Shown piece after piece: positions 1 to 64,000 of a DNA stretch of 64,000 nt (position 1 is its first letter; each line of letters begins with the position of its first letter). The position numbers and the translations under genes are program-made. The stretch lies in contig CAJNDT010003990.1 in NCBI GenBank assembly GCA_905221615.1, forward strand, positions 440,501-504,500, in the 5' to 3' direction. This DNA comes from Symbiodinium sp. CCMP2592. Lineage: Eukaryota; Sar; Dinophyceae; Suessiales; Symbiodiniaceae. The notes under the pieces are model-generated. The model did not search any database. It was not told the DNA's origin and was given only the letters and a program-made list of their open reading frames with translations.

Positions 1-1
1 G

Positions 2-412
2 TCCCTCAAGGAGCTAGGGGCGGCTGGCGTCCAGGTCCGTGTCGGCAAGGGCACCTCGGTCAAGGCGGCTTACGCCGCCGAGAACCGCACGGACGTGAGC
101 ATCGGCGCAGGCCTCGCGGGCATCCACCACGCCAAGACGGTGCTCGTGACGAGGCCGGACTCCACAGTTAGCGCCGTGATAGGAAGCCTAAACTTTAGTG
201 CTAGTTCACGGGCCAACGCGGAGGTCGGCATCGCGGTCGCCAGTGTGCTGACCTCTGAATTTAGCCAAAAGTGGCTAGATTCGTTTGGCACCGAGTGGTC
301 CAAGGCGCTGAAGCTCGAGGAGTTCGAAGCACCTCAGCGGAACCACCGCGGGCGGGCAAAACCCTCAAATGTCCAGCAGCCCGCCGCGCAACCCAACGTG
401 GAGCCGCAGTGA
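2..412 (+). CDS. Element P polyprotein, C-terminal fragment (PLD-like nuclease domain)
   Basis: This is the last ~136 codons of the polyprotein that is seen almost complete at 45234-58373; the rest lies outside the window. It carries the second half of a phospholipase D-family nuclease domain: an HxK pair (GIHHAKTVLV) followed by a GSLNFS...N-x-E segment, the layout of Zucchini/PLD6-like and Nuc-like enzymes that cleave phosphodiesters. The acidic residue that usually follows HxK by five positions is Thr here. The nucleotide sequence matches the right-arm copy over its whole length, while the left-arm copy differs in the first ~45 bases. This is therefore a third copy of the same family, in the same orientation as the right arm. 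Domain assignment is by motif reading only. Confidence 0.75.
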   Translation, partial: SLKELGAAGVQVRVGKGTSVKAAYAAENRTDVSIGAGLAGIHHAKTVLVTRPDSTVSAVIGSLNFSASSRANAEVGIAVASVLTSEFSQKWLDSFGTEWSKALKLEEFEAPQRNHRGRAKPSNVQQPAAQPNVEPQ

Positions 413-1065
413 CCGTGGACTAGAAGTCGCGGACTGCGCTCCGCCCTTCTAGCCACCTGTGGCAACTTCAGTTTTGGTCGCAGCACCTAGCTGCTTTCCG
501 ATGAGACGACAGGGTGGCGTATCCGCTCTACAGGTCTTTGACGGGAGCGGCTAGGGAGGCACGGTAGTGCTCCCGAAGCGCGTGGAGTAACGCCGCAGCT
601 TCAGCTGCTCGTTTCACCAGCCCTGTGGCCGCAGTGCGGCGCAGGCTGTGTACAGTAGGAAACCAGAGCCTCGTGCAGCACAGGCCGTGAAAACGAAGGT
701 CTTGTGCTGAGTGCGAAGGGTTTGTAGGAGGGCAGGGTCTGTAGGTCAGTTTTACGGCCTCCGGCCGCCCGCGGAATCCTACGGCTCTATCGTGCTCTCG
801 GCTGAGGGGCGAATGTAACTGTACATAGTCTGCGGGCTGGCTGTTGTGCTGTATGCTTTTATGCATGCTCTTCTGTAATTCGTATTCATAACATTTTTGG
901 CTCAAGTGAGCACGGCAGTGTGTCGTTGGTAGCTTCTCGTTGCCGCGACGCAATTGCGCGCAGCCCGTCCTGGGCGGACGTTCGACCTGTCACGGTCGTT
1001 GGACTTTCTGCTTGGACGGAAAACGAGGGTGCGTGCTGCCCCTTTGGGTTTCCGTTCTCCACAAG
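413..1065 (+). other. Conserved 3' non-coding block of element P (copy 1)
   Basis: About 650 bases follow the stop codon and are repeated almost without change at 31761-32411 (minus) and 58374-59024. Conservation in all three copies, ending at the same point against a TAG microsatellite, marks this as the 3' untranslated tail of the element rather than unique flank. Open frames inside it are not convincing. It holds a spliced-leader-like match at 893-906. Confidence 0.8.
893..906 (+). promoter_or_regulatory. Spliced-leader-like sequence in element P tail
   Basis: ATTTTTGGCTCAAG matches the last 12 bases of the dinoflagellate spliced leader (TTTTGGCTCAAG) exactly, with one extra T upstream. 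The following bases are TGAGC. The same match is present in all three element copies. It may be a relict leader from a reinserted trans-spliced RNA or a chance match kept by copying; its place in the 3' tail is unexpected. Confidence 0.4.
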
Positions 1066-1077
1066 TAGTAGTAGTAC

Positions 1078-1122
<45 letters not shown>

Positions 1123-1167
1123 CAGTAGTAGTAGTGGTATTAGGTGTAGTAGTATTATCAGCAGCAG
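1066..1167 (+). repeat. (TAG)n microsatellite at the 3' end of element P copy 1
   Basis: About 23 nearly perfect TAG units, then a degenerate TAG/CAG/TGG stretch. It starts right after the conserved tail sequence CCACAAG, as in the other two copies. Ser-rich and Val-rich frames here are only translated microsatellite. Confidence 0.9.
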
Positions 1168-1697
1168 AACCTTTGTTTAATTTTAAGATCACCATGAACA
1201 TCTTAAGTCTGAAACCCGAGGCTTAAGTCAAGTCCTCAGTTTCAGTAATTATTTTAACCCTAACCAACTAAATCCTGAAGCAGGGATGCCGGTGGCTCAA
1301 TAAGAACTGTTTGCTGCAATTAGCTTCATCGCTCCTGGCATTTCGAGGCCTTCATCCCTGTCAACAGTGGCTTTGGAGGACGGCTGCATGCAGAGGGCTC
1401 AATCGTAAATAGAACTCCTGCCTTTCGCGAGGTCTGAAGATCTTTTTCGTCGTCGACGGCTGTGACTGTGTGCAGAGGCGCAGAGTGCACCTTCATCGAG
1501 TGTCTCAGTGTCGTCACAGTCACAGTGCCAAGAGCAACTTCGAATTGCCGTCAGTGACTTCAGTGTTCAAGCCCGATCTGTGTCACAGCGTCATGAACAA
1601 CTAGACGTGAATGTAGTAGTGCCCAAGCCCAGACAACCGTAAGCTATCCGAGTGCTTACTTAATTAACACGTTTGTCAAGCTCGTGCCCTGCCAGCC
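1168..1697. other. Unassigned spacer
   Basis: I see no convincing coding region, RNA gene or repeat here. It separates the TAG tract from the gene candidate that starts at 1698 and probably contains that gene's 5' region. Confidence 0.4.
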
Positions 1698-3208
1698 ATG
1701 ACCCGCTTCCAGCAGAAGCAGAAGCAAAAGGAGAAGGAGGCCGCGGCTGCAGCCGCGGCGGAGGCGGAGGTACGGGAATCGGAGGAATCGGGGGCGAAGG
1801 CATCGGCTTCCACAGCTCCTAGAAGACTGCAGCCAACTTCAAAAGCTGTGCCTCGTCCTGTGGCTGCTGGAACCCGCCGAGTGCCTGACGCAGGACCTGA
1901 AGTTATGAAGAGAATTCACTTTAAAAGGGGAATGCAGGCTTTGGGGTTAAGGCTTATTAATTTTAGTATTGACCTGTTTGTGTTTATTAAAATTCACAGA
2001 CCAGCAGCAGGAGACGGAGAAGAAGAACTCAGCAACAAGCAGCGCAAGGTGCTGTGGAATAATAAAAGAAGGTTGGCCGGTGGCGGTGGTGCCTCGTCGA
2101 CACGGGCAGCGCCCAAGGCCAGGCCTGTGGCTGTGGCCGCGGAGGTGCATGCGCCTGCTGAGCCTCATGCAGTGCCTGCTGTGCCTGCGGTGCCTGCGGT
2201 GTCTGCGGTGCCTGCTCCACCGCCGATGGAAACAGCACAGGCACTCGCCACTTGGGTATTTATTGCCTGGTGTTGTTTTTTTTGATTTGGGTTTGAGAAA
2301 TCAGTCAGTAGTGGGAGATAAGTTCTTGTTGTTTGTATTTATGTCCAAAGGAAGCCATGGCTGCGACCATCATGCGGACAGTCAATGAGAATATCAATCT
2401 CAAAGACACCCGCGCGGTGGCTACGGCACAGACATTCTTGATGCATCAGGTGGCTGAGGGGAAGCTGGCGCGTTCTACAGCAGACGAAATGCTAAAGTTC
2501 TGGCAGACAGGTGAGTATGAATGCCGTCTTCGAGGTCCGGGTGGTGGTACTGGGTCTAGTGCCTCTTCACAGCCTCCAGGTCCAGTGCCTGGAGTGCCTG
2601 GAGTGCCTGGAGTGCCTGCAGCATCAGTGCCTGTGTCTCCTGGTTCGTGCCTTGCGGCTTCGGCTCCTGGTTCGTGCCTTGCTGCATCAGTGCCTTTGGC
2701 TGGTCTTGGTGGTACTTCGCTGCCTCTGCCTGGTGGTCCGTACCTGGGTGGGACAGTGCCTCTGGCTGGTGCTCCGTGCCTGGGTGGGACACTGCCTCTG
2801 GCTGGTGCTTCGTGCCTGGGTGGGACAGTGCCTCTGGCTGGTGCTTCGTGCCTGGGTGGGACTTTGCCTCCCTGCCTTGGTGTTGGTACTGCGCCTGGCC
2901 TCGGTGCGTGCCTTGGTGGCCTTCGTCCACCTCCTAGGCCACCTGTTAACGTACCTGGAGTTCGCACTGTGGTCCCATTGATGTCTGCGAAGCCGCCGTT
3001 GGTGCCTCCTGTGACTGTGCCGTTGGTGCCTAAGGGGCCTCCAACTGTTTTGGGCCCGCCTGAGCCTGGCAAAGGCCAAGGAGGCAAAGGAGCACCCGCA
3101 GGTCCTGTGACTGTGCCGTTGGTGCCTAAGGGGCCTCCAACTGTTTTGGGCCCGCCTGAGCCTGGCAAAGGCCAAGGAGGCAAAGGAGCACCCGCACGTG
3201 GGACTTAG
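1698..3208 (+). CDS. Multi-exon gene candidate, Ala/Glu-rich start and Pro/Gly/Val-rich repeats
   Basis: I do not recognise the product. The first exon starts at ATG 1698 and gives a Gln/Lys/Glu/Ala-rich segment. An intron probably ends near 2001 (TTCACAG before ACCAGC). A second likely intron ends near 2353 (CCAAAG before GAAGCC). The exon after it encodes an ordinary-looking ~50-residue stretch with the segment NINLKDTRAVATAQTF, followed by GTGAGT at 2511, a canonical donor. The downstream frame to 3208 is low complexity: repeats of GVP, then LAG(A)xCLGGT units, then two copies of a 32-residue unit. Exon borders are inferred from AG/GT motifs and AT-rich intron-like sequence only. The repetitive part could be non-coding. 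Confidence 0.4.
3008..3199 (+). repeat. In-frame 96-bp tandem duplication
   Basis: The 96-base unit 3008-3103 is repeated directly at 3104-3199, in frame (32 residues, containing VPLVPKGPPTVLGPPEPGK). The copies look almost identical, so the duplication is recent. Confidence 0.85.
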
Positions 3209-4882
3209 GGATAAAACATATTCCAGTCATCTCAGTTGCGATTATACTTTGGGAATCGTCTGTAGATCTTCCCGTGCGTCTGGGTGCCTTTGTCATTTTC
3301 ACACGATAACACTCGTCATTGAATCCAATGACGATTCGGGGCACACCTTACTTTAATTTAATGCCCGGGAGTAACATAAGTCAAACATTCAGTCAGATCC
3401 TTCACTTTCAGCTTCAGGAGTCAGTCAGTGATTGATGCGAAGGTGTGACACCTGACACTTTACAAAAAAGCCATTCAGCTGCATTCAGAGTGCAAAAGCG
3501 GGTGCAGATTGTGTAGTTGCAGCATTCTACTTGTGCATTCTAACTTATGATTGTGCCAGCTTCGTGACTGTGACTGTGCGAGGGCCTATGGCGATACAGC
3601 CGCAGGTTACCCAGTCACGGATGCTCAAACGAACAAAGTCGTGTGTCTCTCAGAGTCTGACGGCCCAGGTCAGTGCCTGCCAAGGAGACTCCATTGTCGA
3701 GGGCTTGGGCTAATGTGCTGGGAGCTTCAAAACTCAAAGTTTCCTGCGTTTGCCCAGGTGGCTTGTTGCAGCAAGATGGCCGACTGGCTGTGGTCCGTGT
3801 CCTGATCTCAGTCCGGCTTCAGTGCAGCTCGAGTTCCTGTCCTGCTTTGATGACTCGGCTTAACTTATCAGATCATGCACTCGTGCTGACCTGATTTCTT
3901 GAATTTCTTTTGAGTCCAAGAATACAATCTTTGACCTGGACTGGACCAGGTGCGGTGACTTATTTGTTTGACTCCGTGTGGCTAGCCATGACCTCAATCG
4001 GTGACCTATATGAAGTTACAATGCTTCAAGCTTGCATTCTTCAAAGTCACTGTGCTTTTCCAGGTACTCCATTCAAGACAGTGATTGCCCATGCCCTGAG
4101 CTGAGAGTGCAGCGAACACTCGAGCTCGGAGCCGCCGTGAGTGTGATTAGGCTTACGTTGGGTTGAGGGATCTTCAAGAGGTGTTTGAGAGCCAACAGCA
4201 GCACTTGACTCCCACATTTTTGTCCTGTGTTATTTAATTAGAAGGGTTTCCACAGTTTCTAGCAATTTCAGAAGCGGGCTCTCGTGAGGTTTTGGTTCAT
4301 GTCAAATACTGTTCAAAGCTGAGCATGGCATCAGTCACAAGAAGTAGCACGAGTGCTGGACCAGTAGGAGTCTCTCGTCGTAGTGCCTAATGAAGGGATA
4401 CCCGGCGTAGTTAGGTGCATGTGCCGGTCAGTATTGCAGCGTCCGTGATGCCAGCAATATAGGCTACTGGGTGCGTAAACCAGGAGGTTCTACGTTGATC
4501 AAAGAGAACAGCTTATGTGTGGCTGCTAACTGATGAGTTACTTGTGTCTGACAGCGAATGAGGTCATCAGGAAATCTGCACGTACTAACTTCACACATCG
4601 GGTGTGTTAATTTCGTACAAACATTACACGGGTCGGTGTGGCAGTGACTGTTATACTTACGTTTGATTGTGCAGCTGCGCAGAAGTTGCGTCGTCCTACT
4701 GCGACACTAACAAATAAGCACGGAGAAAGTTTAAAGCGTTTGGGTTTGTCGGTCAGGGATTCGCGCATGTCATGCGACCATGATTGTGTATGTTTCACAA
4801 CGTGGCCGAACAAATATCGCTGTGTACTACTTTGCCTTGATGCAGCCATTCTTGCATGACCGCAGTGCGACAATCTGTGTCT
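3209..4882. other. Unassigned stretch before the assembly gap
   Basis: Only short frames occur on both strands. The sequence is rich in recurring GTGACTGTG-like words but has no clear gene, RNA gene or element terminus. It could hold introns or UTR of the gene at 1698-3208. Confidence 0.4.
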
Positions 4883-4982
4883 NNNNNNNNNNNNNNNNNN
4901 NNNNNNNNNNNNNNNNNNNNNNNNNNNNNNNNNNNNNNNNNNNNNNNNNNNNNNNNNNNNNNNNNNNNNNNNNNNNNNNNNN
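4883..4982. other. Assembly gap (100 N)
   Basis: Exactly 100 N, the usual placeholder for a gap of unknown length. It interrupts the 3' end of the minus-strand gene at 4983-6932. Continuity across it should not be assumed. Confidence 0.99.
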
Positions 4983-6932
4983 ATCGTTGTCGACAAGGTC
5001 GCTGTCTGCCTCAATCATCACTGCCGAGGTAAGCATCGGAGGAGAAGGAAGATGCACGCACGACACCAATGCCAATGCATGGTACAGCCGTGAATACATC
5101 CGTAACCACACCTTCGTACTCAGCTTCACGTAGACCTTCAGGTTGAGACCCTTGTCATCACTTTGAGAGACGGAACGGATCTTTGCCAAATAGGTCACCA
5201 GTCTTCTGACGTAATGCTGAATCGGTGTGGTCCCCACGTCGTGGTTGGCCACAAACTTTGGCGTCTCATCAATGGTAGGTGGGTACTCGTCTTGATCACG
5301 GGTCGTCGTCAGCAAGCTCGAGCGACAGCCCTTTTCATCGATGTTGACATAATGGTACCAACTTTCCTGAGCGCCAGCGGGGATTGGAGCTTCCTCCCAT
5401 GTCGGTTGTGATGGTTCCTCTTCCGGTTGCGAAGACGATGGTTGTGGAGGAGGTGCCGCGGAAGATGACGACGCCGATGCCGTTGCCTCGTCCGTCCTTG
5501 CCCTCTTTGGTCCGTGGCTAGGGGTGGCTCGAGGCTCGGCAGCGGATCCTTGCGATTGTCCCGGCGTTCTTCCATGCTCAGGGTGCACGATTCCTTCCGG
5601 TTCGAGGTTGCTTGCCGCAGGCATCGCAACTCTCCCCGTTGAGTATACCCAGCTAGGATGCCGTTGAAGATTGGGCGGAAATAGGCCATCATCTTGCATA
5701 AGCTGACTTGGTGCCCCCATCTGTTGGAATTCTGCTTCCCATATGCCCAACGTGGCGCGTTTGGTAGAGCAGTCGACCACGTACCCAGATTCAACTCCGC
5801 ACTGATTCCAGGTGTAGCCACGGAACGCATCCGGCAATTGGAAGCCATTCCTGTCTTGATCTGCACATACAGCATCCACATGGTGCTTGAGGAAAGCATA
5901 CGTGGTGTAGTCGGAATCAGGGAGCACATCGTTGGACCATCTGTAATGCGGGTGTCCAGTTTCTGGATCAACCCATGATACGTAGGAATGAAGCACGTGG
6001 ATACAGACACTGAACGCCTGGAGCGAGTTCATCGCAAAGGCGAGCGGATGTCCCATGCCTTGAGGCATTGTGCGCATCATCAAAGCCAGCTGGTGAACGT
6101 TGAGCGGCGTAGCGCCATCGTTGTTCGCTGCACATTCTTGGTTGTAGGTCCGTAGTCCATACCCAGTGTGTTTTGCGAACATGTACATCAGCTTGCACAC
6201 CCTACATAACGTAGGCTCTGCCAACAGGTCTGATTGGTCATGTGCTCTACCTGACATAGGCAACTTGTGGTAGTAGTCCTGATTCACCGTATACCATTGT
6301 TGAATTCTCGTGTCTGTCACGGCCTGGTAGGGCGTCTCCACGGAGTTGATGAGAACGGCGAGGTTGTAGTACACGTCCGCACTGACGATGTTCCTTGTTG
6401 CAGTGTTCAAGTCGAACCGAACTTGTTTTCGTTCTTGTTCCAGTTCACCTACAGCCAATTTTGCATCATCGCGGATCACTTCCTCATCCACCATAAACCT
6501 GGTGATGGCATTGAACTTCCCCTCGTAGTCAGCAACAATGTGTTTGAGACCTCCACCAAACTTGATGACCATGGCGAGTATCTCCCCATAGGGTTTGTCC
6601 CTGTACTCCTCAGGGGCAGCAAATAAGCAAGCTTTGAGGATTTCTCGGACTCGAATGGAAAGATCCCCTCCTGGCGACAGATTTGCACACGTGAACAGCA
6701 AGACCAATGGAGGTGCTTTGAACGCTGCCCATGTGCGAATGAGATCATTGTCGACCACTTTGTCTTTCGTAATCTTCGGCGGGAGCGAAACTCTCTGCGA
6801 CGAATCCCCAGAATACATCTCCAGGAACTTGTGGAACTTCAGAAACGTTCGCATCATCCCACCAGACGGGAAAACTTCTTCGTGGTCCACTCCTTCGAAG
6901 GCCAGCTCGTAGGCATTGTAGCTTTCAGCCAT
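4983..6932 (-). CDS. Hypothetical protein, 3' end lost in gap
   Basis: An uninterrupted minus-strand frame of ~650 codons starts at the ATG at 6932 (MAESYNAYELAFEG) and runs into the gap. The first ~430 residues look globular and well mixed, followed by a Ser/Pro/Gln/Glu-rich linker (KRARTDEATASAS), then a second globular part (WYHYVNIDEKG, TTPIQHYVRRLVTYLAK). I recognise no catalytic motif. It is ~500 bases downstream of the copia-type element on the same strand, so it could be an extra element ORF, or a host gene. Base use resembles the copia ORFs more than the GC-rich palindrome. The frame has no stops or frameshifts, which suggests it is or recently was functional. Confidence 0.6.
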
Positions 6933-7440
6933 GGCTCGGGTTTCGGTCCTTCCTCCGTATGAGGGAAGTCCCTACACCCTACTTGACTTCACGGTTCCGG
7001 GTTCTCCGTAAGAGGCACCCTTCCCCGATCCGTCTGGTCAGACCTTAGTTGTTCCTTAGTTGGGGCTGTCTAATAGCCCCTTCACCAGCGTCTACACACT
7101 GATGTTGCTGCCATGCAATGTCCTCAGATTCATGTGCAACATGACTGACACTGACATGAGCTCGAACAAGGCTGCGAACATTCCTCGCAATTGACCGCCA
7201 TGAGACATCAATGCGCTGCGACAAACTCCTCTTCGAATCATGGTCCAAGCAATCATCCGGTCTCACCATCAAACGATCCGCTTCAGGCATGTTAGAGAAC
7301 ATGATACTGCGTCCACCACCATCGCCACCAGCACCAACATGATCATCAACCTTAACCTTCGTCACCTTGCCACTTGAAACAAGAGCATGCAACTCTGGCC
7401 AAGACCAACATGAACATGAAGAAGGCATGTCAAGCGAAAA
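6933..7440 (-). other. Spacer with a weak minus-strand ORF
   Basis: The spacer between two minus-strand genes. A 127-codon frame (7428-7045, starting MPSSCSCWSWPELHAL) is open but has no recognisable domain. It may be a 5' exon or leader of the gene at 6932 or nothing. Confidence 0.3.
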
Positions 7441-7578
7441 CTAGACGTCGGAAAATTCCGCACACTTCTTCAGCAGGCGTTTGAGAGATTTCAAGACACT
7501 TCTGAAAAAAAAAAAAAAAAAAAAAAAAAAACAAAAAAAACAAAAAAAAAAAAAGAAAAAAAAAAAAAAAAAAAAACC

Positions 7579-7676
<98 letters not shown>

Positions 7677-9087
7677 AAAACAACAAACAAAAAAAAAAAA
7701 AAACCTTGTACTTCCCACCAGAACGTTTCTCACCCCCCACGCAAGCCCCTTCACTCCTTCCAGGACCAGCACCTGATCGCAAAAGCGATGCCACGAATAG
7801 CACAGGTGTGCGCAGGTCGTTCCGGCACGTATCCTTCATCGTACCGATAAGGTTGTCCTCATCGGCTTTGGAGCCGATCAGCTCCTTGCAAGTTATGCGA
7901 GAGCAACCCTTAGTGGACTTAGGCACGGCGTAGCCATTACCCAAGCCACAGAGGTCAACGATCATGCGGTCTGGCTTTCGTCCACCAGCCTTCGACGGCA
8001 TGGCTACCAATCTCCCATTGCCCGTTGCCTGAAATTTCAAGGCTTTAAGCAATCTCCTGGATATTTGGCTAGTCAACTCGCATTTATCAGATCGATCCTT
8101 AGCGTCCGAATCAGTCATGTGTAAATGTTTGGACGAGCACACATCAGACGACTTAGGATGCAACGCGACGTTTGCGGCAATGTACTCCCATTCATCCTTG
8201 CAGTAGCCGAGCTCAACGGCGGTTCCGGTAGATACAGGATCCCGAAAGGTATAACGTTGCCCGTGAGTGCATCCTTGGATCTTGATGCTCTTCCACATGG
8301 CATCTTCCTGAAGCCCCTTGTACTGCTTGGTTTCCTGGACTGGTACTCGAGGAGGTACTTCGATGATGATTTGGAACCCCCATGATGCCGCTCTGCGCGC
8401 AATTCTTTGGACGACCTCCCCCCATGGGTAGTCTGTCCGCAATTTGGCCCTTTCAGGGTTGTCAGCGATGTTCCGACTCAGCCACGAATTCTTGCCCAAC
8501 ACCCCTGCACCAATGAAGATTACGGAGTTAGGGTTGTCTTTCCTTGCTTCCACCACATCAAAGATGTAGGCGCACATGGCGTCGTCAACTTCTCTCCCCA
8601 TACTCAGAACATTTACTTGCAGCCCAGGGTCGTAGTGAGAATCGGGAGCATGCTGGGCGATGCAATCCTTGCCTGGAGCATACTCATTCCACCAGTTCTC
8701 CTCATCGACTCCTATCAATGTCCACACCGTCACTGCCTTTGGAGCATCTTTGATAGTGATACGGTACTTCCACCGGCTGTGAGGATTCTTGTAAGTATGG
8801 ACCAACCTTCCATCGTGGTCGAGGAATTGGATCACCAGGCCCTCCTTGGGTTTGTTTTCGGCGAAATTGACCACGTGAGGCACAATTGCTCCATCATATC
8901 CTTGATATTCCCTTTTCTGTTCCGACGCATCATGCCATACATCTTCGTACACCGACGACCATTGGTCATAACCAAATTGAGAGGCTTGACTTTTGGACTG
9001 GCCGTTGAAACAAAATCCCTGGTGCAATGTAAAGCCCTGGTACCCCCATGGATGGCACGCGCCAGTGTGACAACCACCGCTCGCCAT
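7441..9087 (-). CDS. Accessory ORF downstream of copia RNase H, unknown function
   Basis: The frame from 9087 continues the RT-RNase H transcript after a frame change near 9.1 kb. The translated part has ordinary globular composition (FGYDQWSSVYEDVWHDA, then SVIFIGAGVLGKNSWL, then a Lys/Ser-rich tail). I recognise no enzyme family; the hydrophobic VIFIGAGV segment is suggestive of a beta strand and glycine turn but is not diagnostic. Near its end the frame enters a T-rich tract (7502-7704) that reads as poly-Phe. This fits an intron: splicing from AAG before GT at 7704 to the residue after CAG at 7502 restores frame and adds a short tail (KCLEISQTPAEEVC...) ending at a TGA near 7431. Plant copia elements also can carry an extra ORF after RNase H; homology to those is not claimed. 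Confidence 0.55.
7502..7704 (-). other. Intron candidate made almost only of T
   Basis: On the minus strand the sequence reads AAG then GTTTTT, about 200 bases that are almost all T with a few G, C or A, then TTTCAG and an A. Canonical GT and AG lie exactly at the edges, and removal joins two open frames in phase 0. Alternatively it is an expanded homopolymer or the A-tail of a plus-strand insertion. Length and interruptions of such a run are prone to sequencing error. Confidence 0.5.
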
Positions 9088-11993
9088 TTGGCGGGCAGGG
9101 CGCGCACATAAGACTGGCCTAGAGGCGGTTCAGGAGGAGGCAAAAACGGCGGCGCAAGGACGTCCGCAATGGCGGCAGGGCGCAAATGCCCCCGTACCGG
9201 ATGGTACTGAAACACAGCACGCTCCACATAGCGGTCGAACTTGCCCGGTGTGTCAAGGATAGCAGCACGGTCCTCCAGCTGGTGCCACTGCCCTTCACGA
9301 AGAATCCAAGTCGACCGAAGGTAACGACCAGGCGGCAACGCGGAAGGCGGCCCCCGCAACATGCGCGGGAACTTGACAACCAGGATGGGGTCCACACTGT
9401 CATGTTCTTGCAAGCCTTCCTTACTCGACAATCCAGCGCGATTCAACACCTGAGGGAGGATCGGCGTCTGCGTGTAAGGAAAACAAGGCACCTCGCTCTT
9501 GAACGAGTAATGCTGTTGGCCCTTCTCATCCGTGCTTTGTGTATGAGTAGGGCGCATCAGATCCATAATCTCTTGGGAGCCAATGAGGGCCGGCGGAAAA
9601 AGGTTGATGAGCTGACACGCATGTGTCCAGGACACAGAATCCTTGAACGACTTGGTGTGTATGTCCGCGGACATCTTGGCAGTGACCTCATAGGCAAGAG
9701 AAACGTAACCTTCCTGAAAGATAGAATGCATCCAACCAATGCAGATGCCGTGGGTACGTTCCAAGTGACGCATAGTCGGATTCTTGCCCGTGCGACTCAC
9801 CCCGATCATGGTCTGGTTGTCGTCGTAGAAGACGAAGTTGGGGTCTTGCCCCCCAAGCTGCTGCCACAACGTGATAGCAGGCAATCCAAGACGTGACATG
9901 GCAAAGTCGGCCGCGACAATCTCGTCCTCAGGTGTGGAATGACTCAAGCATCCCTGCATTTTGCTAAGTCCCGCCAAGGGAAACCGTGTATGAGAACCTT
10001 GAATGTGCAAGTGAGCACCGGAGGTAGATTTCAAACTTTCTCCACAACCTGCATAGTCCGCATCTGCAAACAGCCCGATGGACGAGTCCTCCAAGGAGTT
10101 TCCGACCCATCCAATCATCATGTGATGTTTGGACTGGTGCACATAGGCCATGAGATGAGGAAGAAGAGCATCCTCCTTCTTGGTCCATTTCGTGATCTTG
10201 CGTGCGAGATTGTTGATACTGCGCAGAAGATCAAAGCGGCAAATGCGCGCGGCATAAAGAAATTTCATGAGAATGCTGGCTGCCTGCGGAGCAAGTGCAC
10301 CGCGATTAGCCTCGTTGATTTCCTCTTCCTCGGGCGCCTTGGGAATAGGTGGAGGCGGAACGAGCCGACCATCCTTATCAACAGGCATGGTGTGTTCACA
10401 CCACGTGCATCGATGGCTTTTACCTGACTGTGCCGGAGCGCGAGCTGGGTGATTCTTAGTCTCCTCAGCCGGACTCGGCGATGGTACCGTCTTGAATTTT
10501 GTCGGATCGAACCCAGTCACGTCGCAGTACTTCTTGACTGTCATGTCCAGGTACTTCTCCATGTCGTAGGTAACGGTCTGCACCTTCGTTTTGTCATGCA
10601 ACGTTGCCTCGCCCTTGGAGATGCGACAACCCAGATACAAGCCCAGTGGCGTTTCCTCTTCCAATCGAAGTTCTTGGCGCATCATGTCCCAACCCTTGGG
10701 TAGATTCTCTTTGGGTCCTGCCATCTTGAGATCATCCACGTAGATGACAAGCAAGAGCCTCATTTGCGGGTGGAAATACAATGATGGCCATTCATCGCCA
10801 AGTGGCTTGAATCCTACTTTCTGTACCGCGGTATGGCAATGTTGTTCCCACATGGTTCCTGCGTCAGGATGTCCATATAGAGCTTTGATCAGGCGACATA
10901 CAGGCCTACGGAATTGATGCCGTTTCGCAGATGGATGCCAGGCTTCATCAGGCAGTTCAACCCAACATGGAGTACCCGACAGTCTTGCCTGAATGTATGC
11001 TTGGATAGCATCCGCCATCTGGACATCGTTGCCAGGAAGGCATCCGTAATAATCTGCCCACCGTGAGGCATCAAACGTAGCCGGGGAATTTCCCAAATCC
11101 TGGAACAATGCGGCTTCCATGTTCTGGTCTTTGACCTGATCACCGAGTAGTACACCTCGCCCTTTGAACTTCCTGGCAGGATCGTCCTCTTTGAGCTGAT
11201 AGTTCTTCTCGTATATCAGTCCATGTACTCGCGCCATATGTACTTGCTCACCTTTCTTCTTTGCCTCAGCGACGACGTCGTCATATTCACGCGTAGTTGA
11301 GAAATCAAACACCTCTTGGTCCCACAATCCCTTCCATTCTTTCATGAAAGCTTCCATGGCCTTGGGATTGTTGATCATCTCTTTGCGTGTGACGGGTCGA
11401 GTGACCATGGCATTGAAGCACGATCCTCCTGCATGATTCTTTTCCCGATGTACGTTTCTGTGAGAAGTAGTACACGGCATAGAAGGAATCCAGTTATCAT
11501 CCATGACCATATGCGCCGGAACAGCCGGCACGACATCTGCCAAGAATTGTTCCTGTGTATATTGATCCACATAGGACTGTGCCCATGACCAACCATCGTC
11601 GTCATCAATGGACACGTTGAGTTGCAGATCAATTTCTTCACATGGGACAATCTTGGGAAAGATCATGTTGTCCAAAACCTTGGTAACTATCTTCTTTCCT
11701 ATCACAGCCTTCTTCCGGTCTTTCTTGGCAACTCGAGCTTTGTCTCGCTTTTCTTTCTTGTATGCTGCCTTCTTCTCCGTTTCGCTCATCTTCTTCCATG
11801 CTTCCGGAGAATAAGAATGGATAGGTCGCCGTGTAGGAAGAGTTCGTCGACCGTCACTTAGGATCTTATACGGAACTCCCCTTTTGTCGATCTTGCAGGC
11901 TTCACCGTCATCGGTGAGATATACAATGCCGTCTCCTTTCTTCCCCGTACTCCAATGTTCAATCTCCTCGGGAGCCAACTTCTTTTCTTTCAA
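8832..11993 (-). CDS. Copia-type reverse transcriptase and RNase H
   Basis: The ORF copies element RNA into DNA and degrades the RNA strand. The RT region spans roughly 11.35-10.45 kb, with segments such as VCRLIKALYGHPDAG and the catalytic YVDD at 10742-10731. RNase H spans about 10.1-9.65 kb, with FYDDNQTMIGVSRTGKN, RHLERTH and the closing ADIHTKSFKD segment typical of Ty1/copia. The start at 11993 is only the first Met; the same frame is open from 12401, just after the TAG that ends the integrase ORF, and encodes an acidic linker. After RNase H the frame continues for ~230 residues without recognised domain and appears to shift near 9.1 kb into the next ORF. Confidence 0.85.
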   Translation of the reverse strand: MKEKKLAPEEIEHWSTGKKGDGIVYLTDDGEACKIDKRGVPYKILSDGRRTLPTRRPIHSYSPEAWKKMSETEKKAAYKKEKRDKARVAKKDRKKAVIGKKIVTKVLDNMIFPKIVPCEEIDLQLNVSIDDDDGWSWAQSYVDQYTQEQFLADVVPAVPAHMVMDDNWIPSMPCTTSHRNVHREKNHAGGSCFNAMVTRPVTRKEMINNPKAMEAFMKEWKGLWDQEVFDFSTTREYDDVVAEAKKKGEQVHMARVHGLIYEKNYQLKEDDPARKFKGRGVLLGDQVKDQNMEAALFQDLGNSPATFDASRWADYYGCLPGNDVQMADAIQAYIQARLSGTPCWVELPDEAWHPSAKRHQFRRPVCRLIKALYGHPDAGTMWEQHCHTAVQKVGFKPLGDEWPSLYFHPQMRLLLVIYVDDLKMAGPKENLPKGWDMMRQELRLEEETPLGLYLGCRISKGEATLHDKTKVQTVTYDMEKYLDMTVKKYCDVTGFDPTKFKTVPSPSPAEETKNHPARAPAQSGKSHRCTWCEHTMPVDKDGRLVPPPPIPKAPEEEEINEANRGALAPQAASILMKFLYAARICRFDLLRSINNLARKITKWTKKEDALLPHLMAYVHQSKHHMMIGWVGNSLEDSSIGLFADADYAGCGESLKSTSGAHLHIQGSHTRFPLAGLSKMQGCLSHSTPEDEIVAADFAMSRLGLPAITLWQQLGGQDPNFVFYDDNQTMIGVSRTGKNPTMRHLERTHGICIGWMHSIFQEGYVSLAYEVTAKMSADIHTKSFKDSVSWTHACQLINLFPPALIGSQEIMDLMRPTHTQSTDEKGQQHYSFKSEVPCFPYTQTPILPQVLNRAGLSSKEGLQEHDSVDPILVVKFPRMLRGPPSALPPGRYLRSTWILREGQWHQLEDRAAILDTPGKFDRYVERAVFQYHPVRGHLRPAAIADVLAPPFLPPPEPPLGQSYVRALPAKWRAVVVTLARAIHGGTRALHCTRDFVSTASPKVKPLNLVMTNGRRCTKMYGMMRRNRKGNIKDMMEQLCLTWSISPKTNPRRAW

Positions 11994-12401
11994 GATCTTG
12001 ATAATCTCTCCAGGTTCTTCGATGTCTCCTTCGGGGATGAGTCTACCGGTTGGACCGACTTCGCGGGGCGATCGTAGATCTTTCCCAGTGACCTTTGGTT
12101 CAGAAGGAGGCGGTGCTGCACGTAGACCCAGCTCTTCGTCTAGTTCTTCGAGTCTTTTGTCTCCTATGGCATCAATAGCTTCATGTTCTGATGACTTGAA
12201 GACTTCGCCGGACGGCTCCGTCTCTATGTCAGATGGATCTATGTCCTGTAAGTCAGGATCTTCTCCGGGATCCGGTGGAGGAAGAAGTCCATTTTGATCA
12301 TCATCATCCCCGTCGCCACCATTTCCTCCGGGCGGACCGTCATCACCGTCATCGACGTCTTTTATCTCCTTGCCAGCGAGGTCAACGTTGTCCCTGAGTC
12401 C

Positions 12402-14396
12402 CTAAATGGTTGAATTCATCCTTTCGTACTCGGCTTTCAGGGGAAACGTTATCTCCTCTGGGAAGTAGATAACTTCTGTCTCGTACGGTCTCATCAACTT
12501 CCTGGGAACAGATGCGTCCATCGACAAGTTCGCATTGGCAAATTCCTTCATGTCCCAAACGCGATACTTCTTGGACCACCCTTGACCAGCAGTGATGATG
12601 TATCCGGCGAAAATGCCTGGGATCCCCTTTGGATCGAATTTGTTGCCATATGTCTTCGGCCTTGTGTCCGTCGGCTTGAAGTAGACTTTGGCCCCAAAGG
12701 GTATGGCTTTTCCCTCGAAGTCCTTTCCAGTCATTCGCTTCCATGCTGAATCACCATCGCCCTCCACGTCTTCAACGTTGAGGATCTGCATCACGCAATT
12801 AAGCGCAAAGGACCAGTATTGAGCGGGCAATCCGGCGTGTAGCATGGATGCTGCGACTGTGTTGATCACTTCTTGATTTGATCGTTCAGCGAGTGAATTG
12901 TTACTGGTTTTCCCTGGAAGGGAATGATCTATCACGATCTTCAACTGCGCCATAGCTGAATCGAACTCTGGTGCTTCATCACTGTACGCCATATGAATCT
13001 TGCGTCTTCCCATGAGGCGTCTGATGGCCATGACGACTTCGTCAGTGCTCCTTGAAGCCGTGGGAATCGCTGCGATCATTTTGGTGGCGATGTCCCTGAT
13101 GACTAGAACTTCACGTGCTCCGTCATCGAGTCCAATGCCTGCTTCGGCGGCCTTGCGCATGTCAAGAAAGTCGAACGTCACAAGATCTCCCCAGTGTTTG
13201 ATCACACGTTGAAATGCACCTCGTTGTGTTCGCAAGTGCTTCATCTTCGCGCGTATGCACGATTCGCAATATGGATTGCGGTAACGGTGGGTACACAGAT
13301 GTGCCAACGTCTTGGCTTCGGCTTTCAGTGTTCCGACCCTGGCCTTGCGGCTCGGCGCACCGTCGCCTTCCACATCAATGATCCCCTCATCATCACCATC
13401 CAATGGAATTTCACCCACTCCTTTTCCTTCGTCGTCGTCCGGAGGTCGTCCGGCCTCGGACTCTGGTACTTCTTCTATAGGAGGTTCTTGGGGTTCAGGA
13501 TCAGGAGGTCGCTCATGATCGTCACCTTCTTCTTCTGCTTCAATCTCGCTCGGTGCAGCTTCAGCGGCAGCTGCGACGCTGACGTCAACATTGCCCGCTG
13601 TTAGCGCACCCTTGAAGATTTCGGTGATCGCTTTGGCCTCCGTATCATCATGAACCAATGACTTAGAACTCCCGGCACGAACGTACGGGATGTCACCGTT
13701 CACGAACAGAGATATTCTCTTGCCCTGCGGGTTGATCATGAATGGTTCACTTCCGGGTGGCCACACAAACCCGTAGTTGAAGTTCATGCATCTTTTACCT
13801 ATGGAAAGCACCGACGGTGTGTCGTCCAACACATAAGCGTTGATCGGTTCCTCGAACGACTCAGTCTGGAAATTCGACACGAGATCGGTATCGGTGATTC
13901 CATGGGCTGTCTGAAATGATATGGGCTCTGGAGTCACGAGTGTTTCGAGACTGTGCTTCTCGATCTTCTTCTGAGATATGAGGTCATGACCACACCCAGT
14001 GTCCATGAGAAACTTGATCTTCTTCTTGAGGATGACTGGTTGAACCATGCATTTGAATACGCCTTGATTGATGATCCGTTTGCTGTGTGCAGCATCGAGT
14101 TCGCGCTCAACGATGGAATCCTCACCGTCGTAGAAAGAAACTTCTTCCACTCGAGGCGTTCCTGGGATTCGTACGAATGAAACTCGATCTCCGCATTGAT
14201 CATCATCGTCGTCATCCATGTCTCTCATGATCTGTGCCCTCAATCTCGCTTTGTGCTTGGCGAATTCCAAGCTCACGGCGCGGTCCTCATCATTGATAAA
14301 CGCTTCCATGTCGACGTACTTCACCTTCCGCTCTTTGTCTTTCTTCGATCTTCTAGGACACGAAGAAATGAACTTCACGTCATCGGCGAACGTCAC
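12402..14396 (-). CDS. Copia-type protease and integrase
   Basis: The frame opens right after the TGA at 14529-14531; the first usual ORF start is GTG 14396. An aspartic protease motif, FLMDTGCGHDLIS, lies at about 14.0 kb (DTG at 14003-13995). The integrase zinc finger is H-L-C-T-H...C-x2-C near 13.3-13.23 kb. The catalytic acidic residues appear as VTFDFLDM, MAYSDEAPEF and LAERSNQEV (30 residues between the last two). An acidic Pro/Glu-rich linker separates protease and integrase. The frame ends at TAG 12404-12402 but continues open in the same frame into the RT ORF, so the stop is either a nonsense mutation or a readthrough site. The product would process the polyprotein and insert element DNA. 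Confidence 0.85.
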   Translation of the reverse strand: MTFADDVKFISSCPRRSKKDKERKVKYVDMEAFINDEDRAVSLEFAKHKARLRAQIMRDMDDDDDDQCGDRVSFVRIPGTPRVEEVSFYDGEDSIVERELDAAHSKRIINQGVFKCMVQPVILKKKIKFLMDTGCGHDLISQKKIEKHSLETLVTPEPISFQTAHGITDTDLVSNFQTESFEEPINAYVLDDTPSVLSIGKRCMNFNYGFVWPPGSEPFMINPQGKRISLFVNGDIPYVRAGSSKSLVHDDTEAKAITEIFKGALTAGNVDVSVAAAAEAAPSEIEAEEEGDDHERPPDPEPQEPPIEEVPESEAGRPPDDDEGKGVGEIPLDGDDEGIIDVEGDGAPSRKARVGTLKAEAKTLAHLCTHRYRNPYCESCIRAKMKHLRTQRGAFQRVIKHWGDLVTFDFLDMRKAAEAGIGLDDGAREVLVIRDIATKMIAAIPTASRSTDEVVMAIRRLMGRRKIHMAYSDEAPEFDSAMAQLKIVIDHSLPGKTSNNSLAERSNQEVINTVAASMLHAGLPAQYWSFALNCVMQILNVEDVEGDGDSAWKRMTGKDFEGKAIPFGAKVYFKPTDTRPKTYGNKFDPKGIPGIFAGYIITAGQGWSKKYRVWDMKEFANANLSMDASVPRKLMRPYETEVIYFPEEITFPLKAEYERMNSTI

Positions 14397-14531
14397 ATTA
14401 CCCTTTATCTCTTTTCGGGTCGACGTAGTCGTTCCCGAGGATTCGTCATCTGTTGAACAATCCGAATCAGCGTCGCTGTCAACGGATGGACAATCTGACT
14501 CCTCCTCATCTTGTCTTGAAGATCGCTTTCA

Positions 14532-16557
14532 TATAGCCGGAGCTGATGGATTCCACCTTCGACACAATCTGATGGCGGGTGCCGCAGGGAGTGCCTTGGC
14601 CTTGGCATTCGGCTTCGCTGGAGCTGCCTTCGCTTCGGATTTAGCTTTAGCTTTTGCCTTTGGTTCCGGAGCTGGGGTAGCTGCTGCCTCATGCTTGAAG
14701 GGACAATTCTCTCTTGAGCACGAGCCTGTGTTCTTGAACGAGTAGCATATCCTGTTTCCTCCTCCTCCGGATGGACTTGGAGTTCTCGTCCTCGGCGTGA
14801 AGGGTCGCTCTGGAGTCTTCTTCGAGTGACTGAATGGACACTTATCGCCATTTCGACACCCTGCATCTGTGAAATGGAACTTGCAGCGGATTTGCTTCTT
14901 GCTTTTGTCACCTCTGTTGTCTGCTGACTCACTCCTCGTCTTCTTCTTGGGTTTTGGCTTGGTCTTCGCATGACTCTTCGCTTTGCTTTGAGGTAGTACA
15001 GGTGTTGCTTTGTCCGGTTTGGTCGGCGAAGCCTTGACCTTGCGGATGGAGCTGCGTTAGGCGTAGGTTTCTCGGGTACCTTGGCCGGTGCAGCAAGCAA
15101 ATCCTTGCCCTCAAGCATCTGGCGCAAGCCAATTTGGGTCTGAGTGAGATTTGACTGTTCTCGTCTCCGCATGATGGTACGATCGATGATCTTCATCAGG
15201 TTGTCGTACGATCGGTCTTCATGATTGTAGGGCAAGTGTTCGTAATGCATGCCCAACTCCATCTTCATTGCGGGCGAGTCCTTGATCTTGCTGTACAAGC
15301 AATCACGGAGAGCTGTTTTGGATGGAATGTCCTCTGGTCTCATCCGTCCCAGAACTTCCAACCACGTCTGCTTGAACGTATGAAGCTTGTTGTCGCCTTG
15401 GTACTGGAGCTTCACCAAATACTCAAGAGTGATGATCATGTCGAGACGATCGTGCGTTCGAAAACTTTCATACATCATCGCAACGATTTGTCGTCCTTTG
15501 ATGATCTTCCCGTCGGGCCTGCTGATGTAATCGTTAGCCTTCCGGTTCACCTCAAGGTACAGGTCAGCTGATTTGTCACCACCGGCACGTAGCATTGCGA
15601 CCATGGCGATCCCCAATTTGACGTCTATGCTCTTGAACTTCTTGTGTCCTGAATCATTCAATGCTTCGACATCAGGGAATGGGTTGAACGCTGGTGCCAG
15701 CCATAACATCCAGTCCTCATGATGTGGGTCGGCTGATGCTCCTAAGACATTGGCCGTGCACACGGATCGCCAGTTGTTGAGATGAGTGAGAGTAGGCCAT
15801 GGAGGAACGGTCACTTTGTCGGCTTCCCTCCTGGAAATTCTCACCTCTGTGACTTCAGGATCCGCGTCTCCATCAGGATCACGCGCATGCGAGCCAGGAT
15901 CCGATTCAGGTTTGCCTCCACCGCTTTTCTTCTTATCATCATCATCGTCAGGCGGGTCAGGAGGGTCATACCCCGTGCCGGTTCCTTCATCGTGCTCTCC
16001 ATCTTCGTTCTCGTCGCCAGCCTCGTCACCGTCATCGTCTCCATTATCCTCCTGAATCGTTTCAGCGAATAACTTCCACTCATCACGATCAGCTCTGAGA
16101 CGTTGTTCGGCTTTCTGGGCCTTGAGTACTTCGCTTCGCAGATCGGCAATCTTCTCCTCGTACCGTTCCGCGACCTCTTTCTCGATCTACGTCTCCTTGC
16201 TTCATGAATGGAATCGTCATAGGCAATAGGGGGACCGATGAGGTCGTTGCCCTTCGTAGATGCGGTGATACCGTCGACACCAACAGGTCTTGAGGAGCTG
16301 GCAGATGCTGTGGACTTCGATCCCAACATCCCGCGATCCTCCAAGAGTTCGCGTAGCTGTCGATCACGCACGGCTGCCGCATCACTTTTCCCATGAAATC
16401 CGCTTGGTATGCCGAACAAAGTGGCTGCACTAGGCGTGGAACGCGCAAGTGCTGGGCTGCTAATACCTGGCACGTAGTGCTCGGGCATTGCATCCGCCAC
16501 GATTGGCATTGAACTGCGGCCAGTGAAGAAGTTTCCACCGGTTGAATGGAATTCCAT
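14532..16557 (-). pseudogene. Copia Gag with two CCCH zinc fingers, frameshifted
   Basis: The capsid-like core is in the frame 15844 to about 15.05 kb (VPPWPTLTHLNNWRSVCTAN, ASADPHHEDWMLWLAPAFN, SIDVKLGIAMVAML). Around 15.05 kb the coding signal moves to another frame with a Lys/Ser-rich stretch and two CCCH-type fingers: C-x8-C-x5-C-x3-H at 14885-14826 and C-x8-C-x4-C-x3-H at 14747-14691. Dinoflagellate-type Gag with CCCH fingers instead of CCHC knuckles would bind element RNA. A TGA at 14531-14529 separates this frame from protease-integrase. An upstream acidic segment (about 16.1-15.85 kb) and a linker (16557-16090) are in further frames. Confidence 0.65.
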
Positions 16558-18136
16558 CCATCACAAGGTTCTTGTCCTTGTCCGATTCCGAGAATGCGAA
16601 CTTCTCTTTGGCGACTGGACTAACTTGACTTGGGGACCGTATTTCAGGGGATCGTACCTCACCTCCTACGGAAAATGCAGGCACTACTTCCTTTCCTACG
16701 TGCTCCCAGCCAGACTCAGTAGTCCTCGAAGACATGGGCATGCTTGAAGGCCGTGTCGCTCCTCCATAGTTGGAGTTCCGCGCTGCCTCCAATTCGCTGC
16801 GTGTCCTCGCTTGAAGATCTTCTTGTGCTTTGAGCGTTTTCCTGAGTTCACTCAGCTCGTCGTGCAAGGTAGGCAATGATCGCCTTGCATGATCTTCATT
16901 CTGATGAAGTCGGTCCTCTGCTTCTTGCATCCTCTTCACAGCCATTTTGCGGTACTCTTCCTCTTCACAAAGACGTTCGCGAAGCCGAAATCGTTCTTGT
17001 TCAATGGCTGCGCTGTTTCCAGCTAGCCCTTGGATCTCGTTCACAGCCCGCAACTCCTGGTTCTTGACCAAGTGGAATCGTTCCTGCATTGCTTGTAAGG
17101 CTTGTTCCGAACTTGCTGTGTTTGACCGGAGGACCAAGTTCTCTCTGGCGCGTTCATGAAGTTCATGAGTCAGACGCTCATACTCACGTGCCATAAGCTC
17201 ACCATCGCCTTGCGCTCTTGCCTCCAACTGCACAAAGTTAGTGGCTGCTTCCGTGCGAAACACATGTAGCTGCTGAGCCACCTCCTCGGCAACGGCGTGT
17301 GCTTGACGTTGTTGAGCAGAGTTCTGTTCATCCATGCGAAACAAAGCTGCTTCATAGTCTCGCTTCATCTCCTGATTGACATTGTTGATGTGCCTCATGG
17401 CTAAGCATGCATGGTCACGTTGTCGTTCCAATTCTTCAATGCGAATTCCAGATCCTTCATCTTCTTGTTGCATCTCCTTGATCCTGTCCATCAGGGTCTG
17501 AACAACTCCTTCGTATTCTTGCATCTGACTGCGATAGTACATCTGCTGCGCAAGGTTAGATGCTTCGAGCTGTTGCGAAATCGTCAGTTCCTGATAGGCA
17601 TTCGGACCATCGGCTATGGCTGGCGTGGTCACCGATGATGCATCACCACGTGCTGGGATAGTGTCCAGAGTCATATCCAGATCGTCAGCATCACGTGGTT
17701 GATTGCTAACCATCCGATTCCAAGTCATGGATTTGTCACGCCCACGAGTAGCCGAAGTCCTCGATCGTGCTGAAGAGCTTCTCGAAGATGATGGTCTTGA
17801 CTTCTTTTCCAAGGTCTTGACTCCTTGGTCCTTGGCCCTGGACGTAGTCCGAGGTGCCTGAAAACCAGACGCTTCGGCCCGTCGTTCTGAAGCCTTGCCC
17901 GTCCTCGAACCTGTGGATGTCGGACGCGAAGGCGTAGATGCTCTTGGGAGACTCTTTGCTTTCCCCTTGGGAACTGCCTTTGCAATGGCAAGCGCAGAAG
18001 ATTGACCTTTGTCATCTTCCGTGGAGCTATCAACGGATTGCACCACTGTGTCGTCAGCTGTTGACTCACCAACGGCTGGCGTTGCCACATCGGCACCGAA
18101 AGTCATTGTCGTATCTTGGCTTGATCCTGAGTTCAT
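16460..18136 (-). CDS. Coiled-coil ORF at the 5' end of the copia-type element
   Basis: The ORF starts at ATG 18136 (MNSGSSQDTTMTFGADV). The first ~170 residues are Ser/Thr/Lys/Arg-rich and probably disordered. Residues ~190-480 are rich in Glu, Gln, Arg, Leu and Ala with heptad-like spacing (RIEELERQRDHA, REYERLTHELHERAREN, RFRLRERLCEEEEY), a long coiled coil. The sequence then has an SG/VGGEVRSPEIRS segment. The real frame appears to change near 16.53 kb into the frame starting MEFHSTGGNFF, so the last ~25 residues here are spurious. It probably is the N-terminal part of Gag and helps particle assembly; that role is inferred from position. Confidence 0.65.
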   Translation of the reverse strand: MNSGSSQDTTMTFGADVATPAVGESTADDTVVQSVDSSTEDDKGQSSALAIAKAVPKGKAKSLPRASTPSRPTSTGSRTGKASERRAEASGFQAPRTTSRAKDQGVKTLEKKSRPSSSRSSSARSRTSATRGRDKSMTWNRMVSNQPRDADDLDMTLDTIPARGDASSVTTPAIADGPNAYQELTISQQLEASNLAQQMYYRSQMQEYEGVVQTLMDRIKEMQQEDEGSGIRIEELERQRDHACLAMRHINNVNQEMKRDYEAALFRMDEQNSAQQRQAHAVAEEVAQQLHVFRTEAATNFVQLEARAQGDGELMAREYERLTHELHERARENLVLRSNTASSEQALQAMQERFHLVKNQELRAVNEIQGLAGNSAAIEQERFRLRERLCEEEEYRKMAVKRMQEAEDRLHQNEDHARRSLPTLHDELSELRKTLKAQEDLQARTRSELEAARNSNYGGATRPSSMPMSSRTTESGWEHVGKEVVPAFSVGGEVRSPEIRSPSQVSPVAKEKFAFSESDKDKNLVMDGIPFNRWKLLHWPQFNANRGGCNARALRARY

Positions 18137-18454
18137 TGTGTTCGTAGTAGATCAAGTAGTCGTTGCTGTAGAAAGGCAGAGCCGCGTACGGCTGATAACC
18201 TGCGTGGGGGATTGATCTCGACTTGGTTGCTGCTCTCCCCACCAGAGCTGTAATGAATGTAGGTGTGGCTGGCTAGCACTCTCCACAGACTGAACCCTAT
18301 CTCTCCCTCTTACTTCCACACGTGCAATCCTATGCAGGCAGAACCGGCGGCCGTTCCTTTTGCACTCACTGCCGGCGGCGGTTCGTCTGTGCAACGGGAT
18401 AGCTCTGATTGCTCAGGATAGAAGACACATATAGCACTTAGCTATGGGCATTGA

Positions 18455-18465
18455 CTTGAGCCAAA
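18455..18465 (-). promoter_or_regulatory. Spliced-leader-like site upstream of the copia ORFs
   Basis: TTTGGCTCAAG on the minus strand equals the last 11 bases of the dinoflagellate spliced leader. It lies ~320 bases upstream of the first ORF of the element in the sense orientation, where a relict leader would sit if the element had been copied from a trans-spliced RNA. Confidence 0.5.
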
Positions 18466-18499
18466 CGTTGCGTGGGCGGTCACATAGAAAGGTAAAGAT

Positions 18500-18553
18500 G
18501 AGGGACGCGTAGCGTGCCCCCTTAGAGTCGAGGGACGCGTAGCGTGCCCCCTT
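18500..18553. repeat. Two direct 24-bp repeats, period 30
   Basis: The word GAGGGACGCGTAGCGTGCCC (plus CCTT) occurs at 18500 and again at 18530. The core is partly palindromic around GCGTAGCG. Function unknown. Confidence 0.8.
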
Positions 18554-18998
18554 CTCTTGCACTTTACACGGTCTTGCTCACAGCTCTTATAGTGACACCT
18601 TAGAACTTGACAAGGCATCGCAGTCCGTTCGCAGTAGTGTATATATATATGTGTATATGTATATATGTATATCAGTGTACTCGTTTTGGGGGTTGGATCA
18701 GTGGGGGTTGGATCCTAAGGCTTGTGAAAACACGAAATTCATCAAAAATTATCAAAATTCATCAAAAGTTATCAAAATTCATCAAAAGTTATCAAAATTC
18801 ATCAAAATCCGGAATCACAGTGGATAAATCCATATTGAATCCTTAAATGCTGAGGCATGAACGCTGTCGGACACTTCTGCCTGGCCCACATAACCACGAC
18901 TCAAGGGCCAAGCCTCCCGTAGGATTTCACAGTCCAGCCGAGCAAAGCATCTTAGTCTGCTGCGTCGATCCACGGTAGAGGCTGACCCAAGAGGACGA
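18554..18998. repeat. AT-rich spacer with TA-type run and 20-bp tandem repeat
   Basis: A TATATGTATA-type run lies at ~18641-18673. Four imperfect copies of the 20-base unit AAAATTCATCAAAAGTTATC lie at about 18734-18809. No gene is seen in the rest. Confidence 0.75.
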
Positions 18999-18999
18999 T

Positions 19000-19689
19000 T
19001 AATCGGTGCAGATCACGAACGCCCTTTTCAATTTATCCTGCGGTCTCACTCCTGCCAGTGTGGTATGGTGGGATTGCAACTGCATCCTCACGTACCCCCT
19101 ATGGTACACCGGTCCGTCACACCCAATGTGGGTGCAGGAGTTCCTTCCAGGATGTAATGATGACACAATTGACAATCTGCATCGTGTCATGTCAACTTTG
19201 GCGGTCCCGATGCAATCATGCACTCCAAGTAAGCATGCGTGCAGACGCAGAATTGGGGGCTGTGCCATTCCTCTTTGCCATTGCACCGACACTGGCTCGT
19301 CGGGCAAGGCACACTGGATCGCTGTCCATTGTTTCCCCGCACAGAACAACCTGTTGGCTCGTAGCAATACCAGCAGGTTTCCGCAAGGCTGAGGGTAGTC
19401 AGGCGCACTTCCGGGGAGATGAACAACCACACCTCTGCCCAAATTGACGTCACTTGAGTCTCAATTGAATTGTCAAATACAATACCTGATTTGAGCCTGA
19501 GTGGCTCCTGAATTGTCAATTTGTGAAACTTTGGTGAACATACTGCTTTGGCCCACAGGCAAAGTCTCCACCGCCAAAGTGTCACTGAGCGACAGCATTT
19601 CTTTGACAGCACTCACAGCCTGTCTGAGTCCAGCATGGACACCCCACAGCAGCAGATTGAACCTGAGCAAAGCTAAGCGATGAATGTCA
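19000..19689 (-). other. Possible downstream exons of the methyltransferase-like repeat gene
   Basis: Minus-strand frames are open in pieces (19612-19187, 19442-18999) but I cannot match them to a domain. They lie directly downstream of the methyltransferase-like exons and may be its degraded 3' exons and introns. Confidence 0.25.
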
Positions 19690-20110
19690 GTAGATTGGGC
19701 TGAAGAAGTCAAACGGTCGTCACTCACAATAGGTTGCGGACAATCTGTGCAACTGCTTCCCCAAAGTCGCAAGTGTATTCACCACTTGCCTGTACATCTC
19801 GTGCCGGGCCATACCAGTGAAACGGCCGTCTTCGTCTCTGGCCACCAAAGGAAGGAAGGCGGGTCTGTTCTTCGCCTGGCCAAGTTCTCAAAATCAAATC
19901 CTGGCAAATGCCACACTTGCAGTGGTTTCATTGACTTCCCATTAAATGCACCCATGCAAGTGGAAGTCTTTTCGAAACCACAAAAGGACAGAACTGTTTT
20001 GAGGCATTCGAGGCGCGGCACACAGGAGCTGAGGGGCTGTTCCAGCACAGGCAAGCTTTTGCCATCAACATGTTGTGGTCGGCAGTGTAGGCTACGTCAA
20101 AGCTGCAACC
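19690..20110 (-). pseudogene. Methyltransferase-like repeat gene, 3' exon remnants
   Basis: Directly after the stop at ~20111 the same frame resumes as GCSFDVAYTADHNMLM, the normal continuation of a motif I/II segment (SKKLIEHGL then x then GCSFDV). Farther on, GAFNGKSMKPLQVWHLPGFD in another frame matches a segment I know from the same dinoflagellate repeat family. The pieces are in different frames, with introns or frameshifts between them. It is a broken copy. Confidence 0.45.
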
Positions 20111-20848
20111 TCAGAGACCATGTTCAATCAACTTCTTGGAAAGTGCTGCGACCCCTGAAAAGTATTCAATGTATTGCAGCAACCCTGGAAATTGATGAGG
20201 TCCCACATCGATTGAACCTGCAACATTTTTGGCTCTGTTGTCATAGGCACCGACAATAAGGCACATCAGCTGACAATGGATGGTTCGGTTCTTCAAGCCG
20301 GGATAAGCCAATCCAATCAGCCCACGCCATTTGCTGGCCACTCTGCCAACATTGACGTCCTGGTCATAGCGCAAAAAACTTTGCACCAGGATCCTCCCAA
20401 CGGCGAGCCTCTCACACCAAGGCTCTGTGGACCTGGCCAGCAAAATCAATTGGGGATGATCAAAAAATAGTAATCTACCAGAAACACATTTCGAATGAGT
20501 TTGAACTGTCTCGGGCCTCAAGGATGCAAACGGAAGGAAATGCGAGCATTGCAACTGTGACGTTTGCTGGAACACGTTCTTTACCCAAGCGGGAACTCGC
20601 TCAGCAGCAGTTTCTGTAACTTCAACTGCGTTTGTAAATGTCAGGGCAGGAAGGGTACATGGCTGTGCAACTCCAGATCTACCTTCCAACTGCAATGACG
20701 ATAAAGCATTGGCATTGCTGGTGTCTTTCGCCTTCCTTTTGCATTTCTTGCGTGGTGGCTGCACGGGCTCAGCACCACCACTGAAGACCACCGATGTTCC
20801 CACCACATGCTGGCACGGCCACTGAAAATTGAACATGTTGGGACTCAC
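20111..20848 (-). pseudogene. Methyltransferase-like repeat gene, exon with motif I
   Basis: The frame encodes a basic N-terminal part (RKKCKRKAKDTSN) and ends with LLQYIEYFSGVAALSKKLIE, which resembles the S-adenosylmethionine-binding motif I (FxGxG-like) of DNA cytosine methyltransferase relatives. Families of this type are very frequent in dinoflagellate repeats. A TGA follows HGL in frame and a matching continuation follows the TGA, so the copy looks inactivated by a CGA to TGA-like change. Whether the family methylates DNA is unknown; no PPC motif is visible here. Confidence 0.5.
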
Positions 20849-21349
20849 TCATGAAACTTGTTTGCCGTCCACACAGACGGCGCCATACACTGATTGCAAC
20901 TCTGGGTAGCACAGTTGTGTGAATGAATGAACTAAGTCAGATTGAGCCAACTTGAACAAAAGAATGATTGAATGCTTGCACATGCATGTTCTCCTGCCAC
21001 AAACTAAACTAACAGGACTGAGCACGACAACGGAAAGGTTTCATTTTGCTGATCGCTGCCTCCCCGAGCAGTCTCCTGCAGGACCACGGTGAGACAAGTA
21101 AGCCCCGAAGAGAATTGCGGAGTACCCTTAACCCCTAAAGTTCGAGCCTCTGCGCAACAACAGCTGAAGCCATTGTGAACATGTTGCCCAGAATGTGATG
21201 ACAGCAGGAGCAGTTTGAAATTTAGTATAGGCACTTCCCGTGATTTGATTTTTTCGAATCGAACACACTTGAATGGAAAAAACACCTTAGTTACATACAG
21301 TTCACAGCAATCTGCTACCTGCTGACGTGTGCTCCCCTGTGATGTGTTA
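20849..21349. other. Intron-like stretch within the methyltransferase-like repeat gene
   Basis: No convincing frame. It separates the upstream Ser/Pro-rich exon (21350-22224) from the motif I exon and is probably intron. Confidence 0.35.
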
Positions 21350-22224
21350 TCACAAACAATTGAAACAGGCAGCTACTTGCTGTACTTTGTAGGCGGAGAC
21401 ATGGCCCAGAATAGCGTCAGGGCTGACAATGGGGCGGGAATTGCCTTTCAAGTTTGGCCGCCTCCCACTGTGTCCATGCCCAGCGATGCAGGTGGGCCAG
21501 TGCTTGCTTCCACTCTGATCTGTCACGGGCAAAGCTGCTGCTGCAAGATTTTTCCCGTCACGTGACAAATAGTTTTTGGTCATGATCTCGGCTTTGAAGC
21601 GATGATCGTTGAAACTGAGACGCAACTTGAAGTCTTCTGGCGGGCCCAACTCCGACAGGACCTCGGGAGTGCTATTCAGGTGTGGACCGTGCTCGCGTGG
21701 ACCACGTTGAAAGGCCTGCCCATGATGCGAAGCAGGATCAGGGGCCTGCACAGGGCTGATCCGCTGGAGGAGGAGGCCTGTGCCACTCCAGTTTCCCTTT
21801 GCCCGGATATTGGATCGGGCAAGGTCCCATTGGATGGCTGCGCCTGCACTGCTGATTTTTGCTGTGCAACCTCCGATGGCTCTTCGGGGATGGGTCCGGC
21901 GTCACCATCAGCTGATTCCGGAGGACATGCCTGGGAAGGTTCTTCAAGAAGACCTGGAGGCGGCAGGGAAGCCGACTGTTCCAGTACAGCGTGTTGAGTG
22001 GGAGCGGCATCGACAGAAGGTGCCGCCGAGGGGGCGGGATCTGCTTCACTTGCATCGTCCACGTGCAAATCCTGTTCCACTGTTGGTCCTGGCATTTCCG
22101 ACAGCACCTGCGCCTTGCGCTTTCTTGCGACTGCTTGCCTGCTGTTGTTGCGGGCTAGTATCGGATACGATAAGAAGGGGCGATAGCTCCATGTTTGAAG
22201 GAACCACTGAATGCTCCATAGCAC
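21350..22224 (-). pseudogene. Upstream exons of the methyltransferase-like repeat gene
   Basis: The upstream frame (22224-21676) is rich in Ala, Pro, Ser, Glu and Gln (RKRKAQVLSEMPGPTVEQD...) and probably disordered. Next, in the 21751 frame, comes LGPPEDFKLRLSFNDHRFKA, a basic compact segment. The two parts overlap in different frames, so a splice or frameshift is needed. Assignment to the same gene as 20111-20848 rests on strand and order only. Confidence 0.4.
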
Positions 22225-23254
22225 TGATCTGCAAAGGTCGTCGTCAAAAGCGGTCGTCGCAACCTTCGTCGTCGTTGACTGACAGCCTACGGCTTGAACC
22301 TTTGAGCCCTTTAGGGTAGTTCTAAACCAGGATCGGGAAAAATACTAAGGGAACCCAACAGGACAACTAAGAATCACTAAACCCGAAATGTTGCACAGTG
22401 CGCCCATGCACTGAAGACTTTCTGCAATGGTGTGGTTCTTATGTCCAAAGCTTTGAAGGAATTCTGCAATGCCGTGATCTCCAATGTTCGAATCACTGAA
22501 GGAATTCTGCAATGCTGTTCTCCTCTCGGCCTCTGCCGATGCTCACTCCCACTCGGTCACGAAGGGTATAAGGGGTCGAGTATAAGATTACGCAAGGCAC
22601 TGCACACGCTGAGCCGCAAGCGATCACCGACGAGACCCCGAAACCCTGAACTCTCAAAAACCCTTTCCCGGTCAGTGGCCCTTTGTCGAACTTGAGCCGT
22701 TCGCAGTTTCGTCGTGTTACTGCTTCCACTGTGACCTGTCAGGCTTGCGTGGCTTCCGACAAGCATCTGCCTACTGGCAACAGCATGCACACGCGAACAT
22801 GTAGTCTCGTGAGACAAGAGGACTGCGGAACTAGTTACAGAGCTGCCCCGTAGCTCTTCTTCGTTCTTTTCTTTCTTTTTTCGGGGATCTTCATATGTTC
22901 TTGTTCCGGGCCAGTGCCCCATCAGCTACTGCTACGTCCTCCTTCAGCTACTCCTACACCGCACTTGCACTCAAACACCTACGGATGTCATGAGAGCATG
23001 TGCTGTGTGTCTGCGCCGAGTAGCATACAAACAATTTGTTCGCAAGAGAAATAATTAGGATGTGTAAACACTAGCTCGCGAGCCTAGCCGAGGCATCATG
23101 AGCAAGATCATAAAAGCATCATGGACATCTGGAGTTTCCTAGAACACTCCTCCTTTGCAGTTGTGCGTGTTGCACGGACGGCTGGAACATCCTTCCCCCA
23201 GTGTCTCATGACGGAAATTAGGCGCCGGACTATACCTTCTGCGCCTCAAGAAAG
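22225..23254. other. Unassigned spacer
   Basis: Only short frames. A recurring word, GAAGGAATTCTGCAATG-like, occurs twice at ~22456 and ~22498. No RNA gene or clear element end is visible. It leads into the TAGC-rich element. Confidence 0.35.
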
Positions 23255-23431
23255 GTACACTAGCTAGCACTTCCTATCCCGCCACCACCCCTAGACACCT
23301 CCAGGGTACGTAGTAGCTAAGGAACTTAGCGACCTCACACAGCTAAGAGACGCAGACACTCTTTTTAGCGGTGTGGCGAAAATCCCTGTCGCCCGGAGAA
23401 AGTCTCTAGCCTCCAAGGCTAGCCAATCTCC
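23255..23431. repeat. 177-bp direct repeat, copy A
   Basis: It begins GTACACTAGCTAGCAC and ends GCTAGCCAATCTCC. It is repeated directly at 23674-23850 with equal length and nearly or fully identical sequence. The copies lie 3' of the RNase H ORF. Confidence 0.9.
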
Positions 23432-23673
23432 AGGGTGGGTTGGGTGGGCACTTCAAATTTGCCCCCCCAAGGGGGCTCTTTAGCACAATGGCCACGGACA
23501 TTCCATGTTCGTTTAGCGGCCATGTGAACCCCATGTACTGCAATAGCGGAAACACCTGCAGTGTATTCCTACCGACATCTTCGATGTAGGAATAGCGAAA
23601 CACCTTCGATGTTTTCTTTTGGGAAGTTTAGCGCTAGCATACACTGTCGTACCTCGTTCCTCGGCACGAGTGC
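23432..23673. other. Spacer between the 177-bp repeats
   Basis: The spacer has imperfect short repeats around the word AATAGCGAAACACCT at ~23542 and ~23591, each next to a small complementary arm, which could form hairpins. There is no coding signal. Confidence 0.5.
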
Positions 23674-23850
23674 GTACACTAGCTAGCACTTCCTATCCCG
23701 CCACCACCCCTAGACACCTCCAGGGTACGTAGTAGCTAAGGAACTTAGCGACCTCACACAGCTAAGAGACGCAGACACTCTTTTTAGCGGTGTGGCGAAA
23801 ATCCCTGTCGCCCGGAGAAAGTCTCTAGCCTCCAAGGCTAGCCAATCTCC
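23674..23850. repeat. 177-bp direct repeat, copy B
   Basis: Second copy of the repeat at 23255-23431, adjoining the end of the RNase H frame. Confidence 0.9.
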
Positions 23851-23866
23851 TAGCGCAGCCGGAGGG

Positions 23867-24574
23867 CTACCAGGGTTCCAGCTTCCGAGGTCGCTTCGCG
23901 AACCTCATAGCTGGAGGTGGCTTGGTCCTCTTAGCCACGCTCAGCTCTTCAAAGTAGCTGGTCGCGTGGGACAAGAGTCGACCGAGCACCCGCCACTGTA
24001 GCGCTTCCCCCTTCAGGTCGATCCTGAAGTTCGGGTCGAAGCTAGCGAAGTTTTCGTTGGTGAGGTCGTCTGCTAGCTGGTTCAGGTCCCTCCTGATCCA
24101 CTGTAGCTGGAGCTCACAGTTCTTAGCCGACAGCTCCTCCGCTAGCTCCATAAGGATTAGCGTCGAGGGAAACTTCGTCGTCATAGCTTTCTTGAGTAGC
24201 GCTTCGTTGGACTGGTTGTCCGTGTAGCCGCGAGGAGCCACCCTCGAGGTCTTCTTAGCGCTTCCGTCCGGGACCCAGAGTTGGACTCCAACCAAGGTAG
24301 CCAGAAGCTCTAGCGCAGCGATCACCTTGCCCGGGTCGCCTTTAGCAAAAGCCCAAGGGGCGCCACCGATCCAGGCCCTGCCGTTTTCAGCTTTAGCGTC
24401 CGTGAAGAAGCTCAGGGGAGCAGCGCCTTCCAGTAGCGGTTCCGGCTTTTGGAGCCTATCGCCCCCCTCCAGTCGGTCAGCAAGCCAGGAGCAGAGGACA
24501 CGTAGCATGGTCGGAAAGGTTAGCAGTCCTGCCTTCCCCTGGACGGCGGACGACCACGCATGTAGCGGGCCCAA
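23867..24574 (-). CDS. RNase H domain of the TAGC-rich retroelement
   Basis: The frame holds the sequence of acidic residues expected for a retroelement RNase H: FFTDAKAENG, then ALELLATLVG, then GYTDNQSNEAL and finally WIRRDLNQLADDLTN. It would degrade the RNA strand of the replication intermediate. The first Met here is not the real start; the domain follows the RT in a different frame. Stop at 23867-23869 lies just outside the second 177-bp repeat. Confidence 0.65.
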   Translation of the reverse strand: MGPLHAWSSAVQGKAGLLTFPTMLRVLCSWLADRLEGGDRLQKPEPLLEGAAPLSFFTDAKAENGRAWIGGAPWAFAKGDPGKVIAALELLATLVGVQLWVPDGSAKKTSRVAPRGYTDNQSNEALLKKAMTTKFPSTLILMELAEELSAKNCELQLQWIRRDLNQLADDLTNENFASFDPNFRIDLKGEALQWRVLGRLLSHATSYFEELSVAKRTKPPPAMRFAKRPRKLEPW

Positions 24575-24821
24575 GAAGGGGCGCTCCCAGTCTAGCGCAA
24601 TGGAAGCGAAACCCAGTTTTTACCGAGCCCCCCCTGGCGAAGGCCTTAGCTTCCACCTTCCCAGACTGGGCTAGCGAGCGGAGCCAGGTGACCAACCAAG
24701 TAGCGCGCTTCAAGGAAAGCCCTAGCTTGTAGCTGGGGTACTCCGTCTCCATCCCTAGCCACTCCACTCGAAATCCCCCACGAGTTTTCGACCACTTGAA
24801 TGGGTATCCTAGCGCAGCCAA
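24477..24821 (-). CDS. RT thumb/connection segment of the TAGC-rich retroelement
   Basis: ALGYPFKWSKTRGGFRVEWL and the following segment YPSYKLGLSLKRATWLVTWL match the part of dinoflagellate/DIRS-like RTs just after the YADD palm. The frame then loses coding sense near 24.65 kb, where RNase H begins in another frame. It is a frame-disrupted part of one polyprotein. Confidence 0.5.
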   Translation of the reverse strand: MAALGYPFKWSKTRGGFRVEWLGMETEYPSYKLGLSLKRATWLVTWLRSLAQSGKVEAKAFARGGSVKTGFRFHCARLGAPLLGPATCVVVRRPGEGRTANLSDHATCPLLLAC

Positions 24822-24829
24822 ATACAGGT

Positions 24830-25740
24830 AGCTCAGGGGAATTCTCTAGCGCCACGCCCCATTGACTCCAAATCGTCGGCGTAGAGTAGCGTGTCCAAGG
24901 GGAAGCCCGAACCTAGCAAGTGGTACGTTAGCCTTAGGATGCGCGTCCACCAGTATAGCTGGCACACGACAGTCCAAATGTGCCTACCAGGTTGACGTAG
25001 ACCGTCTGACTAGCGGGGTCCCCAGGGATCTCCTCCTCCTGGTCGACCTGGCAGCCAAGATAGCCGTGTTCTTTAGCAGAGTGCTTGTAGCGGCGGTGGG
25101 CTTTAGCAATGTCCAAAGCCGTGGAGCCCTCGCCCTCGTGCTCTCGTAGCAGGTGCTTTTTCTCCCTAGCACCCGGGGAGCGTTAGCCATCAGGCCTTCT
25201 GCCACGTGCGAGGCCTCCCAGGGAGCATTCTCGAGAGGCCACTTTGGCTGCTCCTCAAAGACGTGAGGTGTCCTTGGTAGCGGGTCGAGGATACCCACCG
25301 GAAGCCCCTCCTCCGCCTGGCGTAGGAAGTTCCGGTGCGGGTCCCCGGCCGCCTCTAGCATGGCCCGAATCAGCTTGAGGTATAGCGGCTGTCTGGGCGC
25401 AGCCTCCAGTAGCCCGGGTTCAGAGAGGTCCTGGCCCTCTAGCCACGTCTGCCAGAGGTCGCGTAGCTGTTGTTGCAGCTCCTTATCGCTAGCTAGCTTG
25501 CAGCCCAGTTCACCTCCCGCTGCCATGCGGGAGGCTTCCTTCTCTAGCTGATCCAAGGAGCCCACCTTAGCGAGGACAAGCTCCAGCATTAGCCCGTCCC
25601 AGGAGGGACCGTCGGCATAGCTCCTGGCGTGGTGAGGCCATCGACCAGGCGAGCATAGCCCCCCTCCATCGTGGAACGGTTTGCCCCCCCTAGCTGGCGG
25701 CAGAAACGGGGTGGTCCCGTCCCGGGCTTGTTTAGCGGGA
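24830..25740 (-). pseudogene. RT fingers and palm (YADD) of the TAGC-rich retroelement, frameshifted
   Basis: In pieces: GGGLCSPGRW (about 25.65 kb), a helical linker in the 25589 frame (LELVLAKVGSLDQLEKEAS, DPHRNFLRQAEEGLPVG), then in a second frame LDIAKAHRRYKHSAKEHGYL and VYVNLVGTFGLSCASY, and LLYADDLESMG with the catalytic YADD at 24883-24872. DIAKAH and FGLSCASY are typical positions of RT palm motifs. At least two frame changes and a stop after YADD make this copy inactive unless spliced. Confidence 0.6.
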
Positions 25741-25790
25741 AGGTCTCCGGACTTCCGGTGCAGGTTTTGTCCTGCGTAGCGTCCCCCTCC

Positions 25791-26486
25791 TCACCAACGG
25801 CGACTGTAGCAGGAGGCAAGCAGGACGAAAGTAGCAAGGGAGAGCCACTGGCACATCCTAGCAGGCCACTGTTCAGAACCAGAAGTAGCAAAGGCGCCCT
25901 CGGAAGCGTCTAGCTTTGGAAGCGGTCCCAAATAGAACCCAGAAGAGTCGTAGCTAGGAGCCCCTTCGAACACAAAGTCGGGCATTTCTAGCTGTGTGTG
26001 CAGCAGCAGTCGGGTCGGCTGCTCCATAGCAAGAAAGGCTGCAGCCCCATCAGCCACAGCTGTAGCGACCTCGAAGGAGAAGTCGGCAAAGATGTTCCCG
26101 AGGATAGCCCGGTCTCGCTCAGCAAGTGTTAGCGTCGGGTTGCCACGCGGGTGCTCGTAGCTACGAACAGGCCGTGGTCCTCGAAAGTTAGCCCAGGTAG
26201 CTCGCGAGAAGCTAGCGCACGGCGGTGACAGCAGCACCGCAGCAAACTCCTTAGCGCGGATCCTGTCCAGGTAGCTGGCCCGAACCTTGGGCAGGCTGAG
26301 GTCGTGTTTAGCAGAACACTTGACGTCCACACACTCGGTGTACACCTCAAGTCCCCACGTAGCGGCCAGTTGCTTCAGGCATGTAGCCATGTCTAGCTTA
26401 CGGGGTGTCCCCGAGAACAGGTAGAGGACCTTTAGCGTGGAAGAAGCAGGTGGTGCCACCGGTTCCTCTGTACCCTGACCCTCCAA
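25791..26486 (-). CDS. Methyltransferase-like domain upstream of RT
   Basis: The frame starts at 26486 (MEGQGTEEPVAPPAS). LKVLYLFSGTPRK resembles motif I of cytosine-C5 methyltransferase relatives, VLLSPPCASFSRATW resembles motif IV with the PPC catalytic Cys, and AMEQPTRLL is in the place of the ENV motif. The glycine pattern of motif I is partly lost. The last ~45 residues (after SEGAF) probably are out of frame. It may methylate DNA or be a decayed fold kept for another use. Sequence position directly before RT links it to the element. Confidence 0.6.
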   Translation of the reverse strand: MEGQGTEEPVAPPASSTLKVLYLFSGTPRKLDMATCLKQLAATWGLEVYTECVDVKCSAKHDLSLPKVRASYLDRIRAKEFAAVLLSPPCASFSRATWANFRGPRPVRSYEHPRGNPTLTLAERDRAILGNIFADFSFEVATAVADGAAAFLAMEQPTRLLLHTQLEMPDFVFEGAPSYDSSGFYLGPLPKLDASEGAFATSGSEQWPARMCQWLSLATFVLLASCYSRRW

Positions 26487-26649
26487 TAGTCTCTTAAAAA
26501 TAAGGGTCTGTTTTGCTAAACGCTTAATCCTTTAACAAGCCCTTAAAATAATCGCTTATTGTTGATTTGTTAAGCGCTTGTTAAGAGCTTGTTAAGCGCC
26601 TGCTCTTCTTCTTCTTCTTCTTCTTCTTCTTCTTCTTCTTTGTTGTATA

Positions 26650-26680
<31 letters not shown>

Positions 26681-26685
26681 CACAC
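26487..26685. repeat. Spacer with TTAAGCGCTTGTTAAG-type words, (TCT)n and (TA)n
   Basis: Words such as TTAAGCGCTTGTTAAG recur near 26535-26600. A (TTC)n tract lies at ~26603-26641 and a (TA)n tract at ~26649-26676. These form the boundary between the element and the next gene. Confidence 0.8.
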
Positions 26686-26830
26686 ATGCAGAATAGTTTT
26701 TCTCCGAGCCACGGATCGATGGTCGAGGGAGGGAGGGAGGTCGGCCATGAGTCCGATGCGATGCATCATCGTATTCATCTCGATCATTCGACAGCATCGT
26801 TGTCCTGTGCGATCGTTTTGCTCCGCCGCA

Positions 26831-26852
26831 GTTTTGTTTCAGAAGGCTCAAG
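26831..26852 (+). promoter_or_regulatory. Trans-splice acceptor candidate with leader-like bases
   Basis: A T-rich tract ending in CAG (26842) is followed by AAGGCTCAAG; GGCTCAAG equals the last 8 bases of the spliced leader. It lies 14 bases upstream of the ATG at 26866. It could be the spliced-leader acceptor of that gene, possibly with a relict leader. Confidence 0.4.
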
Positions 26853-26865
26853 TCCTAGAGGAGCC

Positions 26866-28047
26866 ATGGAGGCCAAGGACAGAGTCCCCACAATTTTGCT
26901 GAAGCACCTGCCTCGTGGTCCTGAGTCGAAGGACTACCTGCAGCCGGACCCGAATCTGTTGTGCGACCAGTTCGGCGAGATGGCTTTAGACATCATGCTT
27001 TGTGATGGGCGGAAGTCTTCCAAATTCTTGGAGGGCTGTGCCATCGAAGCTTGGCCCAATATTCTTTCTGCCAGCGAAGCACAATGTTTCGGGCAGCGAC
27101 TTTTTTCGCTTCTCGAACACCTGCACCTCAAAAAAAAGCAAAGCAGTTCTTGTGCCAAGCTACACCCTTCTGTGAAAAAGGTGGTCAGTGCCCTCAAGGA
27201 GAAGATGCCTGGTCGAATGAACTCGTTCGGCTCGCTCTCCTCATCGTCCCATGGTCCTGCAAAGAAGTGCTCTGCAAGCAGCCCGGCGGCTGCAAAGCCT
27301 GAACCGGCACTGACGCTTCCGGGAAAAGGTGATGTCAAGGCTGCTTACAAGCAGCAACTGAAACTGGAAGAGGATGCCATAAAGCTTTCGCAGGAGGAGG
27401 AGGAGGAGGAGATTGAGCATGTCCCAGCTTCGGCAAGTGTCGTTTCTCTTTCGTCGGCCGAGGATGCGGTCTCGGCCAAGGATGAAGCGACCCAGGGTCT
27501 GCAAGATCCAGGCTTTTATCAGTACTACAGCTCGGGAGACCTTTCTGAAGTTCGCTTGTACACGGATGGCTCCTTTGAGCTTGCAAAGATGTCGCACGGA
27601 CCAAACGGCTTCTGTGTGGCGAAGTTCAAAGATGGATCGCAGCATTTGACAGAAATGCCTAATGCTTTGCTTCGGACAGCGAAGCCGAAGCAGAGTAAGC
27701 AGTCAAGCAAGAAAAGGCCTGCAGCTGCCCAAAGCTCCGAGCCGAAGGTGAAGCAAGCAAAAAAAGCACCGGTGGCCCAGCCTGCACCGGCAGACCAAGA
27801 GGCTGCAGAGGAGGAGAGGCCCCACGGCTTCACAGTGGGGGCTTACAACATGAACTACTACAAGCCGCCTCGTCACAAGTATGGTATCAAGACCCGAGGC
27901 CACGAGCTTTTCTGTCTGCCTGTGAGGCAGAAGCCATGGAAGGTTGTGGAGACTTACATCCGCGACTTTGTTGTGCCCGAGCTGTGCCAGGGAAAAGACC
28001 CTGCCGAAGTGAAGGAAGTTGCCCTGGCCGCTCTCCAGAACCTTTGA
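26866..28047 (+). CDS. Uncharacterised protein, intronless
   Basis: I choose the ATG at 26866 (GAGCCATGG context) rather than the upstream in-frame ATG at 26686, because the sequence before it is low complexity and contains an acceptor-like site. The ~393-residue product has a globular N-terminal part (about residues 1-95), a Ser/Ala/Lys linker, an acidic stretch (SQEEEEEEIEHV), a central part with a hairpin-like DLSEVRLYTDGSFELAKM, a Lys-rich linker (KKRPAAAQSSEPKVKQAKK, like a nuclear localisation signal), and a compact C-terminus (YNMNYYKPPRHKYGIKTRGH). I do not recognise the family. The lack of introns and the leader-like 5' end fit a retrocopied gene. Confidence 0.65.
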   Translation: MEAKDRVPTILLKHLPRGPESKDYLQPDPNLLCDQFGEMALDIMLCDGRKSSKFLEGCAIEAWPNILSASEAQCFGQRLFSLLEHLHLKKKQSSSCAKLHPSVKKVVSALKEKMPGRMNSFGSLSSSSHGPAKKCSASSPAAAKPEPALTLPGKGDVKAAYKQQLKLEEDAIKLSQEEEEEEIEHVPASASVVSLSSAEDAVSAKDEATQGLQDPGFYQYYSSGDLSEVRLYTDGSFELAKMSHGPNGFCVAKFKDGSQHLTEMPNALLRTAKPKQSKQSSKKRPAAAQSSEPKVKQAKKAPVAQPAPADQEAAEEERPHGFTVGAYNMNYYKPPRHKYGIKTRGHELFCLPVRQKPWKVVETYIRDFVVPELCQGKDPAEVKEVALAALQNL

Positions 28048-28342
28048 CTCGAAATTTTTTTTGCATCGAAAGGTGAGCCTGCAAAACCATGCTTGCCGGA
28101 GCAACACCGTTAACCATTGCATGCCTTCAGATGTCAAGCTTGCCGGAGCAGCACCGTCGCCTGCATGCATTGGCTCAAGGTAGGATGGGGAGGGTATAGC
28201 TTGCCGGTCCTTGGGCTGCAGTCTCAGATCACCGGCATCATGTGCATGTGCCTGCCTTAGGAACCATCAGGTCTCAAAAGCTTGAAAATTGAAATCTGCT
28301 GTGGCACCGCCTGGCAGCATTTGGCCCAAGCCGTCGATCGCC
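28048..28342. repeat. Spacer with CTTGCCGGAGCA-type repeats
   Basis: The word TGCCGGAGCA(A/G)CACCGT occurs at ~28092 and ~28141, and CTTGCCGG again near 28199. A leader-like site is at 28170-28179. Confidence 0.7.
28170..28179 (+). promoter_or_regulatory. Spliced-leader-like word with donor-like GTAGG
   Basis: TTGGCTCAAG is followed at once by GTAGG. This resembles the exon end and splice donor of a spliced-leader RNA gene, but the 5' half of the leader is missing. A relict or chance match. Confidence 0.3.
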
Positions 28343-28546
28343 ATGGAGGAGGAATCCACGACTGATACCAGAAAGTGGTACTGGGTTTTTGACGGCCAGC
28401 AGTGGTTGCAACGATACCACACCTGGATGAGAACTTTCCAACTTCGTCGTCAGGAAAAAGAAGAGCAAGCATCAGTGACAGGGCCAATAAGGACGGAAGA
28501 GATGTCCCCTGAGCGGAAAAGGAAACGTGAGTACTCGCCGGGATAA
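28343..28546 (+). CDS. Small ORF, possible short protein or exon
   Basis: The 67-residue frame (MEEESTTDTRKWYWVFDGQQ...) has well-mixed aromatic composition (WYWVFDGQQWLQRYHTWMRTF) and a Lys/Arg-rich end. It sits between two uncharacterised plus-strand genes and might be an exon of a gene with them. I do not recognise it. Confidence 0.35.
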   Translation: MEEESTTDTRKWYWVFDGQQWLQRYHTWMRTFQLRRQEKEEQASVTGPIRTEEMSPERKRKREYSPG

Positions 28547-29523
28547 CCGAGTGCACGGAGAGCCCGATGTATAGCAGCATGCACTCGAATCTATAATTAA
28601 AAAAACTCTCCAGTCGCAGACGAGAGCCGGATAAGAGGCTATTTTCTGCAATCTTTACTTTGTGCCTGCAAGCGAGGAAACATGCCCGAGCTGTTGACAA
28701 GTGTGTCTGCTGATTGCTTTGCTTCTCAGCATGAGTCGTGCGAGGGATCTGAGTTGAGTTCTCTTTCATAGCGACCAGAGAGAGGGAGGGAGGGAGGCCG
28801 CTTGCAAAAGCCTTTACCCTGATAACAGCTAATGAAACAATCATATGTGTATGTTTCTATGGGTAAAGTGTAATGTTTACCTTGGCATGTGTAGACACAG
28901 AAACACACGCACAGTCCAAGCCCGAAATCCTATTACTTCCTGCCCAAACCACACACCCCGCCCCCCCCTCCAAAAAAAAAATAGCTTTCAATCAAAGCCC
29001 GATACTTCCTGAACCCCCGAAGCCCAAGCGGAGAAAAACAAACTTTCAAACCAAACCTTATAACTCCTAAATCCCGAGCCCTAAACCCCGAACCCCCCAA
29101 AGAACCCTAGCTCCTAAACCCCGAAGCCTAAACCCCGAAGCCCTCGAAAAACCCTAGCTGTGAAACCTGAGGTTGGCATCGAATCATGAGCCCGAGCACG
29201 GCAGCACCGAGACGGCTGGGAGGACCGATCTGTGCTGAGTGCGAGGGATCCGAGTTGAGTTCTCCTTCATATAAGGGACCGCAGGGAAGGAGGGAGGGAG
29301 GGAGGGAGGGAGGCTGATTGCTTTGCTTCTCCGCATGACTCGTGCGAGGGGTCCGAGTTGTGTTCTTTCATAGCGAGCAGAGGGAGGGAGGGAGGCCGCT
29401 TTGCAACATGCATGCTGACATGCTGTGCTTCTGCATCAGCATGAGTCTCTGCTGCTATCGATGGCACGATGGAAGCAAGAAGTTCGATCGGTAGTCCGGG
29501 TAGCCTTCGCAAGCCAAAGCACC
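28547..29523. repeat. GGGA-containing dispersed repeats and CCCTAAA-like tract
   Basis: Three related segments (about 28711-28806, 29230-29311, 29312-29406) share ATGAGTCGTGCGAGGGATC-like words, a GAGTTCTCTTTCATAGCG-like word and a (GGGA)n run. Between them (about 29010-29165) is a degenerate run of CCCTAAACCCCGAA-like words, similar to interstitial telomere sequence. No gene is seen. Confidence 0.7.
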
Positions 29524-30363
29524 ATGGCGAAGAGAACGGCCTATGAGCTGAGGCACGCCGCCTTTGATCTTATGGTGGAGGGGCTAAAAGTGCCCTGTGC
29601 ATCAGAGGATCCGGAAAAGCTTTTCATGCAAGCCGAGATGAAGCTTAAAAGTGCACGGCTTCTGCTCGTTTCAGAAGCTCAGGAGGCAGCGAAGGCCGAG
29701 TCCGAGAAGGCGAAGAAAGCGGCGGCAGGCGAGGGCAAGGGCGAGCCTGAAAAGGCGAAACCAACGACGAGAAAACCCGAAGTGAAGCCCATGCCGAAGA
29801 AGCCCAAGCCCCAAGCCCAAAGCATGCCTCAGAACATGGGCGAGGGCGAGGGCGAGGCCAAAAGCATGCCTCAGAACAAGGGCGAGGGCGAGGCCAAAAG
29901 CATGCCTCAGAACAAGGGCGAGGGCGAGCCTAAAGAAGCCCAAGATGAGCCAGGCCAGGAGAGGGAGGCAGGGACCTGGTGGAAGGGCCGTTATTATACC
30001 AAGAACAACTATGGGCAGTGGGTTCGTCGTCCGGCACCAGAGCAAGCCACGCCCACGGAGCCCAAGACGCCGCCGCCGCCGACACCAGCCGCCGCCTCGA
30101 ATCCCAAGGAGCCCAAGACGCCGCCGCCAAAGAAAAGGCAGAGCTCGTCATCCTGGGAAAACAGGCCTCGGAAAAGTGCCCGGTTTGCTCGTGCCATGGA
30201 TGAAGCCGGGCACATGCATGCGATGCCAGAGGCACCGTTCTTCCGAGCGGCTTGGACGGAAGAGCCCCAGGGCTTCTGGCACCGCCCCTGCAGGGGTTGC
30301 TCGGCCAAGTACTACAAGGGCTTTGGCTGCGAGAACGAAGACTGCGAAACTTATCTGCATTAA
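29524..30363 (+). CDS. Uncharacterised Lys-rich protein with Cys-rich C-terminus
   Basis: I choose the ATG at 29524 (ACCATGGCG context). The first ~55 residues look helical (RTAYELRHAAFDLMVEGLKV). Next is a Lys/Glu/Pro-rich part with three near-copies of a unit like AKSMPQNKGEGE at about residues 103-137. A segment with WWKGRYYTKNNYGQWVRR follows, then Pro-rich sequence (PKTPPPPTPAAASNPKEPK) and a C-terminal part with C-x2-C and C-x4-C pairs (CRGC, then CENEDC), possibly binding zinc. Disordered basic sequence with a terminal metal site would fit nucleic-acid binding; this is inference. The frame has no introns and ends at TAA 30361. Confidence 0.6.
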   Translation: MAKRTAYELRHAAFDLMVEGLKVPCASEDPEKLFMQAEMKLKSARLLLVSEAQEAAKAESEKAKKAAAGEGKGEPEKAKPTTRKPEVKPMPKKPKPQAQSMPQNMGEGEGEAKSMPQNKGEGEAKSMPQNKGEGEPKEAQDEPGQEREAGTWWKGRYYTKNNYGQWVRRPAPEQATPTEPKTPPPPTPAAASNPKEPKTPPPKKRQSSSSWENRPRKSARFARAMDEAGHMHAMPEAPFFRAAWTEEPQGFWHRPCRGCSAKYYKGFGCENEDCETYLH

Positions 30364-30403
30364 TATATTTTTGTCATAAGATTCAAAATGAACTAAACCT
30401 TAA

Positions 30404-30670
30404 ACCCTAAACCCTGAAACAAGCAAGGTCTATCACAACAGGGAGTCCAAGTCCAAGCAGCCGACACCCCGGCCACGCCCGAGCTTCGAAACAAGTACGG
30501 TCACCATCGAGGAAGTCGACACGGAGGCGGAGGAGTTCGTGGAGGCCATTAAGAGCCCGGCAAAGCACCGGTGCCTGGGTGATGGGATTGGCGATGACAA
30601 GCGGCGACAGTGTTATTACGCTGCAGCCAGGCGACAAAGCAGAACGCAGCAGAACGACGACTTCGACTGA
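30404..30670 (+). CDS. Possible terminal exon, no start codon
   Basis: The frame is open from just after TAA 30401-30403 to TGA 30668-30670 and has no Met at its start. From 30443 on it looks coding (SKSKQPTPRPRPSFETSTV, then IEEVDTEAEEFVEAIKS, then KHRCLGDGIGDDKRRQCYYA). CACAACAG just before could be an acceptor. It may be the last exon of the preceding gene or of a retrocopied fragment. Confidence 0.35.
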   Translation, partial: TLNPETSKVYHNRESKSKQPTPRPRPSFETSTVTIEEVDTEAEEFVEAIKSPAKHRCLGDGIGDDKRRQCYYAAARRQSRTQQNDDFD

Positions 30671-31227
30671 GCATTGATTTTGGTGCAAGGAAAAAGAGAG
30701 TGAGGGAGGGAGGGAGGATAGTGTTCCGATAGTGTTCCTAGGTCAGTGTAGCACACAAGCCCCGAACTGGATTGCTGCAGGATGGAAGGAAGGTTGGCAC
30801 ATCACCTCACCCCCCCAATCCCGATGCCGAAACTTTCAGCACCATCCCCCTCAAGCCGAAATCCTGGAGCCAAAGTTTCCCGCACCAACCCCGACACCAT
30901 ACACGCTTGCAGGACCTTGCGAGTTCTTCCATGTGGCTTTCAAGGCCGGGACCCTGTGCCGGGTTGAAGTTAACATAAAACTCATAATATGTAGAAGATT
31001 TTTATCTCAGGGATGCTACAGGGAGGAATCGAGAGAGGGAGGGAGGGAGGGATTCCTATGGACCCATCGGCGACACCAAGATTGGATTGGGTTTATAGGG
31101 TTGATGTTCTGGAGGTTTAGGGTGGCTAATCAGTAATGTAGTATTCAGAAATGTAGTACTATATATTTTCAGAAGTATAAAAGTAGGAATAAGTATTTGT
31201 AACATTCATAGTAATTATATACTATAC
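30671..31227. other. Unassigned spacer with GGGA runs
   Basis: Two short (GGGA)n runs at ~30700 and ~31035. An AT-rich segment leads into the ACT tract. No gene seen. Confidence 0.5.
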
Positions 31228-31760
<533 letters not shown>

Positions 31761-32411
31761 GTGGAGAACGGAAACCCAAAGGGGCAGCACGCACCCTCGT
31801 TTTCCGTCCAAGCAGAAAGTCCAACGACCGTGACAGGTCGAACGTCCGCCCAGGACGGGCTGCGCGCAATTGCGTCGCGGCAACGAGAAGCTACCAACGA
31901 CACACTGCCGTGCTCACTTGAGCCAAAAATGTTATGAATACGAATTACAGAAGAGCATGCATAAAAGCATACAGCACAACAGCCAGCCCGCAGACTATGT
32001 ACAGTTACATTCGCCCCTCAGCCGAGAGCACGATAGAGCCGTAGGATTCCGCGGGCGGCCGGAGGCCGTAAAACTGACCTACAGACCCTGCCCTCCTACA
32101 AACCCTTCGCACTCAGCACAAGACCTTCGTTTTTCACGGCCTGTGCTGCACGAGGCTCTGGTTTCCTACTGTACACAGCCTGCGCCGCACTGCGGCCACA
32201 GGGCTGGTGAAACGAGCAGCTGAAGCTGCGGCGTTACTCCACGCGCTTCGGGAGCACTACCGTGCCTCCCTAGCCGCTCCCGTCAAAGACCTGTAGAGCG
32301 GATACGCCACCCTGTCGTCTCATCGGAAAGCAGCTAGGTGCTGCGACCAAAACTGAAGTTGCCACAGGTGGCTAGAAGGGCGGAGCGCAGTCCGCGACTT
32401 CTAGTCCACGG
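31761..32411 (-). other. Conserved 3' non-coding block of element P (left copy)
   Basis: Reverse complement of 58374-59024 and 413-1065 with almost no differences. Contains the leader-like match at 31918-31931. Confidence 0.8.
31918..31931 (-). promoter_or_regulatory. Spliced-leader-like sequence in left element P tail
   Basis: Mirror copy of the match at 893-906 and 58854-58867 (ATTTTTGGCTCAAG). Confidence 0.4.
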
Positions 32412-35400
32412 TCACTGCGGCTCCACGTTGGGTTGCGCGGCGGGCTGCTGGACATTTGAGGGTTTTGCCCGCCCGCGGTGGTTCCGCTGAGGTGCTTCGA
32501 ACTCCTCGAGCTTCAGCGCCTTGGACCACTCGGTGCCAAACGAATCTAGCCACTTTTGGCTAAATTCAGAGGTCAGCACACTGGCGACCGCGATGCCGAC
32601 CTCCGCGTTGGCCCGTGAACTAGCACTAAAGTTTAGGCTTCCTATCACGGCGCTAACTGTGGAGTCCGGCCTCGTCACGAGCACCGTCTTGGCGTGGTGG
32701 ATGCCCGCGAGGCCTGCGCCGATGCTCACGTCCGTGCGGTTCTCGGCGGCGTAAGCCGCCTTGACCGAGGTGCCCTTGCCGACACGGACCTGAACTCCTG
32801 CAGCACCTAGTTCCTTAAGGGACTGCAGCTGGAGCTTGGTCCTGCTCGTCTGAGAGTTGTCGGCCAGGACGTGAGCTCGGGCGCCTCGCTCCAGCGAGGA
32901 CACGAGGGCTCCTACCAAGGGCTTACTGTCGAAGCTGTAGGCCCGCACGTAGACGTGGTCGCCCTGCCCAGCATCCGCCAGCATCATTTGCACCACGCTG
33001 TGGTACTCGGGAAGGGTCAGAAACTTGACCCCAGCTCGCTCGAAGCCATCTGGGAGCGGAAAGTCCCGGACGCGCCGCGCCTGGCTCGACAAGGGAACTG
33101 TCGGAGCCGGAGACACTGCAGAGGCACCCGGACGGGTAGCCCCACTGGCAGGCGTCTTCGGAACAGTCTCCGTCGGGGGCGCCGACACTGTGGCCACCCC
33201 TTGGCGGCCTCTGAGCTTGGAAATGCCGTCGAGGCAACCCTCCGACGGGCTGCCGACATTCCGCGCTCTTTCCGAAAGCGCCCTTGCTTTCGAAACCATG
33301 CCGGCTAAACACCCCTGTTCCAGGGCGGGCGCGCCGAGAATCGCACGGGCGCGTCTAGTCGCGGCCGGGGCGGCGGGCAGCGTTGGGGCAGCGCTCGCGC
33401 CTGTCATGGCCACGAGTTGCCCCGCAGCTTCAACAGCGCGTTCTACGTGACCACAACGTCCCTCGTTCAGGAATGCCCTGCAGTCGCAGCCTGCGCCGTC
33501 CGCGCCCGACCCGACTTTCACGAGAACCCTGTGCGCTCCGGCTTTGGTCTTGGACGCGACCTCAAAGACAGCCTCTCGGCCCTCAAGCGACACCAGAACA
33601 GCACTCCCAAAAGGGTTGCCGTTCATGGCGTGCATAAGCCGGTTAGTGGCGACACGTCCGGCCCACCACAGCACTACGGCCGCGAACGTCCACAGTAGGA
33701 CGACGGCCGTCAAGCCAACCACGCGGACACCCCGAACGAGGATACCAGAGGATTCCTCGATGAGGTCCTCCGCCGCAGTGGCAACTGCAGTGAGGCTCAC
33801 GTGTGCCACCTCTCTGGCACCGCGCTCAACAGTGAAGAGGGTAGGCGCCAGCGCAGCGGCCACCAAACCCATCTTCCATCCAATGTTGCCCGTTGTGGCG
33901 TGGGCTGCGCGATTGCGCGCTCTCCTGGAGAGAGCCCAGCTGGAGACCGCAGCGCCTATCGAGCGCACGGCCCCAAGGAACCCACCACGGTTCGAGGGCC
34001 CGGAAGAGACAGCGGGGCGAGAAGAAACGGCAGGGGCCTCGGGCGCCACTCTGTGGCCACCCGGGCCACGCAGTGGGAGCGTGAGGGCGGGCTGCCCAGC
34101 ACGCTCGCCGAGTCGGGAGGAGTATGCCAGTCCGGCAGCACCTCCGGCCCACCATCCTCGGTTGCCGTAGCGGTTCGAGCTTCCCCTTCCACCACCTTTG
34201 CCACCACCCTTGCTGCCAGAGCTGCGGCCCCCACTGGGTGCACCGCGCCCGGAGGAAGGTTGGCTCCACCAGGCTCGGGCAGAGTCTTGAGAGAGCTCTG
34301 CCTGCCTGCGCTTTTCAGCGCGGAGCCTCTTCCGTCCGGAGCGGAGGAATTTCCTCGCATGCTCCGCAAGGGGATCGGCGTTGATGGAACGCTCGATCCG
34401 TTCCATCTTCGTGCCCTCGCTCTCTTCCGACGAAGAAGCAGCTTCATCGTCGCCTTCCTGGGGCGGCATGCCGTGGGTTATGAACGACGCGCCCGACTTA
34501 GGGCCACTGCACTTAAAGCACAGTTTGCGCCATAACATGTTCCTCTCTTGGCATGTGTCCCGCCCACAGGTCCAGTAGGCGTTGGACATTGCGGCGGCGA
34601 TCGCGTCCGAACGCTTCGCATAAAGGTACTCCTTTATGCGTTCCTTATGTTCATCGAGCCAGACCTCGATGAACCACGCCGGCGCCGTTCGCAGGTCCAC
34701 CGGCGTGCTCCAGTACAGGCTGTCCTCGAAGATCCCCACACAGGGGGCACCTCCGAGCTCCTCGGAATCATGGTGCCGGCAGGTATTGCGTTCTGGTGGG
34801 TTCGCACGCCCACAAGTAAAGCAATCCCACCAGCCCCAAGGCCAGACCTTGCCTGTGAGGAGCGGAACGCGCTCGGGTGTCGGTCCAAGCTCGTTTTCAT
34901 CGTAATCGGGCCAGATTTCAAACACTGGCCTGTTCGACAAAATCGCAGCCTGGTAGACGAACGCGCGCCTCCGGCGCCGCGCCAACGCGAGGAGCTGCTC
35001 GAGCGTATGCTCACCACCGCCTCGGAAGAATTCCCTGATCTGTTCATCATGTTGGAGATCAAGGGGGACCGTGAGCCTGGGATCCACGTCGCGGGCGCCG
35101 GGCCTTCCAGGCCCCGGCGGTGGAGTCGCATCCCAGTCCACGTCGCGCCAATCGGCCCCGGGAACCTCGTTCGAGAGTCCGTAAACCCCCGAAACTCGGT
35201 GTTGGGGAGCCGGCGACTCCATGGTATCCTGCCATGTTGTGAATCGCTTCTTGGGCGGCGGCGGTCCCTCCGGCTCCGCGGGTCGCCGCTTGTCTGTGCT
35301 CGACGGAGCAGCGGCCCCGCTGGCACCTTCTTCGGCACCTGCCTCGCCACTAGACGAGGGAGCCGCGCCTGTCCCGGCCGCGGCTCCTGCAGGGCCGGCT

Positions 35401-38400
35401 GGTGCCGAGGGCGCTTCTTCCTTCTTGGTGGTGGCCCGCTTGGCCGCGGGGCCTTGACGCTCAGAGCCGCTCTCCTCAACGGCGCGCTTGAGGGAGGAGA
35501 GGGACTTAGCCTCTGCTGTCTCCTTTTCCTCCTTGGTCACTGCAGGAAGGCGGGTGTCGCGCCGTGCCTCAGGAGCCGCAGCCGCGGCCTCCTGGGCCGA
35601 AGCAGCAAGCTCCTCCTTGGCGCGTGCCGCCGCTCTTTCCCGTGCCAAGCCTGCCTTCATAGACTCCGCGAGGCTAGGGATCCGGACCTCCGGACTCCCT
35701 GCCTCAGCTGGGGGAGTCACGTTGGCCGCAGGCGCTGCAGAGGAGGAAGACGCCTCCTGAGAGGCATCCGGAGGAGCAGGAGCCATCTCCTGATCCTCGG
35801 AATGCGTCGCCGAAGATGGCGGAGCTTTCTTCTTAGGGCTGGAAGCCTGAGGCTCCGCACCCCATCGTGGATCAGGCGGGGTTCCAGTCCTCTGGACACC
35901 CCCCTTCTCTCGAGGGAGCAGATCCGTTTCCAGCATAGGGGGATCTATCTCCAGTTGGGTGTCAGTCTGCTTTGCGATAGGGTTCAAGACACCCGCGGCG
36001 AGCTTTTCTTCTCTGAGCCCATCGTGGGCGTTCCAGATAAGGTCTGAAAAGGTTTCCCTCATCGCTTGGACGTGCTCCCTCGGGGTATCTTCCCGGGGAG
36101 CGTCCACGTCCGGATCTTGGGGCTCCAAAAGCTCGTCGGGGAACGCCGGAGGAGGCGGTTCAACATCTTCGGGAACCTCTCCGGATCTCCCCTGCTCTTC
36201 GCGAATCGCCTCCAACGCTTCGCCCAGCGGGGTCTCGTCCCTAAACAAGTGACGGTAGGGACTCGGAGCTGCGGCGTTGGGCATCATGAAGTCCGTCTCC
36301 TCGTACGCTGGCCCGAGAATGGTACTCGGGTAGCGCACGGGAGGCTTCGCCCGCTGCACCGGCCTCCGGTCAAGGCGATACGTGCGCCAGAGACCATCGG
36401 AAGTGACACAAGGCGCCCCATCCGGGAGCCGCCTGAAATCACGCAGCTCCGCCCCGATGCGATCACAGAAGCGGTCCGGGTTGGAGATATGCGTAAACCG
36501 GCCCAGGTCAGCCTCAAAGACCCAGACACGGTCTCTGTGGTCTCTGCGAGCTTCTCCGTGGCGGAAGCGTCTCAGAGCCACAGCGGCTTCTCCAAAGAAC
36601 GCATCGTCGCACGGGGCCGGCACCATGTTCGCCGGAAGGCCCCTTCCGTGGACCGCCGCTCGGTGGTACGCGGCTTCGTACTCGTGCTCGAATTCGGCAC
36701 GGCACCCGCGGATACCACACTTGTGGCCGGACCCACGGGAAGGAACCCTTCTAGGGTCTCCGTTCCCAATCTCCTCGGGTGTAGGGCAACCAGCCACGCC
36801 CCCGCCATGGATCGCACTCCGGTCGGGGGTGTCCCCGAGATCGACGAATTCCCCAGGCACTGCAGCCTCCTCGGGAATCGGATCCACACTGAAAGGCACA
36901 AAGGTGTGCCGCGCAGGAGACTTCGGAGCGGGCCGTTCTTGGCTTGCCGACCGACGCTCCACGGATGCCATGAAATCGTCGATCCCGCGGAGGATGGCCT
37001 CAGTCTTGGCCCGTTCCTCCTCGGTCTCCTCTGGGACGGCCGTACCTCCTTCTCGGGAGCCCTCTGGGCCTCCCGTGGAGGCCGAGCTCGCAGAAGGGGC
37101 TTCAGCACTAGGAACGGCCCCCTTCGGAGCGGCCTTGAGCGGAGGCCCACCAAGCTTAGGCCGGATAGGGCCTTGGTAAGGCCCGGGCCCCAGCCCTCCA
37201 TGAGGCAAGGGCCTTTCCGACCGGTTCCTCGCAGCAGGTGGCGGAGGAGGAGATCGCGCGATGGGCGGCTCAGCCGGCCCACCCAGCAACCATCCAGGCC
37301 TGGTGCTCAAGAACTCCTCGGCCCTCTCGGTTTCCATGATCAGGAACGGCGGTGGAGGCCTGACCCCTTTCGGCGTCGGGCCAGGCTTCACCGTGACCAT
37401 TCCTTCCGGAACGGCTGGCCTCTTCGGCGGCGGCTTCGGGTTCGCCTTCTTGCTGAAGTTCTTCGGGTGGAACAAATCCGCTGGAGTAAGCGTACGGTCC
37501 GCCTCCATCGGCTGATCCCCAGGCGCTGCACCGGCACCCTCAGGGTCACCGGGCGCGGCCTGAGGATCCTCAGGCAGCTCATCCCGGGCCCTGGGCGGCG
37601 TCTTGTAGCGGATCGTGTCCGCAGGCGGTGCTTCGGGAGGCACCTTTTGAGGGGGGCGGTGTGATCTTCCCCGCTCCTGTTCCCCTGCCGAAGGCGCTCC
37701 CTCTGGGGCCACCTTGGGGGTAGGCTTTAGTTTGCCTTCCCGCCCTGGCGGCGGCCTATCATCGACCGTCCTGGACCGATGCAGCGCAGAGGGCATCCCA
37801 CGGGGACCACCCTCCTTAGGTGGTCCAGGCGGGGGTCCCGCCGGCATTGCCGAGCTCTTGGCCCGCACCTCAACTTCCAGCTCGGAAGACGAGTCCTCGT
37901 CCCCGATATAGTAGTTGACCGGGCCGGCTCCGCCAGGCGGCGCCGACTGCTCTCTGCGGACTCCGCTCCCGGGCTCCGCATCATCGACCCACCGCAGGGT
38001 GTTACCCTGACGCTCTGCAAGCGAGAGGTCGAAGACTTCACAGCCGGGTTGCACCGTGAGGATTCGGAGGATGCATTCTGGAGGGACACGCCCTGTCAGA
38101 ACACATCCGTCTGTCCCTCTCCAGACGGGCACCCCGGAAGCCCTTAGGAGCTCGAGGTTCGAGACCACAAGACAGGTCGAGTTCTTTCTAAAGCCCGACG
38201 TACTGTCCCGCTGTCTTGGGTACCCGGGCCCGATCACCCAATGGACAGTCAGGCGCGGGCCGTTTCCGCCTCCCGGGAGGAGGCCGTCGCGGCCGATCCG
38301 CCGCGCATGAAACACCTCTGTGCCATGACAGAGGGTGGAGCCTCCGTACTCTACCGAGAGCTCCCTCATGCCGGCCTCATCGAGGCCGTCTCCATACACG

Positions 38401-41400
38401 GTGCCCGCGGTCAATCCTGACCCACGGCCGTGTCCCTGGAGAGCCCGGATCCGGCCATCGACCAGCTCCAGCCGCTGCTTCTCCCGACCGCCAGCCGCGT
38501 TTTCCAGATCACTCGCCGCACCTGCCTCGATCGCGGACGAAGTGATCTGGAGCTTCTCGGCTAAGGCGGATACGCTAATCCAGCCCCCTTCGCCGAGATG
38601 GCCCTGCAGGCCGAATTTGCCGTGGCGGAGGGCTTGCGTAAGCGCCCTCTGGCAAACCGCGGGGTTCTCTAGCCACACCCACGGCTGCCATCGTGAGTTG
38701 CTATCACGACCGCCTTTCCCTTCGTTCCCGCGTCTGCGGCCACCTCCCATGGCGCCCCTCGCGGCTCCCTGGCCCACGAGGGGCCCGGCACACGGAGGAA
38801 AAAGTGGGAGTGGCTCCGCGACCAGCCGGTCCACGGAGGACCCACCGGCAGCGAAGGAAAGAGGGGTACACGCGACCTCCCGGCCCACGTGTGCCAAAGC
38901 ACACCGCGAGGCGCAAGAAGCCGATGGCAAGGGCCCGCGCGGCCCGTCGCAAGCTACTGGGCTACTCGTCTTGAGCCCACGCTGCGCGGCCATGTCCTGA
39001 AAGGCAGGGGGTTCAAGGGGGCTGCACAGAGAGAGGGGGTAGGGCTCACACTCAGCACGACCTACACCCTGGACTACCTCACTACACCCTTGCTGCAGCA
39101 CGCACGCAACGAGTAGTAGCATAGAAAGGAGGTAGCGACCCACGGGCGTACAGGCCTGCGTCCGAGCTGCCCCCCACGTTCCCCCCCGAACCCCCCCGAC
39201 GCGGCACACTAAGACCCCGAACCCTAACCTAGACCCCGCGGTCAAGACACAAGCGGTCAAGACGAACACAAGCGAGTTAGGGTATAGGGCTCTTGTGGGG
39301 TGGTTAGTGTCCGTTAGGGATTCATCGTGTTTTGCTTTTGCTTTAGGCGCGACCTTCCGGTCCGCGTCAGGCGGACTGGAGCTCGAGCCGTCGCGGCCTC
39401 GAGCGCCTAAGGCTTCAAGGGCGGAAGCGGCGGTCTGAGGCGCGGAGCGGCTGCCCTTCCGGCACGCCGTCCTTATCTCCTCCTCTGCCTCCGCATCCGT
39501 GAGGAAACGGCCGTCAACGACCCTACCTGTACGAACCGTCAGGTCGTCGACATAGGCCACCCATTCCTTAGTGAACCTAAGCCTTCGATTGCGACCCGGC
39601 GCATACGCGCGGTCCACGACGTAGTTAAAATCGTCGGGACCATTGACATGCCCGAAGGTAAGCCCAATAGGGAGGTACTTACCGCTACGCGCAACAATGG
39701 CAAGAACCTCCCTGGCACGCTTCGTGTTGCGGATCTGATTGAACCCGGAAACCGCATCAACGAAGCTATACCAGACTGATCCTACCGCTGCAGCGAGCAC
39801 ATCCGTGCTCCGCCGGCAGTAGTAAGTGGATCTCTTCACCCTGGCGTTTACCCTGCGGTAATCTACCACCAAGCGGCGTTTCCTCGCCCGCTTGTGGGAA
39901 GGCATCTCCTTCGTAGGGAAAGGGGCCGAACCCCAGGCCGAAGGGCCTCGCACAAGCTGCCCTCTCTGGACCTCCTCCTCAAGCCGGTCATCAACCCACT
40001 GCGCCGCTTCCCCGCGGAGCGCATGGGGCTGAGAGCTGACCGGAGGCCCCGTAGGGACGCAGTCGTGCGCAAACTTCCGGACCGTGGTACGCGCCGTACC
40101 TTCGACCCAGAATGCAGCGGCCTTCCGGCCCACCGTCTCCTTAATGGCTGCGAGATCAGCCTCGGTGAGCCCCGGACGGTTCTCCGTAGGGCCCAACCTG
40201 AGGCCTTCAATGACCTGCGCCTTATACTCTGGCGTACGGCGGGGATCGGCAGCCACAGCCTGGCCTGCCAACGCATAGACCTCCAGGTCCGCGAAGACAC
40301 CATCCCAATCCTTGGCGTCTGCCTTCGACCGCCAGTGAGCATCCATCTTCCTGGAGAACTCCAGAACTTCAGCCTCCATCTTCGCTCTCTCTTGAGGGGA
40401 GAGGTCCTCGCCAGACTTAACGTCCGGCAACGGTACCTCCGGAGCGGAAGGCTTCGCAGGCTCAGCCGGCGGCTGGCCGCTCACTGAGCAAATGCTGTCG
40501 TAGCAAGGGGGCTGGTCGCCCCTCAGACCAGCATCCGCCAGGCAACGGCACAAGGCCGGAGCGAGCACCCTCGAAGAGGTCCGGGCCTTCGCGTGCTGAT
40601 GGGCTACCCTGCCCAAAGCGTCAGGCTTTGCACAGCGAACGCAAACCGAATCCATCTTGAAGTTGGAAAGACAGATCAGCGCTCCTTCCGAATGCTTAGA
40701 ACCCCTAGGAACTGATCCCAAGAGCTGACATCGATCAGCTCGGCCGAAAGCCCAAGGGAACTTCGGTTCCGAAAGCGTCCCAAACACGGGAGCCCACCCC
40801 TGGGCCTCCCAAGGCTCCCAAAGTCCTTCCTGATCTGAGATAGTAACAAGCATCTGGCGCCCCTTCTCGGCCACCATTGCTCCCCACCTACTGACCAGGG
40901 AGAGGAACTCCTTGGGGCTACCCTTACCGGATAGGCCCACAACGAGGCACTTGGGGTCGAGCGTATCGACCAGAAGGCTCAGGGCTTGCCGGTCCTCCTC
41001 TGAGGAGAAGTCCCAGCGGATCCCGTAGGAGCTGGCTCCTTGAACCGCCGCAGGAGGGCTACGCAGGCCTCCTGCCTTACTGACCTGAGTAAGCGAGTGC
41101 TCCGACACCGCTACTTCGACAAGGTCCACGTCCATACCCTCTAGGTGATCTCTGATCCACCCCTGGACCGCGGCACAGGAGCTACCTCTACCGACGATCA
41201 AGGAGGGCGCGGGAGCCTCAGCAAGGAGCTCCTTCAACGCAGCAGGGACGTCAATCGGGGAAGCTGCCACACCCACTCGGTCCGGCACGGACTCTTGCAA
41301 GGAGTAACCGGCCTTATCGAGCTTCCGGGCAGAAGACGCAGCGAGAACCCCATCCCTACTAAGATCCACCTTGGAGATAATCTCCTTCACGGTGATGGAC

Positions 41401-44400
41401 TCTATGGCCTGTCTCGTCCCTTCGCGGGTCAGAGAACCGCCTTCGTCCAAAAACGCAAGGTGCCACCGGACTCTGAGTCCTGAGGCGTCGGGGATGTACC
41501 GGTGGACGCCCACCTGTGCCCTGGCTTCGTCCACTTGCGTGACCTTGCCTAGGCGACAGGTTTTAGGGCCCACTCGGGCGCCATGGTACGCAACATGGTC
41601 ACCAATACGCAACACGAAGTTGCGGCCCCGGCGCTTGACAGTAAACTCGACCTGCTTAGCTTCACCGGCCGCTTGCTGACCCAATGAAGGCGGCTGATGC
41701 TCTGGCTCGTCGAAAAACTCTATGGGGTCCCTCTTCTCGGGCACCTCCGCATCTTCCGGCACGAGCACTACATCCTCCGCGTGGGCTTCACATTGCCGGC
41801 CTGGCGCCTCACCAGGGCCACCAGGAACAAGTTCGAGTTGCAGCCTATGGCCTTTAACCGCCACTATCCTCCAAGGGCCGGTCAGACCAGGCTTCCAAGG
41901 GACACGCCCCGCCCCCTCTGGCCGGGGCTTGGGGGAATTCCAGACAACTCTGTCCCCCACGCGGAGCTCAACTGTGCGACGCGACCGATTAGCAAGTCGG
42001 GCACGCGCCTCACTGCTCGCGTCCCAATGGCGCCGCACAGCGGCCGCCAAGTCGGAAAACTGCTTGAACTGGGAACGGGCCCAGTCCGTGATGGGCTCGA
42101 ATTGGAGGGCCTCGCGGAGAACGTCCTTCTCCAACGGCAAGGCGAGGCTCCAGGACCGTTCCAGGTCCCTGGGGGTGTACCCATGCGCCCCCGGGGTATT
42201 ATCCAACACATACTCGGCGACCATGAGCCATTCGCTCCAGTTCTCCATGGAGCCGCCGATATGCCGGATGAGGTTACCCAGAACCTTCTGGACCTCTTGG
42301 TGGACCCTCTCGTTGGACCCCATCTCACAAGGCCTGAGAGCCATACTGAACTGCTGAGTTGTCCCAAGCATGGAGCACAACTCCAGCATCATGGCATTCT
42401 TGAACTCAGTGCCTCGATCAGATCGGATGAGGCGGGGCAGGGTGCGTGATCTCAGCACGCACCGCAGAAATGCCCTACGCACATCCGTATGCGTAAGTGT
42501 CTTCATGGGTTCCAGAAGCACTGCGTGGCTAAGGCAATCAAAGTACGTAATACTGTATCGGAAGCCATCGCGGTCCTCCCGATTAGGACCCTCGCAGTCG
42601 ACGGAAACTTCCTGCCAACACGCTTCCGCGAGACATTTGACAGGTTTCGCTTCGACCTTCGTGGCTCGGGCCCTGCCCTTAACACACGCCAGGCATTTGG
42701 ACACCCACAACTTAACGTCTGGTTCCATTCCTGGCCACCAGACGGCCCTTTCAAGGAGACGGAACGTGACCTCCGCCGAACGGTGCGCCCCCAGGAGGCC
42801 ACAATGCACAGTCATGTAGCATGACTTCCGCCACGTGACGCCATTGGGCCCGGCGATACCGTTCGGGACGACCGGGACGACCACCGTCTGGCCAGTCTTG
42901 ATGGTCACTTCCCTCTCCAAGACTCCGTCCGAGCCAAGCTTGAAAGGGGCTTCCGGCTTCTTGACCGAAGCCGTAAGGGACGGATCTCTCCGTTGAGCCT
43001 CGTGCCAAGCCGTGCGAAGAGCTGGCGTGACGCCGAACTCGCAGAGCCCGGCGCCATCCCTGGCCGCCAAGGCCAGCTTTTCTCTCTGACTCTCCGGGCT
43101 GTCCTTGTCCGACAGCACAGGGAAAGAACCGAGGCTGAGGGGACCAGAACCCCCGGACGCGGACACCTTAACCCGGCAAGTCCGCACGGAATGTGACTTG
43201 ACACAAAAGGGCCGGTGGGAGGAGTACAACTCCACAACCACCCGTGGGGCCTTGGTAGCGGACCCCACAAAAGCCAGGGTCCTGCTAAGCTCTCCTTCCT
43301 TGACCTCGATCTTCTTCGAGAGCTGGACGGCCATCCAATGGCCTTCCTCTCCTGAACACTGGAAGGCGGCGATGACAGGCGAAGCCCTGAGCGACTTCCG
43401 ATGCCCAAGGGACTGGATGCCGTCCCCATCATTCCAACCTTCCACGCGGTCCACCTCTCCCTTGAGACCAAGGAGACACGCAAAGGATTCCCGGAGGCGA
43501 ACTTCGCCCTCCTGGAGATTCCATATGCGTTCGCACTCAGAATTAACCACATGCCTGTGGCTGTGCCAGTTGGGCTCGACAGCCCAGTTGAGCGAGCTCG
43601 GCCCGCTCAGGCAGGACGGGAAGGCCTGGTGCCCTTGCAGGACTTCACCAGAGGCGTTCACGACCCAGGAACTCCACAAAGAAGGGCCGTCCTTCTCGCA
43701 CCCCTCGACTGGAAGCTCCAGGTCGCCCCCAGTCCAGACCCTCGCCTTAATCCTGCGGTACACCGTGGGCAGGAGCCCTTCCACGGGCTTTTGGAGGAAA
43801 CCTTTGGCCCATGCTCGGATGAGGTCCGTATCAATGTCCACCGAACCATCAGCAAGGCTGGCGGACCAGAGGGCGTTCACCTCGAGTGACACGCTCGGGT
43901 CGGCAGACTCCGGGCCCTCAGCGGCCTCCTTTTCGGCTTGGGCCTCAGCAACCTCCAGAGCTGTTTCCTCCACCTCCTGCCGGATGCACGAAGGACACCT
44001 TGAAAATAGGTATGTCCTCTTTCCGCAGGCGCAGACTCCTTCGTGATCCCAAAGCTCCCGAGAGGGCGCGTTAACGAGACCACGCAAGGAAACATCCGCG
44101 ACTTTGGAGATCCCTTCTAGCTTCAGGGACGAAAGGACCTCAGCGGAAGCGGCAATCTTGCCCACTATCCCATATCCTGGTATAGGGGGCTCGGGAAACT
44201 CACGCCCCATCTCTGGGAACGCCTCAGCCACCTCAGCATGAGTAGAGTGCGCCTTCCAGACCTTAGGCTTAAGGCTCCAGATACCCTTGATCCCTGCCCA
44301 AGCGAGGCCCGCGACGCGGGCTTCCTTGCGCTGCAGGTTGCGAGCCTGGAGGGGGACTTCAACCACCAGCGGCCACCGCAAGGCAGCGGTGACAACTCCT

Positions 44401-45446
44401 CCTTGGCCAAGTCCTACCAGAAAGGTTGGGGAAAACGCAGCGGCTTCCCGAAGTACCTTCGCACAGGACGTAAGCAGGTCGACGCGGAGCTTCTTGACCT
44501 TCTTGGGCCCGGTAAGCTTACCGGTCATACCGTGGAAGTGGGACGCCACTCCGTCATCGTCCTCAAAAGGGCCCCAGCAGCCTCTCACCGCAATGGAGTG
44601 CCCCGGGATTCCCGAGACGAAGACTTCACGGATCTCCGTGAGCGCCCTTTCCTGCTCCGTCCAAGGGGCATAATCGAAAACAATCATAACGCGGACAGGG
44701 GGACCGCCCGCGACCCAGACCGGCACCGCAGCCGCGGTCGCCGGGGCAACCTGCGTCGCGTGATCGGGAACCGCGTCTTCCCCTACTGCCCAGGGAACAG
44801 GACCGTCACCTTCGGTCCCTTCTCCAAGGTACTGGTCCAGGTCGAACCCCTTCAGCTGGCCAGTCATCCCGACCAAGTCATTGGTCCGGGCGGCCAAGAG
44901 CTCGTCCCGACCCTTCGGGTTCCTGGAAAAGGAGTCCCCCAGCGTCGCACTGCGACCACTGAGACTCCTGATCTCAGACCCATCCATCAAGATCTCCGCA
45001 ACCCATCGAACCAGTTTCTGGTCGGAGCCGATATCAGAGGACTGCGCTCTCGTAAGATTGGCATGGTCCGTCCAACACAGGGTTCGGATAGTTCCGAAGA
45101 CATTTCGGGTTGCTCGCTTGACTTCGAGCTGTGCGAAGGCTTCTTGAATCAGCGGGGGCCAATTTTGCTGCGCAGGGGTCAGACTCTTGGAGTGAGTCAT
45201 AAGAACCTTAATCCTTGAGAGGTCCCTGCTCATTTGCACCACCGAGCCCCCTACCGCAATCCCGCTGGCGTACGCTATCTGCTCAAGCGGGCAAGAGCCA
45301 TCAGCAGCCGACGCCTCATCGAAGGCCGCCAGGCTGATATGGTGGCTCATCATCTTCTTGATGGCCTTGAAAGCCTTGCAGGCGGCAGTGGGACCACTGC
45401 CGGCTGCAAGGCTTTCAAGGCCATCAAGAAGATGATGAGCCACCAT
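32412..45446 (-). CDS. Element P polyprotein, left copy (RNase H, IN, RT, KptA, zinc fingers, SWIM, PLD)
   Basis: This frame of ~4,340 codons has no stop. The listed start at 45446 lies beyond the palindrome axis: residues 1-18 are antisense of the other arm, so real homology begins near 45392, inside the RT-RNase H connection. The true 5' part is missing. Domain order equals the right copy. Integrase glutamate maps to ~42311, RT YVDD to 39554-39543, the phosphotransferase Arg-His to ~38627-38622 and the PLD HxK to ~32696-32688. The zinc ribbon between RNase H and integrase is intact here (CACGKRTYLFSRCPSC). Between ~32795 and ~33640 it differs strongly from the right copy, with both silent and conservative changes, although the frame is kept. 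Confidence 0.85.
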   Translation of the reverse strand: MVAHHLLDGLESLAAGSGPTAACKAFKAIKKMMSHHISLAAFDEASAADGSCPLEQIAYASGIAVGGSVVQMSRDLSRIKVLMTHSKSLTPAQQNWPPLIQEAFAQLEVKRATRNVFGTIRTLCWTDHANLTRAQSSDIGSDQKLVRWVAEILMDGSEIRSLSGRSATLGDSFSRNPKGRDELLAARTNDLVGMTGQLKGFDLDQYLGEGTEGDGPVPWAVGEDAVPDHATQVAPATAAAVPVWVAGGPPVRVMIVFDYAPWTEQERALTEIREVFVSGIPGHSIAVRGCWGPFEDDDGVASHFHGMTGKLTGPKKVKKLRVDLLTSCAKVLREAAAFSPTFLVGLGQGGVVTAALRWPLVVEVPLQARNLQRKEARVAGLAWAGIKGIWSLKPKVWKAHSTHAEVAEAFPEMGREFPEPPIPGYGIVGKIAASAEVLSSLKLEGISKVADVSLRGLVNAPSRELWDHEGVCACGKRTYLFSRCPSCIRQEVEETALEVAEAQAEKEAAEGPESADPSVSLEVNALWSASLADGSVDIDTDLIRAWAKGFLQKPVEGLLPTVYRRIKARVWTGGDLELPVEGCEKDGPSLWSSWVVNASGEVLQGHQAFPSCLSGPSSLNWAVEPNWHSHRHVVNSECERIWNLQEGEVRLRESFACLLGLKGEVDRVEGWNDGDGIQSLGHRKSLRASPVIAAFQCSGEEGHWMAVQLSKKIEVKEGELSRTLAFVGSATKAPRVVVELYSSHRPFCVKSHSVRTCRVKVSASGGSGPLSLGSFPVLSDKDSPESQREKLALAARDGAGLCEFGVTPALRTAWHEAQRRDPSLTASVKKPEAPFKLGSDGVLEREVTIKTGQTVVVPVVPNGIAGPNGVTWRKSCYMTVHCGLLGAHRSAEVTFRLLERAVWWPGMEPDVKLWVSKCLACVKGRARATKVEAKPVKCLAEACWQEVSVDCEGPNREDRDGFRYSITYFDCLSHAVLLEPMKTLTHTDVRRAFLRCVLRSRTLPRLIRSDRGTEFKNAMMLELCSMLGTTQQFSMALRPCEMGSNERVHQEVQKVLGNLIRHIGGSMENWSEWLMVAEYVLDNTPGAHGYTPRDLERSWSLALPLEKDVLREALQFEPITDWARSQFKQFSDLAAAVRRHWDASSEARARLANRSRRTVELRVGDRVVWNSPKPRPEGAGRVPWKPGLTGPWRIVAVKGHRLQLELVPGGPGEAPGRQCEAHAEDVVLVPEDAEVPEKRDPIEFFDEPEHQPPSLGQQAAGEAKQVEFTVKRRGRNFVLRIGDHVAYHGARVGPKTCRLGKVTQVDEARAQVGVHRYIPDASGLRVRWHLAFLDEGGSLTREGTRQAIESITVKEIISKVDLSRDGVLAASSARKLDKAGYSLQESVPDRVGVAASPIDVPAALKELLAEAPAPSLIVGRGSSCAAVQGWIRDHLEGMDVDLVEVAVSEHSLTQVSKAGGLRSPPAAVQGASSYGIRWDFSSEEDRQALSLLVDTLDPKCLVVGLSGKGSPKEFLSLVSRWGAMVAEKGRQMLVTISDQEGLWEPWEAQGWAPVFGTLSEPKFPWAFGRADRCQLLGSVPRGSKHSEGALICLSNFKMDSVCVRCAKPDALGRVAHQHAKARTSSRVLAPALCRCLADAGLRGDQPPCYDSICSVSGQPPAEPAKPSAPEVPLPDVKSGEDLSPQERAKMEAEVLEFSRKMDAHWRSKADAKDWDGVFADLEVYALAGQAVAADPRRTPEYKAQVIEGLRLGPTENRPGLTEADLAAIKETVGRKAAAFWVEGTARTTVRKFAHDCVPTGPPVSSQPHALRGEAAQWVDDRLEEEVQRGQLVRGPSAWGSAPFPTKEMPSHKRARKRRLVVDYRRVNARVKRSTYYCRRSTDVLAAAVGSVWYSFVDAVSGFNQIRNTKRAREVLAIVARSGKYLPIGLTFGHVNGPDDFNYVVDRAYAPGRNRRLRFTKEWVAYVDDLTVRTGRVVDGRFLTDAEAEEEIRTACRKGSRSAPQTAASALEALGARGRDGSSSSPPDADRKVAPKAKAKHDESLTDTNHPTRALYPNSLVFVLTACVLTAGSRLGFGVLVCRVGGVRGGTWGAARTQACTPVGRYLLSMLLLVACVLQQGCSEVVQGVGRAECEPYPLSLCSPLEPPAFQDMAAQRGLKTSSPVACDGPRGPLPSASCASRCALAHVGREVACTPLSFAAGGSSVDRLVAEPLPLFPPCAGPLVGQGAARGAMGGGRRRGNEGKGGRDSNSRWQPWVWLENPAVCQRALTQALRHGKFGLQGHLGEGGWISVSALAEKLQITSSAIEAGAASDLENAAGGREKQRLELVDGRIRALQGHGRGSGLTAGTVYGDGLDEAGMRELSVEYGGSTLCHGTEVFHARRIGRDGLLPGGGNGPRLTVHWVIGPGYPRQRDSTSGFRKNSTCLVVSNLELLRASGVPVWRGTDGCVLTGRVPPECILRILTVQPGCEVFDLSLAERQGNTLRWVDDAEPGSGVRREQSAPPGGAGPVNYYIGDEDSSSELEVEVRAKSSAMPAGPPPGPPKEGGPRGMPSALHRSRTVDDRPPPGREGKLKPTPKVAPEGAPSAGEQERGRSHRPPQKVPPEAPPADTIRYKTPPRARDELPEDPQAAPGDPEGAGAAPGDQPMEADRTLTPADLFHPKNFSKKANPKPPPKRPAVPEGMVTVKPGPTPKGVRPPPPFLIMETERAEEFLSTRPGWLLGGPAEPPIARSPPPPPAARNRSERPLPHGGLGPGPYQGPIRPKLGGPPLKAAPKGAVPSAEAPSASSASTGGPEGSREGGTAVPEETEEERAKTEAILRGIDDFMASVERRSASQERPAPKSPARHTFVPFSVDPIPEEAAVPGEFVDLGDTPDRSAIHGGGVAGCPTPEEIGNGDPRRVPSRGSGHKCGIRGCRAEFEHEYEAAYHRAAVHGRGLPANMVPAPCDDAFFGEAAVALRRFRHGEARRDHRDRVWVFEADLGRFTHISNPDRFCDRIGAELRDFRRLPDGAPCVTSDGLWRTYRLDRRPVQRAKPPVRYPSTILGPAYEETDFMMPNAAAPSPYRHLFRDETPLGEALEAIREEQGRSGEVPEDVEPPPPAFPDELLEPQDPDVDAPREDTPREHVQAMRETFSDLIWNAHDGLREEKLAAGVLNPIAKQTDTQLEIDPPMLETDLLPREKGGVQRTGTPPDPRWGAEPQASSPKKKAPPSSATHSEDQEMAPAPPDASQEASSSSAAPAANVTPPAEAGSPEVRIPSLAESMKAGLARERAAARAKEELAASAQEAAAAAPEARRDTRLPAVTKEEKETAEAKSLSSLKRAVEESGSERQGPAAKRATTKKEEAPSAPAGPAGAAAGTGAAPSSSGEAGAEEGASGAAAPSSTDKRRPAEPEGPPPPKKRFTTWQDTMESPAPQHRVSGVYGLSNEVPGADWRDVDWDATPPPGPGRPGARDVDPRLTVPLDLQHDEQIREFFRGGGEHTLEQLLALARRRRRAFVYQAAILSNRPVFEIWPDYDENELGPTPERVPLLTGKVWPWGWWDCFTCGRANPPERNTCRHHDSEELGGAPCVGIFEDSLYWSTPVDLRTAPAWFIEVWLDEHKERIKEYLYAKRSDAIAAAMSNAYWTCGRDTCQERNMLWRKLCFKCSGPKSGASFITHGMPPQEGDDEAASSSEESEGTKMERIERSINADPLAEHARKFLRSGRKRLRAEKRRQAELSQDSARAWWSQPSSGRGAPSGGRSSGSKGGGKGGGRGSSNRYGNRGWWAGGAAGLAYSSRLGERAGQPALTLPLRGPGGHRVAPEAPAVSSRPAVSSGPSNRGGFLGAVRSIGAAVSSWALSRRARNRAAHATTGNIGWKMGLVAAALAPTLFTVERGAREVAHVSLTAVATAAEDLIEESSGILVRGVRVVGLTAVVLLWTFAAVVLWWAGRVATNRLMHAMNGNPFGSAVLVSLEGREAVFEVASKTKAGAHRVLVKVGSGADGAGCDCRAFLNEGRCGHVERAVEAAGQLVAMTGASAAPTLPAAPAATRRARAILGAPALEQGCLAGMVSKARALSERARNVGSPSEGCLDGISKLRGRQGVATVSAPPTETVPKTPASGATRPGASAVSPAPTVPLSSQARRVRDFPLPDGFERAGVKFLTLPEYHSVVQMMLADAGQGDHVYVRAYSFDSKPLVGALVSSLERGARAHVLADNSQTSRTKLQLQSLKELGAAGVQVRVGKGTSVKAAYAAENRTDVSIGAGLAGIHHAKTVLVTRPDSTVSAVIGSLNFSASSRANAEVGIAVASVLTSEFSQKWLDSFGTEWSKALKLEEFEAPQRNHRGRAKPSNVQQPAAQPNVEPQ
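38045..38666 (-). other. KptA/Tpt1-like RNA 2'-phosphotransferase domain, left copy
   Basis: Mirror of the right-arm domain. It keeps ALRH, EKQR, GPRLTVHW and the LCHGTEVFHARR segment. Differences from the right copy (Gln for Lys after EKL, Glu for Gly in GLDEAG, Gly for Ala in IGPGYP, Pro for His in GRVPPEC) are all outside the catalytic tetrad. Confidence 0.7.
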
Positions 45447-48400
45447 ATCAGCCTGGCGGCCTTCGATGAGGCGTCGGCTGCTGATGGCTCTTGCCCGCTT
45501 GAGCAGCTAGCGGACGCCAGCGGGATTGCGGTAGGGGGCTCGGTGGTGCAAATGAGCAGGGACCTCTCAAGGATTAAGGTTCTTATGACTCACTCCAAGA
45601 GTCTGACCCCTGCGCAGCAAAATTGGCCCCCGCTGATTAAAGAAGCCTTCGCACAGCTCGAAGTCAAGCGAGCAACCCGAAAGGTCTTCGGAACTATCCG
45701 AACCCTGTGTTGGACGGACCATGCCAATCTTACGAGAGCGCAGTCCTCTGATATCGGCTCCGACCAGAAACTGGTTCGATGGGTTGCGGAGCTCTTGATG
45801 GATGGGTCTGAGATCAGGAGTCTCAGTGGTCGCAGTGCGACGCTGGGGGACTCCTTTTCCAGGAACCCGAAGGGTCGGGACGAGCTCTTGGCCGCCCGGA
45901 CCAAGGACTTGGTCGGGATGACTGGCCAGCTGAAGGGGTTCGACCTGGACCAGTACCTTGGAGAAGGGACCGAAGGTGACGGGCCTGTTCCCTGGGCAGT
46001 AGGGGAAGACGCGGTTCCCGATCACGCGACGCAGGTTGCCCCGGCGACCGCGGCTGCGGTGCCGGTCGGGGTCGCGGGCGGTCCCCCTGTCCGCGTTATG
46101 ATTGTTTTCGATTATGCCCCTTGGACGGAGCAGGAAAGGGCGCTCACGGCGATCCGTGAAGTCTTCGTCTCGGGAATCCCGGGGCACTCCATTGCGGTGA
46201 GAGGCTGCTGGGGCCCTTTTGAGGACGATGACGGAGTGGCGTCCCACTTCGACGGTATGACCGGTAAGCTTACCGGGCCCAAGAAGGTCAAGAAGCTCCG
46301 CGTCGACCTGCTTACGTTCTGTGCGAAGGTACTTCGGGAAGCCGCTGCGTTTTCCCCTACCTTTCTGGTAGGACTTGGCCAAGGAGGAGTTGTCACCGCT
46401 GCCTTGCGGTGGCCGCTGGTGGTTGAAGTCACCCTCCAGGCTCGCAACCTGCAGCGCAAGGAAGCCCGCGTCGCGGGCCTCGCTTGGGCAGGGATCAAGG
46501 GTATCTGGAGCCTTAAGCCTACGGTCTGGAAGGCGCACTCTACTCATGCTGAGGTGGCTGAGGCGTGCCCAGAGATGGGGCGTGAGTTTCCCGAGCCCCC
46601 TATACCAGGATACGGGATAGTGGGCAAGATTGCCGCTTCCGCTGAGGTCCTTTCGTCCCTGAAGCTAGAAGGGATCTCCAAAGTCGCGGATGTTTCCTTG
46701 CGTGGTCTCGTTGACGCGCCCTCTCGGGAGCTTTGGGATCACGAAGGAGTCTGCGCCGGCGGAAAGAGGACATACCTATTTTCAAGGTGTCCTTCGTGCA
46801 TCCGGCAGGAGGCGGAGGAAACAGCTCTGGAGGTTGCTGAGGCCCAAGCCGAAAAGGAGGCCGCTGAGGGCCCGGAGTCTGCCGACCCGAGCGTGTCACT
46901 CGAGGTGAACGCCCTCTTGTCCGCCAGCCTTGCTGATGGTTCGGTGGAAATTGATACGGACCTCATCCGAGCATGGGCCAAAGGTTTCCTCCAAAAGCCC
47001 GTGGAAGGGCTCCTGCCCACGGTGTACGGCAGGATTAAGGCGAGGGTCTGGACTGGGGGCGACCTGGAGCTTCCAGTCGAGGGGTGCGAGAAGGACGGCC
47101 CTACTTTGTGGAGTTCCTGGGTCGTGAACGCCTCTGGTGAAGTCCTGCAAGGGCACCAGGCCTTCCCGTCCTGCCTGAGCGGGCCGAGCTCGCTCAACTG
47201 GGCTGTCGAGCCCAACTGGCACAGCCACAGGCATGTGGTTAATTCTGAGTGCGAACGCATATGGAATCTCCAGGAGGGCGAAGTTCGCCTCCGGGAATCC
47301 TTTGCGTGTCTCCTTGGTCTCAAGGGAGAGGGGGACCGCGTGGAAGGTTGGAATGATGGGGACGGCATCCAGTCCCTTGGGCATCGGAAGTCGCTCAGGG
47401 CTTCGCCTGTCATCGCCGCCTTCCAGTGTTCAGGAGAGGAAGGCCATTGGATGGCCGTCCAGCTCTCGAAGAAGATCGAGGTCAAGGAAGGAGAGCTTAG
47501 CAGGACCCTGGCTTTTGTGGGGTCCGCTACCAAGCCCCCACGGGTGGTTGTGGAGTTGTACTCCTCCCACCGGCCCTTTTGTGTCAAGTCACATTCCGTG
47601 CGGACTTGCCGGGTTAAGGTGTCCGCGTCCGGGGGTTCTGGCCCCCTCAGGCTCGGTTCTTTCCCTGTGCTGTCGGACAAGGACAGCCCGGAGAGTCAGA
47701 GAGAAAAGCTGGCCTTGGCGGCCAGGGATGGCGCCGGGCTCTGCGAGTTCGGCGTCACGCCAGCTCTTCGCACGGCTTGGCACGAGGCTCAACGGAGAGA
47801 TCCGTCCCTTACGGCCTCGGTCAAGAAGCCGGAAGCCCCTTTCAAGCTTGGCTCGGACGGAGTCTTGGAGAGGGAAGTGACCATCAAGACTGGCCAGACG
47901 GTGGTCGTCCCGGTCGTCCCGAACGGTATCGCCGGGCCCAATGGCGTCACGTGGCGGAAGTCATGCTACATGACTGTGCATGGTGGCCTCCTGGGGGCGC
48001 ACCGTTCGGCGGAGGTCACGTTCCGTCTCCTTGAAAGGGCCGTCTGGTGGCCAGGAATGGAACCAGACGTTAAGTTGTGGGTGTCCAAATGCCTGGCGTG
48101 TGGTAAGGGCAGGGCCCGAGCCACGAAGGTCGAAGCGAAACCTGTCAAATGTCTCGCGGAAGCGTGTTGGCAGGAAGTTTCCGTCGACTGCGAGGGTCCT
48201 AATCGGGAGGACCGCGATGGCTCCCGATACAGTATTACGTACTTTGATTGCCTTAGCCACGCAGTGCTTCTGGAACCCATGAAGACACTTACGCATACGG
48301 ATGTGCGTAGGGCATTTCTGCGGTGCGTGCTGAGATCACGCACCCTCCCCCGCCTCATCCGATCTGATCGAGGCACTGAGTTCAAGAATGCCATGATGCT

Positions 48401-51400
48401 GGAGTTGTGCTCCATGCTTGGGACAACTCAGCAGTTCAGTATGGCTCTCAGGCCTTGTGAGATGGGGTCCAACGAGAGGGTCCACCAAGAGGTCCAGAAG
48501 GGTCTGGGTAACCTCATCCGGCATATCGGCGGCTCCATGGAGAACTGGAGCGAATGGCTCATGGTCGCCGAGTATGTGTTGGATAATACCCCGGGGGCGC
48601 ATGGGTACACCCCCAGGGACCTGGAACGGTCCTGGAGCCTCGCCTTGCAGTTGGAGAAGGACGTTCTCCGCGAGGCCCTCCAATTCGAGCCCATCACGGA
48701 CTGGGCCCGTTCCCAGTTCAAGCAGTTTTCCGACTTGGCGGCCGCTGTGCGGCGCCATTGGGACGCGAGCAGTGAGGCGCGTGCCCGACTTGCTAATCGG
48801 TCGCGTCGCACAGTTGAGCTCCGGGTGGGGGACAGAGTTGTCTGGAATTCCCCCAAGCCCCGGCCAGAGGGGGCGGGGCGTGTCCCTTGGAAGCCTGGTC
48901 TGACCGGCCCTTGGAGGATAGTGGCGGTTAAAGGCCATAGGCTGCAACTCGAACTTGTTCCTGGTGGCCCTGGTGAGGGGCCAGGCCGGCAATGTGAAGC
49001 CCACGCGGAGGATGTAGTGCTCGTGCCGGAAGATGCGGAGGTGCCCGAGAAGAGGGACCCCATAGAGTTTTTCGACGAGCCAGAGCATCAGCCGCCTTCA
49101 TTGGGTCAGCAAGCGGCCGGTGAAGCTAAGCAGGTCGAGTTTACTGTCAAGCGCCGGGGCCTCAACTTCGTGTTGCGTATTGGTGACCATGTTGCGTACC
49201 ATGGCGCCCGAGTGGGCCCTAAAACCTGTCGCCTAGGCAAGGTCACGCAAGTGGACGAAGCCAGGGCACAGGTGGGCGTCCACCGGTACATCCCCGACGC
49301 CTCAGGACTCAGAGTCCGGTGGCACCTTGCGGTTTTGGACGAAGGCGGTTCTCTGACCCGCGAAGGGACGAGACAGGCCATAGAGTCCATCACCGTGAAG
49401 GAGATTATCTCCAAGGTGGATCTTAGTAGGGATGGGGTTCTCGCTGCGTCTTCTGCCCGGAAGCTCGATAAGGCCGGTTACTCCTTGCAAGAGTCCGTGC
49501 CGGACCGAGGGGGTGTGGCAGCTTCCCCGATTGACGTCCCTGCTGCGTTGAAGGAGCTCCTTGCTGAGGCTCCCGCGCCCTCCTTGATCGTCGGTAGAGG
49601 TAGCTCCTGTGCCGCGGTCCAGGGGTGGATCAGAGATCACCTAGAGGGTATGGACGTGGACCTGGTCGAAGTAGCGGTGTCGGAGCACTCGCTTACTCAG
49701 GTCAGTAAGGCAGGAGGCCTGCGTAGCCCTCCTGCTGCGGTTCAAGGAGCCAGCTCCTACGGGATCCGCTGGGACTTCTCCTCAGAGGAGGACCGGCAAG
49801 CCCTGAGCCTTCTGGTCGATACGCTCGACCCCAAGTGCCTCGTTGTGGGCCTATCAGGTAAGGGTATCCCCAAGGAGTTCCTCTCCCTGGTCAGTAGGTG
49901 GGGAGCAATGGTGGCCGAGAAGGGGCGCCAGATGCTTGTTACTATCTCAGATCAGGAAGGACTTTGGAAGCCTTGGGAGGCCCAGGGGTGGGCTCCCGTG
50001 TTTGGGACGCTTTCGGAACCGAAGTTCCCTTGGGCTTTCGGCCGAGCTGATCGATGTCAGCTCTTGGGATCAGTTCCTAGGGGTTCTAAGCATTCGGCAG
50101 GAGCGCTGATCTGTCTTTCCAACTTCAAGATGGATTCGGTTTGCGTTCGCTGTGCAAAGCCTGACGCTTTGGGCAGGGTAGCCCATCAGCACGCGAAGGC
50201 CCGGACCTCTTCGAGGTTGCTCGCTCCGGCCTTGTGCCGTTGCCTGGCGGATGCTGGTCTGAGGGGCGACCAGCCCCCTTGCTACGACAGCATTTGCTCA
50301 GTGAGCGGCCAGCCGCCCGCTGAGCCTGCGAAGCCTTCCGCTCCGGAGGTACCGTTGCCGGACGTTAAGTCTGGCGAGGACCTCTCCCCTCAAGAGAGAG
50401 CGAAGATGGAGGCTGAAGTTCTGGAGTTTTCCAGGAAGATGGATGCTCACTGGCGGTCGAAGGCAGACGCCAAGGATTGGGATGGTGTCTTCGCGGACCT
50501 GGAGGTCTATGCGTTGGCAGGCCAGGCTGTGGCTGCCGATCCCCGCCGTACGCCAGAGTATAAGGCGCAGGTCATTGAAGGCCTCAGGTTGGGCCCTACG
50601 GAGAACCGTCCGGGGCTCACCGAGGCTGATATCGCAGCCATTAAGGAGACGGTGGGCCGGAAGGCCGCTGCATTCTGGGTCGAAGGTACGGCGCGTACCA
50701 CGGTCCGGAAGTTTGCGCACGACTGCGTCCCTACGGGGCCTCCGGTCAGCTCTCAGCCCCATGCGCTCCGCGGGGAAGCGGCGCAGTGGGTTGATGACCG
50801 GCTTGAGGAGGAGGTCCAGAGAGGGCAGCTTGTGCGAGGCCCTTCGGCCTGGGGGTCGGCCCCTTTCCCTACGAAGGAGATGCCTTCCCACAAGCGGGCG
50901 AGGAAACGCCGCTTGGTGGTAGATTACCGCAGGGTAAACGCCAGGGTGAAGAGATCCACTTACTACTGCCGGCGGAGCACGGATGTGCTCGCTGCAGCGG
51001 TAGGATCAGTATGGTATAGCTTCGTTGATGCGGTTTCCGGGTTCAATCAGATCCGCAACACGAAGCGTGCCAGGGAGGTTCTTGCCATTGTTGCGCGTAG
51101 CGGTAAGTACCTCCCTATTGGGCTTACCTTCGGGCCTGTCAATGGTCCCGACGATTTTAACTACGTCGTGGACCGTGCGTATGCGCCGGGTCGCAATCGA
51201 AGGCTTAGGTTCACTAAGGAATGGGTGGCCTATGTCGACGACCTGACGGTTCGTACAGGTAGGGTCGTTGACGGGCGTTTCCTCACGGATGCGGAGGCAG
51301 AGGAGGAGATAAGGACGGCGTGCCGGAAGGGCAGCCGCTCCGCGCCTCAGACCGCCGCTTCCGCCCTTGAAGCCTTAGGCGCTCGAGGCCGCGACGGCTC

Positions 51401-54400
51401 GAGCTCCAGTCCGCCTGACGCGGACAGGAAGGTCGCGCCTAAAGCAAAAGCAAAACACGATGAATCCCTAACGGACACTAACCACCCCACAAGAGCCCTA
51501 TACCCTAACTCGCTTGTGTTCGTCTTGACCGCATGTGTCTTGACCGCGGGGTCTAGGTTAGGGTTCGGGGTCTTAGTGTGCCGCGTCGGGGGGGTTCGGG
51601 GGGGAACGTGGGGGGAAGCTCGGACGCAGGCCTGTACGCCCGTGGGTCGCTACCTCCTTTCTATGCTACTACTCGTTGCGTGCGTGCTGCAGCAAGGGTG
51701 TAGTGAGGTAGTCCAGGGTGTAGGTCGTGCTGAGTGTGAGCCCTACCACCTCTCTCTGTGCAGCCCCCTTGAACCCCCTGCCTTTCAGGACATGGCCGCG
51801 CAGCGTGGGCTCAAGACGAGTAGCCCAGTAGCTTGCGACGGGCCGCGCGGGCCCTTGCCATCGGGTTCTTGCGCCTCGCGGTGTGCTTTGGCACACGTGG
51901 GCCGGGAGGTCGCGTGTACCCCTCTTTCCTTCGCTGCCGGTGGGTCCTCCGTGGACCGGCTGGTCGCGGAACCACTCCCACTTTTTCCTCCGTGTGCCGG
52001 GCCCCTCGTGGGCCAGGGAGCCGCGAGGGGCGCCATGGGAGGTGGCCGCAGACGCGGGAACGAAGGGAACGGCGGTCGTGATAGCAACTCACGATGGCAG
52101 CCGTGGGTGTGGCTAGAGAACCCCGCGGTTTGCCAGAGGGCGCTTACGCAAGCCCTCCGCCACGGCAAATTCGGCCTGCAGGGCCATCTCGGCGAAGGGG
52201 GCTGGATTAGCGTATCCGCCTTAGCCGAGAAGCTCAAGATCACTTCGTCCGCGATCGAGGCAGGTGCGGCGAGTGATCTGGAAAACGCGGCTGGCGGTCG
52301 GGAGAAGCAGCGGCTGGAGCTGGTCGATGGCCGGATCCGGGCTCTCCAGGGACACGGCCGTGGGTCAGGATTGACCGCGGGCACCGTGTATGGAGACGGC
52401 CTCGATGGGGCCGGCATGAGGGAGCTCTCGGTAGAGTACGGAGGCTCCACCCTCTGTCATGGCACAGAGGTGTTTCATGCGCGGCGGATCGGCCGCGACG
52501 GCCTCCTCCCGGGAGGCGGAAACGGCCCGCGCCTGACTGTCCATTGGGTGATCGGGCCCGCGTACCCAAGACAGCGGGACAGTACGTCGGGCTTTAGAAA
52601 GAACTCGACCTGTCTTGTGGTCTCGAACCTCGAGCTCCTAAGGGCTTCCGGGGTGCCCGTCTGGAGAGGGACAGACGGATGTGTTCTGACAGGGCGTGTC
52701 CATCCAGAATGCATCCTCCGAATCCTCACGGTGCAACCCGGCTGTGAAGTCTTCGACCTCTCGCTTGCAGAGCGTCAGGGTAACACCCTGCGGTGGGTCG
52801 ATGATGCGGAGCCCGGGAGCGGAGTCCGCAGAGAGCAGTCGGCGCAGCCTGGCGGAGCCGGCCCGGTCAACTACTATATCGGGGACGAGGACTCGTCTTC
52901 CGAGCTGGAAGTTGAGGTGCGGGCCAAGAGCTCGGCAATGCCGGCAGGACCCCCGCCTGGACCACCTAAGGAGGGTGGTCCCCGTGGGATGCCCTCTGCG
53001 CTGCATCGGTCCAGGACGGTCGATGATAGGCCGCCGCCAGGGCGGGAAGGCAAACTAAAGCCTACCCCCAAGGTGGCCCCAGAGGGAGAGCCTTCGGCAG
53101 GGGAACAGGAGCGGGGAAGATCACACCGCCCCCCTCAAAAGGTGCCTCCCGAAGCACCGCCTGCGGACACGATCCGCTACAAGACGCCGCCCAGGGCCCG
53201 GGATGAGCTGCCTGAGGATCCTCAGGCCGCGCCCGGTGACCCTGCGGGTGCCGGTGCAGCGCCTGGGGATCAGCCGATGGAGGCGGACCGTACGCTTACT
53301 CCAGCGGATTTGTTCCACCCGAAGAACTTCAGCAAGAAGGCGAACCCGAAGCCGCCGCCGAAGAGGCCAGCCGTTCCGGAAGGAATGGTCACGGTGGAGC
53401 CTGGCCCGACGCCGAAAGGGGTCAGGCCTCCACCGCCGTTCCTGATCATGGAAACCGAGAGGGCCGAGGAGTTCTTGAGCACCAGGCCTGGATGGTTGCT
53501 GGTTGGGCCGGCTGAGCCGCCCATCGCGCGATCTCCTCCTCCGCCACCTGCTGCGAGGAACCGGTCGGAAAGGCCCTTGCCTCATGGAGGGCTGGGGCCC
53601 GGGCCTTACCAAGGCCCTATCCGGCCTCAGCTTGGTGGGCCTCCGCTCAAGGCCGCTCCGAAGGGGGCCGTTCCTAGTGCTGAAGCCCCTTCTGCGAGCT
53701 CGGCCTCCACGGGAGGCCCAGAGGGCGCCCGAGAAGGAGGTACGGCCGTCCCAGAGGAGACCGAGGAGGAACGGGCCAAGACTGAGGCCATCCTCCGCGG
53801 GATCGACGATTTCATGGCATCCGTGGAGCGTCGGTCGGCAAGCCAAGAACGGCCCGCTCCGAAGTCTCCTGCGCGGCACACCTTTGTGCGTTTCAGTGTG
53901 GATCCGATTCCCGAGGAGGCTGCAGTGCCTGGGGAATTCGTCGATCTCGGGGACACCCCCGACGGGAGTGCGATCCATGGCGGGGGCGTGGCTGGTTGCC
54001 CTACACCCGAGGAGATTGGGAACGGAGACCCTAGAAGGGTTCCTTCCCGTGGGTCCGGCCACAAGTGTGGTATCCGCGGGTGCCGTGCCGAATTCGAGCA
54101 CGAGTACGAAGCCGCGTACCACCGAGCGGCGGTCCACGGAAGGGGCCTTCCGGCGAACATGGTGCCGGCCCCGTGCGACGATGCGTTCTTTGGAGAAGCC
54201 GCTGTGGCTCTGAGACGCTTCCGCCACGGAGAAGCTCGCAGAGACCACAGAGACCGTGTCTGGGTCTTTGAGGCTGACCTGGGCCGGTTTACGCATATCT
54301 CCAACCCGGACCGCTTCTGTGATCGCATCGGGGCGGAGCTGCGTGATTTCAGGCGGCTCCCGGATGGGGCGCCTTGTGTCACTTCCGATGGTCTCTGGCG

Positions 54401-57400
54401 CACGTATCGCCTTGACCGGAGGCCGGTGCAGCGGGCGAAGCCTCCCGTGCGCTACCCGAGTACCATTCTCGGGCCAGCGTACGAGGAGACGGACTTCATG
54501 ATGCCCAACGCCGCAGCTCCGAGTCCCTACCGTCACTTGTTTAGGGACGAGACCCCGCTGGGCGAAGCGTTGGAGGCGATTCGCGAAGAGCAGGGGAGAT
54601 CCGGAGAGGTTCCCGAAGATGTTGAACCGCCTCCTCCGGCGTTCCCCGACGAGCTTTTGGAGCCCCAAGATCCGGACGTGGACGCTCCCCGGGAAGATAC
54701 CCCGAGGGAGCACGTCCAAGCGATGAGGGAAACCTTTTCAGACCTTATCTGGAACGCCCACGATGGGCTCAGAGAAGAAAAGCTCGCCGCGGGTGTCTTG
54801 AACCCTATCGCAAAGCAGACTGACACCCAACTGGAGATAGATCCCCCTATGCTGGAAACGGATCTGCTCCCTCGAGAGAAGGGGGGTGTCCAGAGGACTG
54901 GAACCCCGCCTGATCCACGATGGGGTGCGGAGCCTCAGGCTTCCAGCCCTAAGAAGAAAGCTCCGCCATCTTCGGCGACGCATTCCGAGGATCAGGAGAT
55001 GGCTCCTGCTCCTCCGGATGCCTCTCAGGAGGCGTCTTCCTCCTCTGCAGCGCCTGCGGCCAACGTGACTCCCCCAGCTGAGGCAGGGAGTCCGGAGGTC
55101 CGGATCCCTAGCCTCGCGGAGTCTATGAAGGCAGGCTTGGCACGGGAAAGAGCGGCGGCACGCGCCAAGGAGGAGCTTGCTGCTTCGGCCCAGGAGGCCG
55201 CGGCTGCGGCTCCTGAGGCACGGCGCGACACCCGCCTTCCTGCAGTGACCAAGGAGGAAAAGGAGACAGCAGAGGCTAAGTCCCTCTCCTCCCTCAAGCG
55301 CGCCGTTGAGGAGAGCGGCTCTGAGCGTCAAGGCCCCGCGGCCAAGCGGGCCACCACCAAGAAGGAAGAAGCGCCCTCGGCACCAGCCGGCCCTGCAGGA
55401 GCCGCGGCCGGGACAGGCGCGGCTCCCTCGTCTAGTGGCGAGGCAGGTGCCGAAGAAGGTGCCAGCGGGGCCGCTGCTCCGTCGAGCACAGACAAGCGGC
55501 GACCCGCGGAGCCGGAGGGACCGCCGCCGCCCAAGAAGCGATTCACAACATGGCAGGATACCATGGAGTCGCCGGCTCCCCAACACCGAGTTTCGGGGGT
55601 TTACGGACTCTCGAACGAGGTTCCCGGGGCCGATTGGCGCGACGTGGACTGGGATGCGACTCCACCGCCGGGGCCTGGAAGGCCCGGCGCCCGCGACGTG
55701 GATCCCAGGCTCACGGTCCCCCTTGATCTCCAACATGATGAACAGATCAGGGAATTCTTCCGAGGCGGTGGTGAGCATACGCTCGAGCAGCTCCTCGCGT
55801 TGGCGCGGCGCCGGAGGCGCGCGTTCGTCTACCAGGCTGCGATTTTGTCGAACAGGCCAGTGTTTGAAATCTGGCCCGATTACGATGAAAACGAGCTTGG
55901 ACCGACACCCGAGCGCGTTCCGCTCCTCACAGGCAAGGTCTGGCCTTGGGGCTGGTGGGATTGCTTTACTTGTGGGCGTGCGAACCCACCAGAACGCAAT
56001 ACCTGCCGGCACCATGATTCCGAGGAGCTCGGAGGTGCCCCCTGTGTGGGGATCTTCGAGGACAGCCTGTACTGGAGCACGCCGGTGGACCTGCGAACGG
56101 CGCCGGCGTGGTTCATCGAGGTCTGGCTCGATGAACATAAGGAACGCATAAAGGAGTACCTTTATGCGAAGCGTTCGGACGCGATCGCCGCCGCAATGTC
56201 CAACGCCTACTGGACCTGTGGGCGGGACACATGCCAAGAGAGGAACATGTTATGGCGCAAACTGTGCTTTAAGTGCAGTGGCCCTAAGTCGGGCGCGTCG
56301 TTCATAACCCACGGCATGCCGCCCCAGGAAGGCGACGATGAAGCTGCTTCTTCGTCGGAAGAGAGCGAGGGCACGAAGATGGAACGGATCGAGCGTTCCA
56401 TCAACGCCGATCCCCTTGCGGAGCATGCGAGGAAATTCCTCCGCTCCGGACGGAAGAGGCTCCGCGCTGAAAAGCGCAGGCAGGCAGAGCTCTCTCAAGA
56501 CTCTGCCCGAGCCTGGTGGAGCCAACCTTCCTCCGGGCGCGGTGCACCCAGTGGGGGCCGCAGCTCTGGCAGCAAGGGTGGTGGCAAAGGTGGTGGAAGG
56601 GGAAGCTCGAACCGCTACGGCAACCGAGGATGGTGGGCCGGAGGTGCTGCCGGACTGGCATACTCCTCCCGACTCGGCGAGCGTGCTGGGCAGCCCGCCC
56701 TCACGCTCCCACTGCGTGGCCCGGGTGGCCACAGAGTGGCGCCCGAGGCCCCTGCCGTTTCTTCTCGCCCCGCTGTCTCTTCCGGGCCCTCGAACCGTGG
56801 TGGGTTCCTTGGGGCCGTGCGCTCGATAGGCGCTGCGGTCTCCAGCTGGGCTCTCTCCAGGAGAGCGCGCAATCGCGCAGCCCACGCCACAACGGGCAAC
56901 ATTGGATGGAAGATGGGTTTGGTGGCCGCTGCGCTGGCGCCTACCCTCTTCACTGTTGAGCGCGGTGCCAGAGAGGTGGCACACGTGAGCCTCACTGCAG
57001 TTGCCACTGCGGCGGAGGACCTCATCGAGGAATCCTCTGGTATCCTCGTTCGGGGTGTCCGCGTGGTTGGCTTGACGGCCGTCGTCCTACTGTGGACGTT
57101 CGCGGCCGTAGTGCTGTGGTGGGCCGGACGTGTCGCCACTAACCGGCTAATGCACGCCATGAACGGTAACCCCTTTGGGAATGCTGTTCTGGTGTCGCTC
57201 GAAGGCCGGGAGGCTGTCTTTGAGGTTGCATCAAAGACTAAGGCCGGAGCACACAGGGTTCTTGTGAAGGTCGGGTCGGGCGCGGACGGCGCAGGCTGCG
57301 ACTGCAAGGCATTCCTCAACGAGGGACGTTGTGGTCACATAGAACGCGCTGTTGAAGCTGCGGGGCAACTCGTGGCCATGACAGGCGCGAGCGCTGCCCC

Positions 57401-58373
57401 AACGCTGTCCGTCGCCCCGGCCGCGACTAGACGCGCCCGTGCGATCCTCGGCGCGCCGGCCCTGGAACAGGGGTGCCTTGCCGGCATGGTGTCGAAAGCG
57501 AGATCGCTCTCTGAAAGAGCTCGGAATGTCGGGAACCCGTCCGAGGGTTGCCTTGACGGCTTTACCAAGCTCAGAGGCCGCCACGAGGTGGCCACAGTGT
57601 CGGCGCCTCCGACAGAGACTGTTCCGAAGACGCCTGCAGCGGAGGCTTCCCGCCAGGGTACCTCTGCGGCGTCTCCGGCTCCGACAGCTCCCATGTCGAG
57701 CCAGGCACGGCGTGTCAGAGACTTCCCGATCCCTGACGGCTTCGAGCGAGCCGGGGTCAAGTTTCTGACCCTTCCGGAGTATCACGCTGTGGTACAAACG
57801 ATGCTATCGGACGCTGGGCATGGGGACCACGTTTACGTGCGAGCCTACAGCTTCGATAGCAAGCCTTTGGTTGGAGCCCTCGTGTCCTCGCTGGAGCGAG
57901 GCGCCCGAGCCCACGTGCTTGCCGACAACTCGCAGACGAGCCGGACCAAGCTCCAGCTGCAGTCCCTCAAGGAGCTAGGGGCGGCTGGCGTCCAGGTCCG
58001 TGTCGGCAAGGGCACCTCGGTCAAGGCGGCTTACGCCGCCGAGAACCGCACGGACGTGAGCATCGGCGCAGGCCTCGCGGGCATCCACCACGCCAAGACG
58101 GTGCTCGTGACGAGGCCGGACTCCACAGTTAGCGCCGTGATAGGAAGCCTAAACTTTAGTGCTAGTTCACGGGCCAACGCGGAGGTCGGCATCGCGGTCG
58201 CCAGTGTGCTGACCTCTGAATTTAGCCAAAAGTGGCTAGATTCGTTTGGCACCGAGTGGTCCAAGGCGCTGAAGCTCGAGGAGTTCGAAGCACCTCAGCG
58301 GAACCACCGCGGGCGGGCAAAACCCTCAAATGTCCAGCAGCCCGCCGCGCAACCCAACGTGGAGCCGCAGTGA
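45234..58373 (+). CDS. Element P polyprotein, right copy (RNase H, IN, RT, KptA, zinc fingers, SWIM, PLD)
   Basis: A 4,379-codon frame ending at TGA 58371-58373. The listed start at 45234 is left of the palindrome axis, so residues 1 to ~53 are antisense of the other arm. Residues from ~55: Ty3-type RNase H (LCWTDHANLTRAQ, D162; LGDSFSRNP); a zinc ribbon at ~507-525 with one Cys lost; integrase with an HHCC-like finger and D985, D1045, E1081; a chromo/SH3-like end (GPWRIVAVKG); a methyltransferase-like region (~1440-1625); RT with YVDD at 2000-2003; KptA/Tpt1-like domain (~2296-2502); Pro-rich disordered region; C2H2 finger (~2943); two RanBP2-like fingers (~3575 and ~3660); Gly-rich RGG-like part; hydrophobic segment (~3935-3963); SWIM finger (4022-4035); PLD domain (~4175-4340). 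RNase H before RT is abnormal and suggests a permuted or joined pair of element parts. Confidence 0.85.
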   Translation: MHHRAPYRNPAGVRYLLKRARAISSRRLIEGRQADMVAHHLLDGLESLAGGSGTTAGCKAFKAIKKMMSHHISLAAFDEASAADGSCPLEQLADASGIAVGGSVVQMSRDLSRIKVLMTHSKSLTPAQQNWPPLIKEAFAQLEVKRATRKVFGTIRTLCWTDHANLTRAQSSDIGSDQKLVRWVAELLMDGSEIRSLSGRSATLGDSFSRNPKGRDELLAARTKDLVGMTGQLKGFDLDQYLGEGTEGDGPVPWAVGEDAVPDHATQVAPATAAAVPVGVAGGPPVRVMIVFDYAPWTEQERALTAIREVFVSGIPGHSIAVRGCWGPFEDDDGVASHFDGMTGKLTGPKKVKKLRVDLLTFCAKVLREAAAFSPTFLVGLGQGGVVTAALRWPLVVEVTLQARNLQRKEARVAGLAWAGIKGIWSLKPTVWKAHSTHAEVAEACPEMGREFPEPPIPGYGIVGKIAASAEVLSSLKLEGISKVADVSLRGLVDAPSRELWDHEGVCAGGKRTYLFSRCPSCIRQEAEETALEVAEAQAEKEAAEGPESADPSVSLEVNALLSASLADGSVEIDTDLIRAWAKGFLQKPVEGLLPTVYGRIKARVWTGGDLELPVEGCEKDGPTLWSSWVVNASGEVLQGHQAFPSCLSGPSSLNWAVEPNWHSHRHVVNSECERIWNLQEGEVRLRESFACLLGLKGEGDRVEGWNDGDGIQSLGHRKSLRASPVIAAFQCSGEEGHWMAVQLSKKIEVKEGELSRTLAFVGSATKPPRVVVELYSSHRPFCVKSHSVRTCRVKVSASGGSGPLRLGSFPVLSDKDSPESQREKLALAARDGAGLCEFGVTPALRTAWHEAQRRDPSLTASVKKPEAPFKLGSDGVLEREVTIKTGQTVVVPVVPNGIAGPNGVTWRKSCYMTVHGGLLGAHRSAEVTFRLLERAVWWPGMEPDVKLWVSKCLACGKGRARATKVEAKPVKCLAEACWQEVSVDCEGPNREDRDGSRYSITYFDCLSHAVLLEPMKTLTHTDVRRAFLRCVLRSRTLPRLIRSDRGTEFKNAMMLELCSMLGTTQQFSMALRPCEMGSNERVHQEVQKGLGNLIRHIGGSMENWSEWLMVAEYVLDNTPGAHGYTPRDLERSWSLALQLEKDVLREALQFEPITDWARSQFKQFSDLAAAVRRHWDASSEARARLANRSRRTVELRVGDRVVWNSPKPRPEGAGRVPWKPGLTGPWRIVAVKGHRLQLELVPGGPGEGPGRQCEAHAEDVVLVPEDAEVPEKRDPIEFFDEPEHQPPSLGQQAAGEAKQVEFTVKRRGLNFVLRIGDHVAYHGARVGPKTCRLGKVTQVDEARAQVGVHRYIPDASGLRVRWHLAVLDEGGSLTREGTRQAIESITVKEIISKVDLSRDGVLAASSARKLDKAGYSLQESVPDRGGVAASPIDVPAALKELLAEAPAPSLIVGRGSSCAAVQGWIRDHLEGMDVDLVEVAVSEHSLTQVSKAGGLRSPPAAVQGASSYGIRWDFSSEEDRQALSLLVDTLDPKCLVVGLSGKGIPKEFLSLVSRWGAMVAEKGRQMLVTISDQEGLWKPWEAQGWAPVFGTLSEPKFPWAFGRADRCQLLGSVPRGSKHSAGALICLSNFKMDSVCVRCAKPDALGRVAHQHAKARTSSRLLAPALCRCLADAGLRGDQPPCYDSICSVSGQPPAEPAKPSAPEVPLPDVKSGEDLSPQERAKMEAEVLEFSRKMDAHWRSKADAKDWDGVFADLEVYALAGQAVAADPRRTPEYKAQVIEGLRLGPTENRPGLTEADIAAIKETVGRKAAAFWVEGTARTTVRKFAHDCVPTGPPVSSQPHALRGEAAQWVDDRLEEEVQRGQLVRGPSAWGSAPFPTKEMPSHKRARKRRLVVDYRRVNARVKRSTYYCRRSTDVLAAAVGSVWYSFVDAVSGFNQIRNTKRAREVLAIVARSGKYLPIGLTFGPVNGPDDFNYVVDRAYAPGRNRRLRFTKEWVAYVDDLTVRTGRVVDGRFLTDAEAEEEIRTACRKGSRSAPQTAASALEALGARGRDGSSSSPPDADRKVAPKAKAKHDESLTDTNHPTRALYPNSLVFVLTACVLTAGSRLGFGVLVCRVGGVRGGTWGEARTQACTPVGRYLLSMLLLVACVLQQGCSEVVQGVGRAECEPYHLSLCSPLEPPAFQDMAAQRGLKTSSPVACDGPRGPLPSGSCASRCALAHVGREVACTPLSFAAGGSSVDRLVAEPLPLFPPCAGPLVGQGAARGAMGGGRRRGNEGNGGRDSNSRWQPWVWLENPAVCQRALTQALRHGKFGLQGHLGEGGWISVSALAEKLKITSSAIEAGAASDLENAAGGREKQRLELVDGRIRALQGHGRGSGLTAGTVYGDGLDGAGMRELSVEYGGSTLCHGTEVFHARRIGRDGLLPGGGNGPRLTVHWVIGPAYPRQRDSTSGFRKNSTCLVVSNLELLRASGVPVWRGTDGCVLTGRVHPECILRILTVQPGCEVFDLSLAERQGNTLRWVDDAEPGSGVRREQSAQPGGAGPVNYYIGDEDSSSELEVEVRAKSSAMPAGPPPGPPKEGGPRGMPSALHRSRTVDDRPPPGREGKLKPTPKVAPEGEPSAGEQERGRSHRPPQKVPPEAPPADTIRYKTPPRARDELPEDPQAAPGDPAGAGAAPGDQPMEADRTLTPADLFHPKNFSKKANPKPPPKRPAVPEGMVTVEPGPTPKGVRPPPPFLIMETERAEEFLSTRPGWLLVGPAEPPIARSPPPPPAARNRSERPLPHGGLGPGPYQGPIRPQLGGPPLKAAPKGAVPSAEAPSASSASTGGPEGAREGGTAVPEETEEERAKTEAILRGIDDFMASVERRSASQERPAPKSPARHTFVRFSVDPIPEEAAVPGEFVDLGDTPDGSAIHGGGVAGCPTPEEIGNGDPRRVPSRGSGHKCGIRGCRAEFEHEYEAAYHRAAVHGRGLPANMVPAPCDDAFFGEAAVALRRFRHGEARRDHRDRVWVFEADLGRFTHISNPDRFCDRIGAELRDFRRLPDGAPCVTSDGLWRTYRLDRRPVQRAKPPVRYPSTILGPAYEETDFMMPNAAAPSPYRHLFRDETPLGEALEAIREEQGRSGEVPEDVEPPPPAFPDELLEPQDPDVDAPREDTPREHVQAMRETFSDLIWNAHDGLREEKLAAGVLNPIAKQTDTQLEIDPPMLETDLLPREKGGVQRTGTPPDPRWGAEPQASSPKKKAPPSSATHSEDQEMAPAPPDASQEASSSSAAPAANVTPPAEAGSPEVRIPSLAESMKAGLARERAAARAKEELAASAQEAAAAAPEARRDTRLPAVTKEEKETAEAKSLSSLKRAVEESGSERQGPAAKRATTKKEEAPSAPAGPAGAAAGTGAAPSSSGEAGAEEGASGAAAPSSTDKRRPAEPEGPPPPKKRFTTWQDTMESPAPQHRVSGVYGLSNEVPGADWRDVDWDATPPPGPGRPGARDVDPRLTVPLDLQHDEQIREFFRGGGEHTLEQLLALARRRRRAFVYQAAILSNRPVFEIWPDYDENELGPTPERVPLLTGKVWPWGWWDCFTCGRANPPERNTCRHHDSEELGGAPCVGIFEDSLYWSTPVDLRTAPAWFIEVWLDEHKERIKEYLYAKRSDAIAAAMSNAYWTCGRDTCQERNMLWRKLCFKCSGPKSGASFITHGMPPQEGDDEAASSSEESEGTKMERIERSINADPLAEHARKFLRSGRKRLRAEKRRQAELSQDSARAWWSQPSSGRGAPSGGRSSGSKGGGKGGGRGSSNRYGNRGWWAGGAAGLAYSSRLGERAGQPALTLPLRGPGGHRVAPEAPAVSSRPAVSSGPSNRGGFLGAVRSIGAAVSSWALSRRARNRAAHATTGNIGWKMGLVAAALAPTLFTVERGAREVAHVSLTAVATAAEDLIEESSGILVRGVRVVGLTAVVLLWTFAAVVLWWAGRVATNRLMHAMNGNPFGNAVLVSLEGREAVFEVASKTKAGAHRVLVKVGSGADGAGCDCKAFLNEGRCGHIERAVEAAGQLVAMTGASAAPTLSVAPAATRRARAILGAPALEQGCLAGMVSKARSLSERARNVGNPSEGCLDGFTKLRGRHEVATVSAPPTETVPKTPAAEASRQGTSAASPAPTAPMSSQARRVRDFPIPDGFERAGVKFLTLPEYHAVVQTMLSDAGHGDHVYVRAYSFDSKPLVGALVSSLERGARAHVLADNSQTSRTKLQLQSLKELGAAGVQVRVGKGTSVKAAYAAENRTDVSIGAGLAGIHHAKTVLVTRPDSTVSAVIGSLNFSASSRANAEVGIAVASVLTSEFSQKWLDSFGTEWSKALKLEEFEAPQRNHRGRAKPSNVQQPAAQPNVEPQ
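45392..45393. other. Axis of the palindrome
   Basis: Left and right arms meet with no spacer inside CGGCAGTGGGACCACTGCCG-like sequence. The pair at the axis (G/A) does not match and 45382/45403 is a second mismatch. Both arms stop at the same codon of the RT-RNase H connection. Confidence 0.85.
45405..45900 (+). other. Ty3-type RNase H domain (right copy)
   Basis: Begins with AFKAIKKMMSHHISLAAFDE, the usual RT-RNase H connection, then a degenerate DASG...GG segment, SKSLTPAQQNWPPLIKEA, LCWTDHANLTRAQ and WVAELLMDGSEI...LGDSFSRNP. This is the order of the Ty3/gypsy RNase H. The RT that should come just before it is missing at the axis. Confidence 0.7.
46752..46806 (+). other. Zinc ribbon between RNase H and integrase, one Cys lost
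   Basis: The left copy reads C-x-C-x9-C-x2-C. In the right copy the second Cys codon TGC is GGC (46758-46760), giving CAGGKRTYLFSRCPSC. The pair of positions 46758 and 44027 shows the change directly. Confidence 0.7.
47960..48960 (+). other. Ty3-type integrase domain (right copy)
   Basis: Finger-like H...H...C-x2-C segment (MTVHGGLLGAHRSAEV, then KCLACGKG), catalytic D985 (SVDCEG), D1045 (IRSDRGTEF) and E1081 (GSNERVHQEV), exactly 35 residues between the last two. A C-terminal GDRVVWNSPK...TGPWRIVAVK segment follows, as in chromo/GPY-F-type integrases. It would insert the element DNA. Confidence 0.85.
49550..50140 (+). other. Methyltransferase-like region before RT
   Basis: The stretch from SLIVGRGSSCAAVQGWIRDH to GALICLSNFK has the layout of the methyltransferase-like region that precedes RT in related dinoflagellate elements (YGIRWDFSSEEDRQALSLL, then CLVVGLSGKG, then FAxRCQ-like FGRADRCQLLGSVPRGS). 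The catalytic PPC is replaced (VVGLSGKGIPKEF), so activity is unlikely. The following CVRCAKPDALGRVAHQH may bind metal. Confidence 0.4.
50610..51310 (+). other. Ty3-type reverse transcriptase domain (right copy)
   Basis: Begins near LRGEAAQWVDDRLEEEVQRG, then RRLVVDYRRVNARVKRSTYY, FVDAVSGFNQIRN (first catalytic Asp), PIGLTFGPVNGPDDFNYVVD and the catalytic WVAYVDDLTV (YVDD 51231-51242). After EEEIRTACRKG the thumb is missing and the sequence turns into non-coding-like translation, so this RT is truncated. Confidence 0.85.
51430..52100 (+). other. Junction region between RT and the KptA-like domain
   Basis: The frame stays open but the translation looks unlike protein (Cys/Leu/Val/Gly-rich). 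On DNA level there are CCCTAA/TTAGGG-like words (51469-51520 and 51550-51570) and G-runs. It could be the 5' end or leader of a second element unit joined to a truncated RT, with a start codon for a KptA-containing protein at 51792 or 52035. Confidence 0.4.
52119..52740 (+). other. KptA/Tpt1-like RNA 2'-phosphotransferase domain (right copy)
   Basis: Tpt1/KptA enzymes remove a 2'-phosphate from RNA with NAD+. The domain here follows the family order: CQRALTQALRHGKFGL; GEGGWISVSALAEKL; GREKQRLELVDGRIRALQGHG; TLCHGTEVFHARRIGRDGLL; GPRLTVHWVIG; VPVWRGTDGCVLTGRVHPEC. The four residues known as essential in yeast Tpt1 (Arg23, His24, Arg71, Arg138) align with R2309, H2310, R2360 and R2433. An insertion of ~15 residues follows QGHG. 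Found inside the long element P frame in both arms. Alternatives (other ADP-ribosyl transferases) lack this combination. Confidence 0.75.
54060..54140 (+). other. C2H2 zinc finger in the Gag-like part
   Basis: HKCGIRGCRAEFEHEYEAAY followed by His residues: C-x4-C-x12-H-x4-H type. Probably nucleic-acid binding. Confidence 0.7.
55950..56300 (+). other. Two RanBP2-like zinc fingers
   Basis: WWDCFTCGRANPPERNTCRHH and AYWTCGRDTC...LCFKCSG have the W-x-C-x(2-4)-C...N...C-x2-C layout of RanBP2-type fingers, which often bind single-stranded RNA. A Gly/Ser/Arg-rich tract follows (56510-56640). Confidence 0.55.
57297..57338 (+). other. SWIM zinc finger
   Basis: CDCKAFLNEGRCGH fits CxCx(n)CxH of SWIM fingers. 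It lies between a hydrophobic segment (57035-57125) and the PLD domain. The left copy has Arg for Lys and Val for Ile nearby but keeps all ligands. Confidence 0.65.
57760..58260 (+). other. PLD-family nuclease domain
   Basis: FLTLPEYHAVVQTMLSDAG, DHVYVRAYSFDSKPLVGALV, then RGARAHVLADNSQTSRTK, IHHAKTVLV (H4286, K4288) and VIGSLNFSASSRANAEV. This is one half-site of a dimeric PLD-type nuclease (Zucchini/PLD6, Nuc). The Asp of HxK(x)4D is Thr. It could cut element or host RNA/DNA. Confidence 0.7.
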
Positions 58374-59024
58374 CCGTGGACTAGAAGTCGCGGACTGCGC
58401 TCCGCCCTTCTAGCCACCTGTGGCAACTTCAGTTTTGGTCGCAGCACCTAGCTGCTTTCCGATGAGACGACAGGGTGGCGTATCCGCTCTACAGGTCTTT
58501 GACGGGAGCGGCTAGGGAGGCACGGTAGTGCTCCCGAAGCGCGTGGAGTAACGCCGCAGCTTCAGCTGCTCGTTTCACCAGCCCTGTGGCCGCAGTGCGG
58601 CGCAGGCTGTGTACAGTAGGAAACCAGAGCCTCGTGCAGCACAGGCCGTGAAAACGAAGGTCTTGTGCTGAGTGCGAAGGGTTTGTAGGAGGGCAGGGTC
58701 TGTAGGTCAGTTTTACGGCCTCCGGCCGCCCGCGGAATCCTACGGCTCTATCGTGCTCTCGGCTGAGGGGCGAATGTAACTGTACATAGTCTGCGGGCTG
58801 GCTGTTGTGCTGTATGCTTTTATGCATGCTCTTCTGTAATTCGTATTCATAACATTTTTGGCTCAAGTGAGCACGGCAGTGTGTCGTTGGTAGCTTCTCG
58901 TTGCCGCGACGCAATTGCGCGCAGCCCGTCCTGGGCGGACGTTCGACCTGTCACGGTCGTTGGACTTTCTGCTTGGACGGAAAACGAGGGTGCGTGCTGC
59001 CCCTTTGGGTTTCCGTTCTCCACA
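58374..59024 (+). other. Conserved 3' non-coding block of element P (right copy)
   Basis: Same ~650 bases as 413-1065, practically identical, with the leader-like match at 58854-58867. Confidence 0.8.
58854..58867 (+). promoter_or_regulatory. Spliced-leader-like sequence in right element P tail
   Basis: Third copy of ATTTTTGGCTCAAG. Confidence 0.4.
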
Positions 59025-59205
<181 letters not shown>

Positions 59206-59393
59206 AGTAGTTGCAGTGCTGGATGGCATTCGCAGAGCTCCGCCTTCGCCTCACCTCAAACCCTGAAACGATGCACGATCCCACCCGATAAGTACCGATG
59301 AACTAAACCCTAAAGCGATAAGTACCGATGACGGGAGACACCTGGTTTTGCAGCTGAAAGAGACAGGAAACCCTGAAGCCCTAAATTATACAT

Positions 59394-59476
59394 GGGTGGT
59401 TGTCAAAATTATGGTACCTTTTTGGGTACCCTAAATATCAAGGATCCAAAAAGGGACCCTAATATTGACAGCCACC
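59394..59476. repeat. Imperfect inverted repeat (hairpin) I
   Basis: GGGTGGTTGTCAAAATTA at 59394 pairs with TAATATTGACAGCCACCC at 59459-59476 (two mismatches). The inner part holds GGTACC-type words that can extend the fold. Confidence 0.8.
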
Positions 59477-59533
59477 CAGATGTTGAGCCTCAGCATAACC
59501 TAGAAGCCCAACATTTACATCATAAAGGAAACT

Positions 59534-59618
59534 CCAGAAAGTTGGAATATGGATTAATGGTAGGATCCCCTATAATTTACCTTAAAGGGGTTACGATAAT
59601 GATATTCCAACTTTCTGG
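59534..59618. repeat. Perfect 17-bp inverted repeat (hairpin) II
   Basis: CCAGAAAGTTGGAATAT at 59534-59550 and its exact reverse complement at 59602-59618, loop 51 bases. Small non-coding mobile element or RNA hairpin. Confidence 0.85.
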
Positions 59619-60162
59619 CTTCTACTGTAAACTCTGAAGCTCCAAACCAAGGAAAATGCGCTGTACAAAACGGGAAGCCTTGGTTTGGGGCTTCCGGGGT
59701 TTCGGGTTTGGGGGCCTTAAACCCCAAACCTGCTGAAAGGAAGGAAAGCGAGCCTACCTATACCATGTTGGAGGTCCCGTATTATAGCTACAGTGTAATG
59801 GGCCCCAAAACCCTAATTATTAAAGCCCCTATATCCTTAAATCCCTTATAGAGCCCTTATAGTAGCCCTGAAAGGGGCCCTTTAAAGGAACCCTATTCTA
59901 ATTAATATAAGGAGCTCACAAAGCAAGAACTGTGGGAAGGTGGAGCCTTCGAGCGGGCCTGAGTTTGGAAGCACCCTGGTGTCTCTCAGATCTGCCGGGG
60001 CCTGAGATGCTGGCTTAGGTGGGTTTCGGGTTTTGGGTTCAAAGGGTTTGGAGTTTAAGGTTTGGGTTCTGAGAAGCGTGGGGTTTAGGTTTGGGGTTTA
60101 TAGTTTTTCGGGTATTGAGGTTCAGGGTTTCGAGGCTCCAGACGGTTAAGCGCATGCATGTG
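59619..60162. other. Unassigned AT-rich and GGTTT-rich stretch
   Basis: Runs of GGGTTTGGGGTTT-like and CCCTTATAG-like words, no coding signal. Confidence 0.5.
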
Positions 60163-60579
60163 TTAGACAGCAGAAGGTGGAATGAACATGTTTTTTGCCA
60201 ATGTAGAATCACAGGCACATTCTCCTATCACGGCGACCCCCAAAGTCACCATCAGCACCACCATCACCGCAAAACCTGAGGGAACTGCAAGCTCCCTGTC
60301 AGAGTAGGTGGTGACACCGAGGATGTGCCTATCCTGAACTCGAAGAATCTGAAGTGCGTTTTCGGGAACATCCAAGTCCCACTGTTCCTGGTGACGCAGA
60401 ACGAGGCATTGGGGATTCAGAGTTCCGGCTTGATTTGTTGATGCTACAAGGTTGCAGGCTAAATCAGGCCTCCACCTTCTAACGAGGAGACCTAGATTAA
60501 AGCCACTGCAATTGTAAACACTTGGTATTGTCGGAGACTCTTCCAGGCTAGGATTTCCCTGCGGCCGGTTCTGCTTCAT
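60163..60579 (-). CDS. Weak ORF, possible exon
   Basis: A 138-residue frame (MKQNRPQGNPSLEESPTIPS...) with a hydrophobic C-terminal stretch (VMVVLMVTLGVAVIG) that could be a membrane segment. No domain recognised and no context supports it. Confidence 0.25.
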   Translation of the reverse strand: MKQNRPQGNPSLEESPTIPSVYNCSGFNLGLLVRRWRPDLACNLVASTNQAGTLNPQCLVLRHQEQWDLDVPENALQILRVQDRHILGVTTYSDRELAVPSGFAVMVVLMVTLGVAVIGECACDSTLAKNMFIPPSAV

Positions 60580-62216
60580 TCGGTGTGACTTTCTTCATTC
60601 TACGATGAGCTACCTAGACGGGGCCGAAATCTGGAACGACTTCCGCGGTGATCTGTTCATGGTGCGCCTCTGACCGGAGGCAACCTGCACATCGCCACCG
60701 TTGCACAAGCCGGGAGTGGTGGAGTGGCCCAGACACGATTGTGCGTCAGCATTCATGGGAGGACTCTGGACTTGTTCTGTTTTATTCCCAAGCTGTGATG
60801 AGGTAAGTTGCCGCTTTGGCTGGAAATGCTTCGTATGGAAGTGTTTTCCCAAGCATCCCTCCCTGCTTGAAGACCGGACCGGAAAAAGAGCCAGGCACGT
60901 CAATTGCTATGTAAGCCAGGGCAAGCATTCACTGTTCAAGTCATGCATGCTCGTGCAGACCTTGTAGTATGACTATGAGCAAGTATGGTTCGCTGGGTCA
61001 ATACAAGTTTTGGTGTGTAGAGATATATGGATGCATTAGATGAACCGTGGATAAGCGAACCTTTACGTGTGTATGTCTGCATACACGGAAGACAGGGCTT
61101 TGAGACTCAGGCTTTCAGGATTATGGGGAAGCCACATATAGCGGCTTGATCACTCAGGAATACACTTGCCTGCTAATTAATTCCTTTAGAAGTGCTGCAC
61201 GATCGGCTCACGCTGCGCCAAAGTAGCATGTCCAACGATTGACATCGTTCTATCACTGCAACATTAGCTCTTGCATGTCCGTGGGTACTCTTGCCGAAAT
61301 CCCTGGCCAGCTAGACAGGGCCCTGTGTTAGAGATTCCCATGCTGCTGACTCTTGCTGGACCGGAAACTACCAGACCAAATACCGGCTCTCATGCCGACT
61401 CCTTGCGAGTGCAGTATCATGTCGGCCTCGCAGAAGTTGTAGCATCAGAGTACCGAAGCTCTAACCCCTTAACAGAAAAGCCGAACACACACAAGCAAGC
61501 AAGAAAGAAAGCCAGCGCACAAACATACAACATACAAAAAATGAATCGGTCAAGTAGTCTAGCAAGCAAACAAACAAGCACAGACAGACACTCACACACA
61601 AAGCAAAGTCAAAGCATCAAGGAGTACGTGCTCGTAAACCTTGGTGCATAATCGGTGTTTAAATATACACAAGTTTTCTTTAATCTCATGTGTGCATATG
61701 CATTCACATGTGTATGGGCAGAACTCTAGCCATAGGTGGACAAACATAGATACAGAAGCAGATATGGGATATGGGGGTTTCCGAAAATAGGGACCAAAAT
61801 AGAGGACCCTGAATAAGGATCCCAGAATAAGGTAAAAATGCGAAGCGCAGGCTGCGGGGCCCCAAACACCGGCCAGGCTTACGCTGACCGCAGACGGCCA
61901 AAATCGAAAGCAGATTGGTCCGAACGGCGATCCAGTTCGCCAGCTGCTGAGATAAGCTCTTGCAGTCGATGATTTGGTATACACACACAAGTAATATACA
62001 CACTTGCGCATGTATGGATGTGCTCATGCAGGCCCATGCCATGGGACGCATAATCATGTTTTGTTATTGTGTTGCCGGTGTAGATGCTTGTGCTATTCAA
62101 TGACAGATGTGTGACCCTCAAGAACTTCACGTCAACAGGAGTCCATCTAGCCATGAACTTATCCAGGCATCTACGAGTCGGCTGTTTCTACACATCGACA
62201 TCCACTTTTGCTGCAT
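60580..62216. other. Unassigned stretch
   Basis: Short frames only on both strands. I see no gene, RNA gene or element terminus. Confidence 0.4.
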
Positions 62217-62276
62217 TCATGTATGTATGTATGTATGTATGTATGCATGTATGTATGTATGTATGTATGTATGTAT
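62217..62276 (+). repeat. (TGTA)n microsatellite
   Basis: About 14 tetranucleotide units with one TGCA variant. Confidence 0.9.
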
Positions 62277-62766
62277 AAGCGTGTATACACTCACACACAG
62301 AGATGTAACAGTACACGTGCGTACATGGCCATCCTTCCGTTTGCGCCGCATAACATGCAGTCGTGTCTATGCTGTAGGTGTAGTGCATAGCAGTATCCTA
62401 ACTTCTTACCAAATCGAATACAACTATATACTATATCATCGCCTAGTAAAACATGGTATGCCATTCTTACATAACGCAACATCACATCCCGATGTGTGCA
62501 TCGAAGAGCTCCCGAGGCTTCAAGTACTATGTGACGCCGACTGTCGCCAAGGCGCTTCACGCGGTCGAGCGGCTTTTGGGATGAAAGAAAGGGGCCGTAA
62601 AAAAATAGAGAAGGGTTTGGGGGCCCATTATACGATAATTATCATAAGGAGCCCCAGAACACTACAGGTAATTATTCAGGCCCCTATAATAAAGTATAAG
62701 CTCGAAAAGATTACTAAGGGTATTCCTCAATGTTCCTGATTGTTGTAGCGCTATTAGTAAACAATA
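62277..62766. other. Unassigned AT-rich stretch
   Basis: Contains GATAATTATC at ~62632, a short perfect palindrome, and CCCTATAATAAAG-like words. No gene seen. Confidence 0.4.
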
Positions 62767-62935
62767 GTATATATATATATGCATAGATGTGTATCTATGT
62801 ATAAAAACAAATCAGTATACATATATATATATATATATATACATATGTATACGCATAGGCCATGGGTACATCTTTTGTGGAGGGAGAGAGAAACTCAGAG
62901 AAAGAGAGGGAGAGAGAGAGAGAGAGAGAGAGTAT
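62767..62935. repeat. (TA)n and (GA)n microsatellites
   Basis: (TA)n at ~62768-62781 and ~62818-62842, (GA)n at ~62905-62932. Confidence 0.9.
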
Positions 62936-64000
62936 GCGCCATAGCCCTGCAATTAAGGTGTTCAATTTAGGATTTCGGACTTTCGCAGACGGAGCAGTAT
63001 TTAAAAATGGTTTTTACCGATGAATCCCTTCAACACAACTTCGCGAATTTAGCGAGTATGAGACTACCACACTGAGGATTCTCCGGCTGAGCTGCAAAAT
63101 GCAATTTATGTTGCTGTCATTGCTTCTCTTGCTTTTTTGTCTTGCTCCCCTGCCTCATCATCAGAGCATGTTTGCTGTGCATGTCCTACACGGTAAGGGG
63201 CATGTGCAGGAGAGCAGTTTGCTTGGCGTTGAGATGGAGTAGTGTCAGAGAGTACATAACAAAAGCCTTCAGCCAGATGCTATTGGCACCCGGAGTCGTT
63301 ATTAGCTCAGGTGCCGGGCCCTACTATGTACCATAGGGTCCTCAGGTCGAACTTTGAGTGCCAGGTCATCCCCAGGCCAGGCTCTTCCCTAGGCCCTCGA
63401 CTCTGAACACGGAATTTCGAAACCCTAAACACTGAACCGCTGAACTCTACACCTTAAGCCTATACTCTTGCGGGCTCTCGCAGCCACGGTATGGCAGCAA
63501 GGTGACGCCCTCGTTCGGCTCATCGCGCGGTGGGACGATCGCCATCCCCCCAGCTGCGTTCATGCTCTAGCTAAGGCTGATCGAACCGCTCTTAATGAAG
63601 CGTGCTTGCAAGGGTGTCCAGGGGCTTACAAGGCTTTACAAGTGCATTAAGCTGCTAAGCAAGGTGCTTTTCATTGTGTTCTTCGCGCACGCGACTATCA
63701 TAATCCAAAGTTGTCTCGCTGGTCATGGTAGCTGCAATTTTCATGTCCCTGACCAGCGCAACTCATCGGCCAACTTACGCCCCCCACCCCCACCCTGAGA
63801 ATTTAAAAAATCGCCCAACTTTCTGGGTAATGGGTAGATTTTTCATTGATTGAAGAACCTTTGAATTCGCTGTGGTTTTAACATCTTTTCGGATTTTAAT
63901 AAAACTCGCTTCTTGAGGAAATAAGATTACACCTAGATTCTATTAAAATCTTTTTCTGGTTTTAATAGAATTCTTTAGTTTTTTAAAATAGGTTCGCTCA
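62936..64000. other. Unassigned end of the window
   Basis: Short frames only; AT-rich over the last 200 bases. CCCTAAAC-like words near 63420. Confidence 0.4.

Follow-up and report, generated by a model that had tools for sequence, protein, structure and literature searches.

A spaced, strand-specific GCTA word in a DIRS-like dinoflagellate retrotransposon and its possible reading by Gag

A retrotransposon copy in the window (the whole 64,000-nucleotide stretch of DNA analysed) is saturated with the tetranucleotide GCTA on its coding strand, and this spaced, strand-specific word is under selection. GCTA is in excess on one strand, evenly spaced, favoured by synonymous selection, used according to the distance to the next site and conserved above background; the word changes between families (GCTA to GGCTA/GGATA) and is absent from more distant families that carry genes of the same types. 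On balance, we believe that the sites form a spaced GCUA code read by the element's own protein, most likely Gag, to select, coat or package its own RNA. The sense strand would then act as a distributed recognition code, with GCUA recurring at intervals of about 31 nt for 10 kb or more, in which synonymous codon choice would place the sites so that no long stretch is without one, and an element-encoded protein would read the word on a single strand. The candidate reader, Gag, has a CCCH zinc finger and a zinc knuckle at its C terminus that may make this contact, and the RNA (or single-stranded cDNA) that it would select and coat or package is that of the element itself. The reader is probably element-encoded and probably Gag, its target probably RNA and the purpose probably packaging or coating.

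The element and its GCTA sites

The window element can be classed from its sequence as a DIRS-like retrotransposon, a known kind of element, in a dinoflagellate-type host genome of 1.1 Gb. Its features are as follows.

23255..26490, minus strand: DIRS-like retrotransposon copy, 5'-truncated and broken (from counts, shuffles, homologues and a second copy)
23255..23431, minus strand: right-hand member of a pair of identical 177-nt direct repeats, the B of the B-A-B right end
23432..23673, minus strand: stretch separating the two repeats, presumed to be A2 from its position and the DIRS layout in the accessible text of PMC5890265
23674..23850, minus strand: left-hand copy of the 177-nt direct repeat
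23867..24574, minus strand: 235-aa RNase H-like ORF that shows an internal gap when aligned with its relatives (221 homologues, alignment)
24872..24883, minus strand: reverse transcriptase YADD codons (from the sequence and ORF list; YADD also in relatives)
25791..26486, minus strand: methyltransferase-like ORF, 231 aa, with the motif SPPC (111 homologues, motif)

A second copy, on contig C5179, is identical at 2751 of the 2774 nucleotides compared. In the window copy, the reverse transcriptase reading frame is broken around 24477-25589 and the methyltransferase-like ORF lacks a stretch present in relatives; Pfam matches the RNase H-like ORF only at E 0.15 (RVT_3) and gives no match for the methyltransferase-like ORF. 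In the relatives a single Pol ORF, which has many homologues, combines YADD with an RNase H-like domain, a reverse transcriptase with RNase H; Pfam itself is silent or weak here, as is reported for Symbiodinium DIRS reverse transcriptases (PMC5890265, accessible text). For the methyltransferase-like domain of Pol, 8 of 17 members give a DNA_methylase match, none better than E 0.026, and DNMT2 structures match at E 0.55. A longer relative, C4855, has a 773-aa ORF with recombinase-like motifs recognised by eye (H-x-x-R and a late Tyr), in which Pfam finds no integrase domain. The B-A-B right end also occurs in L063 (187 nt), L062 (146 nt) and L064 (199 nt), and was looked for in L061 and not found. 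SymbioDIRS-Dnmt3 of Symbiodinium resembles this arrangement, being a dinoflagellate element with a methyltransferase-type domain and reverse transcriptase in one Pol ORF, a separate ORF with recombinase-like motifs and repeats ending in B-A-B (PMC5890265, accessible text). The present element differs in that its methyltransferase-like domain is weak in Pfam and its recombinase ORF has no Pfam match, and the accessible text of PMC5890265 describes no saturating word.

The window copy holds 103 TAGC in 23261-26436, which is GCTA on the minus, coding strand, with gaps of 31.1 nt on average and 94 at most. An earlier note had counted 90 TAGC in ~2.75 kb, the same density, with gaps never above ~95 bases, and had estimated about eight times the random expectation. 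The excess over base composition (11.8 predicted) is 8.7-fold; the stricter dinucleotide-preserving shuffles yield 22.7 (sd 4.2, maximum 36 in 1000 shuffles), a 4.5-fold excess. TAGC ranks first among the tetramers of the element, and 3-kb windows over the element give the highest tetramer score of the 64-kb window (15.6, compared with a best of 7.9 elsewhere, for TCTT; tandem repeats masked). The sites run from 23261 to 26433, the next being at 28197, and the background outside 23255-26490 amounts to 119 TAGC and 96 GCTA in about 60.8 kb. As the earlier note had also seen, a single orientation is enriched (106 TAGC vs 20 GCTA in the four 1-kb bins of 23000-26999), and coding and non-coding parts are alike, the untranslated 3' repeats also carrying TAGC. 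Furthermore, spacing is far more even than random: the gap CV is 0.51, compared with a random-placement mean of 0.97 (0.1 percentile 0.75), and the longest gap of 94 compares with a random median of 153. Among near-matches of the word, GCCA is slightly raised (15 vs expected 12). Three TAGC lie just ahead of the element, at 23021, 23072 and 23085.

Codon choice, spacing and conservation

The C4855 element carries 330 GCTA over 10,122 nt, in ORFs and untranslated parts, and 49 TAGC, up to 42 of which are forced by overlap. Codon-preserving shuffles, which the earlier note had allowed might reproduce such a count, fall short of it (z 10.9, 10.1, 6.8 and 13.8, per ORF). Codon choice follows the word, as the earlier note had described for the window copy: of the alanines followed by A, 123 of 150 are written GCT, and leucines of the CTN box use CTA in 106 of 150 cases behind a G but in 0 of 108 elsewhere. 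Translation or codon bias was rejected as the cause, because codon-preserving shuffles fail and untranslated stretches are as dense in GCTA as coding parts.

The use of a possible site depends on its neighbours. Possible synonymous GCTA sites are used at a frequency of 0.11 (n=55) when another site lies 4-8 nt away and in 65 of 65 cases when there is none within 30 nt; the correlation between site use and distance to the next site is 0.59 (permutations 0.01, sd 0.06), and for four control words it stays at the permutation level. Between families, 68 of 95 GCTA sites are kept (0.72), compared with 0.37 for other tetramers, and in two decayed window-type copies GCTA is kept at 27 of 34 sites, little better than other tetramers (0.79 vs 0.70). 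Lost sites were not compensated nearer than chance: the medians of 11, 12 and 13 nt (null 8.8, 10.7 and 10.6) are all inside the null interval, and our claim is therefore limited to a turnover of sites while density stays constant and does not extend to local compensation. The nucleotide-level function suggested in the earlier note thus gains support from the shuffles, the distance-dependent use, the conservation and the untranslated density.

A mutational or editing process that creates or preserves GCTA, which the earlier note had listed, would suit a single word enriched on a single strand, as found in all 60 loci counted. However, a purely mutational origin cannot account for the dependence of site use on distance, two families of the same genome (D and E, below) are at background, and the contrast between the decayed copies and the comparison across families also speaks against it; we regard it as extremely unlikely.

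Family-specific words and candidate readers

Five families (A-E) were compared. The saturating word is GCTA in family B and GGCTA/GGATA in family C of the same genome, and in both families their own words obey the same distance rule. Families D and E, more distant members of that genome, are at background level without a saturated word (3/3 loci), and a search for gapped words in them found none. In family A no one-mismatch neighbour of GCTA exceeds expectation; in family B GATA (14 vs expected 9) and GCAA are slightly raised, and family C shows a clear rise of GATA and a moderate one of GCGA (45 vs expected 28, L061). In family C, GCTA without a preceding G is also distance-dependent (0.39 and 0.26), as expected from the core that it shares with GGCTA. 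The earlier note had asked whether relatives with the same proteins lack the enrichment: the distant families do (3/3 loci), whereas the nearer ones keep it. The word is neither a general feature of the host genome nor one shared by every element of this kind, since D and E are unsaturated and the host sequence of the window is at background. The word was tested in one genome, and scans of viral_contigs found no relatives.

The presence of two words in one genome, and of none in D and E, points to a family-specific reader. A host RNA-binding factor that reads the word and licenses the transcript (for export, or escape from silencing or decay) would also suit a short, dense, unstructured sense-strand word along the whole transcript, untranslated parts included, much as has been proposed for spaced motifs that would license germline genes in worms. 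However, families A and B differ from C in their word within one genome, D and E use none and host sequence of the window carries only the background level, so that we consider a host reader unlikely. Of the three alternatives in the earlier note, sites for an element protein fit best.

All five families, A to E, have a Gag with a CCCH finger and knuckle, as do 76 of 120 homologues among the matches listed; the other 44 do not match the finger pattern, many being visibly truncated or frame-shifted. These data come from the five families and the listed homologues, the window family's own Gag not being among them, and in the C4855 copy the Gag frame is itself broken near its start. In saturated families the finger has the form C-x7/8-C-x5-C-x3-H, in D and E the form C-x8-C-x4-C-x3-H, and the x5 form is one clade in a tree of 70 Gags (7 genome loci and 63 homologues of at least 300 aa with finger and knuckle); finger type and saturation coincide just once on this tree and thus provide one contrast only. 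Pfam matches to the finger are weak (19.6 bits in L061, cut-off 20.5; no match in L062; an E of 0.01 or better in 3 of 44 aligned Gags), and we do not claim a capsid fold, since the Gag model has no match among PDB structures at E up to 0.001. Against Gag as reader, D and E also have the finger, yet no word. CCCH fingers of MBNL1 recognise GC or GCU in single-stranded RNA and tolerate several sites per RNA (PMC3103431, accessible text); MBNL1 is a host splicing factor with four fingers, whereas Gag has one CCCH finger and a knuckle, and its RNA binding is predicted.

Another element protein (reverse transcriptase, the recombinase-like ORF or ORF2) might instead be the reader, acting on RNA or single-stranded cDNA to aid processivity or strand transfer or to protect the cDNA, in keeping with a word that is strand-specific and element-wide, terminal repeats included, and with the cysteine-rich stretch that ends ORF2. 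No known tetranucleotide-reading domain was recognised in ORF1 or the scanned part of ORF2, however, and we find this improbable. We give still less credence to modification of a base in the word (RNA or cDNA) by the Pol methyltransferase-like domain as a self mark. The domain is present in all saturated families, and dinoflagellate retrotransposon DNMTs methylate DNA, though at CG (PMC5890265, accessible text). Yet saturated family C has SPPV at the catalytic-Cys motif (3/4 loci; the fourth gave no match) and unsaturated D and E keep SPPC (3/3), which makes the base-modification option of the earlier note less likely. The SPPC-type pattern had no match in L067. Furthermore, the domain matches C5 methylases only weakly, and its model is poor, without a PDB match at E up to 0.001.

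With Gag as the favoured reader, a broader proposal, on which we are evenly divided, is that of an element-wide address code of strict, evenly spaced tetranucleotides by the hundred, with the element's own zinc-finger Gag as reader; word and reader would change together between sister families in one nucleus, and each family would package only its own RNA.

Known systems and meaning

Retroviral Gag nucleocapsid binds its element's RNA through a C-terminal zinc module of CCHC knuckles, mainly at a local packaging signal, and is not known to involve hundreds of evenly spaced words. The known dispersed packaging signals of ssRNA viruses are degenerate stem-loops, in tens, whereas the tetranucleotide of the element is strict, numbers hundreds of sites, follows a rule of even spacing and is not clearly presented in a structure. 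The two are alike in having many genome-wide sites; in the viruses the coat protein is proposed to recognise them in assembly (PMC6281560, accessible text), and in the element many sites across its length are under selection. Stem-loop presentation finds no support in site accessibility, which does not clearly differ from shuffles, either over the whole element (0.134 vs 0.131, sd 0.007) or in Pol (0.137 vs 0.123, sd 0.010), and the sites are not clearly unpaired. We found no precedent for a spaced tetranucleotide code; the element itself is of a known kind.

The element shows how dense a second code can become within coding sequence when it is written in synonymous codons, as its use of CTA for Leu illustrates. 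The discrimination of own from cellular RNA in packaging is commonly attributed either to a single structured signal or to dispersed signals of loose definition. If the proposal is true, the self-signal would be a strict short word that occurs hundreds of times, obeys a spacing rule that can be measured and differs between related families of one genome; self-recognition would then be readable from sequence, because the word is strict, countable, bound by a spacing rule and family-specific.

GCTA saturation in the window element and a longer relative

The DIRS-like retrotransposon on the minus strand of 23255-26490 lacks Gag and anything upstream of Gag. It retains the following:

25791-26486, minus strand: methyltransferase-like domain, in broken frames
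24872-24883, minus strand: YADD of the reverse transcriptase, in broken frames
23867-24574, minus strand: RNase H-like domain, in broken frames
After the RNase H-like domain, minus strand: exact 177-nt direct repeat, two copies, starts 419 nt apart

In these 3236 nt GCTA is present 103 times, bearing out the count of TAGC, the same word on the plus strand, in the earlier note. Base composition predicts 11.8, and dinucleotide-preserving shuffles give 22.7 (sd 4.2, maximum 36 in 1000 shuffles). Gaps between sites average 31.1 (maximum 94), and their coefficient of variation, 0.51, is below both the random-placement mean (0.97) and its 0.1 percentile (0.75). The excess starts and stops at the element boundaries and, with tandem repeats masked, the highest tetramer scores in the whole window are those of 3-kb windows over the element. 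The window also contains a 540-nt TAC repeat (31220-31759), a 199-nt A-rich run (7505-7703) and a short array of CCTAAACCCCGAAC-type units similar to telomeric repeats (29064-29159).

The element proteins have numerous homologues, the few with an organism label being from Symbiodinium and, for Gag, from Symbiodinium and Cladocopium, which points to a dinoflagellate genome. The 1.1-Gb assembly in which copies were sought (window at G000:C3990:440501-504500) contains a second copy on contig C5179, identical at 2751 of the 2774 nt compared, and a 3′ relic on contig C192, 91% identical across about 1 kb. A longer relative on contig C4855 (loci L063 and L065, family A; 77.5% nucleotide identity to the window family) extends over at least 10.1 kb and carries the following:

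773-aa ORF: recombinase-like motifs by eye; Pfam scan silent
ORF2, 565 aa: between the recombinase-like ORF and Gag
Gag: frame broken near its start
Pol ORF: 1065 aa, stop to stop
Right end: exact 187-nt repeat, two copies

ORF2, for which no function is recognised, is cysteine-rich at its C-terminus; L068, a family C locus, has a comparable stretch upstream of its Gag.

The C4855 element holds 330 GCTA in 10,122 nt (32.6 per kb), preferentially preceded by C (154/330), and 49 of the opposite word TAGC, up to 42 of them forced by GCTAGC or TAGCTA. Its untranslated stretches match this density (26.7, 31.3 and 41.1 per kb); past its end there are 2 GCTA in 379 nt.

Selection on the word and on its spacing

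In shuffles that fix amino acids and codon usage (300 per ORF), GCTA is in excess in all four ORFs of the C4855 element (z = 10.9, 10.1, 6.8 and 13.8). Alanine preceding A is encoded by GCT in 123 of 150 cases, and among CTN leucine codons CTA accounts for 106 of 150 following G and 0 of 108 elsewhere. From family A to the window family 68 of 95 GCTA are conserved (0.72, versus 0.37 for other tetramers), and from A to B 50 of 112 (0.45 versus 0.28); the distance from lost sites to another site is no shorter than expected at random. GCTA positions turn over, and density stays constant.

The strongest single result is that site use depends on distance. Every position where synonymous codons permit GCTA was scored as used or not used. 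In the C4855 element, use is 0.11 at 4-8 nt from another site (n=55), 0.73 at 16-20 nt (n=66) and complete (65/65) from 30 nt upward. Use correlates with log distance at 0.59, compared with 0.01 (sd 0.06, maximum 0.17) in 200 permutations across these positions, and the control words TAGC, GCTC, GATC and GCAA remain at permutation level. GCTA is retained where the gap would otherwise become long, and is dispensable where a neighbouring site is close.

Words of related families

Two protein searches supplied 60 loci (the best-scoring 30 of 259 and 30 of 125 matches, including the window itself and its near-identical copy); in every one the word is at least three times commoner on one strand, and the best kilobase holds 32 to 40 sites. 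GCTA is the word of family B (L062, L073), with no preference for the preceding base in L062, and family C uses GGCTA and GGATA (71+37, 62+45, 66+39 and 76+51 in L061, L064, L067 and L068). Both families follow the distance rule, each for its own word. Among possible sites, GCTA occupies 266/434 in family A and 109/225 and 70/145 in B, and GGCTA or GGATA 95/153, 94/149, 89/141 and 76/116 in C. Families D (L070, L071) and E (L072) encode Gag, methyltransferase-like domain and Pol of the same kinds, with GCTA at just 4/134, 7/128 and 12/167 possible sites; a search of these three loci for any saturated word, gapped or ungapped, found none.

For family C, searching with Gag produced 3547 first-look candidates; identity reaches 99-100% for many of the 102 copies scored, suggesting recent activity in the genome. 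L074 (G000:C5297:351500-356300) is a truncated family C insertion adjoining a long AGT repeat, in which GCTA density climbs only from the element start onward. One long contig, C5051, perhaps a bacterial contig within the assembly, has strong matches to phage-type integrases (E to 3e-44).

A candidate reader and relation to known systems

Since the word is confined to one strand, the likely target of its reader is a single strand. Furthermore, the presence of two words in one genome, and of none in D and E, argues for a putative reader carried by the element. The methyltransferase-like domain of Pol is an unlikely reader: its match to C5 methylases is weak, its predicted model is poor (mean pLDDT 64.9) and has no PDB match at E up to 0.001, SPPV replaces SPPC in family C (in all three of its four loci that yielded a motif match), and families D and E keep SPPC yet lack saturation.

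At its C-terminus Gag carries a CCCH finger together with a CCHC-like knuckle. Pfam support for the finger is weak: zf-CCCH scores 19.6 bits in L061 Gag (cut-off 20.5), does not match L062 Gag, and reaches E up to 0.01 in 3 of 44 aligned Gags. The finger is C-x7/8-C-x5-C-x3-H in the saturated families and C-x8-C-x4-C-x3-H in D and E, a difference that counts as one contrast because the x5 form is a single clade among 70 Gags (98% of bootstrap trees). The family C knuckle also differs (TKCRG versus SLCFG and QLCFA). In MBNL1, the CCCH fingers read GC or GCU on single-stranded RNA (PMC3103431). Given this precedent, the one-strand, family-specific words and the Gag finger and knuckle, we propose that Gag may well coat its own RNA at word sites. 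Against such coating count the lack of clear unpairedness at GCTA sites and of a recognised capsid fold in Gag.

Dinoflagellate DIRS elements carrying DNA methyltransferases have been described (PMC5890265). The sections of the open-access literature covered yielded no report of a retroelement saturated with a spaced tetranucleotide. The nearest idea is that of dispersed packaging signals in RNA viruses (PMC6281560); the GCTA code fails its structural part and has its own spacing rule, and we therefore class it as new in kind. If Gag binding is true, the code could instead be classed as a variant of dispersed packaging signals.
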